Shown: piece by piece, positions 1 to 64,000 of the stretch | Layout: each line of letters opens with the position of its first letter | How positions within the stretch are numbered: position 1 is the first letter of the stretch | Source: Allobosea sp. | GTDB taxonomy: Bacteria; Pseudomonadota; Alphaproteobacteria; Rhizobiales; Beijerinckiaceae | Direction of reading: 5' to 3' | Assembly: GCF_017308015.1 (NCBI RefSeq) | Contig: NZ_JAFKFW010000008.1 | Location: 116,345-180,344, forward strand | DNA length: 64,000 nucleotides | Translations under genes and position numbers: made by a program | Notes under the pieces: generated by a model | Database searches by the model: none | Seen by the model: the letters and a program-made list of their open reading frames with translations, nothing else | Told to the model about the DNA's origin: nothing

Positions 1-483
1 GGTCGATCCGATCGCCTGAAGCGCGTTCTTCTCGCCGCTGTGATCGGCGCCGGCTGAGAGGCTGTTCTCCTCGCTATGACCGTCGCGGTGCGAGATCACG
101 CAAGTGATGCTCACCCTCTCGCCGTCACTGTTCGAACGGAAGCGGTAAGCCAGCCTGTGGCGCGCCAGGATGGGCACGATCGTGCGGGCGATCTCGGCGA
201 TATCTTCGTGGCGATAATGCTTTGCGCCTATACTGGCGATTTGCGTCTTTGCGATCACCGGGAGCTCGGCTTTGGCGGCCGTGAGGGCTGCCTCGAAGGC
301 GCGGCGTGCTTCCTCTGCGCGGCTCCGCTCGTGCAGGCCGATCAGCTGAGACAGCACATGTTCATCCGCGCCGCGATCGAGCGCGGAACTCAATAGGCTC
401 AACGGGGTGATCGTGGGGGCAGGGCGCAGCTCCGTGAGCCGCGCGCTCGCCGAGGAGCGCCGATGGCGCAAGGTGCTGGTCAT
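1..483 (-). CDS. ERF-family single-strand annealing protein, N-terminal part (gene runs off the window)
   Basis: ERF-family proteins are phage or prophage recombinases that anneal complementary single strands. The reading frame starts at the ATG complementary to 481-483 and stays open to base 1, giving 161 codons without a stop. After a basic, Ser-rich leader the protein has the ERF hallmarks: a helix ending in SIGAKHYRHEDIAEIAR, then ITCVISHRDGHSEE, then SGEKNALQAIGST, which in this family precedes the YxRRY segment. The C-terminal part lies outside. The start codon overlaps the stop of the 59-aa gene upstream by four bases (ATGA), so the two are translationally coupled. Base use resembles the neighbours. 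With the two small genes and the divergent HTH gene it looks like the early region of a phage or integrated element. Confidence 0.85.
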   Translation of the reverse strand, partial: MTSTLRHRRSSASARLTELRPAPTITPLSLLSSALDRGADEHVLSQLIGLHERSRAEEARRAFEAALTAAKAELPVIAKTQIASIGAKHYRHEDIAEIARTIVPILARHRLAYRFRSNSDGERVSITCVISHRDGHSEENSLSAGADHSGEKNALQAIGST

Positions 484-659
484 CGTCCGGTCCTTCTGGT
501 GAGAGAGACGGGTGACGCGGGACGACCTCGGCGAAACCGCCAGTCCCGATAGGCTTGAGCGAGCTCAGCTGGGCTCAGCTGAGGCGGCGAGGGCGGATGC
601 GCCTCGTCAGGCAATGCGGGCGAGGGCACGATGAGGGGATGAGGCAAAGAGCGATGCAT
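480..659 (-). CDS. Small hypothetical protein (59 aa) coupled to ERF gene
   Basis: This 59-residue frame starts at the ATG complementary to 657-659. A GAGGGG Shine-Dalgarno sequence lies about seven bases upstream, and the frame ends in a four-base ATGA overlap with the ERF gene. The protein is Pro-rich in its first half (PSPALPDEAHPPSPPQLSP) and Arg-rich in its second, with no recognisable domain. The coupling and ribosome-binding site are the main reasons to accept it. It may be a small phage accessory protein, but nothing in the sequence reveals a function. A longer version extending to 890 is rejected because it would overlap the preceding gene. Confidence 0.5.
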   Translation of the reverse strand: MHRSLPHPLIVPSPALPDEAHPPSPPQLSPAELAQAYRDWRFRRGRPASPVSLTRRTGR

Positions 660-669
660 GGCAGACCCC

Positions 670-981
670 TCACTGAAGCCGACAAGGGCCGAGCGCGGTC
701 GAGGCCACCTCGTGCGGTAAGCTGATCTCCCCGACGACGATGTGGTCGCGCAGTTGCCCGTCGCGCTCTTGCGGCATAAGGGCCCGCAATCGTTGAAGCG
801 CTGCCAGTTCGGCTCTGGCCTCATCCCAGCCGCGCTTGAGCGACTGAGAGAGAAGTTCGCGTCGCTCGGCGCCGTCTTGCGTTGCGCCAAGCTGCGCCCC
901 GGCCCGGCGCATGGCGTAGCGCAGGATGCCAGGCTTGTAGAAAATGAGCTTCCGCTTGAACTCCAGGATCAGGGTCATCAT
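670..981 (-). CDS. Hypothetical phage-type protein (103 aa)
   Basis: Starts at the first of two adjacent ATG codons complementary to 976-981. GGAGA lies five bases upstream, which favours this start over the more distal one near 1044. The protein begins MMTLILEFKRKLIFYKPG and is helical and charged (ERRELLSQSLKRGWDEARAELAALQR), without membrane segments or a domain I recognise. It is the first gene of a three-gene minus-strand unit (103 aa, 59 aa, ERF) with only ten bases between it and the next start. A nuclease-accessory or recombination-accessory role would fit the context but is not shown by the sequence. Confidence 0.55.
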   Translation of the reverse strand: MMTLILEFKRKLIFYKPGILRYAMRRAGAQLGATQDGAERRELLSQSLKRGWDEARAELAALQRLRALMPQERDGQLRDHIVVGEISLPHEVASTALGPCRLQ

Positions 982-1095
982 CGTTCTCCAGCGACGAAAA
1001 TCGTCGGTGAAGGACGGTTCCCTTCCTATGGCGGCTCCAGTCAACTGGAAAGGTCGGCGCTCGACGAAAAGCGTTGATCAGGCTATGCCGTCTTC

Positions 1096-1383
1096 ATGAT
1101 CACGCCAGCCCAATGTCGCGCCGCCCGCGCGCTCCTCGACTGGAGCCAGCAGGACCTCGCCAAGGCCGCTCATCTCGGCCTCTCAACCATTCGTGACTTC
1201 GAAAAGGGAAGGCGCGTGCCGACACACAACAACCTGCGAGGCATTAGACTCGCGGTGGAGGAGGCGGGTGTCGAGATCGGGGCTGAGAGGTCAAGCGTTG
1301 GCTTCATTGCGAGTTTTGATGCGCGTCAGCGGCTAAAGCAGCAGCGCTTCTTTGATGTCGTATCTGGTCGAGCGGTGTGTTAG
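1096..1383 (+). CDS. XRE-type helix-turn-helix regulator
   Basis: A 95-aa DNA-binding protein with an N-terminal Cro/C1-type HTH (about residues 4-62: [21 protein letters not shown] then [17 protein letters not shown]). It is divergent from the three-gene ERF unit, with 114 bp between starts, the usual place for a repressor of a phage early operon. The first 65 residues match the small rhizobial XRE family. In that family the chain normally ends soon after GVEF..., often as a GVRLRK-like tail. Here it continues into an unrelated Arg/Gln-rich tail ([14 protein letters not shown]) and stops inside the end of convergent rmlA, overlapping it by three bases. The altered tail may mark the junction of the mobile DNA. 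The regulatory target is inferred. Confidence 0.75.
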
Positions 1384-2255
1384 CTCCCAAATTCGCCTGC
1401 CACGCGCAAAAGATACTGGCCATAGTCGCTCTTGGCGAGCTTTTCGCCGAGCGTTGTCAACTCCGCGGCCAGGATCCAGCCCTGTCGTGCCGCAATCTCT
1501 TCAGGGCAGGCGATGCGCAGGCCCTGGCGGCTTTCCAGCGTGCGGACGAACTCGCCTGCTTCCAGCAAGCTGTCAGGCGTGCCTGTATCGAGCCAAGCGA
1601 AGCCTCGGCCCATCGATACTACAGAGAGCTGGCCGCGCTCCAAATAGATCCGGTTGACGTCGGTGATCTCCAGCTCGCCGCGGGCCGAGGGCTTCAGCGA
1701 GCGGGCGATCTCGACCACCTCCGCATCGTAGAAGTAGAGGCCCGTGACCGCCCAGTTCGACTTCGGGACCTTCGGCTTCTCCTCGATCGAGATCGCCTTG
1801 CCCGACTGGTCGAACGCAACGACGCCGTACCGCTCGGGGTCGCGGACATGATAAGCGAAGACGGTCGCGCCGGTCGTCCGGGCCGTGGCACGGGCCATTA
1901 TCCCCGGCAGGTTGTGGCCGTAATAGAGATTATCGCCGAGGATCAGGGAGGAAGGCTTGCCCGCGACGAAATCGGCGCCGATCTGATAGGCCTGCGCCAG
2001 CCCGCCCGGATTCGGCTGTTCAGCATAGCTCAGGCTCATGCCCCAATCGGAGCCGTCGCCGAGCAGGCGCTTGAAATGCGGCAGGTCATGTGGCGTCGAG
2101 ATGATCAGCACCTCGCGGATGCCGGCGAGCATCAGCGTCGAGAGCGGGTAGTAGATCATCGGCTTGTCGTAGACAGGCAGGAGCTGCTTCGACATCGCCA
2201 GCGTCATCGGGTGCAGCCGGGTGCCGGAACCGCCGGCCAGGATGATGCCCTTCAT
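1380..2255 (-). CDS. rmlA: Glucose-1-phosphate thymidylyltransferase
   Basis: Converts glucose-1-phosphate and dTTP to dTDP-glucose, the first step of dTDP-L-rhamnose synthesis in the cytoplasm. The 291-aa length and motifs are typical: the nucleotide-binding loop [11 protein letters not shown] near residues 8-18, [18 protein letters not shown], the GDN motif ([10 protein letters not shown]), [20 protein letters not shown] and [13 protein letters not shown]. The ATG complementary to 2253-2255 is chosen because the family starts MKGIILAGG and AGAGG lies upstream. A longer in-frame extension to 2324 would overlap rmlD. It is the last gene of the rmlB-rmlC-rmlD-rmlA operon, with its start two bases after the rmlD stop. 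Confidence 0.96.
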
Positions 2256-2257
2256 CG

Positions 2258-3163
2258 TTACCTCTGGTCCTTGGCCTGATCTTTGAGAAGTCGTGCGACG
2301 CAAGGCCGGAGCGAGCTTTGCCATTCCGGCAGCCGCACCTCATGGGCGAGCGCGAGCTTGCTGCAATCGAGCCGGGAATTGGCGGGCCGGCGGGCCGGCG
2401 TCGGGTAATCGGCCGTGGCGATGCGCTTGACCCGGACCGGATTGCCGCCCTGCCGTTCGCGTTCGGCGAAGATCGCCTCGGCGACATCGGCCCAGACGGC
2501 CTCGCCCGCCGCGCTCATGTGGAACACGCCGCGCAGGTTCGCATCATCCGCCCGTGCGGTCAGGTTGCGTGCGACGGTGAAGATCGCATCGGCGATGTCG
2601 AGTGCGCTGGTCGGGCAACCCGCCTGGTCGGCGACGACGCCGACCTCTTCGCGCGTCTCGGCCAGGTGCAGCATCGTCTTGACGAAGTTCTTGCCGAACG
2701 GGCTGTAGATCCAGGCCGTGCGCAGGATGGCATGGTTGTCGGTCGCAGCCGCGACGGCCTGTTCGCCGGCGAGCTTGCTCGCGCCATAGGCCGAGATCGG
2801 GCCGGTCGCGTCATCTTCGCGATAGGGCCGGTCGAGCACGCCATCGAAGACATAGTCGGTTGAGAGCTGGATCATCGGAATGCCCAGCGCCGCCGCGGCC
2901 CGTGCCGCTTCGCCGGCGGCCTCGCCATTGACGCGCATGGCAAGCTCAGGCTCGCTCTCGGCCTGGTCCACTGCAGTATAGGCGGCGGTGTTGACGATCA
3001 CGTCGGGCCTCGCCGAACGCAGGGCCGGCGCGACCGTCTTCGGAACGGCGAGGTCGAGGTCCGGGCGGCGCAGCGCGATGACTTCGACGCCGACGGGCAC
3101 GCGCTCCAGCATGGCGCAGACGACTTGGCCGGTCCAACCGGTGACGGCGATGCGAAGGGTCAT
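2258..3163 (-). CDS. rmlD: dTDP-4-dehydrorhamnose reductase
   Basis: Reduces dTDP-4-keto-L-rhamnose to dTDP-L-rhamnose with NAD(P)H. The 301-aa protein is a short-chain-type reductase: an N-terminal Rossmann loop (TGWTGQ near residues 8-13, a slight variant of the usual GxxGQLG), [12 protein letters not shown], the STDYVFDG segment, the catalytic YGASK, and [14 protein letters not shown]. The C-terminal [13 protein letters not shown] motif is also usual. Its ATG shares one base with the rmlC stop (TGATG), so translation is coupled. It lies third in the rml operon. Confidence 0.95.
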
Positions 3164-3720
3164 CAGTCGAAATAGCGCAGCATCTCGGCGAGGCGCGGAT
3201 GCTTGCGGTCCTTGTCTGAGAGGGTGAGGGCGGAGAGCGGCAGGCGCCAGTCGATACCGAGCGCCGGGTCGTCGAAGGCGAGCCCGTGGTCGTTCTGGGG
3301 CGCGTAAGGAGCGGTGACCTTGTAGATCACCTCGGTGTCCGGTTCGAGCGTGACGAATCCATGGGCGAAGCCGATCGGAACCAGCAGTTGCCGCCAGTTC
3401 TCGGCCGAAAGCTCGACCGCTACATGCTGGCCGAAGGTCGGGGACGAGGTGCGGATATCGACGGCGACATCGAGGATGCGGCCGCGCGTCACCCGCACCA
3501 GCTTGTCCTGCGCGAAAGGCGGCGACTGGAAATGCAGGCCGCGCAGCGTGCCGACGGGCGCCGATAGAGACTGGTTGTCCTGAACGAAATCGAGATCGAG
3601 CCTGGCGTCGGTGAAGGCCTTGCGGCTCCAGGTTTCCGAGAAGAAGCCGCGGTGGTCGCCGAATTTCTTCGGCGTGACGATCTTGACCGCGGGGATCGCC
3701 GTTTCCTCGAAGCTCAGCAT
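3163..3720 (-). CDS. rmlC: dTDP-4-dehydrorhamnose 3,5-epimerase
   Basis: Double epimerisation of dTDP-4-keto-6-deoxyglucose to the L-configuration. The 185-aa cupin-fold protein shows FGDHRGFFSETW, the RGLHFQ segment with the active-site His, VTRGRILDVAVDIR, PIGFAHGFVTLEP and FDDPALGIDW, all standard for RmlC. The start complementary to 3718-3720 is preceded by GGAGAG, and an upstream in-frame start near 3813 would run into rmlB. It lies between rmlB (14 bases away) and rmlD (1-base overlap). Confidence 0.95.
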   Translation of the reverse strand: MLSFEETAIPAVKIVTPKKFGDHRGFFSETWSRKAFTDARLDLDFVQDNQSLSAPVGTLRGLHFQSPPFAQDKLVRVTRGRILDVAVDIRTSSPTFGQHVAVELSAENWRQLLVPIGFAHGFVTLEPDTEVIYKVTAPYAPQNDHGLAFDDPALGIDWRLPLSALTLSDKDRKHPRLAEMLRYFD

Positions 3721-3734
3721 GCTCAACTCTCCGA

Positions 3735-4790
3735 TCAGGCCGCGCCGAGGCGTTCGCCGCGATAGACGCCGGACCGGATATTGCCCCACCAGGTCGGGTT
3801 GGCGAGATACCATTCGACGGTGCGGCGCAAGCCCGTCTCGAAGGTCTCCTTCGGCGCCCAGCCGAGTTCGCTGCCGATCTTGCCGGCATCGATCGCATAG
3901 CGTGCGTCATGGCCGGGCCGGTCGGTGACATAGCTGATCAGGCGCTCGCGCGAGCCTTGTGGATCGGGTCGGAGCTCATCGAGCAGGGTACAGATGGCTT
4001 TCACCACCTCGATATTGGTCTTCTCGTTATGGCCGCCGATATTGTAGCTCTCGCCCAGCTTGCCGGTGGTCGCGACGGTCAATAGCGCATCGGCATGGTC
4101 GTCGACATAGAGCCAGTCGCGAACATTGAGCCCGTTGCCATAGACCGGCAGAGGCTTGCCCTCGAGCGCATTGATGATCATCAGCGGGATCAGCTTCTCC
4201 GGGAAGTGATAGGGACCGTAATTGTTCGAGCAATTGGTCATCACCACCGGCAGGCCATAAGTGTGGTGCCAGGCCCGTACGAGATGGTCGGATGCTGCCT
4301 TGGAGGCCGAGTAAGGCGAATTCGGCTGATAGGCCGTGTCCTCGCGGAAGAAGCCGTCGCTACCCAGCGAGCCGAAGACCTCGTCGGTCGAGATATGGTG
4401 GAAGCGGAAGCGCGCTTTGCGATCCTCCGGCAGGGCCCGGAAATGGCGCAGCGCCTCCTGCAGCAGCGTGAAACTGCCGACGATATTGGTCTCGATGAAG
4501 GCGGCGGGGCCGTCGATCGAGCGGTCGACATGGCTCTCCGCGGCGAGATGCATCACGATATCAGGCTGGAAATCGGCGAAGATCGCCTTCATTCGCTCGC
4601 CATCGCCGATATCAGCCTGCTCGAAGCGGTAGCGGTTGCTGCGGGAGACCGGCGCCAGCGAGGCGAGATTGCCCGCATAGGTCAGCTTGTCGACTACGCA
4701 GACCTCATGCTCCGTCTCGCCGATCAGCTTGCGCACCACGGCCGAGCCGATGAAGCCGGCGCCGCCGGTCACAAGAAATCTCAGGGACAT
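3735..4790 (-). CDS. rmlB: dTDP-glucose 4,6-dehydratase
   Basis: Forms dTDP-4-keto-6-deoxyglucose using bound NAD. The 351-aa extended SDR protein has the Rossmann glycine loop ([11 protein letters not shown] near residues 6-16), [12 protein letters not shown], the STDEVFGSL motif with the catalytic Thr-Asp-Glu triad, [10 protein letters not shown] with Tyr/Lys, and [14 protein letters not shown]. The ATG at 4790 is chosen; an in-frame TTG nine bases upstream at 4799 would add only three residues. It is the first gene of the rml operon. About 230 bp separate it from pcaF, and that gap should hold the operon promoter, although no consensus promoter stands out. Confidence 0.96.
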
Positions 4791-5022
4791 CCGAAGCAAT
4801 CCTGAAGCGGGGCAGGGTGGAGACTGGGGTGGGAAGCGAGCAAGGCGAGCAATCCTCCACGAACGGCAGCGCGAAGGCTCGGATCGCTCAACATCACTAT
4901 CGGCGTCAACTTGTTTCCCTTGTTTACCTTACGATGCCCGCCACCGAGCATTGCCGCATGACAGCAGAACGACCGAACCGGGCAGGATAAAGGCCGATCG
5001 TTTCTACAAGCCATGATGGTGC

Positions 5023-6231
5023 TCAGGCGCGTTCGAGCGCGACCGCAATGCCCTGGCCGACGCCGATGCACATCGTCGCCAGCGCGCGCTTCTTGCCGGT
5101 GAGCGAGAGTTCGAGCGCGGCGGTACCGGTGATGCGGGCGCCGGACATGCCGAGCGGGTGGCCGAGCGCGATCGCGCCACCATTCGGGTTCACATGCGCG
5201 CCGTCCTCGGCGATGCCGAGCTCGCGCAGCACCGCGATGCCCTGGCTGGCGAAGGCCTCGTTCAGCTCGACAATGTCGAAATCGCTGGGCTTGAGGCCGA
5301 GGCGCTCGCAGAGCTTGCGCGTCGCTGGGGTCGGCCCGAGGCCCATGACGCGCGGCGCGATGCCGCCGGTCGCGCCGCCGAGCACGCGCGCGATCGGCGT
5401 CAGCCCGTATTTCGCTGCGGCCTTCTCGGAGGCGATGATCAGCGCCGCTGCGCCATCGTTGACGCCGGACGCGTTGCCGGCGGTCACGGTGCCGCCTTCC
5501 TTGCGGAACGGCGTGCCGAGCTTGGCGAGCTTCTCCAAGGTGGTGTCGCCGCGCGGATGCTCGTCAATCTCGACGCGGATCGGATCACCCTTGCGCTGCG
5601 GGATCAGGATGGGAACGATTTCCTTGCCGAGCCGGCCGTTCTGCTGGGCGGCGGCGGCCTTCAATTGCGAGCGCAGTGCGAAGGCATCCTGGTCGGCGCG
5701 GCTGATATGGCGATCGGCGGCGACGTTCTCGCCGGTCTCCGGCATGGAATCGATGCCGTACTGCGCCTTCATCAGCGGGTTGACGAAGCGCCAGCCGATC
5801 GTGGTGTCGTGGATTTCGGCATGGCGGGAGAAGGCGCTGTCGGCCTTGGGCACGACGAAGGGCGCGCGCGACATGCTCTCGACGCCGCCGGCGATCATCA
5901 GCTCGGCCTCACCCGCCTTGATGGCGCGGGCGGCGGCGATGACCGCATCCATACCGGAGCCGCAGAGCCGGTTGATCGTCGTGCCCGGCACCTCCTTCGG
6001 CAGGCCGGCAAGCAGTAGCGACATGCGCGCGACATTGCGGTTGTCCTCGCCCGCCTGGTTGGCACAGCCGAAGATCACGTCGTCCACGGCGCCGAAATCC
6101 ACGCCGGGGTTGCGCTCGACCAGCGCCTTCAGCGGCACGGCACCGAGATCATCCGCGCGGACGGAGGAGAGCGAGCCGCCGAAGCGCCCGATCGGCGTGC
6201 GGACATAGGCGCAGATGAAGGCTTCGGTCAT
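5023..6231 (-). CDS. pcaF: 3-oxoadipyl-CoA thiolase
   Basis: Cleaves 3-oxoadipyl-CoA to succinyl-CoA and acetyl-CoA, the last step of the beta-ketoadipate pathway for aromatic compounds. The 402-aa thiolase has the acyl-enzyme Cys90 in [11 protein letters not shown], the [10 protein letters not shown] motif with the general-base His, and a C-terminal Cys in MCIGVGQG. The N-terminus [19 protein letters not shown] is characteristic of PcaF rather than generic acetyl-CoA acetyltransferases. It lies alone between sugar-nucleotide genes on the same strand, with no other pca gene nearby, so the pathway partners must be elsewhere. Confidence 0.9.
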
Positions 6232-6269
6232 GTCGTTTGAGTCCTGTCTCGAAGGCGGTGCTGATCGGC

Positions 6270-7331
6270 TCAGATACGATAGAATTCCCGATACCAGGCG
6301 ACGAAGCGAGCAATTCCTGTCTCGATCGGCGTATCCGGCCGGAAATCGACGCGCGCGGCGAGAGCCGCCACGTCGGCATAGGTCGCCTGGACGTCGCCGG
6401 GCTGTGTGGGCAGGTGCCGCTTGATCGCCTTGCAGCCGCAGGCGGCCTCGATCGTTGCGATGAAATGGTCAAGGCGCATCGGCGTGTGGTTGCCGATATT
6501 GTAGAGGCGCCAGGGCGCGGCAGCCGTGGCAGGGTCCGCCCCGGCGACGCCGGCATTCGGGTTCGCCTGTGGCGGCAGGCCCGCCAGCCGCACGATCGCT
6601 TCGCGGATATCGTCGACATAGGTGAAGTCGCGGCTCATCGCGGCTTCGTCATAGACGTCGATGGGCCGGCCTTCGAGGATCGCCTTGGTGAACTTGAAAT
6701 AGGCCATGTCCGGCCTGCCCCAGGGGCCATAGACCGTGAAGAAGCGCAGGCCCGTCGCCGGGATGCCGTAGAGATGGGCATAGGAATGCGCCATCAACTC
6801 GTTGGCGCGCTTGGTCGCCGCGTAGAGCGAGATCGGGTGATCGGCGCCGTCATGTTCGCTGAACGGTACCTTAGCATTGGCGCCGTAGACGGAGCTCGAC
6901 GAAGCATAGACCAGATGGTCGACGGGGTTGTGCCGGCAGGCTTCGAGCATCGACAGGAAGCCGTCGAGATTGGAGGCGGCGTAGGCGCGCGGGTTCTCGA
7001 GCGAGTAGCGCACGCCGGCCTGCGCCGCGAGATGGATCACCACCTGGGGCCGGAAGGCGGCAAATGCGGCGAGCACGGCATCATAATCGGCGATGTCGAT
7101 CCGCTCGAAGGAGAAGCCGTTGCGGGTAAGGAGCCGATCGAGCCGAGCCTGCTTGAGGGCGGGATCGTAATAGGGTGTGAGGTTGTCGATGCCGAGAACT
7201 TCGATGCCCTTGTCGAGCAGGGCCTGCGCGACATGGAAGCCGACAAAGCCGGCCGCTCCGGTCAGCAATACGCGTTCGAACGAAGGGGCTTGGTCCAACT
7301 GGTCTTCCCGGTAGAGTGCTTGCGGGCGCAT
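6270..7331 (-). CDS. NAD-dependent UDP-sugar epimerase (UDP-glucuronate 4-epimerase type)
   Basis: Probably interconverts UDP-glucuronate and UDP-galacturonate for surface polysaccharide. The 353-aa extended SDR protein carries LLTGAAGFVGFHVA (NAD loop near residues 21-34), the GIDNLTPYYDPALKQARLD segment typical of UDP-GlcA 4-epimerases, HLAAQAGVRYSLENP, SSSSVYGANAKVPF, catalytic YAATK and FFTVYGPWGRPDMA. The first about 18 residues precede the fold, so the start could be slightly internal. It lies 39 bp upstream of pcaF and 57 bp downstream of the phosphomannomutase gene, all on the minus strand. Specificity is inferred from motif similarity only. Confidence 0.88.
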   Translation of the reverse strand: MRPQALYREDQLDQAPSFERVLLTGAAGFVGFHVAQALLDKGIEVLGIDNLTPYYDPALKQARLDRLLTRNGFSFERIDIADYDAVLAAFAAFRPQVVIHLAAQAGVRYSLENPRAYAASNLDGFLSMLEACRHNPVDHLVYASSSSVYGANAKVPFSEHDGADHPISLYAATKRANELMAHSYAHLYGIPATGLRFFTVYGPWGRPDMAYFKFTKAILEGRPIDVYDEAAMSRDFTYVDDIREAIVRLAGLPPQANPNAGVAGADPATAAAPWRLYNIGNHTPMRLDHFIATIEAACGCKAIKRHLPTQPGDVQATYADVAALAARVDFRPDTPIETGIARFVAWYREFYRI

Positions 7332-7387
7332 CGCGCCGCTTATTGTACGATGTGTCTTCGCCGGCTGTTCCGGCCGACGCGGCGATC

Positions 7388-8806
7388 CTAGCGTGTCTGC
7401 TCTGCCGCGAAGGCAAGATTTTCGGCGAGCAGCGCTTCGGCCGCTTCCGGCGTCGGTGCCTCGACATAAACGCGCAGCTCCGGAGCATTGCCGGATGCGC
7501 GGAAATGCACCGTCGCCCCGTTGCCCAGGGTCAAGCGCAGGCCGTCCCGGCGGTCGCGCGCCGCGACTGCGCCATGGGCCGCGAAAGCCGCGTCGCGAAA
7601 GCCGGAATCCTCGGTATCGAGCCGGGCGATCAGGGCGGCCGTCCTGTCCTGCGGGACCTCCTGCAGGCGGTTCGACAGCGCGATGGCGAAGCGGGCTTCC
7701 GCCGCGATGGCGCTCAAGGGCTTTTGCGCGGCGCGTGCCAGCGCCAGCGTCGCCACGATCGGCAGCATGGCGTCGCGCGTCGGCAGGGCGGGGAGGACCC
7801 GGCCGTGCTGCGCGACATCCGAGCCCAGCAGGACGCCGCCATTCGCCTCGAAACCGATGACGATACGGGCGCCTTCCGTCTTGGCCTGCTCCATGCCGGC
7901 GATGACATAGGGCGAGCCGACGCGCGTGCGCAGGACCGTCGTGAAGGATCCGGGGCGGTCGAGCGCCGAGTTCGAGGTCACCGGCGTCACGATCGCATCG
8001 GCGCCAAGGAAGCGCGCGGTCAGAGCGCCGACGAGGTCGCCGCGGAGGAAGCGGCCGGTTTCATCGGCGACCAGCGGCCGGTCCGCGTCTCCATCGGTCG
8101 AGACGATCGCGTCGAGCTTTTGCGCGCCGGCCCAGCGCCGCGCCAGGTCCTCGTCCTCCGGGCGGAGCGCCTCGGTATCGACCGGGATGAAGGCATCGCT
8201 GCGGCCCAGCGGAACCGGCCTGGCGCCAAGCGCCTCCAGCGCGTCGCAGATGATGTCGCGGCCGACGGAGGAGTGCTGGTAGACGCCGACGACGAGCCCT
8301 TCCAGCGCACGTCCGAAGAACTCCACGTAGCGGGCGCCGTAGCCGGCGGCGACATCGCGCTGCTGCGGCGCAACTGCGATTCTGGGCATGGCCGTCAGCG
8401 CGAGCCTGCCATGATGGGCGAGAATGCGGGCTTCGTCGGCTTTGTCGATCTCGCCCTGGGAACGATAGAACTTCAGGCCGTTCCGGTCGTCCGTGATATG
8501 GCTCCCCGTCACCATGACGGCCGGGCTGCCTGCGGTCATGGCGGCCAGAGCCAGGGCCGGTGTCGGCACGGCGCCGCAGTCGACGGATACGAGCCCGGCA
8601 TCGGTGATCGCTTGGGCGCATTGCGCCGCGATGAGCGGGCTGGAGGCGCGCAGATCGCGCCCGATCAGCACTTCGCCTTGTGGTCCGGCCGCCTTGTCCT
8701 CCTGCAGCGTGGCGCAGAAGGCACGGACATGGGCGTAGCTCGGCAGGCCGGCTAGCTGCGTCACGAGGCCGCGCAGGCCGGAGGTTCCGAATTTTAGGTT
8801 AGTCAT
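7388..8806 (-). CDS. Phosphomannomutase / phosphoglucomutase family protein
   Basis: Alpha-D-phosphohexomutase that isomerises hexose 1- and 6-phosphates and so supplies sugar-1-phosphate for nucleotide sugars. The 472-aa protein starts LKFGTSGLRG. It has the phosphoserine loop as VTGSHITDDRNGLKF (Ser near residue 101; the usual form is TASHNP), the metal-binding TDGDADRPL, a GFEANGGVLLGS sugar-specificity loop and the C-terminal phosphate-binding RASGNAPELRVY. The TGSHI variant is found in the rhizobial-type mutases. It heads the block phosphomannomutase, epimerase, pcaF, rml. Confidence 0.9.
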   Translation of the reverse strand: MTNLKFGTSGLRGLVTQLAGLPSYAHVRAFCATLQEDKAAGPQGEVLIGRDLRASSPLIAAQCAQAITDAGLVSVDCGAVPTPALALAAMTAGSPAVMVTGSHITDDRNGLKFYRSQGEIDKADEARILAHHGRLALTAMPRIAVAPQQRDVAAGYGARYVEFFGRALEGLVVGVYQHSSVGRDIICDALEALGARPVPLGRSDAFIPVDTEALRPEDEDLARRWAGAQKLDAIVSTDGDADRPLVADETGRFLRGDLVGALTARFLGADAIVTPVTSNSALDRPGSFTTVLRTRVGSPYVIAGMEQAKTEGARIVIGFEANGGVLLGSDVAQHGRVLPALPTRDAMLPIVATLALARAAQKPLSAIAAEARFAIALSNRLQEVPQDRTAALIARLDTEDSGFRDAAFAAHGAVAARDRRDGLRLTLGNGATVHFRASGNAPELRVYVEAPTPEAAEALLAENLAFAAEQTR

Positions 8807-9146
8807 AGCGACAAATTTGGAAAGAGATAGTGTATGTCTGTGACAAGATAGCCCGGCTGTATCCTGCTGTCACGACGTTTGCTGGCGCGATCTCCTAAGC
8901 TCGCGTAGCCGAGTTGCTCAACATTCTCTTGTTATTCGAGCCTGCTAGAAAGACCGCGCCATCTAGAATCTCGCTGTTGCGCTGTGTGATCCAAGCACTA
9001 GGTGCGTTGCGTTCCATAAGGCGGCAATTGAGCTTTGCTCTTGACCTGAGACCCTTTTCTCCTCCGGTCTGAGGGAGAGTCCTGAGTTTCATTGTGATCT
9101 GAGACCATTTGCTGGACCGCCGGAGGCTGGAGTTTCCGGCCTTCGA

Positions 9147-9970
9147 TCACGGCGGTAGGCTGGGCGCTCCGCCGGGATTTTGTAGCAGGATCGGGGGCTT
9201 GTTGCCGATGGCCCCGTGTGGCCGATCCTCGTTGTAGTATTTGACCCAAGCCTCCATCTTTTCGGCCGCATCCGCAAGGGTCAGGAACCAGTGCGTGTTC
9301 AGGCACTCGCTGCGGAAGCGTCCGTTGAACGCCTCGATGAAGGCGTTGTCGGTCGGTTTCCCCGGGCGGGAGAAGTCCAGTGTGACGCCCTTGGCATAGG
9401 CTCACAGGTCGAGGTCGCGGCTGACGAACTCGGACCCCTGATCGACCCGGATCGTCTTCGGATAGCCCAGTTTCGCGCAGACCCTCTCCAGCGTGGCGAC
9501 GACATCCTCGGCCCGGTAGCTGAAGCGGGGATCGACAGTCGGTGAGAAGCGCGAGAAGGTGTCGACCACCGTCAGCACTCGGATTTTGCGGCCTGTCGCC
9601 AGTTGGTCATGGACAAAATCCATTGCCCAGACATCGTTCGGCCGCGTCGCCGGCGCACGGTCCTCGCGCAGCTTCGCTTTGACCCGGCGCTTGGGCGTCT
9701 TGTTCCTGAGCTGCAAGCCTAACTCATTGTAGATCCTTGGAATCCGCTTCTGATTGACATGCCAGCCCTCGCGTCGCAGCAGCACGTCGACACGACGGTA
9801 GCCATAACGGACGCGGGTCTCGCAGATCGCCTTGATCCGGGCGGCCAAGGGGGCCTGGTCGGGCCGGCACGATTTGTAGTGGTGTCGAACTCCAGGACCG
9901 CACAGGCCCGCCGGATCGACACCTGCCACTCACCACAGATCAGGCCGACGAGCTCGCGCTTGCGACCAGG
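9147..9970 (-). pseudogene. IS3-family transposase OrfB, broken
   Basis: DDE integrase domain of an IS3-family element. The recognisable protein reads RIKAICETRVRYGYRRVDVLLRREGW, then DVWAMDFVHDQL (first catalytic Asp), VVDTFSRFS, IRVDQGSEFVSRDLDL (second Asp), a TGA stop complementary to 9402-9404 where the family has Trp, and then AYAKGVTLDFSRPGKPTDNAFIEAFNGRFRSE (catalytic Glu). A short deletion near 9881-9889 also shifts the frame between CAVLEFDTT and YKSCRPDQAP. With one nonsense codon and one frameshift it cannot make an active enzyme. Confidence 0.85.
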
Positions 9971-9972
9971 CC

Positions 9973-10259
9973 TCAGAGCTTTCGGCGGATGACGTCCTGA
10001 AGCATCTCGCGGTCCAGCGCGAGATCGGCGACGAGCTTGCGCAGCTTCGCGTTCTCGTCCTCCAGCTGCTTCAACCGGCGCATCTCGGCGGGCAGCAGCC
10101 CCTCGTACTTCTTCTTCCAGTTGAACCGAAGGCCCGCGAAGCGAAATAGGTCGCCTGGCTGATTCCGGCCCGCCGGCAGACCTCCGCCACCGGAATCCCG
10201 TCCGCGCCCTGCTTCAGGATGAACGCCTTCTGGGCGGCCGAGAACTTCGAATCTTTCAT
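9973..10259 (-). pseudogene. IS3-family OrfA (HTH_Tnp_1), broken by a 20-base insertion
   Basis: Starts MKDSKFSAAQKAFILKQG and continues through the helix-turn-helix IPVAEVCRRAGISQATYF. At about 10121-10141 roughly 20 extra bases, which encode an Ala-Ser-Arg-Ala-Phe-Gly-Ser stretch, shift the frame. Downstream the normal continuation NWKKKYEGLLPAEMRRLK... and the leucine-zipper segment QLEDENAKLRKLVADL survive in another frame, ending at TGA near 9973. The insertion partly repeats sequence similar to its surroundings and may be a local duplication. Confidence 0.8.
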
Positions 10260-10591
10260 CGTCTTGCGCTCCTCCCAGCCCAAGGGAAACGACGCGGAAA
10301 ACTCTAACCCAAAGCGATCCAGTTTTAAGGGCTCAGATCACTCCGGGCAAAAGCAGAGCGCTCCATCGGCGTTCTCTAGGACGCCGTCGGCAGCATCGTC
10401 CATCTTTTCTCGGCAAACGAATGCGCCAGCTTCTGCAAAGCCGCAGGATATGACCCAGATTAAACCGGCGTCACTCTAGCAGCTGGTCTCGGGTCACCTT
10501 TAGCGGGTTGTGGAACAAACGGCGCCGACGAAGCCAGTTGCCTCATTTTTCCAGATTATAATATCCCTTCGCCCTCGACAGTCCGCTTCGA

Positions 10592-11377
10592 TCAGATTCC
10601 TCGGATCAGCCCGCCGTCGATCCGGATTTTCGCTCCGGTTACGTAGCTCGCCCGTTCGCTGGCGAGGAAGGTGACGACATCGGCGAACTCCTGTGGCTTG
10701 CCGTAGCGGCCGGCCGGAATCGCCGCCATCGAGGCCTTCGCCACTGCCTCGCGGGTGCCGCCGCTGCGGCCGGCGGCCGCATCGTCGAGCTGGTCGACGC
10801 GCTCGGTATGGATGCGGCCCGGCAGCACGACATTCACCGTCACCCCGCTGCCGGCAACCTCGGAAGCCAGCGTCTTCGACCAGCCGATGACCGCGGCGCG
10901 GATGCCGTTGGACAGGGCGAGCCGCGGAATCGGCTGCTCGACGCCGGAGGAGGCGATGGTGACGATGCGGCCGAAGCCACGCTCCGTCATGCCGGGCAGC
11001 AGGCGCTGCGCCAGGTGGAAGAGATTGGCCGCCATCCCCTCGAAATGCCTGAGCCAGTCGTCGCGCCTGGTGTCGCGTGCCTCACCGGGCGGCGGGCCGC
11101 CGGAATTTCCGATCAGGATGTCGACGCCGCCTTCCGCGATCAGCTTGTCCGCGAGCGCATCGACCGAGGCGAGATCGGCAAGGTCGAGCCTGGCGGCGCT
11201 GGCGCGACCGTGCTGGTCCGCCGGCAGGCCGGCGATCCAGCTTTCCGTGACATCGGTGCTGCGCGCCGCGGCGATGACGATCGCGCCCTCCGCGATGAGC
11301 GTCTGCGCGATCGCCGCGCCGAGCCCGCGGCTGGCGCCCAGCACGAGGGCGCGCTTTCCGGAAAGTCCGAGGTCCAT
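10592..11377 (-). CDS. SDR-family oxidoreductase lacking the YxxxK motif
   Basis: A 261-aa short-chain dehydrogenase/reductase with the NAD(P) loop LGASRGLGAAIA (about residues 13-24), NSGGPPPGEA in place of the usual NNAG, an intact Ser in IVTIASSGVEQ and the C-terminal YVTGAKIRIDGGL. Where the family has YxxxK this protein reads LALSNGIRAAVIGWSK, so the catalytic Tyr and Lys are absent. FabG-like paralogues with a LSNxxR pattern exist, so the change is shared rather than a random lesion. Its ATG shares one base with the stop of the DapA-like gene (TGATG), so they form an operon. The substrate is unknown. Confidence 0.82.
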   Translation of the reverse strand: MDLGLSGKRALVLGASRGLGAAIAQTLIAEGAIVIAAARSTDVTESWIAGLPADQHGRASAARLDLADLASVDALADKLIAEGGVDILIGNSGGPPPGEARDTRRDDWLRHFEGMAANLFHLAQRLLPGMTERGFGRIVTIASSGVEQPIPRLALSNGIRAAVIGWSKTLASEVAGSGVTVNVVLPGRIHTERVDQLDDAAAGRSGGTREAVAKASMAAIPAGRYGKPQEFADVVTFLASERASYVTGAKIRIDGGLIRGI

Positions 11378-12306
11378 CAGCCGATCTCCTTCAGGCGCCG
11401 CTCCTGCCGCGCGATGAGCCGTTCGATATCGGCGATATCCGTCTTGGACAACGCTCCGCCGGGCTTGCGCAGCGTGGCCGAGGCGATCGCGCCACGCTTC
11501 GCCAGCGTATATTTGCGGATGGCAAGGCCAAGGCCGGGCTGCTGCTCGTAGCGCGCAAGCGGCAGATAGGCGTCGAACAGATCATGCGCCCGCTCGACTT
11601 GGCCCGCCGCATGCGCCTTCCAGACATCGACCATCATCTCGGGATAGGCGAATCCGGTCATGGCGCCATCGGCTCCGCGGGAGAGTTCCTCCGGCAGGAA
11701 CATGCCGCCATTGCCGACGAGGATCGAGACACGCCGGCCGCCCTGGTCGCTCGCTGCACGCAGCGCCGAGATCTTGGCGAGACCCGGCCAGTCCTCGTGC
11801 TTGAGCATGACGCAGGACGGGTGGGCGGCGACGATCTTCAGGATCACGGCAGCCGAAATCTGCACCTGCGTCACCAGCGGGAAATCCTGAAGGACGAACG
11901 GTGTCTTCGCGCCCAGCGTCTCCGCCACCGTGGCGTAATAGGAGAGGATCTGATCGTCGGTCCGCAGATTGGAGGGCGGTGCGACCATGACGCCGGCAGC
12001 GCCGTCCCCCATCACGCTCTCGCTGAGTTCGGCCATCGCAGCGAAGCCGGAGGCCGAGACGCCGGCGACGACCGGCACGCGGCCATCCACCCGCTTCAGC
12101 ACCCGGCGCACGAAGATGCGGGATTCCTCGGCAGTCAGCTTCGGCGCTTCGCCCATCATGCCGAGCACGGTAAGTCCGGTCGCCCCCTTGTCGAGGTAGA
12201 AATCGACCATGCGGTCGATGCTGTCGAGATCGAGAGCGCCGGCTTCGGTGAAGGGCGTCACCGTGATGACGTAGACGCCCTCTGCGGTTTCATCGAGCAG
12301 AGCCAT
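11377..12306 (-). CDS. Dihydrodipicolinate synthase/N-acetylneuraminate lyase family protein
   Basis: A 309-aa class I aldolase of the DapA/NanA superfamily. The barrel shows ITVTPFTEAGALD, TGLTVLGMMGEAPKLTAEE (phosphate/carboxylate loop) and the Schiff-base Lys in SCVMLKHEDWPG. The usual YNxP Tyr is replaced in VLQDFPLV, so it is unlikely to be true lysine-pathway DapA; an aldolase or hydro-lyase for a keto acid is more likely. The start at 12306 is chosen for GAGGA six bases upstream. It is coupled to the SDR gene. About 220 bp separate it from the racemase gene upstream, so it may have its own promoter there. Confidence 0.82.
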   Translation of the reverse strand: MALLDETAEGVYVITVTPFTEAGALDLDSIDRMVDFYLDKGATGLTVLGMMGEAPKLTAEESRIFVRRVLKRVDGRVPVVAGVSASGFAAMAELSESVMGDGAAGVMVAPPSNLRTDDQILSYYATVAETLGAKTPFVLQDFPLVTQVQISAAVILKIVAAHPSCVMLKHEDWPGLAKISALRAASDQGGRRVSILVGNGGMFLPEELSRGADGAMTGFAYPEMMVDVWKAHAAGQVERAHDLFDAYLPLARYEQQPGLGLAIRKYTLAKRGAIASATLRKPGGALSKTDIADIERLIARQERRLKEIG

Positions 12307-12526
12307 GATGGTCCTCAATTGCTGGTGGAAGAGGGCAGGGCTTGCCCGGATGAAGGGGTTCTTGTCAGGTTGGCGTGTCCTGCGTCCGGCGGTTCCGTTC
12401 GCATGTCTGCATTCTCGTGCGGTGCGGATTCCGTCGGCGCAAACAGGGCTGGCAATGCGATCGAAGGCGGGGTTGCGAAGATACCTTGTCGCAAATGCTA
12501 TTCAGTCTTATTCGCGATAGATGGCC

Positions 12527-13210
12527 TCAATGTCCGGTGAGGGGACGTCCGCCCCAGCCCAACCGGACCCGCCCGAGGGCCATGGTCACCGCGGCCTGCG
12601 TCGGCTCGACGACGGGCACGCCGAGTTCGCGCTCCAGCGGCTCGCGGAAGCGCGCCATCCCGGCGCAACCCATCACCAGCACGTCGGCATGGTGCGTATC
12701 GCGCAAGGTTTTGCCGACGGCGATCATCCGGCCGAGCGTGAGGTCGTCATCGGCCATTTCGGCGATGGTGAGATTGACCGGCAGGTCGCCGGCGCAGCGG
12801 CCCACCACGCCTATCGCGCCGAGATAGCGCAGATGGCGCGGGATCGAGTTCTGCAGCATGGCGACGATGCCGAAGCGCTGGCCGAGCGTCAGCGCCATCA
12901 GCACGCCGCATTCGGCGATGCCCAGCACCGGCTTCGTGCTCTGCTCGCGCAGGGCATGCATGCCGGGATCGGAGAAGCAGGCGACGACGAAGGCCGCGGC
13001 CTCGCCTTCAAGGCCCGCGGCGCGTTTCAGCAAGGCGGGGATCAGCCCGTCGACATCGCGCTGCGACTGGATGCCGGGTGGCCCGTCGGCCAGCGTCAGG
13101 CATTCGATCGCCGGACCGTCCGCCATGCGCAGTGGCGCGACGGCGGCGTCGATCTCGCGGGTCACGCGCTCGGTCGAATTGGGGTTGATGACGTAGATCG
13201 TGCCGCTCAC
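12527..13210 (-). CDS. Aspartate/glutamate/hydantoin racemase family protein
   Basis: A 227-aa cofactor-independent racemase of the Asp/Glu/hydantoin family. It starts SGTIYVINPNSTERVT and has the two catalytic Cys contexts, VVACFSDPGMHAL and VLVMGCAGMARF. Hydantoin racemases let both enantiomers of a 5-substituted hydantoin be processed. The start is a GTG at 13208-13210, chosen because of a strong AAGGAGAGG and a four-base GTGA overlap with the stop of the flavin reductase gene. It is the last gene of the run DUF917, hydantoinase, M20 amidohydrolase, flavin reductase, racemase. Confidence 0.88.
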   Translation of the reverse strand: MSGTIYVINPNSTERVTREIDAAVAPLRMADGPAIECLTLADGPPGIQSQRDVDGLIPALLKRAAGLEGEAAAFVVACFSDPGMHALREQSTKPVLGIAECGVLMALTLGQRFGIVAMLQNSIPRHLRYLGAIGVVGRCAGDLPVNLTIAEMADDDLTLGRMIAVGKTLRDTHHADVLVMGCAGMARFREPLERELGVPVVEPTQAAVTMALGRVRLGWGGRPLTGH

Positions 13211-13869
13211 GACACCTCTCCTTTGGGAATGGGGGCTCGTTCGCGCTGGCGCCAGCCGTCCAGCGTTCGGCGCGGCTCCTGGAAGCGGTCGCCCAGGCCG
13301 AGATACCAGTCGGCACCGTGCAGGCGGCCCACGAGGTCGAGCTTGTCGATATCGACATGCAGCCGCTCGTCGACGATGTCGTCGCGGATATGGAGATGGA
13401 CGATCTCGCCGACGACGAGATTGCGATGCCGCGTGCCGAGCGAGAGCGAGACCGTCTCGCGGCATTCGAGCTGGACCGGGGAGGCCGCGAGCCGTGGTGC
13501 CGCGACCTTGGCGCCAGCGGCGGTGTCGAGCCCGGCGGCCGCGATCTCGTCGATTTCGGACGGGAAGTCGATGGCGCAGACCTGCATCGCCGCGACCATC
13601 GTCCGGTCGACGAGATTGACGACGAAGCTGCCGGTCTCGCGGATGTTGCGCATCGTGTCCTTCAGGGGCGTCGCGCCGCCGCGGCCCTCGATGCCGAGCA
13701 CGACCAGCGGCGGCGCATGGCTGAACACGTTGAAGAAGCTGAAGGGCGCGGCATTGGCGCGGCCCTTCTCGTCAATCGTGGTGACCAGCGCGATCGGCCG
13801 CGGCAGCACGGTATTGACGAGCAGCTTGTAGAGATCGCGCTCCCCGAGATCGCTTGCCGCCCAATCCAT
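13207..13869 (-). CDS. Flavin reductase family protein (FMN-binding split barrel)
   Basis: A 220-aa protein of the DIM6/NTAB flavin reductase family: LPRPIALVTTIDEKGRANAAPFS at about residues 23-45, FFNVFSHAPPLVVLG, DTMRNIRETGSFVVNLV and RHRNLVVGEIVHLHI. Such proteins bind FMN and usually supply reduced flavin to a monooxygenase. No monooxygenase lies nearby, so its part in hydantoin use is unclear. It may act directly as an oxidoreductase. It sits between the M20 gene (4-base gap) and the racemase gene (GTGA overlap). Confidence 0.85.
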   Translation of the reverse strand: MDWAASDLGERDLYKLLVNTVLPRPIALVTTIDEKGRANAAPFSFFNVFSHAPPLVVLGIEGRGGATPLKDTMRNIRETGSFVVNLVDRTMVAAMQVCAIDFPSEIDEIAAAGLDTAAGAKVAAPRLAASPVQLECRETVSLSLGTRHRNLVVGEIVHLHIRDDIVDERLHVDIDKLDLVGRLHGADWYLGLGDRFQEPRRTLDGWRQRERAPIPKGEVS

Positions 13870-13873
13870 CGTT

Positions 13874-15118
13874 TCAACCCAGTTGCGCGTCGAGCAGGCG
13901 CACCGTCTCGGCCAGCACGCGAGCGCCGTCACCCGCCTGGTCGGGCGTGGTCGATTCCTCCGGCGCATGGCTGCGCCCTTCGAGGCAAGGCACGAAGATC
14001 ATGCCGACCGGGCCGATATGGGCGATGTGGACGCCGTCATGGCCGGCGCCGCTTGGCAGGTCGCGCGTGGCGAGCCCGAGCGAGGCCGAGGCATTGGCGA
14101 TGGCAGAGCGAACTTGCCGAGCACAGGCCGTCGGCGCGACATGGCTGATCGGCTCGACCGCGATGGTGAGGCGAAGCTCTTCGAGGGCAGGGCGCAGGTC
14201 GCGCACCAGCGCCTCGCCGAAGGCCTTCACCGCTGCCTCATTGCCGGAGCGGACTTCGAGCGTCAGCACGGCCTCGCCCGGCACTGCGTTCGAGGCGTTG
14301 GGGCTGACCTCGATGCGCCCGAAGGTGGCGACCAGCGGCTGGTTGTCCCGCGCCGTCGCCAGCGCGCGCTTGTAGGCGGCTTCGATCAGCTTCGCCGCGC
14401 CGACCAGAGCATCGGCCCGGAGCGGCATCGGCGTCGCGCCGGCATGGTCGGCCCGGCCGGTGACGATGATGCGCTCGCGGCGGATGCCGACGATATCGGT
14501 GACGATGCCGATCGGGATGCGCTCGTTCTCCAGCACGCGCCCCTGCTCGATATGAACCTCGACATAAGCCGCAATGCCGTCTGCCGGCCGCTTGACGGAG
14601 GCCAGTTCCGCCGGCCGCCCGCCGACGAAACCGATGCCTTCGCGCAAGGTCATGCCGTCCGGGCGGGTCATTGCCAGATGCTCTTCGCTCAGCGTGCCGG
14701 CGAGCGCGCGGCTGCCGATACAGGAGAGGCCGAACTCGCTCGGCTCCTCCGCGAGGAAGTCGACGACCTCCAGCGTATGGCGCAGGCGGTCGCCGCGCTC
14801 GCTGAAGCTCTGCACGACTTCCAGCGCGGCGAGCACGCCGAGAATGCCGTCATAGCGCCCGCCCGAGGGCACCGTGTCGGAATGCGAACCGATCAGGATC
14901 GGCTTCAGGCTCGGATCGGCGCCGGCAAGCCGGCCGATCAGGTTGCCGGCGGCATCGAGTTCCGTCTCCAGCCCGGCCTCGCGGAACTCCGCTGCCAGCC
15001 ATGCCCGCCCTTCGAGGAAACGCGGCGTGAAGGAGCGGCGCGTCCATGGGCGCTCCGGGTCGGTGATTTCGGAGAGTGCTTCGATGCGGCGCCAGAGCCG
15101 GTCCTGATCGATCGACAT
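13874..15118 (-). CDS. Zn-dependent M20-family amidohydrolase (N-carbamoyl-L-amino acid hydrolase/allantoate amidohydrolase type)
   Basis: Hydrolyses an N-carbamoyl amino acid or ureide to amine, CO2 and ammonia. The 414-aa protein has the bimetal site motifs GSHSDTVPSGGRYDGILGV (His and Asp, about residues 77-95), FLAEEPSEFGLSCIGSRALAG (Glu pair), the dimerisation-lid HIEQGRVLENERIPIGIVTDIVG with a metal His, TGRADHAGATPMPLRADA and the final metal His in LEGRSHAPEE. This is the HyuC/AllC family. It lies five bases downstream of the hydantoinase-like gene, so the two probably act in sequence on a ring-opened product. L-stereospecificity is a family expectation only. Confidence 0.9.
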   Translation of the reverse strand: MSIDQDRLWRRIEALSEITDPERPWTRRSFTPRFLEGRAWLAAEFREAGLETELDAAGNLIGRLAGADPSLKPILIGSHSDTVPSGGRYDGILGVLAALEVVQSFSERGDRLRHTLEVVDFLAEEPSEFGLSCIGSRALAGTLSEEHLAMTRPDGMTLREGIGFVGGRPAELASVKRPADGIAAYVEVHIEQGRVLENERIPIGIVTDIVGIRRERIIVTGRADHAGATPMPLRADALVGAAKLIEAAYKRALATARDNQPLVATFGRIEVSPNASNAVPGEAVLTLEVRSGNEAAVKAFGEALVRDLRPALEELRLTIAVEPISHVAPTACARQVRSAIANASASLGLATRDLPSGAGHDGVHIAHIGPVGMIFVPCLEGRSHAPEESTTPDQAGDGARVLAETVRLLDAQLG

Positions 15119-15123
15119 GCTGA

Positions 15124-16473
15124 TCACGCCGCCGGGCGCAGGAAGCGGCCGTCGCCGGCCTTGTTGCGGATCTCCTTGCCGTCCCAGGCGATCTGGCCGC
15201 GCACATAGGTGGCGGCGACGCGGACGCGGAATTCGCGACCCTCCATCGAGCTCCACTTCACGGCCGACAGGCTCTTGCTGGGATCGTGGATGAAGCGGCC
15301 GGGCTCAAGCACCGTGATGTCGGCATCGGCGCCGGCTTCAAGCCGCCCCTTGTCGGCGAGCAGGAAGGCCTTGGCCGGCCCCTCGCAGAGCTGCTTCACG
15401 ACGATGGTCGGCGACAGGCCGTGCTCCTCGCAGCCGGTCCACAGCGCCGGCAGCAGGGTCTCGATGCCCGGCCCGCCTGAGGTGTTCTTGAAGATCATCG
15501 GATCGCCCTTTTTCTCCAGCCCCCAGGAGACATGGTCCGACGAGATGAAGTCGCAATGGCCGGCGGCGAGATGGCTCCAGAGCAGGTCGCTCTCGGCCTT
15601 CGGGCGGATCGGCGGGTAATGCTTGATCTTGGCGCCGAAGCGCGGGCCGTGCTCCTCGGCATTGAGCATGAAATACTGCACGCAGCTCTCGACCGTCGCC
15701 TTGTATCCGGCGCGCTTGTACATGTTGCAGATCTCGAAGCCGCGCGAGGTCGAGACATGGACGGCATGGGCGCGAGCCCCGGTCTCGGCGCCGATCTCGT
15801 AGATGCGGGCGGTGGCGAGGTTCTCGACCAGCGGCGTATGGGCGCGCAGGAAGGCGTCGGGGCCAGTATCGCCGGCTTCGATCAGCCTGGCGATGTTGCG
15901 CCGGGTCATTTCCTGGTCCTGGTTATGGACGCCGCAGAGCAGGCCGGTCGGCTCGATCAGCTTGAAAGCCTCGTAGAGCGTATCGTCGCCGATGCGGGGA
16001 AAGCGCGTCGGGTTGGCCTCGAAGGTGGAGAACTTGAAGGCGCAGGCGCCGGCCTCGACGAGGCCCGGAATGGCATGCAGCCCGTTCTCGATGGTGATCG
16101 TGGCATAGAGCGCGACGTCGACATGGGCATCGCGCTCGACCACCGCGACCTTCTCGTTGAAGAGTTTTGCGCTGGTGACCGGCTCCGGCTCGTCATAGGG
16201 CATGTCGACCATCACGGTGACGCCGCCGGCCGCGGCCGCCCGCGAGCACATGCCGATGCCCTCGTGATTGGCCTGGCTGCCGGAATGGACCTGTCCGTCG
16301 ATGACGCCCGGCATGATCCACTGACCGCGGAAATCCTGCGTCTCGCGGGCCGAGGGTGGCGTACCGGACCCGACCTTGCCGATCTTGCCGCCGCTGACGG
16401 CGACATAGCCGTCTTCGATGATCCGGTCGGACAGCACGATATTGCCGCGGAGGACGAGATCGAAATCGCTCAT
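15124..16473 (-). CDS. Hydantoinase/allantoinase-like cyclic amidohydrolase
   Basis: A 449-aa amidohydrolase-superfamily protein expected to open a cyclic ureide ring (hydantoin, dihydropyrimidine or allantoin). Metal ligands by position are H63 in DGQVHSG, the carboxylated Lys147 in AFKFSTFE, H183 in GVHNQDQE, H239 in AVHVSTS and D313 in ISSDHVSW. The first His of the usual HxH is Gln61 here. QVH also occurs in some dihydroorotases, so it need not abolish activity. The C-terminal ADADITVLEP... is standard. It sits 42 bp after the DUF917 gene and just before the M20 carbamoylase. Confidence 0.88.
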   Translation of the reverse strand: MSDFDLVLRGNIVLSDRIIEDGYVAVSGGKIGKVGSGTPPSARETQDFRGQWIMPGVIDGQVHSGSQANHEGIGMCSRAAAAGGVTVMVDMPYDEPEPVTSAKLFNEKVAVVERDAHVDVALYATITIENGLHAIPGLVEAGACAFKFSTFEANPTRFPRIGDDTLYEAFKLIEPTGLLCGVHNQDQEMTRRNIARLIEAGDTGPDAFLRAHTPLVENLATARIYEIGAETGARAHAVHVSTSRGFEICNMYKRAGYKATVESCVQYFMLNAEEHGPRFGAKIKHYPPIRPKAESDLLWSHLAAGHCDFISSDHVSWGLEKKGDPMIFKNTSGGPGIETLLPALWTGCEEHGLSPTIVVKQLCEGPAKAFLLADKGRLEAGADADITVLEPGRFIHDPSKSLSAVKWSSMEGREFRVRVAATYVRGQIAWDGKEIRNKAGDGRFLRPAA

Positions 16474-16515
16474 TGTGGGGTATCCGGTTGGTCTGCAGGA
16501 TCGGGGAAAATGTGC

Positions 16516-17613
16516 TCAGCCTTCACGGCCGAGCGCGTAGTCGGTGAAGCTCATGCCGAGTGCCTTCTCGACGATCGGATAGACGCTGGGATCGGTCACG
16601 CTGGAGCTCAGCGGGATCTTGCTCTTGGGCACGCGCAGCACCGAGAGCTCCATGCCCTCGCGGACATGGCCGGCGCTGACCGGCTGGCCGTCATTGTCCA
16701 GCGTGGTGATCACGTCGGGGAAGCAGGCGTGGCGGGCGCGGTCGAGATCGGTCACGGCCATGTATTCGTTCATGACATGGATGACGCGGGCGGCAGCCCC
16801 GGTCCCGACCTGGATCGTGCCGATGTCGAAGGCCTCGTTGGTGTAGCGCACGTCCTTCTTCGCGACGATGCCGCGCGCGATGATCGAGCCGCCGGTCTCG
16901 TCGCAGATCGCGTCGATCACGGCGCTGCCGCCCCTCGGCCTCGCGGCGATGATGCGCTCGCCCAGCGCCAGCGCCAGCGAAATGCCGCCCAGCGCCGCGT
17001 TCTTGCGGACATAGGCCGCCGAAACCGGGTTGCGGCAGGAGGCGATGAAGCCGCCCGACATGTCGGAAGCGGTGCGCAGGATCGGCGAGACCTTGGCCGT
17101 CGCGCCGCGCGTGACCAGCTCGATATACTGGTTCTTGGCGCGGTTGCCGCCGACCGCCACCTGGATCGTCGCCTCAGGGCTGTTGGCGAGGCCGATCGAG
17201 CCCATGTCGCCGGTGGGATGGGCGCGGATATCGCCGACGGCATCCACGACCTTCACTCCGAGGATGGCGCTCGGTAGCCAGGCGTTCAGCGTGCTCGACA
17301 TGCCGTTCTGGCCGATGATCAGGCCGTAGATCGGTTTGCCCAGCGCTTCCTGCAGGAGCTGCACCGCCTTGACGTAGTCGATGCCCCACATCTCCCACTC
17401 GGTCGTGCCGCCGGGCGCGCCGATGGCGGCGGCGGTGGCGATGATCGCGTCGTCGGGAATCTCGTCCATCGTGACGAGCTCGGGCCTGCCGGTATTGACC
17501 GCGGCGGTGCCCAGCATGCGGCCATGATCGGCCCAGCCGCCGCCGCCCGCTGCGAAGACGGATCCGCCGGCAACAGCGGCCTCGACGTCCCCGATGGTCA
17601 GAAAGCGCCTCAT
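16516..17613 (-). CDS. DUF917 family protein
   Basis: A 365-aa protein of the DUF917 family, which often accompanies hydantoinase and related genes. Visible features are GGSVFAAGGGGWADHGRML near the N-terminus, IIATAAAIGAPGGTTEWEMWG, GLIIGQNGMSSTLNAW and HPTGDMGSIGLANSP. No catalytic residues are established for the family. The start complementary to 17611-17613 has GAGG upstream; the in-frame GTG-type extension to 17646 is less likely. It is the first gene of the minus-strand hydantoin unit and is divergent from the LysR gene. A palindromic operator candidate lies 155 bp upstream. Confidence 0.85.
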   Translation of the reverse strand: MRRFLTIGDVEAAVAGGSVFAAGGGGWADHGRMLGTAAVNTGRPELVTMDEIPDDAIIATAAAIGAPGGTTEWEMWGIDYVKAVQLLQEALGKPIYGLIIGQNGMSSTLNAWLPSAILGVKVVDAVGDIRAHPTGDMGSIGLANSPEATIQVAVGGNRAKNQYIELVTRGATAKVSPILRTASDMSGGFIASCRNPVSAAYVRKNAALGGISLALALGERIIAARPRGGSAVIDAICDETGGSIIARGIVAKKDVRYTNEAFDIGTIQVGTGAAARVIHVMNEYMAVTDLDRARHACFPDVITTLDNDGQPVSAGHVREGMELSVLRVPKSKIPLSSSVTDPSVYPIVEKALGMSFTDYALGREG

Positions 17614-17641
17614 CGGCCCGCCTCGTCCCGTTTTGGTTGGA

Positions 17642-17687
17642 AGCATTGCTCAAGCGAAAAGCGGTTTCCGCTTTTTCGCGCGATGCT
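17642..17687. repeat. Extragenic palindromic element
   Basis: A long near-perfect inverted repeat: outer arms AGCAT and ATGCT, inner arms GCGAAAAGCGG and CCGCTTTTTCGC around TTT. This resembles the short extragenic palindromes scattered through Hyphomicrobiales genomes, whose core is a GAAA..CGGTTTCC..TTTTC pattern. It lies between the DUF917 gene and its upstream operator candidate, in the divergent DUF917-LysR spacer. It could fold as an RNA hairpin in the DUF917 leader. I saw no second copy in this window. Confidence 0.6.
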
Positions 17688-17767
17688 CCGTCGAACCGGT
17701 CACTGCCGGCGACGTCGAGCTTAGAGCGCTAGGCGCAAAGTGAATCATGCTTATTATGTGGCCGATC

Positions 17768-17782
17768 ATAATCGGATGTTAT
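17768..17782. promoter_or_regulatory. Candidate LysR operator, copy 1 (DUF917/LysR spacer)
   Basis: ATAATCGGATGTTAT, a 15-bp imperfect palindrome (ATAAy-N5-GTTAT) with the T-N11-A spacing of LysR boxes. It ends four bases before the LysR ATG and lies 155 bp upstream of the DUF917 start. Read toward DUF917 it is ATAACATCCGATTAT. About 12 bp further on is AATAAGCATGA, a second segment also found beside copy 3. Position suggests both autorepression and activation of the hydantoin unit. Confidence 0.6.
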
Positions 17783-17785
17783 CGC

Positions 17786-18706
17786 ATGCGTCTCAATCTT
17801 CGGCAGATCGAAGTCTTCCGCGCGATCATGATCACCGGCTCGATCAGCGGCGCGGCGCGGTTGCTCTCCGTCTCGCAGCCCGCCATCAGCCGCCTGCTCG
17901 CCTACACCGAGGACCGGTTGGCGCTGCGCCTGTTCGAGCGCGTGCGCGGCCGCGTCCAGCCGACGCCGGAGGCGCGGCGCCTCTTCCAGGAGGTGGATCA
18001 GGTTCATCAGGGCGTGGTCAGGGTCAATGAGCTCGCCGACGAACTGCGCGAGCGCGGCACCGGCTCGGTGCGGATCGTCGCAAGCCCAAGTGTCGGCCAG
18101 GCTGTGGTGCCGGAGGCGATCGCGCGCCTGCGAAATCACTTCCCGGATCTGCGCGTCGAGTTCGAGGTGCTGACCTTGCTGGAGGTCGTCGCCAAGGTCA
18201 TTGCCGGACGTGCCGATCTCGGCGTCTCGATCATTCCGGTCGACGAGCCCACGCTCAATACGGAGGTGCTTGCGGAGGGACGGTTGATGGTGGTGATGCC
18301 GCGCGATCATGCGCTCGCCCGGTTGCGCGTCGTCCGCCCGGCCGATCTTGCGTCCTATCCCTTGATCGGCTTCGGGCCGCAGACGCCCTATGGCGATGTC
18401 GTTGGCCGTGCCCTCGCGTTGAAAGCAGCCCCGCTGAGGATCAGCACCGTCGTCCGCTTCACGCCGGTTGCCTGCGCCATGGTCCGGGCGGGCGCGGGTG
18501 TCGCAGTGGTCGACGAATTCGTTCTGCGCGGAGGGACGTGGCCGGATCTGGTGTCGCGCCCGCTGGCGCCGAAGACACGGGTGCGTGTTCATCTGTTGAC
18601 GCCGCGCTTCGAGCCGTTGTCGCGGACGGCAAGTGTTTTCGTCGACATTCTGCGTAGCCTGGTGCCGTCGCCGCCAGCAGACAGGGAACACCAGGAAACT
18701 GTATAA
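17786..18706 (+). CDS. LysR-family transcriptional regulator
   Basis: A 306-aa regulator with an N-terminal winged HTH (MRLNLRQIEVFRAIMITGSISGAARLLSVSQPAISRLL...) and a periplasmic-binding-like effector domain from about residue 92 (GSVRIVASPSVGQAVVPEAIARL). The MRLNLRQIEVF start at 17786 is chosen over an in-frame ATG at 17747, which would add residues not found in the family. It is divergent from the DUF917-hydantoinase unit and is followed by the amino acid ABC operon. Its stop codon lies inside operator copy 2. Three copies of one palindrome in the local promoters make it the likely regulator of the whole region. The inducer is not shown; a carbamoyl amino acid or hydantoin is plausible. 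Confidence 0.92.
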   Translation: MRLNLRQIEVFRAIMITGSISGAARLLSVSQPAISRLLAYTEDRLALRLFERVRGRVQPTPEARRLFQEVDQVHQGVVRVNELADELRERGTGSVRIVASPSVGQAVVPEAIARLRNHFPDLRVEFEVLTLLEVVAKVIAGRADLGVSIIPVDEPTLNTEVLAEGRLMVVMPRDHALARLRVVRPADLASYPLIGFGPQTPYGDVVGRALALKAAPLRISTVVRFTPVACAMVRAGAGVAVVDEFVLRGGTWPDLVSRPLAPKTRVRVHLLTPRFEPLSRTASVFVDILRSLVPSPPADREHQETV

Positions 18707-18717
18707 CATCAGGTTAT
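18703..18717. promoter_or_regulatory. Candidate LysR operator, copy 2 (upstream of ABC importer)
   Basis: ATAACATCAGGTTAT, identical to the complement of copy 3. It overlaps the LysR stop codon and lies 135 bp before the substrate-binding-protein start. A second inverted pair, TCAGGTT...AACCTGA, overlaps its right half. About 11 bp downstream is AACAAATGATT, which may correspond to the AATAAgCATGA segment beside the other two copies. Confidence 0.6.
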
Positions 18718-18851
18718 TGAAACCTGACAACAAATGATTGGCTGGGCATGATTTTGCCCTGTTAGGCTCACTTTGGGCATCGCCGGATCGTGGCATGTAA
18801 GGGGTGCAGCGATCGCGCCGGAGCCACCACGCATAACGGGAGCGGGAAATC

Positions 18852-19727
18852 ATGAAGCTGAGTTCGATCAAGCTGACACGTGCCGCCGCCGCGGGCGTCG
18901 TCCTCGCCGCGATGCTCGCCATGCCGGCCATGGCGCAGGATGCCGACCATCCGCAGGGCGAGAAGCTGAAGGTGGCATGCGATCTCGGCTTCGCACCGTT
19001 CTGCTTCAAGACGCCGGCGGGCGAGACGACCGGCTTCACCTATGACATGTCGGTCGCGCTGGCCAAGCAACTCGGGCGACCCGGCGTTGACGTTACGGAT
19101 TCCAACTTCTCGGCGATCTTCGCAGGCCTGTTCTCCAAGCGCTACGAGATGATCCCCGCGCCGACCAACATCACGGCCGAGCGCGCCGCGCAGATGCTGT
19201 TCAGCGAGCCCTATATGCCGACGGGTCTCGGCTTCCTCGTCAAGAAGGGCGGCAAGATCACCAATCTGGAAGAGCTGAAGGGCAAGGCGGTGACCGTGAA
19301 CAACGGCTCGATCTCCGACAAGTGGCTGACCGACAACGAAGCCAAGTACGGCTATACGATCCAGCGCTACAACAAGAACGCCGATGCCGTGCAGGCGGTT
19401 ATGATCGGGCGCGCCTTCGCCAATGTCGCCGACGTTCCGGTCTCGCGCTATGTCGCGACGCAGACCCCGATGGCCGAGGTCGCCTTCGTTTTCAACAGCG
19501 GCAACAATTTCGGCATCGCCTTCCGCAAGGAAGACGCAGCGTTCCGCGCCAAGGTCGAGATGGCGTTGGAATGCATCAAGACTGACGGCACGCTGGCCAA
19601 GATCCACGAGAAATGGTTCGGCGTGAAGCCGGCGGCCGATTCCTCGACCGCGAAAATCTATCCCGGCACCGGTGCACCGAACTTCGAAGGCTATGACGCG
19701 ACCGAACACAAGGCCGCCTGCAAGTGA
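18852..19727 (+). CDS. Polar amino acid-type ABC transporter substrate-binding protein
   Basis: A 291-aa family 3 periplasmic binding protein. An N-terminal signal peptide ([23 protein letters not shown]) has a likely cleavage after AMA near residue 28. The mature domain begins [15 protein letters not shown] and includes [36 protein letters not shown] and [21 protein letters not shown]. It is the first gene of a four-gene importer operon and ends in a GTGA overlap with the ATPase gene. Context suggests N-carbamoyl amino acids, hydantoins or D-amino acids as ligands, which is inference. Confidence 0.92.
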
Positions 19728-20485
19728 AATCCGTGCCCGCCACGGCGGCGGCCGAGGCGATCGTGTCGATCGAGGGGCTGCGCAAGAGCTTCGGCCAGGT
19801 CGAGGTTCTGCGCGGCATCGATCTCGAGGTCGGCAAGGGCGAGGCCGTGGTGATCGTCGGCTCCTCCGGTTCGGGCAAGAGCACTTGCCTGCGCTGCATC
19901 AACCGGCTGGAGGAACCGACGGCGGGCACGATCCGGGTCGGCGGGCAGGAGGTCACCGGCCCCAAGGTTGATCTCGACCGCCTGCGCCGCGGCATCGGCA
20001 TGGTCTTCCAGGGCATCCATCTCTATCCGCACAAGACGGCGCTGGGGAATGTCTCGCTGGCGCTGCGCAAGGTCGTTGGCCTGAGCAGGGAGGAGGCGGA
20101 ACAGAAGGCTCGCCGCCATCTCGAGGTCGTCGGCCTCGCTCACAAGGCCGACGCTTATCCGGCCGAGCTCTCCGGCGGCCAGCAGCAGCGCGTCGGCATT
20201 GCTCGCGCCATGGCGCTGGAGCCGCAGGTCATGCTCTTCGACGAACCGACCTCGGCGCTCGATCCCGAACTCGTCGGCGAAGTGCTCAACGTCATGGTCC
20301 GCACCAAGGAGATGGGCATGACCATGATCGTGGTGACCCATGAGATGAAGTTCGCGCGCGATGTCGCGGACCGTGTCGTCTTCATGGACCATGGCGCGAT
20401 CCTGGCCGAGGGCACGCCGCAGGAGATTCTGGTTGATCCGCAGCATCCGCGCATCAGGGATTTCGTGATGCGCTCGCACGGCTGA
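19724..20485 (+). CDS. Polar amino acid-type ABC transporter ATP-binding protein
   Basis: A 253-aa ATPase of the GlnQ/HisP class. Walker A is [10 protein letters not shown] (about residues 45-54), the Q-loop is [13 protein letters not shown], the signature is [15 protein letters not shown], Walker B is [13 protein letters not shown] and the switch His is in VVTHEMKFA. It starts at a GTG overlapping the SBP stop (GTGA) and is followed two bases later by the first permease. It energises the importer at the inner membrane. Confidence 0.95.
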
Positions 20486-20487
20486 CG

Positions 20488-21168
20488 GTGCCCATGGACC
20501 AGATCGTCCGCTATTTCTTCGATTTCTCGCTGATGTCGGCGTTCTGGCCGGACATTCTGCGCGGTTTTCTCATCACGGTGCAGATGTCGATCCTGACGAT
20601 CCTGATCGGCATCCCGCTCGGCCTCGGGCTCGCGGTGCTCAGGCTCTACGGCATCCGGCCGCTGAACTGGCTGATCATTTTCTATATCGACTTCTTCCGC
20701 TCGATCCCGCAGCTCGTGCTGATCGTGCTGGCCTATTTTGCGCTGCCCTATTTCGGCTTGGTGCTGGAACCCATCACCGCGACCGTGCTGGCACTGGCGA
20801 TCGTGCTCTCGGCCTTTGCCGAGGAGATATTCTGGGCCGGTATCAACGCTGTGCCGAAAGGCCAATGGGAGGCCGGCCGCTCGACCGGCCTGAGTTTCAG
20901 CAAGACGCTGGCCTACATCATTTTGCCGCAGGTGGTGCGCATCTCGATCCCGCCTTTGACCAATCGCGCCATCGGCATCAGCAAGGGCACGACGCTGGGG
21001 TCGGTCGTGGCGGTGCCGGAACTGCTCAACGTGACCTCCAGCATCCAGTCCAACGTCGCCAATCCGACCGCGCTGACCGTCGGCGCTCTCCTCTTCCTGC
21101 TGCTGTTCCTGCCCTTCGTGCGGTTCACGCGCTGGCTCGAACGCGCCTATGCGCACCCGAGGTCATGA
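20488..21168 (+). CDS. Polar amino acid ABC transporter permease 1
   Basis: A 226-aa inner-membrane permease of the HisM/GlnP family with about five hydrophobic segments. The EAA coupling motif is INAVPKGQWEAGRSTGLSFS followed by ILPQVVRISIPPL. The frame starts at GTG 20488, though ATG 20494 is equally possible. The end overlaps the second permease (ATGA). Two different permeases suggest a heterodimeric channel. Confidence 0.92.
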   Translation: MPMDQIVRYFFDFSLMSAFWPDILRGFLITVQMSILTILIGIPLGLGLAVLRLYGIRPLNWLIIFYIDFFRSIPQLVLIVLAYFALPYFGLVLEPITATVLALAIVLSAFAEEIFWAGINAVPKGQWEAGRSTGLSFSKTLAYIILPQVVRISIPPLTNRAIGISKGTTLGSVVAVPELLNVTSSIQSNVANPTALTVGALLFLLLFLPFVRFTRWLERAYAHPRS

Positions 21169-21842
21169 TGGACGATCTCGTCACGACCTTCCTCAATCTC
21201 GACGTCCTCAAGCAGGTCTGGCCGCTGCTGCTGCAGGGGTTCTGGATGACGCTGGCGCTGGCTGCCGTCGCCGTGCCGCTTTCGGTGCTCGCAGGCATCG
21301 CGATCGCCATGGCGCAGGACGTGCCGAACCGGCTGCTGCGCTTCCTGCTGATCGCCTATGTCGACGTGCTGCGGGCGATCCCGCCGCTGGTGCTGTTGAT
21401 CTTCATCTTCTTCGGCCTGCCTTTCCTCGGCCTGAAGCTGAACGAGTTCACCGCCGCCGTTCTGGCGCTGACACTGAACGGATCGAGTTATTTCGCCGAG
21501 ATATTTCGCGCCGGCATCGAATCGGTCGCGAGGGGCCAGCGCGAGGCGGCCCGCTCGACCGGCCTGAGCTGGTACCAGAGCATGATCCATGTCGTGGTGC
21601 CGCAGGGTACGCGCAACGTCCTGCCGGATCTGATCAGCAACACGGTCGAGTTGGTGAAGCAGACCTCGATCGCTTCGGCCGTCGCCTTGCAGGAATTGCT
21701 GCGCTCGGCCCAGCTCGCCCAGGGCCTGCTCTACAACCCGACCCCGCTGATCGCGGCGGCGATCGTCTATTTCCTGATGTTCTGGCCCTTCGTGCGGCTG
21801 GTCTCGCGCCTGCAGAACCGCACTGCCATGTCCCCCGCATGA
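21165..21842 (+). CDS. Polar amino acid ABC transporter permease 2
   Basis: A 225-aa permease of the same family, with TM segments such as LALAAVAVPLSVLAGIAIAMA and the EAA loop IESVARGQREAARSTGLSWY followed by VVPQGTRNVLPDL. Two adjacent ATGs (21165, 21168) can start it; the first gives the ATGA overlap with permease 1. It is last in the importer operon and convergent with the NHL gene 20 bp away. No clear terminator is visible between them. Confidence 0.92.
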   Translation: MMDDLVTTFLNLDVLKQVWPLLLQGFWMTLALAAVAVPLSVLAGIAIAMAQDVPNRLLRFLLIAYVDVLRAIPPLVLLIFIFFGLPFLGLKLNEFTAAVLALTLNGSSYFAEIFRAGIESVARGQREAARSTGLSWYQSMIHVVVPQGTRNVLPDLISNTVELVKQTSIASAVALQELLRSAQLAQGLLYNPTPLIAAAIVYFLMFWPFVRLVSRLQNRTAMSPA

Positions 21843-21862
21843 CGGAGGTGCCGCCCGTCGCG

Positions 21863-22714
21863 TCAAGCCGCGATGGGGAAAAGCCGCGTGATGCGGTTCG
21901 GGTTGGTTTCGGCGAGGAAAATATCGTCGGCCGGTCCGAGCCACATTCCATGCGCGCCGTTGAGGACCGGCCGGCAGCGGCCGAGCAGGGCGCCATCCGC
22001 CGAGAGCAGGCTGAGTGTCGGAATGGAATCGCAGACATAGATGCGATTCTCGGCATCGGCGACGACGTCCTGCGGCCGCAGGAACGTATCCCAGACAGCG
22101 AGAAGCTCGCCCTTGGCGCTGAAGCTCTGCACGCGGCTGTTCTCGCGGTCGGCGACAATGACGCGCCCGTCGCGGAGCACGCAGATGCCGTGCGGCGTCA
22201 GGAAGGCACCGGGCGCCGTTCCGACCGAGCCCCAGCTCGCGATCAGGTCGCCACTTGCATCGAACCGGTGGATGCGTCCGTTGCCATAGCCGTCGGCGAC
22301 GTAGAAGCCGCCATCGGACACAAAGGCGATATCGCTGGGATGGTTGAAGGGATGGCCGGGCCGGTGGCTCTCGCCGATCTGCTGTCGCACGCGACCCTCG
22401 TCATCGCACAGGAAGATGCGATGCGCGTCGCGGTCGACGATCGCGAGGCCGCCATCGGGCGTCATCGCGATCTTGTGGGCGTCGACGCAGAGCTTTTCGC
22501 CCCAACTCCCCACGAAGCTGCCGTCAGTCCCGAGCGTGATGACGCAGGGGCCTGCGGGATCGACGGCACTGTCGCGGCGCAAGAGGACATGGACCAGCCC
22601 GTCCTCGCTGACCGCGAGATCGGTGATCCGCCCCGGCGTCGCGGGCAGGACGCCCCAAGGGCGCTGGATGCCGTAGCGCCTGTCGCCGAGCACGACGCGC
22701 AGTTCCGTGTCCAT
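21863..22714 (-). CDS. NHL-repeat beta-propeller protein
   Basis: A 283-aa protein made of about six NHL/SMP-30-like blades, for example GRITDLAVSEDGLVHVLL, AHKIAMTPDGGLAIVDRDAHRIF, PSDIAFVSDGGFYVADGYGNGRIH, TPHGICVLRDGRVIVADRENSRVQ and RPQDVVADAENRIYVCDS. No signal peptide is seen, so it is cytoplasmic. Relatives include lactonases and peptidyl-hydroxyglycine lyases; no specific activity can be named. The start complementary to 22712-22714 has GAGGGAG upstream. It lies 185 bp downstream of the D-carbamoylase gene and probably shares its transcript. Confidence 0.8.
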   Translation of the reverse strand: MDTELRVVLGDRRYGIQRPWGVLPATPGRITDLAVSEDGLVHVLLRRDSAVDPAGPCVITLGTDGSFVGSWGEKLCVDAHKIAMTPDGGLAIVDRDAHRIFLCDDEGRVRQQIGESHRPGHPFNHPSDIAFVSDGGFYVADGYGNGRIHRFDASGDLIASWGSVGTAPGAFLTPHGICVLRDGRVIVADRENSRVQSFSAKGELLAVWDTFLRPQDVVADAENRIYVCDSIPTLSLLSADGALLGRCRPVLNGAHGMWLGPADDIFLAETNPNRITRLFPIAA

Positions 22715-22899
22715 CCTGCTCCCTCGTCGTTGCACGCGCCGCGGGGCGCCGTTTCACGCTCCCGGGTGTCTCGCCCTCGACGCCCGCGCAGACTGCCTCC
22801 GGGCGAGCGGCGTTGCGCGCGCCTCACATCGAGAGCTCACCGATCGGTCGCTGGCCGTCGCCGTTCGGTCCGTTGTCCAGAAGTCGCCGGGGAGAGCGT

Positions 22900-23847
22900 T
22901 CAGGCGCTTTCCGGCTTGCCGAGCGGGGCACCGACGCCGGTCCGCTCGGTCAGCAGACCGTAGTGCTCCACACGCCGATGCCTGGCGAAGTCGAAGATCG
23001 TCGCCTTGCCGAAACGGGTGTCGTCGAGATCGCAGGGATGGACGAGCACCCCGTCCTCCTCGTGCTCGAGCTCGCCGACGATCTTGCCGTCCGGCGCTGC
23101 GATCAGCGTGCCGCCGAAGAGATGGTGCCCGTCTTCGGTACCGGCCTTGCCGACGGCAACGACCCAGGTCGAATTCTGGTAGGCACCGGCCTGGACCGAG
23201 AGGCGATGGTGGAACATTCGGTCGGCGGTCGTCTCGTCGGGCGATTGCGAATTGGCGGAAGGGGTGTTGTAGCCGAGCACGACCATCTCGACGCCTTGCA
23301 GCCCCATGACGCGATAGGTTTCGGGCCAGCGCCGGTCGTTACAGATCGCCATGCCGAAGAGGCCGCCTTCGAACTCCCAGACCGGGAAGCCGAGATTGCC
23401 CGGCTCGAAATAGCGTTTCTCGAGATGCTGATGCGCCCGCTCGGGATCGAATTCGGCATGGCCGGGCAGGTGGATCTTGCGGTATTTGGCGACGATGCGG
23501 CCACCGCGATCGACCAGGATCGAGCTGTTGAAATGCCGCCCTTCCGGAGTGAGTTCGGCATAGCCGAAGCTCATGGCGAGGCCGAGCTCGCGGGCCTTGT
23601 CGAACAACGGCTGCGTGTCCGGGCCGGGCATGCTGCGTTCGAACCACTCGTCGGCGTCCGCCCGGTTCTCATGATACCAGCGCGGGAAGAAGGTCGTCAG
23701 CGCCAGCTCGGGGAAAACCACGAAGGTCGCGCCCTGCGCCTTGGCTTTTTCGAGCAGCGCGATCATCCGGTCGACGACCTGCTTGCGGCTGTCGGCGCGT
23801 TGGATCGGACCCAACTGTGCGGCGGCGACGGTGATGAGGCGGGGCAT
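22900..23847 (-). CDS. N-carbamoyl-D-amino acid hydrolase (nitrilase superfamily)
   Basis: Hydrolyses N-carbamoyl-D-amino acids to D-amino acid, CO2 and ammonia. The 315-aa protein follows the known Agrobacterium D-carbamoylase closely. Catalytic Glu47 is in FPELALTTFFPRW, Lys124 in KYRKIHLPGH, the shared HLEKRYFEPGNLGFPV segment is present, and catalytic Cys169 is in ICNDRRWPETYRVMGL. The C-terminal FDFARHRRVEHYGL also matches. The start has AGGAAA eight bases upstream. An operator candidate lies 120 bp upstream. With the hydantoinase and racemase it completes a route from hydantoins to D-amino acids. Confidence 0.92.
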   Translation of the reverse strand: MPRLITVAAAQLGPIQRADSRKQVVDRMIALLEKAKAQGATFVVFPELALTTFFPRWYHENRADADEWFERSMPGPDTQPLFDKARELGLAMSFGYAELTPEGRHFNSSILVDRGGRIVAKYRKIHLPGHAEFDPERAHQHLEKRYFEPGNLGFPVWEFEGGLFGMAICNDRRWPETYRVMGLQGVEMVVLGYNTPSANSQSPDETTADRMFHHRLSVQAGAYQNSTWVVAVGKAGTEDGHHLFGGTLIAAPDGKIVGELEHEEDGVLVHPCDLDDTRFGKATIFDFARHRRVEHYGLLTERTGVGAPLGKPESA

Positions 23848-23966
23848 CGCAGTTTCCTGATGTGGCCTGTGATCTGGTTGTCTCGGGAAACGGCCGCGTG
23901 GCCGTTCCACCAACAAGCTCTAGAGGGCTCGTCTTCTTTGTTCTCATGCTTTATTCGGGATCAGGC

Positions 23967-23981
23967 ATAACCTGATGTTAT
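23967..23981. promoter_or_regulatory. Candidate LysR operator, copy 3 (upstream of D-carbamoylase)
   Basis: ATAACCTGATGTTAT on the + strand, which on the minus strand is ATAACATCAGGTTAT, identical to copy 2. It is 120 bp upstream of the D-carbamoylase start. Read toward that gene it is followed, after 11 bp, by AATAAAGCATGA, matching AATAAGCATGA beside copy 1. The same orientation toward the regulated gene and similar distance in all three promoters argue for a real binding site. Confidence 0.62.
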
Positions 23982-24004
23982 CCAGCTCCCGTTCGTCCCT
24001 CGCG

Positions 24005-25246
24005 TCAGGCCTGCGTGTGCCGCCGCAGTGACCAGAGCGCAAAGGCGCCGGAGACCGCCAACTGGCCTGCGACCAGCAGGTAGGGCCAGTCGAAGCTGCC
24101 GGTCCGGTTTGCGGTGACAGCGAAGATCAGGGGACCGCAGATCGAGCCGACGAAGCCGAACAGGCTTGCGCCTGAGGCCACGTCGCCGATCAGGGCGGGC
24201 GGCGACACCCGCGCCAGTTCGGCCATATGCACGCCGTTCCAGCCCATCGAAGTCGCGCCGACGAGCGCCATGCAAGAATAGGTCACCCAGGGGTTCGTGC
24301 CGCCCATGCCGACCAGCAGGGCGATGGCCGAGCCGGCGGCGAGCGCCAGAAGGCAGAGCAGATGCAGGCCGCTGCCCATCCGGTCTGCCAGCCAGCCGAA
24401 GAAGATGCGTGCGAGGGTGCTGGCGACGAGCAGGGTCGCGACCAGATGTCCGGCTTGGGCCAGCGTCTTGCCATGCTGGGTGATCATGTAGGTCGCGGTG
24501 AAAGCGGTGATGCTGGCCTGCGTGATCGAGAAGGAGACGCCGAGCGCCGTCAGCATCGGCAGCGAGGCATGCGAGCTCAGCACCCGCGCCGAGCGCGCCA
24601 GCGACGAGGGCGACAGGAACATCCGCGCCCAGGCACGGTTCTGCGTGCCTTTCTCTGCGTCCAGGCTCCTCCGGAAGGGTTGCACAGCCAGCCCGCTGAC
24701 CAGGACGGTGGCGACCACGGCCCAGAGTGCGCCGACGAATCCGAAACCCGACACCATCGGCGCGATGGCGAAACCCGCGATGGCGCCGCCGAGCGGAACG
24801 CCGGCCTGCTTGATCGAGAAGACGAGCGTCCGGTGGCCGGCCGGCGCCGTGCGCATCAGAATCTGGCTGCCGGCTGGGGTGTTGGGCGCGAGGCCGAGCC
24901 CCACCAGCAGGGCGCCGGCAAGGCCTATCGCCGCGAAGGGGAGGGACAGGAGCAGCAGTCCTGCTGCGATGAAGGCAAGCCCGATCTGCAAGGCCCGTAC
25001 CGGCCCGTGATGATCGAGCATCGGATTGCCGCAGGCGAGAAACCAGCAGATGCCGACCGAAACCACGGACGAGACATAGCCGATGCTCTCGGGCGCGAGG
25101 CCCCAGCGCAGTGTCAGGAGCGGGCCGAGAAGCGGAATGGCGGCCCCGGCGAAGGAACTCACGACCTGGACGAGCAGAGTGGCGCTGAGTGCGCTTCCCC
25201 ACAAAGGCAGCTTCAAGGCGGACTCTCCGATCCCGTCGCCATCCAC
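24005..25246 (-). CDS. MFS transporter
   Basis: A 413-aa major facilitator with about 12 hydrophobic segments, such as ALSATLLVQVVSSFAGAAIPLLG, AGALLVGLGLAPNTPAGSQ and AGGVFSIKQAG-like VFSIKQAGVPLGGAIAGFA. The SIKQAGVPLG motif is usual in MFS members of the CynX/organic-anion type. The product probably moves an organic anion or amino-acid derivative across the inner membrane. It lies between the D-carbamoylase unit and the carboxylase genes, all on the minus strand. Its own 5' region (25247-25368) is short, so it could be co-transcribed with the carboxylase. Confidence 0.85.
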   Translation of the reverse strand: MDGDGIGESALKLPLWGSALSATLLVQVVSSFAGAAIPLLGPLLTLRWGLAPESIGYVSSVVSVGICWFLACGNPMLDHHGPVRALQIGLAFIAAGLLLLSLPFAAIGLAGALLVGLGLAPNTPAGSQILMRTAPAGHRTLVFSIKQAGVPLGGAIAGFAIAPMVSGFGFVGALWAVVATVLVSGLAVQPFRRSLDAEKGTQNRAWARMFLSPSSLARSARVLSSHASLPMLTALGVSFSITQASITAFTATYMITQHGKTLAQAGHLVATLLVASTLARIFFGWLADRMGSGLHLLCLLALAAGSAIALLVGMGGTNPWVTYSCMALVGATSMGWNGVHMAELARVSPPALIGDVASGASLFGFVGSICGPLIFAVTANRTGSFDWPYLLVAGQLAVSGAFALWSLRRHTQA

Positions 25247-25368
25247 TTGTCCCGCTTCTCGGATCGAACGGGTAGGAGCGGCGGCTCGGATCGTTCATCC
25301 GGCAAGGGCCGCGAGCGGTCGAGATGGTTCGATGCGCTGGCGGGGCTGCGTCAGGAGCATGCAGGCCC

Positions 25369-27363
<1,995 letters not shown>

Positions 27364-27368
27364 CGGGG

Positions 27369-28967
<1,599 letters not shown>

Positions 28968-29021
28968 GCGTGCTGAGCCTCCTCGGCCTCCCGGCGGCTG
29001 GTCCGCCCATGGAGAGGCGCC

Positions 29022-29047
29022 ATCTACCTACCTGCCGGTAGGCAGAT
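29022..29047. promoter_or_regulatory. Operator-like 26-bp palindrome upstream of acyl-CoA carboxylase operon
   Basis: The core CCTACC-TGCC-GGTAGG (29027-29042) is a perfect inverted repeat. After one unmatched base on each side it is extended by ATCT on the left and AGAT on the right. It lies 55-80 bp upstream of the carboxylase beta-subunit start, in the divergent spacer with the VOC gene. Palindromes of this size are usual for TetR-family repressors of acyl-CoA metabolism, but no such regulator gene is in this window. Confidence 0.55.
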
Positions 29048-29221
29048 GGGCAAGAGGCGTTGACGGTGGCCTGCGCGGTGATGCGCGATTCAGATCAGGA
29101 CACGCGAAGCCGGGGAACGTTCGATCATGGCCGGCATTCGTTATGCTGACACGCGCGTGTTGATATATTGATATCAATCCATTTGAGGAGCGTTGAAGCT
29201 CCCGCCACAATGGAGACGACC

Positions 29222-29668
29222 ATGAAGATCGTGACCAGCCTGAGTTTTCGGGGTGAATGCCGGGCGGCGTTCGAGTTCTACGCCAAGGTTCTCGGCGGCA
29301 AGATCACCGCAGCCATGCCTTATGGCGACGCGCCGCCCGGCATGCCGATCACCGACGAGAAATACAAGACCTGGCTGATGCATTGCTGGCTGGAAGTCGG
29401 CGATCAGGCCCTGATGGGCGCCGACATGGACACGGCGTGGGCGCCGAACGTCGACAAGCCCAAGAACGGCTTCGACGTCACCTTGCATACCGGGGACAAG
29501 GCGCAGGGCCAGCGCTGGTTCGATCAGCTTTCCGCGGGCGGACGCGCCGTCATGCCGTTCGGCGAAACCTTCTGGTCGCCCGGCTTCGGCTCACTCGTCG
29601 ACAAGTTCGGCATTCCCTGGATGATCAATACCATCCCGGCGGCCGACTGGAAGCCGTCGCAGGGCTGA
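29222..29668 (+). CDS. VOC-family protein (PhnB-like)
   Basis: A 148-aa vicinal-oxygen-chelate fold protein with the PhnB-type start KIVTSLSFRGECRAAFEFYAKVLGG, then LMHCWLEVGDQALMGADM and FGETFWSPGFGSLVDKFGIPWMIN. This subgroup often lacks a complete metal site and has no firm activity. ATG 29222 is chosen because GGAGA precedes it; ATG 29210 would add four residues. The 5' region has the palindrome TTGATATCAA near 29169-29178, a possible regulator site. It is convergent with the GH3 gene. Confidence 0.87.
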   Translation: MKIVTSLSFRGECRAAFEFYAKVLGGKITAAMPYGDAPPGMPITDEKYKTWLMHCWLEVGDQALMGADMDTAWAPNVDKPKNGFDVTLHTGDKAQGQRWFDQLSAGGRAVMPFGETFWSPGFGSLVDKFGIPWMINTIPAADWKPSQG

Positions 29669-29680
29669 TCACGCTGTCAG

Positions 29681-29710
29681 GCGCGCTCCGCGGAGAACCG
29701 CGGGGCGCGC
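29681..29710. terminator. Bidirectional hairpin between VOC and GH3 genes
   Basis: GCGCGCTCCGCGG at 29681-29693 pairs with CCGCGGGGCGCGC at 29698-29710 around an AGAA loop. That gives a 13-bp stem with one G-U pair in RNA. It lies between convergent stop codons, so it can end both transcripts. There is no clear U-tract. Confidence 0.6.
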
Positions 29711-29717
29711 GGCTCGC

Positions 29718-32129
29718 TCACGCGAGATGGAAGGACTGCTGCAGCACGTCCCGCGAATCCAGCCCGAGCTGGACATCGAACTGGCCGCTCTCGATCACCT
29801 CTTTCAGCTCGCCATTCACGAACTTGAGCTGTTCCGGGCCGACTTCGAAGCGCACGGCGCGGCTTTCGCCGGGCTTGAGCGTCACCTTCTGGAAGCCCTT
29901 CAGCTCCTTCACCGGTCGCGCGATCGAGGCGTAGGGGTCGGCGATGTAGAGCTGCACGACATTGGCGCCCGCGAAACTGCCGGTATTGGTCAGCGTCGCC
30001 TCGGCGGTCAGCTTCTCACCGCGTCTGATGCGGCTGGCCGAGAGCTTGAGGTCGGTCAGGGTGAACGTGCTTAAGCTCAGGCCGAAACCGAACGGATAGA
30101 GTGCGCCCTGCTCCTCCTCGAAATATTGCGAGGTATAGTTACCCGGCTTGCCCGGCGTGTAGGGCCGTCCGATCCGCAGTGCGTTGTAATAGGTCGGGAT
30201 CTGGCCGGCCGAGCGCGGGAAGCTGATCGGCAGCTTGGCCGAGGGATTGTGGTCGCCGAACAGGATGTCGGCGATAGCATTGCCACCCTCGGTGCCGGCA
30301 TACCAGGTCTCCAGCAGCGCATCGGCATTGTCCTTCTCCCAGCCGATGGCGAGCGGCCGGCCGTTCATCAGCAGGACGACGAGCGGCTTTCCGGTCGCCT
30401 TCAGCGCCTGCAGCAGCTTGCGCTGCGAGCCAGGCATCTCGATCGTGACGCGGCTCGAGGATTCATGCGACATGCCGCGCACCTCGCCGACGACGGCGAT
30501 CACCACGTCGGACTGGTTGGCGACCGCGACAGCCTCCTCGATCATCACGTCGAGCGGGCGCGGGTCCTGGATGACCTCGGGCTTGTCCCAGTTCAGGAAG
30601 TTCAGGTAGTCGACCACCTTCTGGTCATCGAGCACGTTGGCGCCGCGTGCGATCAGGAGCTTGGCCTTGTCGCCGATCGCCTTCTCGATGCCGGCCTTGA
30701 CCGTGACGGCCTGTTCGGCGACGCCTTGCGCCGACCAGCTGCCGAGGATGTCGAGCCCGGAATCGGCGAGAGGCCCGACGAGTGCGATCGTGCCCTGCTT
30801 CTTCAGCGGCAGGGTCTGGTTGCGGTTCTCCAGCAGCACGATGGAGTCGCGGGCGATCTCGCGGGCCGGCTCGCGGTGCAGGCGGTCGTTCGAGCGTACA
30901 TCGACGGGATCGTCCTCCTGCTTGCCCATGCGCAGGAACGGGTTGGCGAAGAGGCCCATGTCGTATTTGGCGCCGAGCACCTCGCGCACGCAGGCGTCGA
31001 GTTCGGCCATCTTGATCTCGCCGGACGCGATCAGCCCGGGCACCTCGGCGAGATAGACCTGGTCGGCCATGCTGAGGTCGATGCCGGCCTTGATCGCGAG
31101 CTTGGCCGCCTCGCGGTTGTCGCGGGCGACGCCGTGGCGCGTCAGCTCCGTGATCGCGCCATGGTCGCTGACGGTGACGCCCTTGAAGCCCCATTGCTTG
31201 CGCAACAGGTCCTGCATCAGCCAGGTATTGGAAGTCGCCGGCACGCCGTTGACCGAATTCAGTGCGACCATGACGCCGCCGGAACCCGCATCGATAGCCG
31301 CCTTGTAAGGCGGCAGATAGACCTGGTGCATGCGCAGCGGGCTCATGTCGACCGTGTTGTAGTCGCGCCCGCCTTCGACCGCGCCATAGAGCGCGAAATG
31401 CTTGACTGCGGCCATGATGGTGTCGGGCTGGTCGGGCGAGGTGCCCTGGAAGCCGCGCACGCTGGCTCGGGCGCATTCGCTGACGAGATAGGGATCCTCG
31501 CCGAAGCCCTCGGAGGTGCGGCCCCAGCGCGGGTCGTGGCTGATGTCGACCATCGGCGCGAAGGTCATGTCGACGCCGTCATTGCAGGCCTCGACCGCCG
31601 AGACGCGGGCCATCCGTTCGATCACGGCCATGTCGAAGCTCGACGCGAGGCCAAGCGGGATCGGGAAGGTGGTGCGGTGGCCATGCACCACGTCATAGGC
31701 AAAGAAGAGCGGGATCTTCAGGCGGCTGCGCTTGACGGCGGCTTCCTGGAGCGGCCGATTGTCGCGCCGGACCACGGTGTTGAACGAACCGGCGATGCGC
31801 CCGGCCGCAACCTCGTCCATCAGTTGCGCGTGCGGCATCTCGGGGCCGATGCTGATCAGGCGCAATTGCCCGACCTTCTCGTCGACCGTCATCTGCCCGA
31901 TCAGTTTGTCGACGAAAGCCTTCTTCGTCGCGGCGCGATCGGCGGCGCGCGCCGGTTTCGACCTGGCTGCCGCAGGACCCGCGGCCATCCCCGCCACAAA
32001 GGCGGCCGAGGCCATGGCACCGAGCGCCTGCCGGCGGGAAAGGCCGGCATTGGCCTGCTCAGGGGACACCGTCTCCAGTCCTTCGACGACCGGCGCAGCG
32101 TTCTTGTGATCCATGCTGTGTTCGTTCAC
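29718..32129 (-). CDS. bglX: Periplasmic beta-glucosidase, glycoside hydrolase family 3
   Basis: Removes beta-linked glucose from the non-reducing ends of oligosaccharides. The 803-aa protein has a Tat-type signal: LSRRQALGAMASAAFVAGMAAGPAAA near residues 30-55, after an unusually long 29-residue leader. The GH3 TIM-barrel shows FAYDVVHGHRTTFPIPLGLAS, WGRTSEGFGEDPYL, AVKHFALYG and the nucleophile Asp322 in TVSDHGAITEL. The second domain has GEVRGMSHESSSR with acid/base Glu556, and a C-terminal fibronectin-like domain follows. Tat export implies folding before transport. It is divergent from opgG, 162 bp apart, so it may trim periplasmic glucans. Confidence 0.93.
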   Translation of the reverse strand: MNEHSMDHKNAAPVVEGLETVSPEQANAGLSRRQALGAMASAAFVAGMAAGPAAARSKPARAADRAATKKAFVDKLIGQMTVDEKVGQLRLISIGPEMPHAQLMDEVAAGRIAGSFNTVVRRDNRPLQEAAVKRSRLKIPLFFAYDVVHGHRTTFPIPLGLASSFDMAVIERMARVSAVEACNDGVDMTFAPMVDISHDPRWGRTSEGFGEDPYLVSECARASVRGFQGTSPDQPDTIMAAVKHFALYGAVEGGRDYNTVDMSPLRMHQVYLPPYKAAIDAGSGGVMVALNSVNGVPATSNTWLMQDLLRKQWGFKGVTVSDHGAITELTRHGVARDNREAAKLAIKAGIDLSMADQVYLAEVPGLIASGEIKMAELDACVREVLGAKYDMGLFANPFLRMGKQEDDPVDVRSNDRLHREPAREIARDSIVLLENRNQTLPLKKQGTIALVGPLADSGLDILGSWSAQGVAEQAVTVKAGIEKAIGDKAKLLIARGANVLDDQKVVDYLNFLNWDKPEVIQDPRPLDVMIEEAVAVANQSDVVIAVVGEVRGMSHESSSRVTIEMPGSQRKLLQALKATGKPLVVLLMNGRPLAIGWEKDNADALLETWYAGTEGGNAIADILFGDHNPSAKLPISFPRSAGQIPTYYNALRIGRPYTPGKPGNYTSQYFEEEQGALYPFGFGLSLSTFTLTDLKLSASRIRRGEKLTAEATLTNTGSFAGANVVQLYIADPYASIARPVKELKGFQKVTLKPGESRAVRFEVGPEQLKFVNGELKEVIESGQFDVQLGLDSRDVLQQSFHLA

Positions 32130-32291
32130 TCAGGTTGTCGGGGCCGAAGGGGAGCGCGGGAGCGGTTCGGAAAGAACGGCGCTCGTTCCTTGACCCTCGT
32201 CGCGATGATGGGCATGTGTGCTCGGATGCGCCGCTGCCAATATAGGACGGGTGCGCTCCGTCCTGCCGCCGCCCACCTTTAAGGAGGTAGT

Positions 32292-34019
32292 GTGAACTTG
32301 TCGACCCGTTCCGCCGACGGGGCCCCGCTCACGGCCCGATCTTCCTCTTCGGCCCGACAGAAGCTGATGCGGCTGCCGGACCGGTGCGGACAGGCGCGAA
32401 GCAGGTCCGCTTTCGTGCGGCTCGGCCTGGCGCTCGGCTGGCTGGCCCTGGCAGCTCTCGCCGGCCCCTCGGCCTTCGCGCAGCAGCGCCAGAAATTCGG
32501 ACTCGACGACGTGGTCGCCAGGGCCAGGGCGCTGGCCGAGGCGCCTTATGTCGCGCCGGTCAGCAACCTGCCCGACGTCTTCAGCAAGATGCAGTTCGCC
32601 GACTACCAGAAGATGCAGCCGAAGCGCGATCGCTTCGCCTGGATGGAATTCAAGACTCCGTTCAAGCTCGCCTTCTACCATCAGGGCATGCAGTTCAACA
32701 CGCCGGTGAAGATCAGTGAGATCGTCGACGGCGCCGCCCACGAGATCCCCTATGACGCCGGGCGCTTCGATTTCGCAGACCTGCATTTCGACCGTGAGGC
32801 GACCAGCAAGCTCGGCTGGGCCGGTTTCCGCGTGGTCTATCCGATCAACCAGCCCGGCAAGCTTGATGAGATCATGAGCGTGCTCGGCGCGAGCTATTTC
32901 CGCGTCATCGGCAAGAACCAGATCTATGGCCTGTCCGGGCGCGGGCTCGCGATCGATACCGGTCTGCCGATCGCCGAGGAGTTCCCCAATTTTCGCGAGT
33001 TCTGGCTGCGCCGTCCGAAGCCGAAGGACAAGCACCTGACCTTCTATGCGCTGATGGACTCGGTGCGCGCATCTGGCGCCTATGAATTCACGCTGACGCC
33101 GGGCGCGGACGCCGTGCTGAGCGTCAAGTCGCGGGTCTTTCTGCGACGGGACGCCTCGCCGACGACGATCGGCATCGCGCCTCTGACCAGCATGTTCCTC
33201 TACGGCCCGCAGCAGCCGTCGCCGACGCCGAATTTCCGCCCGGCGATCCATGATTCCAATGGGCTCGCCGTTCGTCGTGGCGACGGGGAATGGATCTGGC
33301 GCCCCCTGGTCAACCCCTCCATGGTCGCGATCAGCGATATCCCGGCGGAGAACCCGAAGGGCTTCGGCCTGCTCCAGCGTGGGCGCGATTTCTCGCGCTA
33401 CGAGGATCTGAAGGATCGCTACGATCTGCGTCCGAGCGCGTGGATCGAGCCGACCAACGACTGGGGCAAGGGCAATGTGCGCCTCGTCGAGATCCCGACC
33501 GCCGACGAGACCAACGACAATATCGTCACGCTCTGGGTGCCGGACGTGAGGCCTCCGTTCGGGGAGCCGATGCGCTTCGACTACCGCATGCACTGGACCA
33601 TGGACGAGCCGGCCCTGATGAAGGGCGACATTTCCCATGTCTGGCAGACGATGCGCTCGACCGGCGAGTTCTACCAGTCGAACCTGATCCGCGCCGGGGA
33701 CGGCACGCTGGCCTTCCTGATCGACTTCAAGGGCCCCTCGCTGCGCAAGCTGCCGAGGGATGCGAGGCCCACGGCCGTCGTCGGCGCCAACGACAATGTC
33801 GAGATCGTCGGCACTGAACTGCAGCCCAATCCGGCGATCCAGGGCTGGCGCCTGAGCTATCGGATCAAGATCAGGAATCCGGCGGTCTCATCCGATCTCG
33901 ACGCTGTCCTGAAGCTTGGCGATCGTACCCTCACCGAGACCTGGAAGTTCAGGTTGCCGCCGACGCAGGCGGCGACGAACAAGGAAACCTACCTCAACCG
34001 CTTCAAGGCGATGGAGTAG
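32292..34019 (+). CDS. opgG: Periplasmic glucan biosynthesis protein
   Basis: Needed for synthesis or branching of osmoregulated periplasmic glucans. The 575-aa protein starts at GTG 32292 after a strong AAGGAGG. A hydrophobic segment, FVRLGLALGWLALAALAGPSAFAQ, lies at about residues 41-64, after a long basic N-region and with likely cleavage after FAQ. The mature domain starts FGLDDVVARARALAEAPY and contains FAYHQG-like FKLAFYHQGMQFNTPVKI, GASYFRVIGKNQIYGLSGRGLAIDTG, TSMFLYGP and RPAIHDSNGLAV, as in MdoG/OpgG/OpgD. No opgH glucosyltransferase gene is adjacent. The gene is convergent with the response-regulator gene. Confidence 0.93.
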   Translation: MNLSTRSADGAPLTARSSSSARQKLMRLPDRCGQARSRSAFVRLGLALGWLALAALAGPSAFAQQRQKFGLDDVVARARALAEAPYVAPVSNLPDVFSKMQFADYQKMQPKRDRFAWMEFKTPFKLAFYHQGMQFNTPVKISEIVDGAAHEIPYDAGRFDFADLHFDREATSKLGWAGFRVVYPINQPGKLDEIMSVLGASYFRVIGKNQIYGLSGRGLAIDTGLPIAEEFPNFREFWLRRPKPKDKHLTFYALMDSVRASGAYEFTLTPGADAVLSVKSRVFLRRDASPTTIGIAPLTSMFLYGPQQPSPTPNFRPAIHDSNGLAVRRGDGEWIWRPLVNPSMVAISDIPAENPKGFGLLQRGRDFSRYEDLKDRYDLRPSAWIEPTNDWGKGNVRLVEIPTADETNDNIVTLWVPDVRPPFGEPMRFDYRMHWTMDEPALMKGDISHVWQTMRSTGEFYQSNLIRAGDGTLAFLIDFKGPSLRKLPRDARPTAVVGANDNVEIVGTELQPNPAIQGWRLSYRIKIRNPAVSSDLDAVLKLGDRTLTETWKFRLPPTQAATNKETYLNRFKAME

Positions 34020-34052
34020 TCGCCCGCCCGCGAGGGGCGGAGAGGTGCCGAA

Positions 34053-34074
34053 CGCGGGATCAGACGATCCCGCG
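34053..34074. terminator. Hairpin at convergent ends of opgG and response-regulator gene
   Basis: CGCGGGATC and GATCCCGCG form a perfect 9-bp stem with an AGAC loop. The right arm overlaps the last codons of the response-regulator gene, whose stop is complementary to 34060-34062. It could end both transcripts, though no U-tract follows. Confidence 0.5.
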
Positions 34075-34752
34075 CCGCATCGCTTCGACGGCAGCCTCTG
34101 CGCGCGACGAGACGTTGAGCTTGCGGTAGATGCTCTTGACGTAGCCGGCCACGGTGTGCGGCGTGAGGCCAAGCACGCGGGCCGCTTCCGGAGTGCGCAG
34201 TCCCTTCCCGATCAAGGCCAGAACCTCCTGCTCGCGTGGCGTGAGCGCGATCGGTTCGACAGCCGGTTCCGGTCGCCGGCGGGCGAAATGGGCCATGATG
34301 CGTTGCGCGACCGACGGCGAGAGCGGCGGTTCGCCCATGTCGATGCGGTGGAGGTAGCGCACCATCGTCTCTTCGTGCTGGTCCTTCAGCAGATAGCCCT
34401 GTGCTCCGGCGGCAATGGCTTCGAACAGGTGCTGGTCGTCGTCGTAGATCGTCGTCACGATCGGGCTCAGGCCCGAATGGTTCGCTGCGATCTCGCGGAT
34501 CAGGTCGATGCCCGAGCCGTCCGGCAGACCGATATCCACGAGCGCGATATCATCCGGCCCGCCCGGGCTTTCCCGTACGCGCATATCGTGCAGGCAGATT
34601 CGGGCCGCCGACAGCGAGGCCGCTTCCCGCACAATGATCTCCGGGAAGGCGGTCTTCAGCATCGCGGCGAGCCAGCGCCGCGTATCGGGCCTGTCCTCGA
34701 CGACGAGGCCGATGCGATCCGAGTGGCGCGGGGAGGTCGGGAGATTCATCAT
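34060..34752 (-). CDS. NarL/LuxR-type response regulator
   Basis: A 230-aa two-component regulator. The receiver domain covers about residues 14-135, with acidic VVEDRPDTRR, phospho-acceptor Asp73 in ALVDIGLPDGSG, and the conserved Lys in YLLKDQHEE. The C-terminal GerE/LuxR HTH spans about 163-228 (LTPREQEVLALIGKGLRTPEAARVLGLTPHTVAGYVKSIYRKL). Its gene follows the histidine kinase gene by 76 bp on the same strand, so they are a cognate pair. They come directly after the RiPP exporter gene. The targets could include the peptide operon. This is the ComA/NarL architecture. Confidence 0.93.
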   Translation of the reverse strand: MMNLPTSPRHSDRIGLVVEDRPDTRRWLAAMLKTAFPEIIVREAASLSAARICLHDMRVRESPGGPDDIALVDIGLPDGSGIDLIREIAANHSGLSPIVTTIYDDDQHLFEAIAAGAQGYLLKDQHEETMVRYLHRIDMGEPPLSPSVAQRIMAHFARRRPEPAVEPIALTPREQEVLALIGKGLRTPEAARVLGLTPHTVAGYVKSIYRKLNVSSRAEAAVEAMRRGIV

Positions 34753-34828
34753 CGGGCATGCGCCAGGGACGCGGGGGAACGATCATATCTCACGATAGGC
34801 CCCGCCCGATCGGCCTGCGACCCCGCGA

Positions 34829-37042
34829 TCATGGGGACCGGGCCGGGGTCGCGATGGCTTCCGTGGCCGGGTATCCGGGCGCCTGCAACGGCAGCGACAC
34901 GCTGATGCAAGTGCCGCGCGGGGTCGGCTCGATCCCGAACGTGCCGCCGAGTTCGATGAGCCGGCGCCTGAGGCCGCGCAGCCCATGGCCGGTTCGGGCT
35001 TCGTCTTCGGGCGATGCCGGCAGGCCTACCCCATCGTCGCGAATCCGCATTGCAAGAGCGTTCTCCGACAATGCGATCGAAACCTCGACGACATGGGCGC
35101 CAGCGTGACGGATGACGTTCGTGACCAACTCGCGATGAAGCGAGATCAGGCTGCGATAGACGGGGTAGTCCAGCAGGGTTTCGGCGTCCGTCCTTCCTTC
35201 CATCTGCCAGGCCAGCTCGATGCCGGCCATGTCGAGCCTGTCGGCGGTTTCGTGGCGGAGCGCCGCGAGCACCTGCGCGAGCGGCAGGCGTTCTGCCGAG
35301 AGGCCGCCGACGATCGAGCGGATATCGGCGAGCGCATCGCGCAGCACGCGCTGGACATCGCCGGTCTCGCTCTTGTGCAGCCCGGAGAGCAGGCGCGCGC
35401 CGACATCGTCATGCAGGTCGCGGGCGATGCGCTGGCGCTCCTCCGTCCGCCCGCGCTCGAACTCGCTGCGGCTCGTCTCGGAGTAACGCATCATCCGGAC
35501 GAGCTGTTCGGCGAGCTTGGCGTCGCGGGAGCCGAATAGGCGCTGCCCGCCCCAACCATAGCGGAGCATCAGGGCCTGCGTGTCCGCGACGGCGGGGACT
35601 GCGAGATCGAGCCCGTCGCGCCGGATCGCCACGCCTGTACGGGCATCCTCCACAGTGGCGAGGTCGACCGGCTCGAACAGCCGCATCAGCAGCGCGCGCC
35701 AGAGGCGTGAGCGTTCGGCCGGCGAGGGCGTGAAGGAGATGTCGACCACGGCCTCGAACAATTCATGCCGTTCGACGCTGCGCCGCTCGACCAGTCGCTC
35801 CCAGAACAAAGTCCGCAAGGGCAGATAGGCGAAGCCGACGAAGAGCAGAGAAAGCCCGAGCGATGTCGCCGGCTGCAGATGCAGCAGGACGATCAGGAGG
35901 GCGTCTGCGGCCAGCAGCACAAGCAGGCCGCCGGCATAAAACAGGATGCGGAAGGCCCATTCGTCGAGATCGAACAGGCGATAGCGCGAGACGCCGAGCG
36001 CAAGCCCGGCATAGATCAGCAGGAAGAAGCCGAAGGCATGGCCCTGCTGCAGCACCGGCGTCGTATCGAACAGAACCGGGCTGATGATCAGCAGGATGAA
36101 GGGCAGCGCCCCGACGATCACCGACAAGCCGAGCCAGCGCAGGACCGCACGTCCGCGCGCATCCTTTCGCACCGCGACGCGCTGGGCGATCACCAGCGCG
36201 ATGATGGCGAGCATCTCCAGCATCGTCGGCAATTGCGCGCCCATCTGCGGATTAGGCAGGGCGTGGCTGAGATTGCTCAGGCTCCAGACGGTCACGACGA
36301 TGCAGACGAGGCCAGGCACCCATCCTGGCGCCAGCCGGCGCGGGTAGATCAGGAACAGGCTGATCATCACCGCGCCGAACCCGACGGCACCGATATGGTT
36401 GAGTCCGCTGAGCAGGCGGAACAGGCCGCCGTCGATCGCGAGCTCGCGCGAGGAATAGACGGCCGCCGCGAAGGCCGAGAGCATGACCATCCCGCCCGAC
36501 AGGGCGAAGAGTTGTGTCGGAGGATCGCGTGGGCGCAGGGCAAGCACCCAGGCGCCGATCAGCAGGGCGCCGGAGCCCGTGACGAGCTGAACCCAGAAGG
36601 CCGAGGGCAGGCTGGTGATCGGGCGGGATGCCGTTCGGATCTGTACGGCCACGTCGTTGCCGCCATCCACGCCCAGGCGCAGATCGACATCTCCGGAGGC
36701 GAGGATCGATGCCAGCTCGCTCTGCCGGGCGAAGAAGCGGCGCACGGCCTCGTAGCTGGCGATGACGTCCGGCTCCTCGATGACATCGGTCGCGTCGAGC
36801 CGGATCGCGGCACTCGTGGTGCCAGCAGGTGCGATCGAGATCAGGCGACCGGGTTTCACCCTGTCATGGCCGGGGCCGTCGGGGGCGACAGCGATGATCC
36901 GGACCGTATCGTCGGACGTATCGCCCGACAGCGCCAGTCCGAGCCAGGGCTGGCGCAAGGTGAGCGTCAGGACAACGAGCGCCGCGGTGAAGCAGAGAAT
37001 GATCGCAGCCTGCAGGATGCGGCTCGGAAGCCAGAAAGCCAT
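34829..37042 (-). CDS. Multi-TM sensor histidine kinase with extracytoplasmic PDZ-like domain (ComP-like)
   Basis: A 737-aa membrane kinase. TM1 is about residues 8-29. An extracytoplasmic region of about 30-145 begins QPWLGLALSGD and continues VRIIAVAPDGPG..RVKPGRLISI, which looks like a PDZ fold. About eight or nine further TM segments lie between 147 and 408. The cytoplasmic part has the HisKA_3 dimerisation helix with phospho-acceptor His544 in RIARDLHDDVGARLL, the N-box HRELVTNVIRHAGAH, the G1 motif IRDDGVGLP and the G2 region GHGLRGLRRRL. PDZ plus many TM segments plus HisKA_3 is the layout of ComP-type peptide sensors. The gene lies 201 bp downstream of the RiPP exporter on the same strand and 76 bp before the response regulator. 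A ligand from the adjacent peptide locus is inference. Confidence 0.9.
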   Translation of the reverse strand: MAFWLPSRILQAAIILCFTAALVVLTLTLRQPWLGLALSGDTSDDTVRIIAVAPDGPGHDRVKPGRLISIAPAGTTSAAIRLDATDVIEEPDVIASYEAVRRFFARQSELASILASGDVDLRLGVDGGNDVAVQIRTASRPITSLPSAFWVQLVTGSGALLIGAWVLALRPRDPPTQLFALSGGMVMLSAFAAAVYSSRELAIDGGLFRLLSGLNHIGAVGFGAVMISLFLIYPRRLAPGWVPGLVCIVVTVWSLSNLSHALPNPQMGAQLPTMLEMLAIIALVIAQRVAVRKDARGRAVLRWLGLSVIVGALPFILLIISPVLFDTTPVLQQGHAFGFFLLIYAGLALGVSRYRLFDLDEWAFRILFYAGGLLVLLAADALLIVLLHLQPATSLGLSLLFVGFAYLPLRTLFWERLVERRSVERHELFEAVVDISFTPSPAERSRLWRALLMRLFEPVDLATVEDARTGVAIRRDGLDLAVPAVADTQALMLRYGWGGQRLFGSRDAKLAEQLVRMMRYSETSRSEFERGRTEERQRIARDLHDDVGARLLSGLHKSETGDVQRVLRDALADIRSIVGGLSAERLPLAQVLAALRHETADRLDMAGIELAWQMEGRTDAETLLDYPVYRSLISLHRELVTNVIRHAGAHVVEVSIALSENALAMRIRDDGVGLPASPEDEARTGHGLRGLRRRLIELGGTFGIEPTPRGTCISVSLPLQAPGYPATEAIATPARSP

Positions 37043-37243
37043 CGTTCGATGTTTTTCGCCATCCCGGCCGTCCTGCGGACCGCCCTCATGGCGCCCCTCC
37101 GTTACGAGCCGCGCGACAACATTGCAGCGTTTCCCGGCGGTGTCGACGGTATATTCCCCTGCGTCATCGCAAAAACGGCTGGTTTCGGGCCTTCTCGTAA
37201 AGGAGCGCCTTGTTATGCCGGCTCGTGCTATGGGTCGCCAACT

Positions 37244-38968
37244 TCAGGCCGCCTCTCCTGCTGCGGCGGGCGCATCGTCGAGCCGCAGGATGCGATCCAT
37301 CCGCGCGGCTACGCTCTCGCGGTGGGTGATGGCGATCACGGCCGCCTGGGCATGCCGTTGCAGCAGTGCGTCGAGCACCTGCTTCTCCGTCGCCGCATCC
37401 AGGGCCGAGGTGCTCTCATCGAGGATCAGGATGTCGGGCGTGACGAGCATGGCGCGTGCCAGCCCCAGCCGCTGCTTCTGTCCGGCCGAGAGCTCGACGC
37501 CGCCCTGTCCCAGCATGGTGTCGTAGCCGGCCGGCAGATTGCCGATATCGCCATCGAGCCCTGCCGATGTCGCGGCCGCGACGATCGCATCACGGCCGGC
37601 ATGGGGTGCCGGCAGGCCGATGTTCTCCGCGACGCTGCCGGTGAAGACATCGATCTCGTGGGGCACGACGACGACGCGGCGGCGCCAAATGCCGAGCGGG
37701 ATGTCGGTTGCCGCGAAGGAGCCGAGCCGGATGCTGTCCGTGCCGTGCCGGGCACGGATCAGCAGGTTTGCCAGCGTGCTCTTGCCGATCCCGCTGCGCC
37801 CGACGAGCGCCATCCTCTCGCCCGGTGCAAGCGTGAACGAGAGACGCTGGATCACCGGCCTGTCCGCGACGCCGTAGGAAAAGCTCAGTCCAGATACGCA
37901 GAGCGCGGCGGGAGGAAGGTCACCGGGCTCGTGATCGCCGTCGATCGCCTCGTGCGGCGGCTGCGCCAGTGTGCGCAGCCGGATCGCCGCGACGCTCGCC
38001 GCCTGCAGGTCGTCCACCACCTTGAGCAGGGCGAGCGCTGGTGCGGTCAACGCGCCGCCCAGTGACAGGAGCAGGACGAAGGTGCCGATGCTGGCTTCTC
38101 CCCCCGCGACACGCCAGCCGGCCAGCAGCGTCACCACTGCGATGATCGCGCCGCTTGCGACCCGGCCGGCGCTGTCGAGCAGGGTCGAGAGCCGGATCAC
38201 CGCGAGATGCGCTGCGTTGTCGCCGTCGAGCCGCTCGGTGAAACGCCTTTCGGCAAAGCCATGGGCATTGTTGCGCCGGATCGTCTCGACATAGGCGATG
38301 GCCTCGATCAGATGCGCCCAATAGCGGCTGCGCATCTCGAACCAGGTGATCTCCCGCTGGCGCAGCGTCGTGGCGGCGGCGACGTGAAGGGCCGCGAGCA
38401 GTCCGACGAGCGCGCCAACGGACAGGCCGATGCGCCAGTCGGTCGCCAGCATCGCCCCGAGCAGCACGGCGACCATGCCGAAGCCGAGTGCGAACTCGAT
38501 CAACCGCTCGCCCGCACCCTGCGCCAGCCGGTCGACCTCCTCGAAGCTCTGGCCGAGCATGCCCTGATCTCCGGCGAGCGGGCTGTCGGCCGGCAGCCGC
38601 AGCATCGTGCCGAAGGCTGGAAGCAGCATGTCGCGCCGCAGAGCCAGCGCTGCCCGCGCCGCGAGCACGCGCCGGGCGCAGGCCAGACCGCCATCGACGA
38701 TGCCGATGGCGAGGAGCAACCCGGCAATGCCGGCGACGAGCCCGGTTTCGCGCCCGGCCAACCCATCGTCGATCAGTCGCGCCAGAAGCCATGGCGGAAC
38801 GAAGGCGATCAGGCTGAGGGCCACGGCGACCGCGAGCGCCGGAAGCGTGCGCCGCCGCTGCCACCAGAGCATGCGCGCGAGCAGCCCGGTCACGCCCGTC
38901 CGCTCCGAGGCCGGAACCTCTCCGAGCAGGGCGGCGAGCAGGGCCGGAGGAGGCAGCCGGGGTGTCAC
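37244..38968 (-). CDS. Exporter-type ABC transporter (fused membrane and ATPase domains) of the graspetide-like locus
   Basis: A 574-aa half-transporter. About six TM segments lie in residues 42-310. The ATPase domain follows: Walker A VGRSGIGKST (389-398), signature LSAGQKQRLGLARAM (493-507), Walker B ILILDEST (513-520) and switch His549. There is no N-terminal C39 peptidase domain, so it does not cut a leader itself. The start is the GTG at 38966-38968, giving a four-base GTGA overlap with the ATP-grasp stop. Coupling to a peptide-modifying ligase indicates export of the modified peptide as a homodimer. The leader protease is not obvious in the window. Confidence 0.9.
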   Translation of the reverse strand: MTPRLPPPALLAALLGEVPASERTGVTGLLARMLWWQRRRTLPALAVAVALSLIAFVPPWLLARLIDDGLAGRETGLVAGIAGLLLAIGIVDGGLACARRVLAARAALALRRDMLLPAFGTMLRLPADSPLAGDQGMLGQSFEEVDRLAQGAGERLIEFALGFGMVAVLLGAMLATDWRIGLSVGALVGLLAALHVAAATTLRQREITWFEMRSRYWAHLIEAIAYVETIRRNNAHGFAERRFTERLDGDNAAHLAVIRLSTLLDSAGRVASGAIIAVVTLLAGWRVAGGEASIGTFVLLLSLGGALTAPALALLKVVDDLQAASVAAIRLRTLAQPPHEAIDGDHEPGDLPPAALCVSGLSFSYGVADRPVIQRLSFTLAPGERMALVGRSGIGKSTLANLLIRARHGTDSIRLGSFAATDIPLGIWRRRVVVVPHEIDVFTGSVAENIGLPAPHAGRDAIVAAATSAGLDGDIGNLPAGYDTMLGQGGVELSAGQKQRLGLARAMLVTPDILILDESTSALDAATEKQVLDALLQRHAQAAVIAITHRESVAARMDRILRLDDAPAAAGEAA

Positions 38969-39954
38969 GGTGCCTCGAGCAGATCCGCCATCGCCTCCGC
39001 CATCGGCGCGCCCGTCGCGAGCTCGACCCAGTACCATTGGCCGTTGGGGTTGAGCTCGAGGAAGACGTGCTCGCCTTCGGGCGTGACGATCAGGTCGAAG
39101 GCGCCGAAGCGTAGGCCGCACTGCTTCAGATAGGCCCGCAGAGCCTTGTCGACATCCGGCCGCAAGGGCTCGATCCGGTGCGGCAGCTTGATCGTGTCGA
39201 CGGCGCGCCAGTCCTGCTCGGCCCCTGCGACGCCCTGGCTGTCGATCCGGCAATTGAACAGGCGATCACCGACGATGGTGACGCGCAACTCGTGGTCCTT
39301 CTCGATCGCCTCCTGCAGATAGGTAGGGCAGAGTGCGATCGAGGCCTTCAGCGCGGCGAATTCGCCGGGCGGGACGCGGCGCGTATAGGCGACGTGATGG
39401 GCGCCGTCGATATAATGGCTGCCCATCAGCATCGGTTTGCAGATCACCCCGTCCGGGCAAGTCGCGAAGAAGGCTTCCGCCGCCTCGGGATCATTGGTGA
39501 TGATCGAGCGGGGCACGCGCAGGCCCAGGCTCTGCGCCAGCCGCAGTTGCGGGAATTTGCGCTGGTGGCGCCGGTTCTCGTCGGGGTTGTTGATCCATGG
39601 CACGCGGCTATCCATGGGCAGGAAGCCCATGAACTCGCGCATCTCGTCCCTGACATACTCGACGATGCCCTCATCCTCGATGCCCGGCGGCGGCAGCGAC
39701 GGCTCCGGCTTGCGCATCCAGACCGCGCGCAGGCCCTGCGGGAAGACGCAGGAGCGGCCCCAGCGATCGGCGATGCGGATCGTGCCCTCGACACCATCCG
39801 CCATCGCAACGCGATATTCCTCGTGGAAATGATCGGTGTTGAGGCGGAAGCACGGCACGGCTCGTTTTTCCAGGATCGCGAGCACCGCATCGACATGCGG
39901 GTCGAGCTTGGTGGAGATCATCAGGACGGCCGGTAGGGTCTGGGTCGCAGGCAT
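38965..39954 (-). CDS. ATP-grasp peptide ligase, MvdC/MvdD (graspetide) type
   Basis: Expected to join Ser/Thr or Lys side chains to Asp/Glu side chains of a precursor peptide by ATP-dependent ester or amide formation. The 329-aa protein has the family layout: N-terminal VLMISTKLDPHVDAV and FRLNTDHF, AVWMRKPEP (79-85) as in MvdD-type ligases, WINNPDENRRHQRKFPQLRLA (120-140), GLRVPRSIITND, KPMLMGSHYID (173-183), YLQEAIEKDHELRVTIVGD, and the metal-binding FLELNPNGQWYWVE (298-311; Glu300 and Asn302). It sits 68 bp after the putative precursor gene and overlaps the exporter gene by four bases. RimK-like ligases are the nearest alternative, but the WxRKP and NPNGQWxW signatures favour the peptide-maturase group. 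Confidence 0.88.
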   Translation of the reverse strand: MPATQTLPAVLMISTKLDPHVDAVLAILEKRAVPCFRLNTDHFHEEYRVAMADGVEGTIRIADRWGRSCVFPQGLRAVWMRKPEPSLPPPGIEDEGIVEYVRDEMREFMGFLPMDSRVPWINNPDENRRHQRKFPQLRLAQSLGLRVPRSIITNDPEAAEAFFATCPDGVICKPMLMGSHYIDGAHHVAYTRRVPPGEFAALKASIALCPTYLQEAIEKDHELRVTIVGDRLFNCRIDSQGVAGAEQDWRAVDTIKLPHRIEPLRPDVDKALRAYLKQCGLRFGAFDLIVTPEGEHVFLELNPNGQWYWVELATGAPMAEAMADLLEAP

Positions 39955-40022
39955 CGGCGGCTTCGGCGGCGAGGGAAGGGGGCGGGGCCGGAAGGCCGGT
40001 CCCGCATTCGGGCTGATGCCGT

Positions 40023-40253
40023 TCAGTTGCCGAGGACGTCCGAGGACAGATCCGAATCGGAGATGCGGCCCGAGGTCGAGGTCACGTTCCGGGAGGTCGA
40101 CGACTTGTGGAACAGCACCGTGCCGCGCCAGGTCTGCGTCTCCGCATCATAATAGCCGAGCTCGCCGTCCTCGTACTGCTCGAGGGCGTAGGGCTTGGAA
40201 TTGGCGAGGACGAACGGCAGCGGCGTGCTGGCAGGCTGGGCTTGAATCTGCAT
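40023..40253 (-). CDS. Putative graspetide precursor peptide (76 aa)
   Basis: A small peptide directly upstream of the ATP-grasp ligase. Residues 1-50 form a leader-like region with PLPFVLANSKPYALEQYEDG and GYYDAETQTW. The PF.L....P...YD...Q spacing recalls leaders of ATP-grasp-modified peptides. Residues 51-76 are core-like: hydroxyl clusters SSTS (51-54) and TSTS (58-61), then Asp66, Asp68 and Asp72 in ISDSDLSSDVLGN. Three acidic acceptors after two Ser/Thr clusters fit formation of side-chain esters. No Cys is present. An AAAGGG ribosome-binding site lies about seven bases before ATG 40253. The precursor role is inferred from size, composition and position. Confidence 0.72.
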   Translation of the reverse strand: MQIQAQPASTPLPFVLANSKPYALEQYEDGELGYYDAETQTWRGTVLFHKSSTSRNVTSTSGRISDSDLSSDVLGN

Positions 40254-40356
40254 GGGCGACCCTTTGCGATGAGCGCGCCCGCGATCGGACGCCGGAGCAC
40301 TATGGGAGGCCGTGACGTAGCGGTAATCCCCCTGTTCACGGGGCCTTCATGGCTGC

Positions 40357-40725
40357 TCAGTTGATCAGAGCGAGAGCTTTGCCGTCGACGGGCGCACCGA
40401 AATCGACGAGCGCAGCCACGGCTTTCGCAGCCTCCTCCCGGCTGGCGAAGCTGGCTGTGAAGTTGCGCCAGCTCTGCCTCGGCGTGAAGGTCAGCCGCTC
40501 GCCGAACCGGTAGCTCAGGCTGATGGAGGCGAGATCGTCATAGGCGAGGACATGCCGCCGCAGCACACGGATCGTGACGGCACGCGGTCCGATGACGAGG
40601 CTGGGAAAGAGGCTGTTATGGCTCAGCGCGATGAGCGGCAGCCGTTGCAGGCCGCTGAACGTCGCCAGTGGCGTCAGTGTGACGTCGGCGTTGCCGGTAT
40701 CCTGTCGGGGCTGGGCGTGGCTCAC
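40357..40725 (-). CDS. Unknown soluble protein (122 aa) in graspetide-like locus
   Basis: No family recognised. The 122-aa chain has no membrane segment. Alternating hydrophobic strands (LPLIALSHNSLFPSLVIGPRAVTIRVLRRHVLAYDDLASISLSY, then RLTFTPRQSWRNFTASFASREEAAKAVAALV) suggest a small beta-barrel followed by a C-terminal helix, in the manner of bacterial PH-like domains. It starts at GTG 40725 in a four-base GTGA overlap with the 3-TM gene, so it is the fourth gene of a tightly coupled run. A 103-bp gap separates it from the precursor gene. That gap holds an imperfect CCCC..GGGG hairpin near 40328-40343. Confidence 0.75.
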   Translation of the reverse strand: MSHAQPRQDTGNADVTLTPLATFSGLQRLPLIALSHNSLFPSLVIGPRAVTIRVLRRHVLAYDDLASISLSYRFGERLTFTPRQSWRNFTASFASREEAAKAVAALVDFGAPVDGKALALIN

Positions 40726-41066
40726 ACGTCACCTGTCGCGAGAATGGCGAGGCGGGCGGTACCGTAGACGAACAGCCAGAGCAGGAGCAGCAGGCAGAGA
40801 CAGCCGAAGAGAACCGCCCCCCAGAACCAGGCTGGCTCCTTGTCCCGGTCGATCGGGAAGGGGCGCGACGGCACGATCCCGGTTCTCAGCGCATCGGCGA
40901 TCTCGCATGCGAGCAGGACGAGAAGTCCGGTGGAACAAACGAGACCGAGGAGCGCACTGGTCAGTTCGGGAAATCGCGCGGCTTCTGCCAGGGCGGCGTA
41001 GAGACCGAGCCCGAGGCCGCCGCAGAGCAGCGTCGTCGATGCGATCCGGGCCAGATGCTCCTTCAC
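40722..41066 (-). CDS. Small membrane protein with three TM segments (114 aa)
   Basis: Three hydrophobic segments at about residues 9-30 (STTLLCGGLGLGLYAALAEA), 36-57 (LTSALLGLVCSTGLLVLLACEI) and 80-107 (FWGAVLFGCLCLLLLLWLFVYG). A hydrophilic loop, SRPFPIDRDKEPA, lies between the second and third. No family recognised. The GTG start at 41066 overlaps the stop of the spermidine-synthase-like gene (GTGA), and its own stop overlaps the next gene. It may be an accessory of the membrane enzyme or the exporter. It is supported mainly by coupling and by its clear membrane pattern. Confidence 0.75.
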   Translation of the reverse strand: MKEHLARIASTTLLCGGLGLGLYAALAEAARFPELTSALLGLVCSTGLLVLLACEIADALRTGIVPSRPFPIDRDKEPAWFWGAVLFGCLCLLLLLWLFVYGTARLAILATGDV

Positions 41067-42619
41067 TGCCGCTGTTCCCCGGCACAGAGGGCGCGGCCAT
41101 CCAGAAGCCTGTCGACCGGTGCATGATCGTCGGTCAGCAGAGTCGCACACCGACCCCATGGCGTGGCCGGGTCGGAGCCGGAGTCGAAGCGCCGCCACGT
41201 CACATGAGCGGCCGATGGAGCCTCCCCGGCCGCCATGATGCTGACGGGAACCGTGATCCTGTCCGGGCGCAGCGCGGCTCCGGCATTCTTCCAGGCTGCG
41301 ACGACAGCGTTGGTCGTCCGCTCCGTCGTGGCACCTTCCGCCAGCCAGATGTCGACGGCCGCATAGTCTCCGGACAGAGTCCTGGCGAGGCTGCGCGCCA
41401 GCAGCAGGGTGTCTCCCCTGTCGATCACGTTCGACAGGAAGACACCGGCCTCGTTCAATCTGGCGTGGACGAGCGCTCCGAATTCCCGCGTGACCAGATG
41501 TGGGGGAACGGTGCGTGTCCGGTAGGCGTCCATCAGAACCACGTCCTGGGCCGGCACCGGAGCCAGGCTGCGCAGGACATTCCTTCCGTCCCCGATCACA
41601 GTGCGCAACCGCGGGCCGGTTGCTGCCATCCGTGTCGCCGCCTGCGTCGCGACGACAGGATCGAGCTCTGCGACGACGACGGAAACCAATGGCGAACCGT
41701 TCGCCCAGGCGCGCGGAAGCGTCGCGCCGCCGCCGCCGATCACGAGCGCGCGGGGCTCCGTCGAGCGGGAGAAGGCGGCGGCGGCGAGGTGATCCGTCAA
41801 CGCGGCGTAACCGAGATGGAGCGTGCGGGGCGCGTCGAGATCGCTGGCGCTGTGGACGCCCTCGTCCAGGATCATGAAGCGCAGGCGCGTTCCCTGCGGG
41901 GAGCGGGTGTCGAGATAGCGGATGCAGGTATAGCGCGACTCGACGGTGCAGGGGCTGCCTTCGCCCGCCAGCGCCGCAGCCATGCCGGCAAGCAGCGGCA
42001 TGCCGGCATGGAGCAGCGCGGAGGTGCCGCCGTCGCGCCAGGGCAGGAAGGGCAGTCCGATTCCGGCCCACGCTGCCGCTGCCATGGCGGCGAGCCCGGC
42101 CGCACCGATTTGCTCCAGCAGCCAGAAGCCGGCTGCGGCTGTCCCTGCGACGCTGCCGGCGGCGGAGGCGGCATAGATCGTCGCCACGCGCCGGCCGAGA
42201 CCCGGCAGGCCTTGCGCCAGTTGCAGGCGCAGAGCCAGCGGCGTCACGAAGCCGGCGGCAAGGCTGGGCGGCAGAGATAGGGCGGTGAGGCCGATGACGG
42301 AGCCGGCGCCGTCTTCCGTCGCGAGCGCCCGCGCAATGGGCGATGCAAGAGCAGGCATCGCCAGCGTGGCGCCGCTCGCCCACAGGCAGGCCGCCGCCAG
42401 GAATTGCTTCAGGCGTCCGGCCTGTGCTTCCGGACCGCCGGCGCGGCCGCCGAGGACATGCCCGAGCGTGAGCCCGAGCAGAACCGTCGTGATCGCAGCG
42501 GTCCATGGCAGCAGCGACTGGCCGACATGCGGAGCGGCCAGCCGCACGATGGCGAGTTCGACCGCTAGGCAGGCCGCGGCGGACAGGAAGACGGCGGCGG
42601 GCAGCAGTGCTGCGCTCAT
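41063..42619 (-). CDS. Membrane-anchored spermidine-synthase-like (aminopropyltransferase-fold) protein
   Basis: A 518-aa fusion of an N-terminal membrane domain and a C-terminal Rossmann methyltransferase/aminopropyltransferase fold. About six TM segments lie in residues 3-215, including VFLSAAACLAVELAIVRLAAP, TVLLGLTLGHVLGG and FVTPLALRL. The soluble part has VIGGGGATLPRAW (293-305, SAM or dcSAM loop), AELDPVV (317-323), VIGDGRNVLRSL (341-352), LMDAYR (362-367) and LTDDHAPVDRLL (495-506), all typical of fused MFS/spermidine synthases. The start overlaps the preceding gene (ATGA). In the RiPP setting it may aminopropylate or methylate the peptide, as MccD does in microcin C7; that is inference. 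A general polyamine or surface role is the alternative. Confidence 0.85.
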   Translation of the reverse strand: MSAALLPAAVFLSAAACLAVELAIVRLAAPHVGQSLLPWTAAITTVLLGLTLGHVLGGRAGGPEAQAGRLKQFLAAACLWASGATLAMPALASPIARALATEDGAGSVIGLTALSLPPSLAAGFVTPLALRLQLAQGLPGLGRRVATIYAASAAGSVAGTAAAGFWLLEQIGAAGLAAMAAAAWAGIGLPFLPWRDGGTSALLHAGMPLLAGMAAALAGEGSPCTVESRYTCIRYLDTRSPQGTRLRFMILDEGVHSASDLDAPRTLHLGYAALTDHLAAAAFSRSTEPRALVIGGGGATLPRAWANGSPLVSVVVAELDPVVATQAATRMAATGPRLRTVIGDGRNVLRSLAPVPAQDVVLMDAYRTRTVPPHLVTREFGALVHARLNEAGVFLSNVIDRGDTLLLARSLARTLSGDYAAVDIWLAEGATTERTTNAVVAAWKNAGAALRPDRITVPVSIMAAGEAPSAAHVTWRRFDSGSDPATPWGRCATLLTDDHAPVDRLLDGRALCAGEQRQ

Positions 42620-43227
42620 GCCGGCCGCCTCGAAGCAGCGACGGATCCGGCCGCTGCGGTGACGGCCGCGGCCAGAATGCCGAGCGCTGCGATGGCGATA
42701 CAGGTCCCGCGCGCACCGAGCAGATCCAGCCCGAGCCAGAGCACGCTGAGCGCTCCGGCGGCGCTGCCGGCGGCCCCGGCCGCATTGGCGAGCCCCACCA
42801 GTGCGCCGCGTCCGCCACCGCGTTCGATGATCGCCAGCATCAGCAGGGGCGGCGCGATGCCGAGCAGGACGCCAGGCATGAGCGTCGGCACGGCCGCGAA
42901 AACCACCATGCGCCAGCGGGCGAGCGGATCCGGTGCCACGATCCACGCGTCGAGGGCCGGCAACAGGGATGGCGTGAGGGCGATGGCGATCGTCCCGGCG
43001 AGCATCGCAGCGGCTGCCCTGAACAGGGAGAGACGCATCGATCCTGCGGTGCAGGCGCCGCCAAGATGGTTTCCGAGCGCCCAGGAGAGAAGAAAGCCGG
43101 CGATGATCGCGGTCCAGCTATCGGTGGACAGACCGGCATAGGGGGCGACGAGCCGCGCCGTCGCGGTCTCGAAGGCGAGCGCGCAGAAGGCGGTGAGAGC
43201 TTCGGCCAGAAGCAGGGCGGGTATCAT
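42616..43227 (-). CDS. Stand-alone membrane domain of spermidine-synthase-like family (203 aa)
   Basis: Homologous to the membrane half of the next gene: EALTAFCALAFETATARLVAPYAGLSTDSWTAIIAGFLLSWALGNHLGG corresponds to its VELAIVRLAAPHVGQSLLPW...LGHVLGG segment. About six TM helices fill the chain, and it ends soon after the last one with no catalytic domain. The start complementary to 43225-43227 is the only one that begins with a helix. It is the first gene of the coupled run 43227 to 40357 (all four-base overlaps). It is probably a duplicated partner subunit; a relic is possible, but the frame and coupling are intact. Confidence 0.8.
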   Translation of the reverse strand: MIPALLLAEALTAFCALAFETATARLVAPYAGLSTDSWTAIIAGFLLSWALGNHLGGACTAGSMRLSLFRAAAAMLAGTIAIALTPSLLPALDAWIVAPDPLARWRMVVFAAVPTLMPGVLLGIAPPLLMLAIIERGGGRGALVGLANAAGAAGSAAGALSVLWLGLDLLGARGTCIAIAALGILAAAVTAAAGSVAASRRPA

Positions 43228-43615
43228 AGGGCCCCGCCGGCCCTGCCGGGGTTTGCAACCATGCCGGTCATTACGGATCGGTTCGGGCTTCCTGCCAGCC
43301 CCCGTTTCGGGGGAGGGGGCGCCCTCGTGTCGCCGGTTTTTCGTTCTCGGCCCGAGAGAGGCGCGGAGACCGGAGACCTCCCGAGAAGGGGCGATCGGAA
43401 GGCGCTGGTTTGCTGAAAGGGATTCAGGTCGGGCTACCTCACGGTCAATGGAGCTATGCCGTCGACACAGGCGCCAATCGGCGCGAGGACGCCTATGATC
43501 ACCGCGCCCGGACGCCTTTCGAAAGACGAGGTAATGCCGGCGCGAGGCCGAAGTGCTCCTTGCCGATCCGCTCGGGATCACCGCTTCGGCCGTCATGCGA
43601 CTGTGGTGCCTTGCG
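43228..43615. other. Divergent spacer between graspetide-like operon and hydroxylase gene
   Basis: About 390 bp with no gene I can support. It must hold the promoter of the minus-strand operon and that of the hydroxylase gene. Near 43295-43318 there is a CCCCC-GTTTC-GGGGG hairpin in a very GC-rich stretch. No consensus sigma-70 boxes stand out on either strand. Confidence 0.5.
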
Positions 43616-45970
43616 ATGAACATGCATGTTTCCAAGCCTGACCGCCTGGCCGGACGCGCCGCCGGGATTGGTCAGTCGCTCCCTCGCAAGGAGGATGCGA
43701 TCCTCGTGCGCGGCGAGGGGCGCTATACCGATGATCTCTCGCTGGACGGCCAGCTCTACGCAGCCTTCGTCCGCAGCCCATATGCGCATGGCGTCATTCG
43801 CGGCATCGACGTCGCCGAAGCCGGGGCGATGAAGGGCGTCGTTGCGATCTACGCGGCCGGGGACCTCGAAGGTCAGGGCTATGGCGCGCTGAAATGTGCG
43901 GTCGACCTGCCGAATCGCGACGGGTCAGCGATGAAGAAGCCGGTCAGGCACGCGCTGACGGCCGACAAGGTGCGCTTCGTCGGCGATCCCGTCGCCATGG
44001 TCGTCGCTCGCACGGCTCAACAGGCGCGCGATGCAGCCGAGGCCGTGTCGCTGGATATCGACGTCCTGCCTGCCGTCACCTCCGCCGAGGCGGCACTCGC
44101 CCCCGATGCGCCCCAGCTCTTCGACGATGTGCCCGGCAATCTCGTGCTCGATTACCATTTCGGCGATGCCGACAAGGTCGCGGGAGCCTTTGCCGCGGCG
44201 GCTCATGTCACCAAGGTACGGATCGTCAACAACCGCATCATCGTGAACCCGATCGAGCCGCGCGCTGCGATCGGCACCTATGACCGCAAGACGAAGCGCT
44301 ACACGCTCCACGCCCCAAGCCAGGGCGCGTTTGGCATGCGCAACAATCTGGCGGCGGCGATGGGGGTGCCGCAGGAGAAGATGCACCTGATCACCGGTCA
44401 TGTCGGCGGTTCCTTCGGGATGAAATCGGCGGTGTTCCCGGAATATGTCGTGCTGCTCCATGCCGCGCGGCTCCTGAACAAGCCGGTGAAATGGGCCGAT
44501 CAGCGCTCAGAGAGTTTCGTCTCCGACCATCACGGCCGCGACATGGTGTTCGAGGCCGAGCTCGCCCTCGACGCTCGTGGGCGCTTCCTCGCGACGCGCT
44601 TCACCGGCTTCGGCAATATGGGCGGCTATCTCACCCAGCCTGGTCCGTTGATGGCGACGCTGAACATCGGCAAGAACAGCGTCGGCATGTACCGCACGCC
44701 GCTGGTCGAGGTGCAGACGCGCTGCGCTGTCACCAACACCGTGCCGATCGCGGCCTATCGCGGCGCCGGGCGCCCCGAGGGCAACTATTTCATGGAGCGG
44801 CTGATCGACACCGCCGCCCGCGAGATGGGGATCGACCGGGCCGTCCTCCGGCGCCGCAACCTGATCGGGCCCGCGCAACTGCCGTGGAAGACCCCGATCG
44901 GAACGGTCTATGACAGCGGCGACTTCCCGGCGCTGTTCGCTCGCGCGCTGGAGGCGGCCGACTGGAAGGGCTACGGGGCGCGAGAGCGCTCCAGCCGCAA
45001 GGCCGGCAAGCTGCGCGGCCGCGGCATCGGCTGCTATCTCGAAGTCACCGCCCCGCCGAGCAACGAGATGGGCGGCATCCATTTCGAGGCGGATGGAACG
45101 GTCACCATCGTCACCGGCACGCTCGATTACGGGCAGGGCCACTGGACGCCCTTCGCTCAGGTTCTGACCAGCCAGCTCGGCGTGCCCTTCGACAAGATCA
45201 AGCTCGTGCAGGGCGACAGCGATCGTCTGATCGCCGGGGGTGGTACCGGAGGCTCCAAATCGATCATGGCGAGCGGCTCGGCCATCATCGAGGCGAGCGA
45301 GCGCGTCATCGAGAAGGGCAAGCTCCTGAGCGCGCATTTTCTCGAGGCTGCCGTCGCCGATATCGAATTCATGGACGGACGCTTCGGCATTGCCGGAACC
45401 GACCGCTCGATCGACATCATGGAACTGGCCCGCAGGCTCCAGGCGGGCGCATCGCTGCCGGAGGACCTGCCAAGGACGCTCGATGTCGACCACGTCTTCA
45501 AGGCGGCGCCCTCGGCCTATCCCAACGGTTGCCATATCGCCGAGGTCGAGATCGATCCCGATACCGGTCATGTCGAGATCGCCAGCTATGTCATGGTCAA
45601 TGATTTCGGCGTGCTGGTGAATCCGATGATCGTCGAGGGGCAGCTCCATGGCGGCGTCGTGCAGGGCATCGGCCAGGCGATCTGCGAGATGACCTCCTAT
45701 GACGAGGACGGCCAGCTCAGGACCGGCTCCTACATGGATTATGCGATGCCCCGGGCGGCTGACACGCCGTTCTTCACCTTCATCAGCGAGGGGGTGCCGA
45801 CCCGGACCAACCCGGTCGGTGCCAAGGGCTGCGGCGAGGCCGGCTGTGCCGGCTCGCTGCCTTCGGTGATGAATGCGATCGTCGATGCGCTTTCGCCCCA
45901 TGGCGTGCGCCATCTCGATATGCCGGCGACGCCGCAGGCTATCTGGAGGGCCATTCACGCGAAAGCCTGA
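43616..45970 (+). CDS. Molybdopterin-binding large subunit, xanthine dehydrogenase/CoxL family (orphan)
   Basis: Large subunit of a molybdenum hydroxylase, about 784 aa. Visible features are the N-terminal GIGQSLPRKEDAILVRGEGRYTDDL, FVRSPYAHGVIRGID, GGSFGMKSAVFPEY, the Mo-site loop AYRGAGRPEGNYFMERLID, and C-terminal GAKGCGEAGCAGSLPSV with the catalytic Glu. AYRGAGRPE rather than AYRCSFR means it is not a form I CO dehydrogenase. The usual FAD (CoxM) and 2Fe-2S (CoxS) subunit genes are missing on both sides. The start is uncertain among ATGs at 43595, 43616 and 43622, and none has a clear ribosome-binding site. Substrate unknown; an aldehyde or N-heterocycle is usual. Confidence 0.9.
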   Translation: MNMHVSKPDRLAGRAAGIGQSLPRKEDAILVRGEGRYTDDLSLDGQLYAAFVRSPYAHGVIRGIDVAEAGAMKGVVAIYAAGDLEGQGYGALKCAVDLPNRDGSAMKKPVRHALTADKVRFVGDPVAMVVARTAQQARDAAEAVSLDIDVLPAVTSAEAALAPDAPQLFDDVPGNLVLDYHFGDADKVAGAFAAAAHVTKVRIVNNRIIVNPIEPRAAIGTYDRKTKRYTLHAPSQGAFGMRNNLAAAMGVPQEKMHLITGHVGGSFGMKSAVFPEYVVLLHAARLLNKPVKWADQRSESFVSDHHGRDMVFEAELALDARGRFLATRFTGFGNMGGYLTQPGPLMATLNIGKNSVGMYRTPLVEVQTRCAVTNTVPIAAYRGAGRPEGNYFMERLIDTAAREMGIDRAVLRRRNLIGPAQLPWKTPIGTVYDSGDFPALFARALEAADWKGYGARERSSRKAGKLRGRGIGCYLEVTAPPSNEMGGIHFEADGTVTIVTGTLDYGQGHWTPFAQVLTSQLGVPFDKIKLVQGDSDRLIAGGGTGGSKSIMASGSAIIEASERVIEKGKLLSAHFLEAAVADIEFMDGRFGIAGTDRSIDIMELARRLQAGASLPEDLPRTLDVDHVFKAAPSAYPNGCHIAEVEIDPDTGHVEIASYVMVNDFGVLVNPMIVEGQLHGGVVQGIGQAICEMTSYDEDGQLRTGSYMDYAMPRAADTPFFTFISEGVPTRTNPVGAKGCGEAGCAGSLPSVMNAIVDALSPHGVRHLDMPATPQAIWRAIHAKA

Positions 45971-45998
45971 CGACGCGCCGCAAGAGGCGCCGCGTCGT
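45970..45998. terminator. Hairpin between convergent hydroxylase and amidase genes
   Basis: ACGACGCG at 45970-45977 pairs with CGCGTCGT at 45991-45998. Inside are an additional CC/GG pair and a CGC bulge around GCAAGA. It starts at the last base of the hydroxylase stop codon and lies before the convergent amidase stop, so it can end both transcripts. Confidence 0.5.
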
Positions 45999-46012
45999 GA
46001 AGCGGCTTGGGC

Positions 46013-47404
46013 TCAGCCGGAGAGCTTCGGCCACGGCCGCGACGGCGCGCGCATCTCTTCGAAGGCCCGGGCCAGGCGCAGTACGCCGAGATCGTCGAAG
46101 GACTGGCCGATGATCTGGAGGCCGATCGGCAGACCACCACTGGAATAGCCGCAGTTGAGCGACACGGCCGGCTGGCCGCCCATATTGGCCGAAACCGTGA
46201 AGGCGATATGCTCGAAGGGCCGTTGCGGGTCATTGAGCGGCGAGGCCCATTCCGCCGGATAGGACGGCTCCGGCGCTGTCGGCGAGATGATGAAATCGAC
46301 ATCCTTCAGCGCGCCATGGAGCGCGTTCCGCATCGCATCGATCTGGGCGAATCCGGAATAGACGTCGCCGCCGGAGAAGTCCTTGGCGGTCACGATCCAG
46401 TTGAAGATATAGGGCAGGATCTTGGCCTGCTGCTCGGGCGGCAGGCGCGAGACGTCCTCATAGCCGCGTGCCCGCCAGAAGCGGTCGAGGCCGTCGATCA
46501 TGGTGCGGGTCAGGAAGGGGGCGATCGGCACGATGGTCGCGCCCGCATCGGCGAGCAATGCGGCAGCGTCCTGCACGGCAGCGAGCGTCTCCGCGCCGAC
46601 CTCCTGGCCGAAGCCGGCATCGAGCCACAGGCCGATCTTCAGGCCCTTCACCGAGCCGGCGAGATCGAGCCAGTCGATCTCCTGATAGGGCAGGGCCATG
46701 GTGTCGCGGCGGTCCGGCTTGGTCAGCACCGACATGTAGAGGGCGGTGTCGGCGACCGTGCGCGTCATCGGTCCGGCCGCGCGCCCGATGAAGGGCGGAT
46801 CGATCGGCAGGCGCCCGGCCGAGGGCTTCAGGCCGACAAGGCCGCACCAGCCTGCCGGCAAGCGGATCGAGCCGCCGATATCGGTGCCGATATGCAACGG
46901 GCCATAGCCCGCCGCGGCCGCGGCCCCTGCGCCGGCGCTGGATCCGCCGGGATTGGTCGAGAGATCCCAGGGGTTGCGCGCCAGCTTGTGGAAGCTCGAC
47001 AGGCCGGAGGAGAGCATGCCGTAATCGGGCATGGTCGTCTTGGCGAGCAGCACGCCGCCCGCTTCCCGTGTACGTGCTGCCGGGGGGGCATCGGCGGCAG
47101 CGGGCACCAGCGTCACGGCCGCGGTTCCCAACGGAACCGGCGTTCCCTTCGTCGCGATGTTCTCCTTGATCGTGACGGGCACGCCGTCGATCGCGCCGAT
47201 GGGCTCGCCCTTCATCCAGCGCATCTCGGATTGCCGCGCACTTGCGCGCGCCGCCTCAGGATCATAGGCCCAGAGCGCATTGAGCTGCGGTTCCCAGGCA
47301 TCGATGCGCGCGATCACGGCATCGGTCACCTCGACGGGTGAAAGCCTGCGAGCGCGGTAGGCTTCGACGAGAGCGACGGCAGTCAGGTCGGCAAGTTCGG
47401 TCAT
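46013..47404 (-). CDS. Amidase (GatA/amidase-signature family)
   Basis: A 463-aa amidase-signature enzyme with the Ser-cisSer-Lys triad: Lys in DGVPVTIKENI (about residue 79), the Ser of NPGGSSAGAGAA and the nucleophile Ser in GTDIGGSIRLPAGWCGLVGLKPS. LSPVEVTDAVIARID and PIGLQIIGQSFDD are also standard. It hydrolyses an amide to acid and ammonia; no Gat partners are nearby, so it is catabolic rather than tRNA-modifying. It lies 57 bp downstream of the aldehyde dehydrogenase gene on the same strand and could act before it in a pathway. Confidence 0.9.
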   Translation of the reverse strand: MTELADLTAVALVEAYRARRLSPVEVTDAVIARIDAWEPQLNALWAYDPEAARASARQSEMRWMKGEPIGAIDGVPVTIKENIATKGTPVPLGTAAVTLVPAAADAPPAARTREAGGVLLAKTTMPDYGMLSSGLSSFHKLARNPWDLSTNPGGSSAGAGAAAAAGYGPLHIGTDIGGSIRLPAGWCGLVGLKPSAGRLPIDPPFIGRAAGPMTRTVADTALYMSVLTKPDRRDTMALPYQEIDWLDLAGSVKGLKIGLWLDAGFGQEVGAETLAAVQDAAALLADAGATIVPIAPFLTRTMIDGLDRFWRARGYEDVSRLPPEQQAKILPYIFNWIVTAKDFSGGDVYSGFAQIDAMRNALHGALKDVDFIISPTAPEPSYPAEWASPLNDPQRPFEHIAFTVSANMGGQPAVSLNCGYSSGGLPIGLQIIGQSFDDLGVLRLARAFEEMRAPSRPWPKLSG

Positions 47405-47461
47405 GGGGCAACTCTCGTCAGGTCCGGTCGTCCTGTGGGATAAGGCGGTGGGGTGCCGGCC

Positions 47462-48901
47462 CTAGTCGTGGAAGATCGAGATGGTCTTCATGCTGGCGAA
47501 GCCATAGAGGGCCTCGAAACCCTTTTCCCGGCCATGACCCGACTTCTTGACGCCGCCGAAGGGCAGCTCCACCCCGCCGCCGGCTCCGTAATTGTTGATG
47601 AAGACCTGCCCGGCCTGCGCCGCCCGCGCCATGCGTAATTGCCGGCCTCCGTTGCTCGTCCAGATGCCGCAGACCAGCCCGTAGGGTGTGCCGTTGGCGA
47701 GCGCCAGCGCTTCTTGCTCCGTGTCGAAGGGCATGATGACCTGCACGGGGCCGAAGATCTCTTCCTGCGCCAGCCGGTGATCGGGGGGCACGTCCCGCAG
47801 CAGGGTCGGTGCGACATAGGCGCCCTCGGCCGGCGCGTCCGGGACGATCGTGCCCCGCGCCGCGACCTTCAGGCCGTCCCTGCGGGCGACGTCGAGGAAA
47901 TCCTCGACGATGGCCTTCTGGCGCTGCGAGACGACCGGGCCGACGGAGAGGTCGGATTCGGCCGGCCCGACCCTCAGCGCCCGGTACTTCTCGCTCATGC
48001 GCGCGATGACGTCCTCGTAGACAGGACGTTCGACGAGAATGCGCGACGAGGCCGAGCAGGTCTGGCCGGCATTCTGGATGCCGGCATTGACCAGGAAGGG
48101 CACGGCGCGGTCGAGATCGGCATCGGCGAAGACGACCTGGGCCGATTTGCCTCCGAGTTCCAGCGTTACCGGCACGGCGTTGCGGGCGGCGGCGGCTTGC
48201 ACCATCTCGCCGGTCCGGGCCGAGCCGGTGAAGGAGATATGGTTGATGTCGGTATGCGCGGAGAGCGCCGCGCCGGCCTCGGCGCCGAAGCCGGTGACGA
48301 TGTTCAGCGCCCCGGCCGGCAGGCCTTCCTCCTGCGCGATCCGCGCGAATTCGAGGATGGTGAGGCAGGCCTCTTCCGCCGGCTTGACGACGGCGGCATT
48401 GCCCATGGCCAGCGCCGCGCCGAGGCTGCGGCCGAGGATCTGCATGGGGTAGTTCCACGGGATGATGTGCCCGGTGACGCCATGCGGCTCGTAGATCGTC
48501 AGGACGGTGAAGCCGTTCTGGTACGGGATGGTGTCGCCATGCACCTTGTCGGCGGAGGAGCCGTAGAACTCGAGATAGCGTGCCAGCGCGACGACATCGG
48601 CCCGTGCTTGCGTCAATGGCTTGCCGACATCGCGCGCCTCGGTCTCGGTGAGAAGGTCGATGTTCCTGAGAACGCCGGCTCCGATCCGGCTGAGGATGCG
48701 CCCGCGCTCCGTCGCGGTCAGGCGGCCCCATTCGCCGGAGAGAGCCTGCCGGGCGGCGGTGACCGCCAGATCGACATCCTCACGCCGGCCGCGCGCCAGC
48801 TTCGCCAGGACCTCGCCGGTCGACGGGTTGCGAACGTCGATATGATCGCCGTCCACGGCATCGCGCCATTCATTGGCGATGAAATTGCGATAGGTCTTCA
48901 C
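47462..48901 (-). CDS. NAD(P)-dependent aldehyde dehydrogenase
   Basis: Oxidises an aldehyde to the acid. The 479-aa protein has the Rossmann segment HIIPWNYPMQILGRSLGAALAMGN, SFTGSARTGEMV, the general-base Glu in VTLELGGKSAQVVF, the nucleophile Cys in NAGQTCSASSRI, and EEIFGPVQVIMPFDTE. The start is a GTG complementary to 48899-48901 with GAGG upstream. It is first in the dehydrogenase-amidase pair; an inverted repeat lies 107 bp upstream. The exact aldehyde is not shown. Confidence 0.93.
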   Translation of the reverse strand: MKTYRNFIANEWRDAVDGDHIDVRNPSTGEVLAKLARGRREDVDLAVTAARQALSGEWGRLTATERGRILSRIGAGVLRNIDLLTETEARDVGKPLTQARADVVALARYLEFYGSSADKVHGDTIPYQNGFTVLTIYEPHGVTGHIIPWNYPMQILGRSLGAALAMGNAAVVKPAEEACLTILEFARIAQEEGLPAGALNIVTGFGAEAGAALSAHTDINHISFTGSARTGEMVQAAAARNAVPVTLELGGKSAQVVFADADLDRAVPFLVNAGIQNAGQTCSASSRILVERPVYEDVIARMSEKYRALRVGPAESDLSVGPVVSQRQKAIVEDFLDVARRDGLKVAARGTIVPDAPAEGAYVAPTLLRDVPPDHRLAQEEIFGPVQVIMPFDTEQEALALANGTPYGLVCGIWTSNGGRQLRMARAAQAGQVFINNYGAGGGVELPFGGVKKSGHGREKGFEALYGFASMKTISIFHD

Positions 48902-49007
48902 GTCGAGCCTCGATCGTCTTCTGTGGTCGGCGAGCGGCGCCCTTCGAGCGGACGGCCGTCGCATGAGCGAGAGCCTGCACGCGGCGCTCGATATCGTCGG
49001 ATTTGTG

Positions 49008-49020
49008 GTATCCCGGATAC
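49008..49020. promoter_or_regulatory. Inverted repeat upstream of aldehyde dehydrogenase (possible operator)
   Basis: GTATCC-C-GGATAC is a perfect 6-bp inverted repeat around one base, 107 bp upstream of the dehydrogenase start and 39 bp after the end of the transporter gene. GntR-type sites often have this form, but no cognate regulator is adjacent. Confidence 0.35.
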
Positions 49021-49058
49021 GAGAGCTGTCAATATCGCCCGCCGCTGATCCTCATCCG

Positions 49059-49952
49059 CTAGCCCCGCTGCTTGCCGCGCCGGAGTTCGGCGATCGTGTA
49101 CCAGAGCACCGCCGCAAGGATCACGCCGCCGCCGATCAGAGTTGCCATCGGAGGGCGCTCCGAGAACAGGAGCCAGACCCAGACGGGGGTCATGACGACT
49201 TCGGTGGTGCCGATCAGCGCCGATTCGGCCGGCGGAAGATACCGCGCGCCCATGATGAACAGCACGAGCGCGATGGAGAAATTCGTCGCCCCGAAAGCCG
49301 CCAGCACCAGCAGGTTATGGGCGTCGAGCGTGCCCCCGGATCCGAACGGTGCGAAGATGACGAAGGCAAGCAGCGCGCTGATGAAGATCGGCGGCATGGC
49401 CGGCAGTTCCGGCTCCAGCCGCGGAACCACGATGACCACCGCGAATGTCACCGTCATCAGCAGGGCGAGCAGGTCGCCGATGATCCGCCCGGCCCCCATC
49501 GAAGCCGAGATGATGATCGCGACGCCGATCAGGCAGACGAGCCCCGCCACCATCGCGCGCCAGGCGATCGGCTCCTTCAGCAGCAGCCAGCCGAGAACGG
49601 CGGCGATGAAAGGCGCGGTGGCGTAGATCACAGCCACGTTTGCCACGCTGGTCGTATAATAGGCACCGAGGAAGGCGGCCTGACTGATCGTCTGGCAGGC
49701 GATCAGGGCGAGTCCGGCAGGACCAAATGTCTTCTTCCACTGCCGTCGCGTTCCCGCGCCGCCGAATAGGACCATCGGGACGATCAGGAAGATTGCGGCG
49801 AAGAGCGAGCGCCAGGCGATGGCCGTCCAGGCATCCGTCGTCAGCAGCCGCGCATAGATGCCACTGGCGCTCCAGGCGACGGTCGCGGCGAAGACAAGCA
49901 GGACGCCGCGGGAGTGAGCGGCCGATGAAGAGGAGTGGGGCGTCAAGATCAC
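49059..49952 (-). CDS. EamA/DMT-family transporter
   Basis: A roughly 297-aa inner-membrane protein with ten TM segments in two EamA repeats: the first from GVLLVFAATVAWSASGIYAR to IIISASMGAG, the second from IGDLLALLMTVTFAVVIVV to LIGGGVILAAVLWYTIAEL. It is typical of drug/metabolite exporters. The start is uncertain: GTG 49952 leaves about 14 residues before the first helix and has no clear ribosome-binding site. The in-frame open region further upstream to 50231 is basic and unlike a protein start. It lies upstream of the dehydrogenase-amidase pair on the same strand. Confidence 0.85.
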   Translation of the reverse strand: MILTPHSSSSAAHSRGVLLVFAATVAWSASGIYARLLTTDAWTAIAWRSLFAAIFLIVPMVLFGGAGTRRQWKKTFGPAGLALIACQTISQAAFLGAYYTTSVANVAVIYATAPFIAAVLGWLLLKEPIAWRAMVAGLVCLIGVAIIISASMGAGRIIGDLLALLMTVTFAVVIVVPRLEPELPAMPPIFISALLAFVIFAPFGSGGTLDAHNLLVLAAFGATNFSIALVLFIMGARYLPPAESALIGTTEVVMTPVWVWLLFSERPPMATLIGGGVILAAVLWYTIAELRRGKQRG

Positions 49953-50406
49953 ACGCGGGGCAAAGACGGGGCGGCGAGAAGCCACAGCGGGCGCAGAGCC
50001 CTTCGTCAATGGTCTTGTCCTGCGGCGCGTGAAGAGGCCCAAGGCAAAAAAGGCCGGCGTCCTCGAAAGGAGCCGGCCAAGGGGAAACCGTTGGCACGCG
50101 GCCAAAAGGTCTCGAGGGGAACGGGACGGCAAGGCTCCGCTGGGAGGAGAAAGCGGAGGGGCCGTGGACCGTATCCGCGATATGGGGCGCCCCAATGCGA
50201 TCTCAACGCCCGGATTGCTCAGCCCACCCATGCGCTGAGCTCACGCGCCGAATGGACGCAGGCTGCTTGAATGAGGGGCGGTCCTGCGTTCAGGGCAGGA
50301 TCAAAGCGCTTGCTCCCGTCATTTGCGCCATCCTAGGATCGAGGTGTCGGGATCGCAGGGACGCTGTCCGTGCGGTTTTCCACCTTCTCCAGAGAGGGTT
50401 CCCAGC
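49953..50406. other. Divergent spacer between EamA and SBP genes
   Basis: About 450 bp without a supported gene. Open frames here are antisense or low-complexity Arg/Lys-rich. A GCTCAGC...GCTGAGC stem-loop lies at 50217-50240. The promoters of both divergent genes should be here, but I cannot place them. Confidence 0.5.
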
Positions 50407-51987
50407 ATGAAGCGTCGGACATTCCTGGGTGTTGCTGCCGGAGCGGCCGTCTCCACGCTGGCGAGGCCCAGCCTCGCGCAGCCGGCGAAGGTGCTGAAAT
50501 TCATTCCGGAATCGGATGTCGCGATTGTCGACCCGGTCTGGACGACCGCGACGGTGACGCGCAATCACGGTTATCTGGTCTTCGATACGCTCTATGGCCA
50601 GAACGCCAGTTACGGTTTCGAACCCCAGATGGTGGCCGGCCATACGGTCGAGGATGACGGCAAGACCTGGCGGCTGACGCTGCGCGAGGGTCTGCGCTTC
50701 CATGATGGCGAGCCGGTCAGGGCGCAGGATGTCGTGCCGAGCATCCGCCGCTTCTCGGCGCGCGACGCCTTCGGCCGTGCCCTGATGGATGCCACCGACG
50801 AATTGTCGGTCGAGTCCGATCGTGTCGTGAAGTTCCGGCTGAAGCGCCCGTTCCCGCTGCTGCCTGCCGCGCTCGGCAAGACCGGCACCTCGATGCCCTG
50901 CATCATGCCGGAGCGCTTCGCCGTCACCGACCCCAACAAGCAGGTCACGGAGATGGTCGGCAGCGGGCCGTTCCGCTTCAAGGCCGACGAGCGGATTCCG
51001 GGCGCGCTGACAGTCTACGAGCGCTTCGCTGGCTATGTCCCGCGCGCCGACGGTTCCGCCACCTTCACCGCCGGTCCCAAGCGGGTTCATTTCGACCGCA
51101 TCGAGTGGCACATCATCCCTGATCCGCAGACGGCGGCGAACGCGCTCGGCAACGGCGAGATCGACTGGTGGCAGAACCCCACGCCCGATCTCCAGGGCAC
51201 GCTCAAGGGCAGGCCGGGCCTCAAGCTGGAAGTTCTCGACCCGGCCGGCGGCATCGGCTGCCTGCGTTTCAACGCGCTGCATCCGCCCTTCGACAATCCG
51301 GCGATCCGGCGGGCCCTGCTCGGTGCCATCGATCAGGTCGAGTGCATGACGGCGGTCGCCGGTGACGAGCGCTCGCTCTGGAAGGACCATGTCGGCGTCT
51401 TCAGCCCGGATACGCCGATGGCGACGACCGCCGGGACCGAGGTGCTGGTCGGCAAGCGCGACTTTGCCGCCGTCAGGCGCGCCCTGGAAGCGGCCGGCTA
51501 CAAGGGCGAGCGGGTCGTGCTGCTTGACCCGACCGATTATCCCTCGACCCATGCGCTCGCGGCGGTCGCGGCCGATGCCCTGCAGAAATCGGGTATGAAT
51601 GTCGAGCTGGTCTCGACCGACTGGGGCACGGTGGTCCAGCGCCGCGCCAGCCGCCAGCCGATCGACAAAGGCGGCTGGAACATCTTCTTCACCTATCTGA
51701 ACGGCACCAATAATTTTGATCCGGCGAGCCAGCTCGGCATCCGCGGCAATGGCGACCAGGCCTGGTTCGGCTGGCCGAAATCGCCGCGCCTCGAAGAGCT
51801 CAGGCTCGACTGGTTCGCGGCCAAGGACATCTCGGCGCAGAAGGCGATCTGCGCCGAGATCCAGAAGCAGTTCTTCATCGACGTGCCCTACATTCCGCTC
51901 GGCGCCTATTACGAAAAGACGGCCTCTCGCGGGATCACGGGAATGCGTATCGGGTTCGCTCAATTCTACGACGTAAGGCCGCTGTGA
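50407..51987 (+). CDS. ABC transporter substrate-binding protein, family 5 (peptide type)
   Basis: A 526-aa periplasmic binding protein of the DppA/OppA family. The signal is Tat-like (MKRRTFLGVAAGAAVSTLARPSLAQ), with likely cleavage after SLAQ near residue 25. The mature protein has LKFIPESDVAIVDPVWT, GYLVFDTLYGQN, GKTWRLTLREGLRFHDGEPV and GSGPFRFKADE, standard for the family. The ATG at 50407 follows GAGAGGG. It overlaps the M81 peptidase gene by four bases (GTGA), so ligand and peptidase substrate are probably the same peptides. No permease or ATPase gene is adjacent. Confidence 0.92.
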   Translation: MKRRTFLGVAAGAAVSTLARPSLAQPAKVLKFIPESDVAIVDPVWTTATVTRNHGYLVFDTLYGQNASYGFEPQMVAGHTVEDDGKTWRLTLREGLRFHDGEPVRAQDVVPSIRRFSARDAFGRALMDATDELSVESDRVVKFRLKRPFPLLPAALGKTGTSMPCIMPERFAVTDPNKQVTEMVGSGPFRFKADERIPGALTVYERFAGYVPRADGSATFTAGPKRVHFDRIEWHIIPDPQTAANALGNGEIDWWQNPTPDLQGTLKGRPGLKLEVLDPAGGIGCLRFNALHPPFDNPAIRRALLGAIDQVECMTAVAGDERSLWKDHVGVFSPDTPMATTAGTEVLVGKRDFAAVRRALEAAGYKGERVVLLDPTDYPSTHALAAVAADALQKSGMNVELVSTDWGTVVQRRASRQPIDKGGWNIFFTYLNGTNNFDPASQLGIRGNGDQAWFGWPKSPRLEELRLDWFAAKDISAQKAICAEIQKQFFIDVPYIPLGAYYEKTASRGITGMRIGFAQFYDVRPL

Positions 51988-53510
51988 CACATTCCAAGCT
52001 TCGTATCGCCGTTCTTCAGTTCTCCCACGAGACGGTCACCTTCCTCCCGAACGACACCACGCGGGAGGATTTCATCTACCCGGGCTCTCCGGCTTCAGGC
52101 GAAGCGCTCCTGGCCACCGACCCCAAGGGCTACATGGGCGGCTTCGTCCAGGTTGCGCGCGAGTTCGAGGATGTCGAGCTCATCGGCATCACCTCGCCGC
52201 TCTGGCCGCGCACCGGCACCGGTTCCGGCTGGGTGACCGAAGATGCCTATGAGCATTTCATCGGCATCATGATCGAAGAGCTGAAGGCGCAGCCTCATCT
52301 CGACGGTGTCTATCTCGCGCTCCATGGCGCGCTCGCGGTGCGTGGCGTGCCGCGGCCGGAGGCCGACATCGCCCGGCGCGTGCGCGAGGTCGTCGGCAGG
52401 AAGGCCTTCATCACCGCGACCTTTGACCCGCACGGAAATGAGGACGAGAATTTCCTCGCCCATGCCGACATGGCCTTCTGCGTGAAGTACTTCCCGCATT
52501 ACGACATGCATCTGCAGGGTGAGCGCGCGGCGCGCATGCTGGTCCGGGCGATCCGCGGCAGCTTCAAGCCGGTGCATCGCACGCTGCGCATCCCGATCAT
52601 CGCGCCGACGGTGGTGATGTGGACCGGCGCCTCGCCCTGGTCGGATCTCATCCAGCGCGCCCTGATCTGGGAGGCGCGCGAGCCCGATGTCTTCGTCAAC
52701 GTCTTCTTCGGCTTTCCCTGGTCGGACGTTCCCGATGCCGGCATGGCGCTGCAGGTGCTGACCAACGACGATCCGGAACTGGCAGAGCGCGTTATCCGCG
52801 ACATGGCGGAATGGACCTGGCGCCGGCGCCAGGCGCTGCTCGACACCGTGAAAATCTACAAGACCAAGGAAGCGGTCGCCGAGGCCCGCAAGGCGGTGGC
52901 GGCAGGCAAGGGCCCCGTCCTGCTTGCCGACTACAGCGATCGTTCCGGCTATGCGACCTGGCTTCTCCAGGAGATTGTCGCGCAGAAGCTCGAGCGCACG
53001 CTGGTCGCGACCATCGCCTCGCCCGATGCGGTTCGCTCCGTGATCGAGTCCGGCGCGAAGCCGGGCGATCCGTTCGATGCCGAGATCGGCGGCCTCTTCG
53101 ATGAATCGGCCGGAGCCCCCATCCGCATTACCGGCAAGCTGCGCTCCGTCGGGCCGGCGACGACCGCGCGCGGCAATGGCAAGGAGTGGATCTGCGTTGA
53201 GTTCGGCAAGGGCAACCTGCTGGTGCTCAGCCCCTATCTCGTCCAGATCATCGAACCTTCGGAACTCTGGCAGCTCGGGCTCGCGCCGGATGAGTTCGAC
53301 GTGATCGCGATCAAGTCGCGCGTCCACTTCCGCCGGGGCTTCGATGATAGCGGCTTCACGCCGACCATCCTGCTGGTCGAGCCGCCCGAGCCTTTCATGG
53401 GCACGGTCCATCTCGACGCGCTGCCTTACGAGAATCTGACCCTGACGGACTACTATCCCTATGGCAGTCCGAGCTTCCCGCCGGCGGACTGGGACAAGTC
53501 GTCCGGCTGA
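51984..53510 (+). CDS. M81-family metallopeptidase (MlrC-like)
   Basis: A 508-aa protein of the MlrC/DUF1485 family, whose founder cleaves linearised microcystin. It shows the N-terminal LRIAVLQFSHETVTFLPNDTT, YLALHGALAVRGVPRPEADIARRV, TFDPHGNEDENF with metal-binding His/Asp, CVKYFPHYDMH, GKGPVLLADYSDRSGYA and IKSRVHFRRGFDD. Many relatives act on small peptides or amides. It starts at GTG 51984 inside the SBP stop region. Cytoplasmic; no signal peptide. Two strong hairpins follow its stop. The substrate is unknown. Confidence 0.9.
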   Translation: MTHSKLRIAVLQFSHETVTFLPNDTTREDFIYPGSPASGEALLATDPKGYMGGFVQVAREFEDVELIGITSPLWPRTGTGSGWVTEDAYEHFIGIMIEELKAQPHLDGVYLALHGALAVRGVPRPEADIARRVREVVGRKAFITATFDPHGNEDENFLAHADMAFCVKYFPHYDMHLQGERAARMLVRAIRGSFKPVHRTLRIPIIAPTVVMWTGASPWSDLIQRALIWEAREPDVFVNVFFGFPWSDVPDAGMALQVLTNDDPELAERVIRDMAEWTWRRRQALLDTVKIYKTKEAVAEARKAVAAGKGPVLLADYSDRSGYATWLLQEIVAQKLERTLVATIASPDAVRSVIESGAKPGDPFDAEIGGLFDESAGAPIRITGKLRSVGPATTARGNGKEWICVEFGKGNLLVLSPYLVQIIEPSELWQLGLAPDEFDVIAIKSRVHFRRGFDDSGFTPTILLVEPPEPFMGTVHLDALPYENLTLTDYYPYGSPSFPPADWDKSSG

Positions 53511-53522
53511 CGGGAAGCCTGA

Positions 53523-53572
53523 CCAGCCGCGCGGCTGGCCGAGACAAGCCCATGCGAGCTGATCGCATGGGC
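53523..53572. terminator. Tandem hairpins after M81 peptidase gene
   Basis: The first is the palindrome CCAGCCGCGCGGCTGG (53523-53538). The second is GCCCATGCGA at 53548-53557 pairing with TCGCATGGGC at 53563-53572 around GCTGA, a perfect 10-bp stem. They lie 13 and 38 bases after the stop codon and before selO. No U-tract follows, so the terminator role is inferred. Confidence 0.55.
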
Positions 53573-53625
53573 GCCTGCCCGGGCCTGCGAGTTGCGCGGC
53601 CGCATTCCGGGCCTATCTTCGATCG

Positions 53626-55095
53626 ATGAGCCCGATCGCCTTTGACAATTCCTATGCGCGCCTGCCGCCGCGCTTTTACGCGGCGGTCGCCCCGACGCCC
53701 GTGACCGCGCCGCGGTTGATCCGACTGAACGTTTCGCTCGCGGTGCGGCTCGGGCTCGATCCCCGCTGGCTGAGCAGCCCGGAGGGCGTGGCGATGCTGT
53801 CCGGCAATGGCATGCCGGCCGGTGCCGCTTCGATCGCGACCGCCTATGCCGGTCATCAGTTCGGCGGCTTCAGCCCGCAGCTCGGTGATGGCCGCGCCAT
53901 CCTGCTCGGCGAGGTTATCGACCGTGATGGCAGGCGGTGCGATCTGCAGCTCAAGGGCGCGGGACCGACCCCGTTCTCGCGCCGCGGCGATGGCCGGGCC
54001 GCGCTCGGGCCGGTCCTGCGCGAATATATCGTCAGCGAGGCGATGGCGGCGCTGGGCGTCCCGACGACGCGCGCGCTTGCCGCGGTCCTGACCGGCGAAT
54101 CAGTCCGGCGGGAGACCGCGTTGCCCGGCGCGGTCCTGACCCGTGTTGCCTCCAGCCATATCCGGATCGGCACTTTCCAGTATTTTGCCGCTCGCGGCGA
54201 TCTCGAGGCGCTGCGCCTGCTCGCCGAGCACGTTATCGCCAGGCACTACCCGGCCTGCGCCGGCGAGGGGCGCTATCTCGCCTTGCTCGAGGCGGTGGTC
54301 GCTGCGCAGGCTTCGTTGATCGCGCAATGGATGACGGTCGGCTTCATTCATGGTGTGATGAACACGGACAACATGTCGATCGCGGGAGAAACCATTGACT
54401 ACGGTCCTTGCGCCTTCATGGACGCCTATCATCCGACGACCGTGTTCAGCTCGATCGACGAGCATGGCCGCTACGCTTATGCCAACCAGCCGCCGATCGC
54501 CCGCTGGAACCTGACTCGCTTCGCCGAGACGATGCTGCCGCTGCTGGACGGCGATCTCGACAAGGCCGTGCCGATCGCGCAGGCCGCGCTCGACCGGTTT
54601 GATCCGCAATTCCAGACGCATCTCATCGCCGGTTTCCGCCGCAAGCTCGGCCTCGCGACCGAAGAGGCGGAGGATGTCGTGCTCATCAAAGGCCTGCTCG
54701 ATGCGATGCAGGACGGCGAGGCCGATTTCACGCTGGTTTTCCGGCGCCTGAGCGAGGCGGCCGGGCGGGACAGTCCGGAGGCCTGCCGCAATCTCTTCAA
54801 GGACCCGGCGACATTCGATGCCTGGGAGGGACGCTGGCGCGAGCGCTCGCAGCGGGAGCCGGTACCGGCCGAGGCGCGGCGGGATGCAATGCTGCGGGTC
54901 AACCCGCTCTACATCCCACGCAACCATCAGGTCGAGGCGGTGATCGAAACCGCGGTCGAGCGCGACGATTTCGCCCCTTTCGAAGCCCTCGTCGACGTCC
55001 TGGCGAAGCCTTTCGAGGCGCAGTCGGGCCGGGAGGATTACGAGCGTCCGCCAGCCGTGCATGAGCGCGTGCTGGCGACATTCTGCGGGACCTGA
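53626..55095 (+). CDS. selO: Protein adenylyltransferase SelO
   Basis: Pseudokinase-fold enzyme that transfers AMP from ATP to Ser, Thr or Tyr of target proteins (redox-related targets in characterised members). The 489-aa length is usual. Motifs are [121 protein letters not shown] (metal and catalytic loop) and [17 protein letters not shown]. The C-terminal FCGT lacks the selenocysteine or Cys pair of the eukaryotic form. It is 24 bp ahead of the alpha/beta hydrolase gene. Confidence 0.95.
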
Positions 55096-55118
55096 ACGGT
55101 TCGAGGCAGGGCAGCGCG

Positions 55119-55784
55119 ATGTTTCTTTTCGATGGCCCCGATGAGGCCGATGTCACCCTTCTTCTCGCCCATGGCGCCGGGGCCCCGATGGATTCACCGT
55201 CGATGACGGCTGCCGCGAAGGCACTGGCCGGGACAGGCTTTCGCGTAGCGCGTTTCGAGTTCGACTATATGGCGGCGCGGCGCAGCGGAACCTCGCGTCC
55301 GCCGCCGCCGCGCGCCGATAAGCTGAACCCGCAATATCTTGCCGCCATCGATGCGCTTGGCGCGGCGGGAAAGCTCGTCATCGGCGGCAAGTCGATGGGG
55401 GGCCGCGTCGCCAGCATGGTGGCTGACGGGCTCTTTGAAAGCGGCCGGATCAGCGGCCTGCTTTGCCTCGGCTACCCCTTCCATCCGCCCGGCAAGCCCG
55501 AGCAATTGCGGACCGGGCACCTGGTCGATCTGAAGACCCCGGCGCTCATCGTGCAGGGAACGCGGGATGAATTCGGCACCCGGGAGGAAGTCTCGACCTA
55601 TGAGCTTTCACCGGCGATCAATATCCTCTGGCTGGAGGACGGCGACCACGATCTGAAGCCCCGCAAGCGGGTATCCGGCTTTTCGGCCGCTGAGCATCTC
55701 GGGACCATGGCCGAGGCTGCTTCCGCCTGGGCCGGGCGCCTTGATGCGACATCGCGCGCACGGCAGGCTGGCGTCGAACCTTAA
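55119..55784 (+). CDS. Alpha/beta-hydrolase fold protein (KANSL3/Tex30-like)
   Basis: A 221-aa hydrolase-fold protein: VTLLLAHGAGAPMDSPSM, the nucleophile elbow IGGKSMGGRVASMVAD (Ser near residue 96), LLCLGYPFHPPGKPEQLRT, ALIVQGTRDEFGTREE with an acidic residue, and WLEDGDHDLKPRKRVSG with the catalytic His. This small family is widespread, with no firm substrate. It is co-directional with selO and probably co-transcribed. Convergent with the AhpD-like gene. Confidence 0.87.
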   Translation: MFLFDGPDEADVTLLLAHGAGAPMDSPSMTAAAKALAGTGFRVARFEFDYMAARRSGTSRPPPPRADKLNPQYLAAIDALGAAGKLVIGGKSMGGRVASMVADGLFESGRISGLLCLGYPFHPPGKPEQLRTGHLVDLKTPALIVQGTRDEFGTREEVSTYELSPAINILWLEDGDHDLKPRKRVSGFSAAEHLGTMAEAASAWAGRLDATSRARQAGVEP

Positions 55785-55796
55785 GCCCGGTCCAAC

Positions 55797-56156
55797 TTAC
55801 TCCGCTGCTGCGGAATTGCGCGCCGCGGTCTGCTCGAAGCAGTCGAGTGTGCGTGCCGAGTAGACGAGAGCCGCGCCCGCATTCATCGCGATGGCAACGC
55901 CGAGAGCCTCGGAGATTTCCTCTTTGGTCACCCCGGCTTTGATGGCGGCTTCGACATGGCTGGTGATGCAGCCATCGCAGCGGGTCGTCACAGCCACAGC
56001 GAGCGAGATCAGCTCCCGCGTGCGGGCGTCGAGATGCTGCGTCTTCGCCGCGCCGGCGCTGAGCGCGGCATAGCCCTTGAGAGCATCGGGTGCGGCCTTG
56101 CCGAAATCGCCGACGCGCAGCTTCAGCTCCGTCCGATAACCCGTCCAGTCCAGCAT
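55797..56156 (-). CDS. Carboxymuconolactone decarboxylase-family (AhpD-like) protein
   Basis: A 119-aa all-helical protein with the AhpD-type redox motif in VAVTTRCDGCITSHVEAAIKAG (CxxC followed by His at +4) and the family segment GVTKEEISEALGVAIAMNAG. It is likely a small alkylhydroperoxidase that acts through the two Cys. The start complementary to 56154-56156 has AGGAGG ten bases upstream. It lies 188 bp downstream of the ABC permease gene. Confidence 0.9.
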   Translation of the reverse strand: MLDWTGYRTELKLRVGDFGKAAPDALKGYAALSAGAAKTQHLDARTRELISLAVAVTTRCDGCITSHVEAAIKAGVTKEEISEALGVAIAMNAGAALVYSARTLDCFEQTAARNSAAAE

Positions 56157-56344
56157 TCTCGTGTCCTCCTGACAAATGGCCGTCCGTATCGGCCGGCCCG
56201 AGCCCATTGTAAGGTGCCTCGGTCCTTCAGAGCCAGATGACCGCGGCGCTTTCGCGCGGCCTCGTCTCGGCCCTGCCGGATCGCTGGCCTGGTAGGCGAG
56301 GGCAGCCAGCAGGAGATCAACGCTGTGCCGGGCAGGTCGCCCGT

Positions 56345-57226
56345 TCAGCGCGACCGCGGATCGAGGGCGTCTCTCAGGCCGTCGCCCAGCAGGTTGAACG
56401 ACAGGACCGTGGCGAAGATCGCGATACCCGGCCAGAGCGCCATCCAGGGGGCATTGCTCAGGAAGCGCTGGGCCGAGTTCAGCATCGAGCCCCAGGAGGG
56501 GGCAGGCGGCTGAAGGCCGAGGCCGAGGAAGGACATGCTGGCTTCCGCAATGATCGCCATCGCGATGGTCAGCGTCGCCTGGACCATGAGCTGCGGCAGG
56601 ATGTTCGGCAGGATATGCCGCGCCGCGACGCGCCATTGCGGGTTGCCCATGGCGCGGGCCGCCTCGACATAGTCCTCCCCCTTGATCGACAGGACCTGGC
56701 CGCGCGTCAGGCGGATGAAGAACGGCGTGGCGGTGATGCCGATCGCCAGCATCGCATTCGTCAGGCTCGGGCCGAGGAAGGCGGCGAGCGCGATCGCGAG
56801 GATGAGGAAGGGGCAGGCGAGCATCGCGTCGGTGAAGCGGCTGATCAGGCCGTCCACGAAGCCGCCGAGAAAGCCCGCGGCGAGCCCGAGCGGTACGCCG
56901 ATCGCCATGGCGATGCCGACCGAGGTGAGGCCGGCCATCAGGGAGGCGCGGGCGCCCCAGATGATGCGTGACAGGATATCGCGGCCGGCTTCGTCGGTTC
57001 CGAACCAATGCGCTGCGGAGGGAGCCTTGCGCACGGCCGTCCAGCTCTGGGCGGTCGGGTCATAGGGCGCCAGAAGCGGGGCGAAGATGGCCACGAGGAC
57101 CATGAACAGCACGACCGCCAGCCCGACCAGCGCGCTCTTGCGCTTCGAGAGGCGTTGCCACAGCGGGTCGCGGAAGAGCTTCGTCATCGGGTTGGCCGAG
57201 GGTCTGGTTTGGGTCATCGTCGACAC
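56345..57226 (-). CDS. Peptide-type ABC transporter permease (DppC family)
   Basis: A 293-aa inner-membrane permease. It starts at a GTG at 57226 or the in-frame ATG three codons later. The N-terminal cytoplasmic stretch is followed by ALVGLAVVLFMVLVAIFAPLLAPYDPTAQ and HWFGTDEAGRDILSRIIWGAR, typical of DppC. Later TM segments frame the EAA loop ARAMGNPQWRVAARHILPNILPQLMVQATL. Five bases separate it from the DppB-type gene. The matching ATPases are not in the window. Confidence 0.93.
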   Translation of the reverse strand: MSTMTQTRPSANPMTKLFRDPLWQRLSKRKSALVGLAVVLFMVLVAIFAPLLAPYDPTAQSWTAVRKAPSAAHWFGTDEAGRDILSRIIWGARASLMAGLTSVGIAMAIGVPLGLAAGFLGGFVDGLISRFTDAMLACPFLILAIALAAFLGPSLTNAMLAIGITATPFFIRLTRGQVLSIKGEDYVEAARAMGNPQWRVAARHILPNILPQLMVQATLTIAMAIIAEASMSFLGLGLQPPAPSWGSMLNSAQRFLSNAPWMALWPGIAIFATVLSFNLLGDGLRDALDPRSR

Positions 57227-57231
57227 GGGCG

Positions 57232-58173
57232 TCAGCTTCTCAGTCTCGGATTGACGAGGATGTATCCGATATCGGCCAGCAGATTGAGGATGATGTAGAA
57301 GAGCGAGGTCACGAGCACGACGCCCTGCACCACCGGATAATCGCGGGTGAAGACCGCATCGACGATCAGCTTGCCGAAGCCCGGTATCGTGAAGATCTGC
57401 TCGGTCAGGACCGCGCCGGACAGAAGCGCGCCGAACTCCAGCGCACCCAGCGTGATGATCGGCGTCAGTGCGTTGCGCATCGCGTGCTTGAGCACGACGG
57501 TCCGTTCGTTGAGCCCCTTGGCGCGTGCGGTCCGGACATAGTCGCTGCTGAGCGCCTGCAGCATCGCGCCGCGGGTATGGCGCATGATCACGCCGGCGAT
57601 CCCGGTGCCCAGCACGAAGGCGGGCATGATCGTGGTGGTGAGGTTCATCTTCAGATCCTCCCAGGGGCTGACGAAGCCGGAAGCCGGCAGCCAGCCGAGA
57701 TGGACCGAGAAGAACAGGATCAGCATGATGCCGAGCCAGAAATTAGGCACCGAAATGCCGGCGAGCGACGCGATGTTGGTCGCATAGTCGATCGTGCTGT
57801 TATGGCGCAGCGCCGAGATCACGCCGGCTGTGATGCCGACCACGAGCGCGATGCAGATGCCCATGACCGCCAGTTGCAGCGTCACCGGCAGCTTGAGCAG
57901 GATCAGGTCGAGCACGGGGCGGTTATGGCGCATGGATTCGCCGAGATCGCCGGTCGCGACGCCCTTCAGCCAGTAGAGATACTGCACGATCAGCGGCTGA
58001 TCGAGGTGGTATTGGGCCCGGATGGCGGCGAGCGTCGCTTCGTCCGGATTCTCGCCGGCGAGCACGAGAGCCGGATCGCCCGGCAGGAGATGCTGCAGCG
58101 AAAAGATGATGATCGACAGCAGGAGGACTGTCGGAACGAGCTGCGCGAGGCGGCGGGCGATCAATGTCGTCAT
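57232..58173 (-). CDS. Peptide-type ABC transporter permease (DppB family)
   Basis: A 313-aa permease with the N-terminal LARRLAQLVPTVLLLSIIIFSLQHLLPGDPA segment, about six TM helices, and the EAA loop VRTARAKGLNERTVVLKHAMRNALTPIITLGALEFG followed by the VLTEQIFTIPGFGKLIVDAVFTRDYPVVQG signature of DppB. It lies between the SBP gene (195 bp gap) and the DppC-type gene. Probable substrate: peptides or gamma-glutamyl compounds, from the neighbouring GGT-family gene. Confidence 0.94.
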   Translation of the reverse strand: MTTLIARRLAQLVPTVLLLSIIIFSLQHLLPGDPALVLAGENPDEATLAAIRAQYHLDQPLIVQYLYWLKGVATGDLGESMRHNRPVLDLILLKLPVTLQLAVMGICIALVVGITAGVISALRHNSTIDYATNIASLAGISVPNFWLGIMLILFFSVHLGWLPASGFVSPWEDLKMNLTTTIMPAFVLGTGIAGVIMRHTRGAMLQALSSDYVRTARAKGLNERTVVLKHAMRNALTPIITLGALEFGALLSGAVLTEQIFTIPGFGKLIVDAVFTRDYPVVQGVVLVTSLFYIILNLLADIGYILVNPRLRS

Positions 58174-58368
58174 GGTTCAAGCGCCCGTCATGCACAGACC
58201 CGGAGGCGCAACCGTAGCTGTGGGAGCCGGTCGCGACCTTTCGAGCGTTGGCAGAGGCATTTCACGGATAGGTCGAAGTGCGGGCCGGCCGTGGCAGTTC
58301 CGGGCACGGATGCACCCGGAACCTGAACGGATCGGTGACGATGTGCTCATCGCGCGCCCGCAGTCGGC

Positions 58369-59886
58369 TCAGTTCTTGCGGCTGACATTGGTCAGGCGAA
58401 TGATGCCGTCCGGCGCCGGCTTGAAGCCGGTCAGCGCGGAGTTATGCGCGAAGATCCACTGCGAGTGGTAGAGATAGACGATCGGCAGGTCCTTCTGCAG
58501 GATCGCGATCGCCTTGGCGTATTCGGCCTTGCGCGCCTCGACATCCCCGAGCGAGCGGGCTTTCGCGAGGATCGCGTCGAGCTGCTCGTTACAGTACTTG
58601 GCGTCGTTGGTCGCCGCGCCGCAGGAGAGCATCGGCGTAACGTTCAGGTCGGGATCGACGCGACCGCTCCAGCCCACGAGATGGGCCTGGAACTTGCCCT
58701 GGCGGGCGATGTCGAGCAGCGTCATCAGCTCGGTCGGCTTGATCGAGACCTTGATGCCGATCTCCTGCACCATCGCCTGGATGAGCTGTGCGACCTGCTG
58801 GCGCTCGGCATCGGTGGGGACGAGCAGTTCGAGATCGACCGACTTCACGCCGGCCTCGGCCATCTTCTTCTTCGCGGCGTCCAGATCGCGGGCGGGAACC
58901 GGGAATTTCTTGTCGTAGAAGGGGCTGGACGGCGGGAACGGCTGGTTGCCGGTGCTGGCCTGCCCGTCGAAAACGACGTTGCTGATCGCCTGGCGATCGA
59001 TCGCGAGGCTGAAGGCTTCGCGGATCGCGGCCTTCTTGCCGGCGTCGAGATTGGCGCCCTCGCCGCCGATGCTGAAGGTGATGCCGTAATAGCCGAGGCC
59101 GACCACGGGGTCGACGGCAAGCGCCTTGTCCTTCTTGACCGCTTCGACGTCCGTCGCGGCGAGGCGCTCGATCAGGTCGAGCTGGCGCGAGCGCAGGTTC
59201 AGCAGGCGGACATTGGAATCCGGCATGCCGCGATAGATCAGGCGATCGAAATGATATTTCGCCGCATCGTAATATTGCGGGAACTTCTCAAGGACGATGC
59301 GATCCTGGACGACGCGCTCCAGGAACTTGTACGGGCCCGAGCAGACGGGCGCGTCGGTGAACTTGTCGCCGAGCTTGGCGCCGGCCGCCGGGCTGATGAT
59401 CATGCCGGCGCGATCGCTGAGTGCGGCGAGCAGCGGCACCGAAGGCTCCTTGAGGCTGACCTTGACGGTGGTCGCGTCTACGGCTTCGACGGTCTTGATC
59501 GCGCTGATCTCGGCCTTGCGGCGCGAGATGCCGGAGGTCAGTGCGCGCTCAAGATTGTACTTGATCGCCGCGGCATCAACGGGCGTTCCGTCATGGAAGA
59601 CCGCGTCCTTGCGCAGCTTCAGGGTGAGAACGGTGCTGTCCGGGCTCCACTCCCAGCTTTCTGCCAGCATCGGAATGATTTTGCCGCTTGTGTCGATATC
59701 GACGATCTTGTCGCAGAGCGACTGCAGGACATGACGGCCGACGAAACTCCAGTTGGACACCGGGTCCAGCGTGTCCGGATCGTCCTGCAGGCCGATCTTC
59801 AGAACGGATTGAGCGGTGGCGGGAGCCGTCGTCGCGAGGTTGCCGAGCGCCAGGGCGGCGGCGAGAGCAAGGAATGCTGGTTTCAT
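58369..59886 (-). CDS. Peptide-type ABC transporter substrate-binding protein (family 5)
   Basis: A 505-aa periplasmic binding protein with a Sec signal (MKPAFLALAAALALGNLATTAPATAQ, cleavage near residue 26). It has LKIGLQDDPDTLDPVSNWSFVGRHV, the DGTPVDAAAIKYNLERAL segment, VCSGPYKFLERV and DRQAISNVVFDG. It is the only binding protein with the two permeases, and sits between them and the GGT-family gene on the minus strand, 40 bp after GGT. Confidence 0.93.
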   Translation of the reverse strand: MKPAFLALAAALALGNLATTAPATAQSVLKIGLQDDPDTLDPVSNWSFVGRHVLQSLCDKIVDIDTSGKIIPMLAESWEWSPDSTVLTLKLRKDAVFHDGTPVDAAAIKYNLERALTSGISRRKAEISAIKTVEAVDATTVKVSLKEPSVPLLAALSDRAGMIISPAAGAKLGDKFTDAPVCSGPYKFLERVVQDRIVLEKFPQYYDAAKYHFDRLIYRGMPDSNVRLLNLRSRQLDLIERLAATDVEAVKKDKALAVDPVVGLGYYGITFSIGGEGANLDAGKKAAIREAFSLAIDRQAISNVVFDGQASTGNQPFPPSSPFYDKKFPVPARDLDAAKKKMAEAGVKSVDLELLVPTDAERQQVAQLIQAMVQEIGIKVSIKPTELMTLLDIARQGKFQAHLVGWSGRVDPDLNVTPMLSCGAATNDAKYCNEQLDAILAKARSLGDVEARKAEYAKAIAILQKDLPIVYLYHSQWIFAHNSALTGFKPAPDGIIRLTNVSRKN

Positions 59887-59926
59887 AGATAGTCCCCTCT
59901 TCTGTTGTGCCGTGCCGGTCGCGCGC

Positions 59927-61756
59927 TCAGCGGGCGACCGCGTAACCTTGAACGCCGCGCGGATTGGCCCCGGCCTTGATCAACTGCACGTCCCCGTCCA
60001 TTTCGCGGGCGACCGCCGAGAGGCGCCCCTCGGACCAGGCGTCGCCGACGGTGATCTTGTGCCCGCGCGCGGCGAGGTCCTCGCGAACCGCCTCCGGGAA
60101 GCGGGCTTCGAGCGTGACCGCGCCATAGTTGATCTCGCGCGGCCAGAACGAGCTGGCGAGATGGTCCGTGTGGAAGGACGGGGCATCGATCGCTTCCTGC
60201 AGGTTCATCCCCTTGTGGAGATGGCGCAGCAGCATGATGAGCTGCCACTGGTCCTGCTGGTCGCCGCCCGGCGTGCCGAAGGCCATATAGGGCTGGCCGC
60301 CGCGGTAGACGGTGGAGGGCGTCAGCGTCGTGCGCGGCCGCTTCGACGGTGCCAGGGTGGAGTTCAGTCCCTCTTCGAGCCAGAACATCTGCGCGCGGGT
60401 CGTCAGGCTGAAGCCGAGGCCCGGAATGACGGGGCTCGACTGGAACCAGCCGCCGGACGGCGTCGCGGAGACCATGTTGCCCCAGCGGTCGACGGCGCTC
60501 ACCTGCACGGTGTCGCCGCGCTGGGCGCCTTCACGGGTCAGTGCCGGTTCGCCCTGCTTGTCGTTCGGCAATTTGGCCTCGCGGACGGTCGGTTCGCCAC
60601 CGCCGAGGCCGGGCTGCGCGATGGTGCCGACCTTGCGCAGCGGCGGCAGGTTCGGGTTGCGGCCGTCGGGCGTGCCGGGCTGCACCTCCATCGATGCCTT
60701 GCCGGTGATCAACGCCCGCCGGATGTCGGCATAGCCTGAAGACAGCAGAGCCTTGATCGGCACGTCGGAGCTGTCGCCATACCAGGAATCGCGGTCTGCC
60801 ATCGCGAGCTTGGCGGTCTCGACGACGAGATGCACGAAATCGGCGCTCATCGGGTCGAGATCGGCGATATCCGTACCCTTGAGGATCTGCAGCATCTGCA
60901 GCAGGACCGGCCCCTGCGACCACGGCCCGCATTTGAAGACCTCGTAGTCGCCATAGGCCACGGAGACCGGCTTCTCGACCAGCGGCCGGTAATCGGCCAT
61001 GTCCTGCGCCGTGATCAGGCCCTTGTGATGGCGTCCCGAGACGTCCCAGACTTCTTCGGTCGCACAGAATTCTTCGATCCGCTCGGCGACCGGCCCGCGA
61101 TACCAGAAATCGAGCGCCGCATCGATGCGCGCCTCCCGGTTCTTGCCGGATTTCGCGTGGTCGATGATCTGCTGGTAGAGCGCCGCGATTTGCGGATTGC
61201 GGAACAGTTTGCCGGATTGGGGCGCGACGCCGCCCGGCAGATAGAGCTCGGCCGAACTCGGCCAATGGGTTTCGAAAAGCTCCCGCATTTCACCGATTGT
61301 CCGGGCGATGCGCGGTACCAGCGGATGGCCCGTGCGGGCATAGTAGATCGCCGGCGCCAGCACGTCTTCCAGCTCGGCTGTGCCGTAGTCGCGCAGCAGG
61401 GTGAGCCAGGCGCCGAAGGCGCCGGGGATGCAGGCGGCCAGCAGGCCGGTGCCCGGAATGATGTCGAGGCCGAGGCCCTTGAAATAGGCGACGGTGGCCT
61501 TGGAAGGCGAGGGGCCCTGGCCGGAGATCACGATCGGCGTGTCGGCGCCGGCCGGCGTCACGATGATCGGCACTTCGCCGGCCGGGCCGTTGAGATGCGG
61601 CTCGACGATCTGCAGCGTGAAGCCGGTGGCGACCGCGGCGTCGAAGGCGGTGTGCCCCTTCTCCAGGATCGACATGCCGACGGTCGAAGCCAGCCAATGC
61701 GTCGAGGAAACCGCCCCGAATGTACCCCTGAGTTCCGGTCGCGTCGTGAATGTCAT
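59927..61756 (-). CDS. Gamma-glutamyltransferase-family N-terminal nucleophile hydrolase
   Basis: A 609-aa Ntn hydrolase that should self-cleave before Thr416 in QRGDTVQVSAVDRWGNMVS. It also has AVATGFTLQIVEPHLNGPAGE and TPGGDQQDQWQLIMLLRHL, both family marks. There is no signal peptide (MTFTTRPELRGTFG), unlike secreted GGT. Cytoplasmic relatives include oxamate amidohydrolase and other amidases. It opens a minus-strand unit with the peptide importer and is divergent from a GntR regulator gene, so it probably acts on an imported amide or gamma-glutamyl compound. Confidence 0.88.
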   Translation of the reverse strand: MTFTTRPELRGTFGAVSSTHWLASTVGMSILEKGHTAFDAAVATGFTLQIVEPHLNGPAGEVPIIVTPAGADTPIVISGQGPSPSKATVAYFKGLGLDIIPGTGLLAACIPGAFGAWLTLLRDYGTAELEDVLAPAIYYARTGHPLVPRIARTIGEMRELFETHWPSSAELYLPGGVAPQSGKLFRNPQIAALYQQIIDHAKSGKNREARIDAALDFWYRGPVAERIEEFCATEEVWDVSGRHHKGLITAQDMADYRPLVEKPVSVAYGDYEVFKCGPWSQGPVLLQMLQILKGTDIADLDPMSADFVHLVVETAKLAMADRDSWYGDSSDVPIKALLSSGYADIRRALITGKASMEVQPGTPDGRNPNLPPLRKVGTIAQPGLGGGEPTVREAKLPNDKQGEPALTREGAQRGDTVQVSAVDRWGNMVSATPSGGWFQSSPVIPGLGFSLTTRAQMFWLEEGLNSTLAPSKRPRTTLTPSTVYRGGQPYMAFGTPGGDQQDQWQLIMLLRHLHKGMNLQEAIDAPSFHTDHLASSFWPREINYGAVTLEARFPEAVREDLAARGHKITVGDAWSEGRLSAVAREMDGDVQLIKAGANPRGVQGYAVAR

Positions 61757-61892
61757 GGCGGTTCCTTAATGCCGGCCGTTTGCAGCCGCCCGGAAAAGCT
61801 GCCGAAAAGGCTGGATATCGCGCGAATGAATTTAGGTCAGCCTCAGGAAGCCACGCAGCAGGCGTGTGCAGCGGCACCTTTTTGTATATTAT

Positions 61893-61902
61893 TTGTCCAC
61901 AA
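61893..61902. promoter_or_regulatory. Candidate GntR/FCD operator in GGT-GntR divergent spacer
   Basis: TTGTCCACAA matches the TTGTnnACAA form of FadR/FCD-type operators. A wider repeat, CACAAT...ATTGTG, overlaps it (61898-61917). It lies 137 bp upstream of the GGT-family start and 82 bp before the chosen GntR start, so it could control both. Confidence 0.5.
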
Positions 61903-61983
61903 TGCAATAGGATTGTGTAATCTTCGGGCTCGATCGCGACGGTGGTCTCTGGAATGGTTGACATGCGAGCAGAGAAGCGATCG

Positions 61984-62676
61984 ATGTCGGAGACATCCGC
62001 CTCCACCCGGAAAAGTCGTAGCGATTTCATCGCTGAACAGCTCGAAGAGGCTGTCATCAACGGCGCGTTCCCAGCCGGCGCGAGGCTCGACGAGGCATCG
62101 ATCGCCCTGCAGTTCGGCGTCTCGCGCACACCTGTCCGCGAAGCATTGCATATCCTGTGCGGGCGGGGATGGGCTGAGCGCGAACCCTTCAAGGGCGTGG
62201 TCGTGACGCAGATCTCGGCCGAGCGCATCGACGAGATGTTCGAGGCGATGGCCGAACTCGAGGCGACATGCGGCCGGCTGGCTTCGCATCGGATGACGAT
62301 GAGCGAGCGCGGCGAACTCGAACGCCTGCACGGCCAGATGAACGTGCTCGCCGAAGCGGGCGACAACGACGCCTATAACGACCTCAATACCAGGTTTCAC
62401 AACCTCCTTTTCCAGGGCAGCCACAATAGCGACCTGATTGCCGCCGCCCAGACACTGCGGTTGAAGCTGGCGCCGTTCCGCAAGTTTCAGCTCAAGGACA
62501 AGGGGCGGATCAAGCAGTCCTGCCGCGAGCACGGGCAGATCGTCGACGCGATCCTGGAGCAGGATGCCAAGGCTGCTGAAAGTGCGCTGCGCCGTCATCT
62601 CGTTTCGGCCGCACAGGAAGTCCTGATCCGACGCCAGCGGCAGGAAGACGAAAGCGTCGCCGCAACCACGCCCTGA
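61984..62676 (+). CDS. GntR-family regulator, FCD subfamily
   Basis: A 230-aa regulator: winged HTH at about residues 10-75 (FIAEQLEEAVINGAFPAGARLDEASIALQFGVSRTPVREALHILCGRGW) and a helical FCD effector domain with metal-type residues in DLNTRFHNLLFQGSHN and QSCREHGQIVDAILEQD. The start is uncertain: ATG 61984 is preferred, but in-frame ATGs at 61942, 61954 and 61963 exist. It is divergent from the GGT-importer unit and is followed by the NTF2-like gene 14 bp later. Likely represses the importer unit. Confidence 0.9.
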   Translation: MSETSASTRKSRSDFIAEQLEEAVINGAFPAGARLDEASIALQFGVSRTPVREALHILCGRGWAEREPFKGVVVTQISAERIDEMFEAMAELEATCGRLASHRMTMSERGELERLHGQMNVLAEAGDNDAYNDLNTRFHNLLFQGSHNSDLIAAAQTLRLKLAPFRKFQLKDKGRIKQSCREHGQIVDAILEQDAKAAESALRRHLVSAAQEVLIRRQRQEDESVAATTP

Positions 62677-62690
62677 AAGGCAGCTTCAAA

Positions 62691-63092
62691 ATGTCAGATG
62701 TAATGGATGCGGATGCCATCCGCGCGGTGATCGGCGCGATGCAGGCTGCCTGGAACCGTGGCGACTTCCATGGCTACATGGCGGGGTTCGCCAATCCCGA
62801 TGTCGTTTTCGTCTCGCGCGGACGAATCCAGAAGGACTGGCAGGCGACGCTCGACCACTACATCGCCGACTACGGCGGTGCGCCGGGCTCGCAGGGAGAG
62901 CTCGCCTTCACGAATATCCGTATCGAGATGCTGGCGCCGGATGCTGCCCAGTTGATCAGCGACTACAGGCTGGTACGCGCCGCCGGCAACCAGGTCGGCG
63001 TCAATACGCGCCTGATGCGCAAGCGCGACGGCAAATGGTTCATTGCGCTCAATCACGTGTCTCAGATCGAGGATCGCGATCCCCGAAGCTGA
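62691..63092 (+). CDS. NTF2-like (SnoaL/DUF4440-type) protein
   Basis: A 133-aa cone-shaped alpha+beta barrel protein: DAIRAVIGAMQAAWNRGDFHGYMAGFANPDVVFVS, the KDWQATLDHYIADYGG helix, and LMRKRDGKWFIALNHVSQI, which is the usual KxDGxWkI...H ending of the family. These proteins bind small molecules or isomerise them, and none of their substrates can be read from the sequence. It lies 14 bp after the GntR gene and is probably co-transcribed. Confidence 0.85.
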   Translation: MSDVMDADAIRAVIGAMQAAWNRGDFHGYMAGFANPDVVFVSRGRIQKDWQATLDHYIADYGGAPGSQGELAFTNIRIEMLAPDAAQLISDYRLVRAAGNQVGVNTRLMRKRDGKWFIALNHVSQIEDRDPRS

Positions 63093-63231
63093 GGCGGGAA
63101 GCAAATCTCGGTCGCGAGACCGGGCTGGCGCATCTCATGGAAGTCCTGTCGTCCTCGCCAGGGCTGTGGAGGCGGCGGTTTTGCGCTGCAGCAGCAAGCC
63201 GTCCCGCTCGCCACCGGTGGCGCCACCGCTC

Positions 63232-64000
63232 TCATCCGTTGGCTGGCTCGGTTTTCGCGCCCAGCGCCCCGGTATGCTGCCCCGAAGCGGGGCGGCTATC
63301 GACGGCGGCCGATCGGACCGGCGACACATCGCGGATCGGATCGCTCAGCAGCCGCAAACCGTTGAGGACGACAAGAACCGTTCCGCCTTCATGGCCAAGG
63401 ACTGCCAGCGGCAGCGGAAGCTCGAAAAATGCGGCGCCGGTCACGAGAACCAGCATCGCGCCGATCGCGAACAGCAGGTTCTGGCGAATGATCCAGGCAG
63501 CACGCTGCGAGAGCTTGTGTGCCGCCGCCAGCCGGCCCATGTCCTCCGAGAGAAGCGCGACATCGGCGGCCTGAAGGGCCACCTCCGAGCCGGCTGCCCC
63601 CATGGCAATGCCGACATCGGCGCGCGCCAGGGCCGCCGCGTCGTTCACGCCGTCGCCCACGAACGCGATCTTCCGTCGCTGTGCTGCTTCCGCGACCAGT
63701 CTGACTTTGTCTTCCTTACGCTTGGTCAGGAGGACTACGTCGTTGAATAGGTGCGCGTGCATCTTGACCTGCTTTCCTTTTGCATCCTGTACGACCACAT
63801 CAAGCGATCGGACATGTGCCCGGCCTAGCAAGTAATTGTGATCAGTTTTTGAGCGACTCGCTAAATCGAGCCCGAGATGCGCACCTGGCTGGCTCGAGAT
63901 GTCTTTCATCTTCAACTGAATGCCAATGACTTCGAGAATGTGCAGCCGAGTCCTGTCCAAATCCTGCACCACCTTTGTGCTGTCTATGAGCTGCTTGTAT
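63232..64000 (-). CDS. P1B-type metal ATPase, C-terminal part, with unrelated upstream sequence (runs off the window)
   Basis: The C-terminal part is a heavy-metal P-type ATPase: KIAFVGDGVNDAAALARADVGIAMG (hinge and Mg site), DVALLSEDMGRLAAAHKLSQRAAWIIRQNLLFAIG, and the last two TM segments ending LGHEGGTVLVVLNGLRLLSDP, as in Zn/Cd/Co-type pumps. Family similarity begins near EDKVRLVAEAAQRR (about 63700). The open frame continues to the window edge through about 90 residues (RTRLHILEVIGIQLKMKD..., LLGRAHVRSLDVVVQDAKG) that do not resemble a P-type ATPase. G+C there is about 51% over 63721-64000. It could be a gene fusion, a horizontally acquired segment or an assembly chimera. The part here is too short to be a working pump. 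Confidence 0.75.
   Translation of the reverse strand, partial: YKQLIDSTKVVQDLDRTRLHILEVIGIQLKMKDISSQPGAHLGLDLASRSKTDHNYLLGRAHVRSLDVVVQDAKGKQVKMHAHLFNDVVLLTKRKEDKVRLVAEAAQRRKIAFVGDGVNDAAALARADVGIAMGAAGSEVALQAADVALLSEDMGRLAAAHKLSQRAAWIIRQNLLFAIGAMLVLVTGAAFFELPLPLAVLGHEGGTVLVVLNGLRLLSDPIRDVSPVRSAAVDSRPASGQHTGALGAKTEPANG

What the first reader, a model, noticed from the sequence alone, without database searches (positions are those of the whole stretch)
34060..43227. Graspetide-like RiPP locus with membrane aminopropyltransferase-like proteins and a ComP/ComA-like sensor pair
Nine genes run in the same direction. The first four are joined by four-base overlaps. A 76-aa Ser/Thr/Asp-rich peptide, an MvdC/MvdD-type ATP-grasp ligase and an ABC exporter follow, and directly after them a multi-TM PDZ-like HisKA_3 kinase and its NarL-type regulator. 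A modified peptide, its exporter and a membrane sensor of the ComP layout suggest peptide signalling by a side-chain-crosslinked peptide in an alphaproteobacterium. I know of no described system with this combination. The peptide, ligase and exporter assignments come from sequence; the signalling link is inference from order and strand.
Basis: partly seen in the sequence, partly recalled or inferred. Interest (0 to 1): 0.87.

Follow-up and report, generated by a model that had tools for sequence, protein, structure and literature searches.

The report
Self-regulated crosslinked-peptide gene module
A bacterium, probably Bosea, carries a compact gene module that makes a probable side-chain-crosslinked peptide and seems to switch itself on through its own membrane sensor and DNA-binding regulator, a pairing kept in every close relative of the peptide-making enzyme that was found.

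Summary
In detail: nine minus-strand genes at 34060-43227 encode a 76-aa precursor, a graspetide-type ATP-grasp ligase, an ABC exporter without C39 peptidase, two SpdSyn-like membrane proteins, two small proteins, and a HisKA_3 kinase with a NarL-type regulator. The pair accompanies 9 of 9 ligases of this clade in four arrangements; 0 of 47 other ATP-grasp loci examined have it. New here: a 16-bp operator (CCCC-N8-GGGG) directly 5' of a -35-like hexamer, with a -10-like element exactly 23 bp on in 17 of 23 sites, precedes the peptide gene (9/9 loci, weak in one), the SpdSyn operon (7/7) and the regulator (7/7). In the home genome the strict pattern occurs at two places, both in this locus. The kinase ectodomain is predicted PDZ-like. 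Against peptide signalling: the kinase family stands alone in eight other genomes without the peptide, its ectodomain varies while the peptide is near-invariant, and three relatives add an envelope protein (EipB-like). I favour a periplasmic or envelope cue, with peptide autoinduction as main rival. New variant of a known kind.

The parts
42616..43227 (-). spdTM: 203-aa membrane protein like the membrane half of MFS_SpdSyn
   Evidence: NF037959 positions 4-182, 71.8 bits; kept in 7 of 9 loci
41063..42619 (-). fused MFS/spermidine-synthase-like protein, 518 aa
   Evidence: NF037959 325.9 bits; only match at E 1e-10 in the home genome
40722..41066 (-). 114-aa membrane protein, GTG start, 4-bp overlaps on both sides
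   Evidence: tblastn homologues in L009, L012, L013, L015
40357..40725 (-). 122-aa protein of unknown family
   Evidence: tblastn homologues in L011 and L015 only
40328..40343 (-). operator 1, CCCCGTGAACAGGGGG, of the peptide operon; -35-like 40322-40327 (ATTACC), 17 bp, -10-like 40299-40304 (CATAGT)
   Evidence: single exact match to CCCNNGAACNGGGGG in the genome
40023..40253 (-). precursor peptide, 76 aa; leader with LPFVLANxKP...YDxxxQTW, core SSTSRNVxSTSGRxSDxDLxSDVLGN
38965..39954 (-). graspetide-type ATP-grasp ligase, 329 aa
37244..38968 (-). ABC exporter (membrane + ATPase), no C39 peptidase domain found
34829..37042 (-). sensor histidine kinase: TM1, PDZ-like ectodomain (about aa 31-148), about 8 TM helices, HisKA_3 + HATPase_c
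34821..34836 (-). operator 3, CCCCATGATCGCGGGG, overlapping the kinase 3' end, upstream of the regulator; -10-like TATCGT 34792-34797
   Evidence: one of only two CCCCNNGANCNNGGGG places in the genome
34060..34752 (-). NarL-type response regulator, 230 aa
43299..43314 (-). operator 2, TCCCCCGAAACGGGGG, of the spdTM operon; -35-like CTGGCA, at +23 CGTAAT (does not fit nAnnnT)

Best explanation
A self-contained, self-amplifying graspetide module. The ligase crosslinks Ser/Thr and Asp side chains in the C-terminal half of the 76-aa precursor and the ABC protein exports the product (inferred from families). The kinase reads a periplasmic or envelope cue through its PDZ-like ectodomain and membrane bundle and phosphorylates the regulator (inferred). 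The regulator binds a 16-bp CCCC-N8-GGGG operator abutting the -35-like element of the peptide operon, the SpdSyn operon and its own gene, and activates all three (operator architecture shown by comparison; binding and activation inferred). The cue is more likely a periplasmic protein end or envelope disturbance than the peptide itself, so the peptide would be an output tied to the envelope; this last step is the least certain.
Against: No experiment. Taken singly, operators 2 and 3 (leave-out scores 12.8 and 11.6) do not exceed the best score of shuffled 64-kb windows (mean maximum 12.8, highest 15.5 of 60); only operator 1 (20.2) does. In six of the other eight genomes the strict pattern also hits elsewhere, in G812 and G665 it misses the locus, and backward controls are sometimes higher (G817: 1 versus 22; G816: 6 versus 11). 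One of the 14 training sites (L011 pep) was entered one base out of register. L012, L013 and L015 are close kin, so the loci are not nine independent cases. L014 and L081 have no spd genes. No operator was seen 5' of the kinase in the window. EipB-like is absent from the window's module. The PDZ match is modest: the tool gives 7-8 as a typical best Z for models without a clear match.
Confidence: 0.5

Rival explanations
1. Peptide autoinduction: the exported, crosslinked peptide is itself the ligand of the PDZ-like, 8-TM kinase, closing a positive loop through the operators, so that the module works like ComX-ComP-ComA with a crosslinked peptide.
For: Peptide operon and regulator gene share one operator type, a positive-feedback layout. 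PDZ folds generally bind peptide C-termini (recalled), and the last residues VLGN are invariant in 7 precursors. Core under strong purifying selection, unlike a diversifying antimicrobial. L014 and L081, with different cores, also have the most divergent linked kinases.
Against: Kinase family found without peptide in 8 genomes. The ectodomain is 38-54% identical to the window's in L009-L013 and L015 (33% in L014), lower than the membrane and kinase parts, although the core is near-invariant. Solo kinases match the window's ectodomain (34-39%) about as well as the linked ones other than L009 (33-40%), and none of the 15 positions that separate the 7 linked kinases from the 8 solo ones lies in the ectodomain.
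Confidence: 0.3
2. The kinase detects an antibiotic or toxic peptide, foreign or its own, and the module is a defence or self-immunity response in which exporter and SpdSyn-like proteins protect the membrane.
For: The exporter gene follows the peptide gene under operator 1 and membrane proteins follow operator 2. EipB-like envelope protein in three modules.
Against: No dedicated resistance protein was recognised among the nine genes; precursor and ligase are biosynthetic and present in all nine loci.
Confidence: 0.12
3. Chance neighbourhood: the kinase pair is an unrelated two-component system next to a graspetide cluster.
For: Kinase family also occurs alone; the linked kinases are not one clade.
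Against: 9 of 9 versus 0 of 47 loci, four arrangements, and a shared operator-promoter design at pep, spd and RR genes.
Confidence: 0.04

Closest known systems
Graspetides (microviridin, plesiocin, fuscimiditide types); survey groups of PMC8939145 and PMC13097080
   Same: MvdC/MvdD-type ATP-grasp ligase next to a small precursor with a proline-aromatic leader motif and a Ser/Thr/Asp-rich core; ABC exporter
   Different: Dedicated HisKA_3-NarL pair and SpdSyn-like membrane proteins. PMC8939145 section 7 names histidine-kinase-like ATPases (pfam13581, mostly actinobacterial) and OmpR regulators; a term search of the main text of PMC13097080 gave no 'histidine kinase' and no 'response regulator'. 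Supplements were not readable.
ComX-ComP-ComA peptide signalling (recalled, not compared by sequence here)
   Same: Modified small peptide, multi-TM HisKA_3 kinase, NarL-type regulator in one locus
   Different: Gram-negative host, ATP-grasp chemistry, ABC exporter, operators at the peptide and regulator promoters; ligand unknown; kinase family also found without a peptide
PDZ-bearing periplasmic proteases and stress sensors (DegS/HtrA, CtpA, Prc)
   Same: Predicted fold of the kinase ectodomain
   Different: Here joined to a membrane bundle and a histidine kinase, not a protease; no Foldseek match reached E 0.001
EipB (PF08904), envelope-integrity protein of Rhizobiales
   Same: Divergent paralogue in 3 of 9 modules (97.6-111.6 bits; copies elsewhere in the genomes 246-316 bits)
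   Different: Not in the window's module

Membership tests
Graspetide biosynthetic cluster | MvdC/MvdD-family ATP-grasp macrocyclase | tested here: met
   PDB profile hits AMdnB 7m4s E 2.7e-52, 5ig8 and 5ig9 (ATP grasp ligases; MdnB and MdnC recalled), CdnC 7mgv; NCBIfam TIGR04187/04185/04184, all below their cut-offs
Graspetide biosynthetic cluster | Adjacent precursor with leader motif and Ser/Thr plus Asp/Glu core | tested here: met
   Precursor in 9 of 9 loci; P13-F14-V15-L16 fits Phhx(1,2)h in 7 of 9, L014 and L081 have A for P; three invariant core Asp (66, 68, 72) in 7
Graspetide biosynthetic cluster | Side-chain ester or amide crosslinks in the product | not testable with these tools
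   needs mass spectrometry
NCBIfam TIGR04187 subfamily | Score above the curated cut-off of 350 bits | tested here: not met
   254.4 bits
ComP/ComA-type peptide signalling | Multi-TM HisKA_3 kinase with NarL-type regulator | tested here: met
ComP/ComA-type peptide signalling | Kinase activated by the co-encoded peptide | not testable with these tools
ComP/ComA-type peptide signalling | Kinase family bound to a peptide gene | tested here: not met
   8 kinase loci without peptide, ligase or this exporter; none in trans by peptide profile
C39 peptidase-containing exporter (PCAT) | C39 peptidase domain | tested here: not met
   Pfam finds only ABC_membrane and ABC_tran above cut-off
Polyamine aminopropyltransferase (SpeE) | Catalytic D-x-x-D motif (role recalled) | tested here: not met
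   DAYR aligned to DGSD/DSSD of solved enzymes
MFS_SpdSyn NF037959 | Score above the curated cut-off | tested here: met
   325.9 versus 40 bits
PDZ domain (kinase ectodomain) | Fold match | tested here: inconclusive

The most novel reading that the evidence does not exclude
A crosslinked (graspetide) peptide acts as an autoinducing signal in Alphaproteobacteria, read by a PDZ-plus-membrane-bundle histidine kinase that binds the peptide's free C-terminal tail, and amplified through a CCCC-N8-GGGG operator that controls only this module: a Gram-negative peptide-pheromone circuit with graspetide chemistry.
Probability: 0.28. Interest if true: 0.92.

Novelty: new variant of a known kind. Interest (0 to 1): 0.72.

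Why it matters
What graspetides do for their makers is mostly unknown (my recollection of the field). A dedicated sensor-regulator pair with a defined operator gives a handle: a reporter on operator 1 would show which cue turns the peptide on, and whether the peptide itself is that cue. It would also define a histidine-kinase family with a PDZ-like ectodomain in Alphaproteobacteria whose solo members seem to control something else, perhaps a small RNA.

Tried and rejected

Rows dropped: of the 41 loci, seven (51-89% identity) were taken as the clade; the other 34 and 13 more were checked only by tblastn (one generic regulator hit, L083, 28% identity), and 4 of those 47 are shorter than 6.5 kb. 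Three weak ATP-grasp loci (L003, L007, L008) and G741 were not examined for kinases, nor were the 84 plasmid records.
Full report
What is there. The window lies in a 4.89-Mb genome, probably Bosea, since the nearest locus (89% ligase identity) is a Bosea MAG. Nine genes run on the minus strand from 43227 to 34060. Four-base overlaps join genes 1-4 and also ligase and exporter. The exporter has no C39 peptidase and no protease gene was recognised among the nine, so how the leader is removed is unknown.

The peptide. Seven sequences, window included, share 53 of 76 positions and 29 of the last 34. In all 21 pairs synonymous codon changes outnumber the others. Nitrobacter (L014) and G665 (L081) have a related leader (xFVxxN...GYYDPxSQxW) but different cores. 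With three invariant core Asp (66, 68, 72) and many invariant Ser/Thr, at most three esters on these Asp are expected; connectivity cannot be read from sequence.

Rarity. The ligase was found in 2 of 37 same-genus genomes. In a class-wide sample, 6 of 385 genomes have any relative at E 1e-10, the home genome included. In an order-wide sample 13 of 397 have a relative at E 1e-20, of which only the home genome (679.5 bits) and G665 (424.4 bits) belong to this clade; the rest score 211 bits or less. A scan of genome contigs gave 41 loci, seven of them at 51-89% identity (L009-L015).

Does the kinase pair stay? Yes, with this ligase clade. All seven relatives and L081 carry kinase and regulator close by, so 9 of 9 with the window. 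These loci were found through the ligase, so this says nothing about kinases elsewhere. The order differs: downstream and co-directional (window, L009), divergent upstream of spdTM (L010-L013, L015), convergent downstream (L014), divergent from the peptide (L081). Of 47 other ATP-grasp loci none has a kinase, precursor or SpdSyn homologue at E 1e-3. In the ligase tree the nine form one clade (100/98) against nine others without the pair. The SpdSyn-like genes are in 7 of 9 and were not found in the L014 and L081 genomes at E 1e-10.

Does the pair occur without the peptide? Also yes. The kinase's sensor region is found in three of 61 near genomes (own, G017, G041) and in 8 of 385 class genomes, own included. 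The eight non-cluster cases (L060-L067) have a regulator beside the kinase but no peptide, ligase or SpdSyn match and only generic ABC matches within the 15-20 kb fetched; the peptide profile finds nothing in those genomes. Linked kinases are not one clade. So the kinase family is older or wider than its graspetide partnership, and in the even class sample it is more often alone than linked.

The operator. Aligning upstream regions showed a shared 16-mer before the peptide gene in the nine loci (weakest in L081) and before spdTM. A matrix from 14 of these sites then put a site in the kinase-regulator intergenic region among the best five hits of each of the seven SpdSyn-type loci. Orientation was taken from the gene that follows and the register in runs of G was set by eye; one training site was a base out of register. 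The 23 sites (9 pep, 7 spd, 7 RR) have CCCC-N8-GGGG, mostly exact, then a -35-like hexamer, and nAnnnT exactly 23 bp after the operator in 17 of 23, against 0-1 of 23 at offsets 14-22. The six without nAnnnT are pep of L010, L011, L014 and L081, and spd of the window and L009. Distances from operator to start codon run from 63 to 150 bp. In seven loci, 25 of 31 CCCCN8GGGG matches fall in the three spots (0.54 expected by length; overlapping registers counted), and 19 of 21 spots are hit. With a matrix trained without the two Bosea loci, the window's three best hits are these three sites. In the home genome the stricter CCCCNNGANCNNGGGG occurs at two places, both in this locus, with 0 in the control. 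Placing an activator next to a poor -35 is what class II activation looks like (recalled). Limits: operators 2 and 3 are not significant alone; in six of eight other genomes the strict pattern also hits elsewhere, in G812 and G665 it misses the locus, and some backward controls are higher than the counts.

Envelope hints. L010, L012 and L015 carry an EipB-like gene divergent from the peptide gene, preceded in L012 and L015 by an operator with TGCCGA, 17 bp, TACGGA. These are divergent copies; a high-scoring copy elsewhere is seen in 7 of 9 genomes and was not found in G813 and G817. EipB is described as a periplasmic envelope-integrity protein of Rhizobiales (PMC10787603, passages only).

Reading. 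Shown by comparison: a conserved module with its own sensor-regulator pair and a shared operator-promoter design. Inferred: binding, activation, export, crosslinking, and the cue. I put a periplasmic or envelope cue first because the kinase family occurs without a peptide elsewhere, its ectodomain does not track the near-invariant core, and an envelope gene joins the module in three relatives. Peptide autoinduction stays a serious rival.

Novelty. The two graspetide surveys I could read in part (PMC8939145: outline, sections 5 and 7, passages; PMC13097080: outline, section 7, passages) do not describe this pair or SpdSyn-like proteins in the text seen; a full-text search for graspetide with spermidine synthase found no paper, and graspetide with histidine kinase found only PMC8939145. 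Their supplements were not readable, so the cluster may be listed there. I rate it a new variant of a known kind.

Noticed in passing
L062:7300-7600, L063:7210-7515, L067:7540-7855 (minus strand): Solo kinase-regulator loci of one genus have CCCCTGTTCCGGGG just 3' of the regulator, pointing into about 300 bp with conserved hairpins with GCCGGGGGGC loops and, in L062, a hairpin followed by T runs. 16 of 56 predicted pairs have changes on both sides in 3 sequences. Candidate regulator-controlled small RNA; Rfam has no match. Long open frames exist in this G+C-rich DNA, so coding is not excluded.
   Followed up: partly
L009:16803-17336 (minus), operator at 17391: A 178-aa ORF with a signal-peptide-like start (by eye) follows the 16-mer CCCCCTGTTCCGGGGA (same as in L063 and L067) and a -10-like TAGGCT at +23; no Pfam match, no homologue in the fetched loci.
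   Followed up: partly
L010:6138-6995, L012:6629-7453, L015:5630-6472 (minus): EipB-like paralogues inside the module, scoring about 100 bits against 246-316 for copies elsewhere.
   Followed up: yes
L013 genome (G816), four contigs; also G814:C69: CCCCCTGAGCCGGGGG occurs four times in G816, three of them about 110 bases from a contig start, probably a repeat unrelated to the operator.
   Followed up: no
window 9402-9929 (minus): ORF resembling an IS3-type transposase fragment by eye; not searched.
   Followed up: no
window 32292-34019 (plus): MdoG periplasmic glucan biosynthesis protein (573.8 bits), convergent with the regulator; no match near the module in the seven relatives.
   Followed up: no
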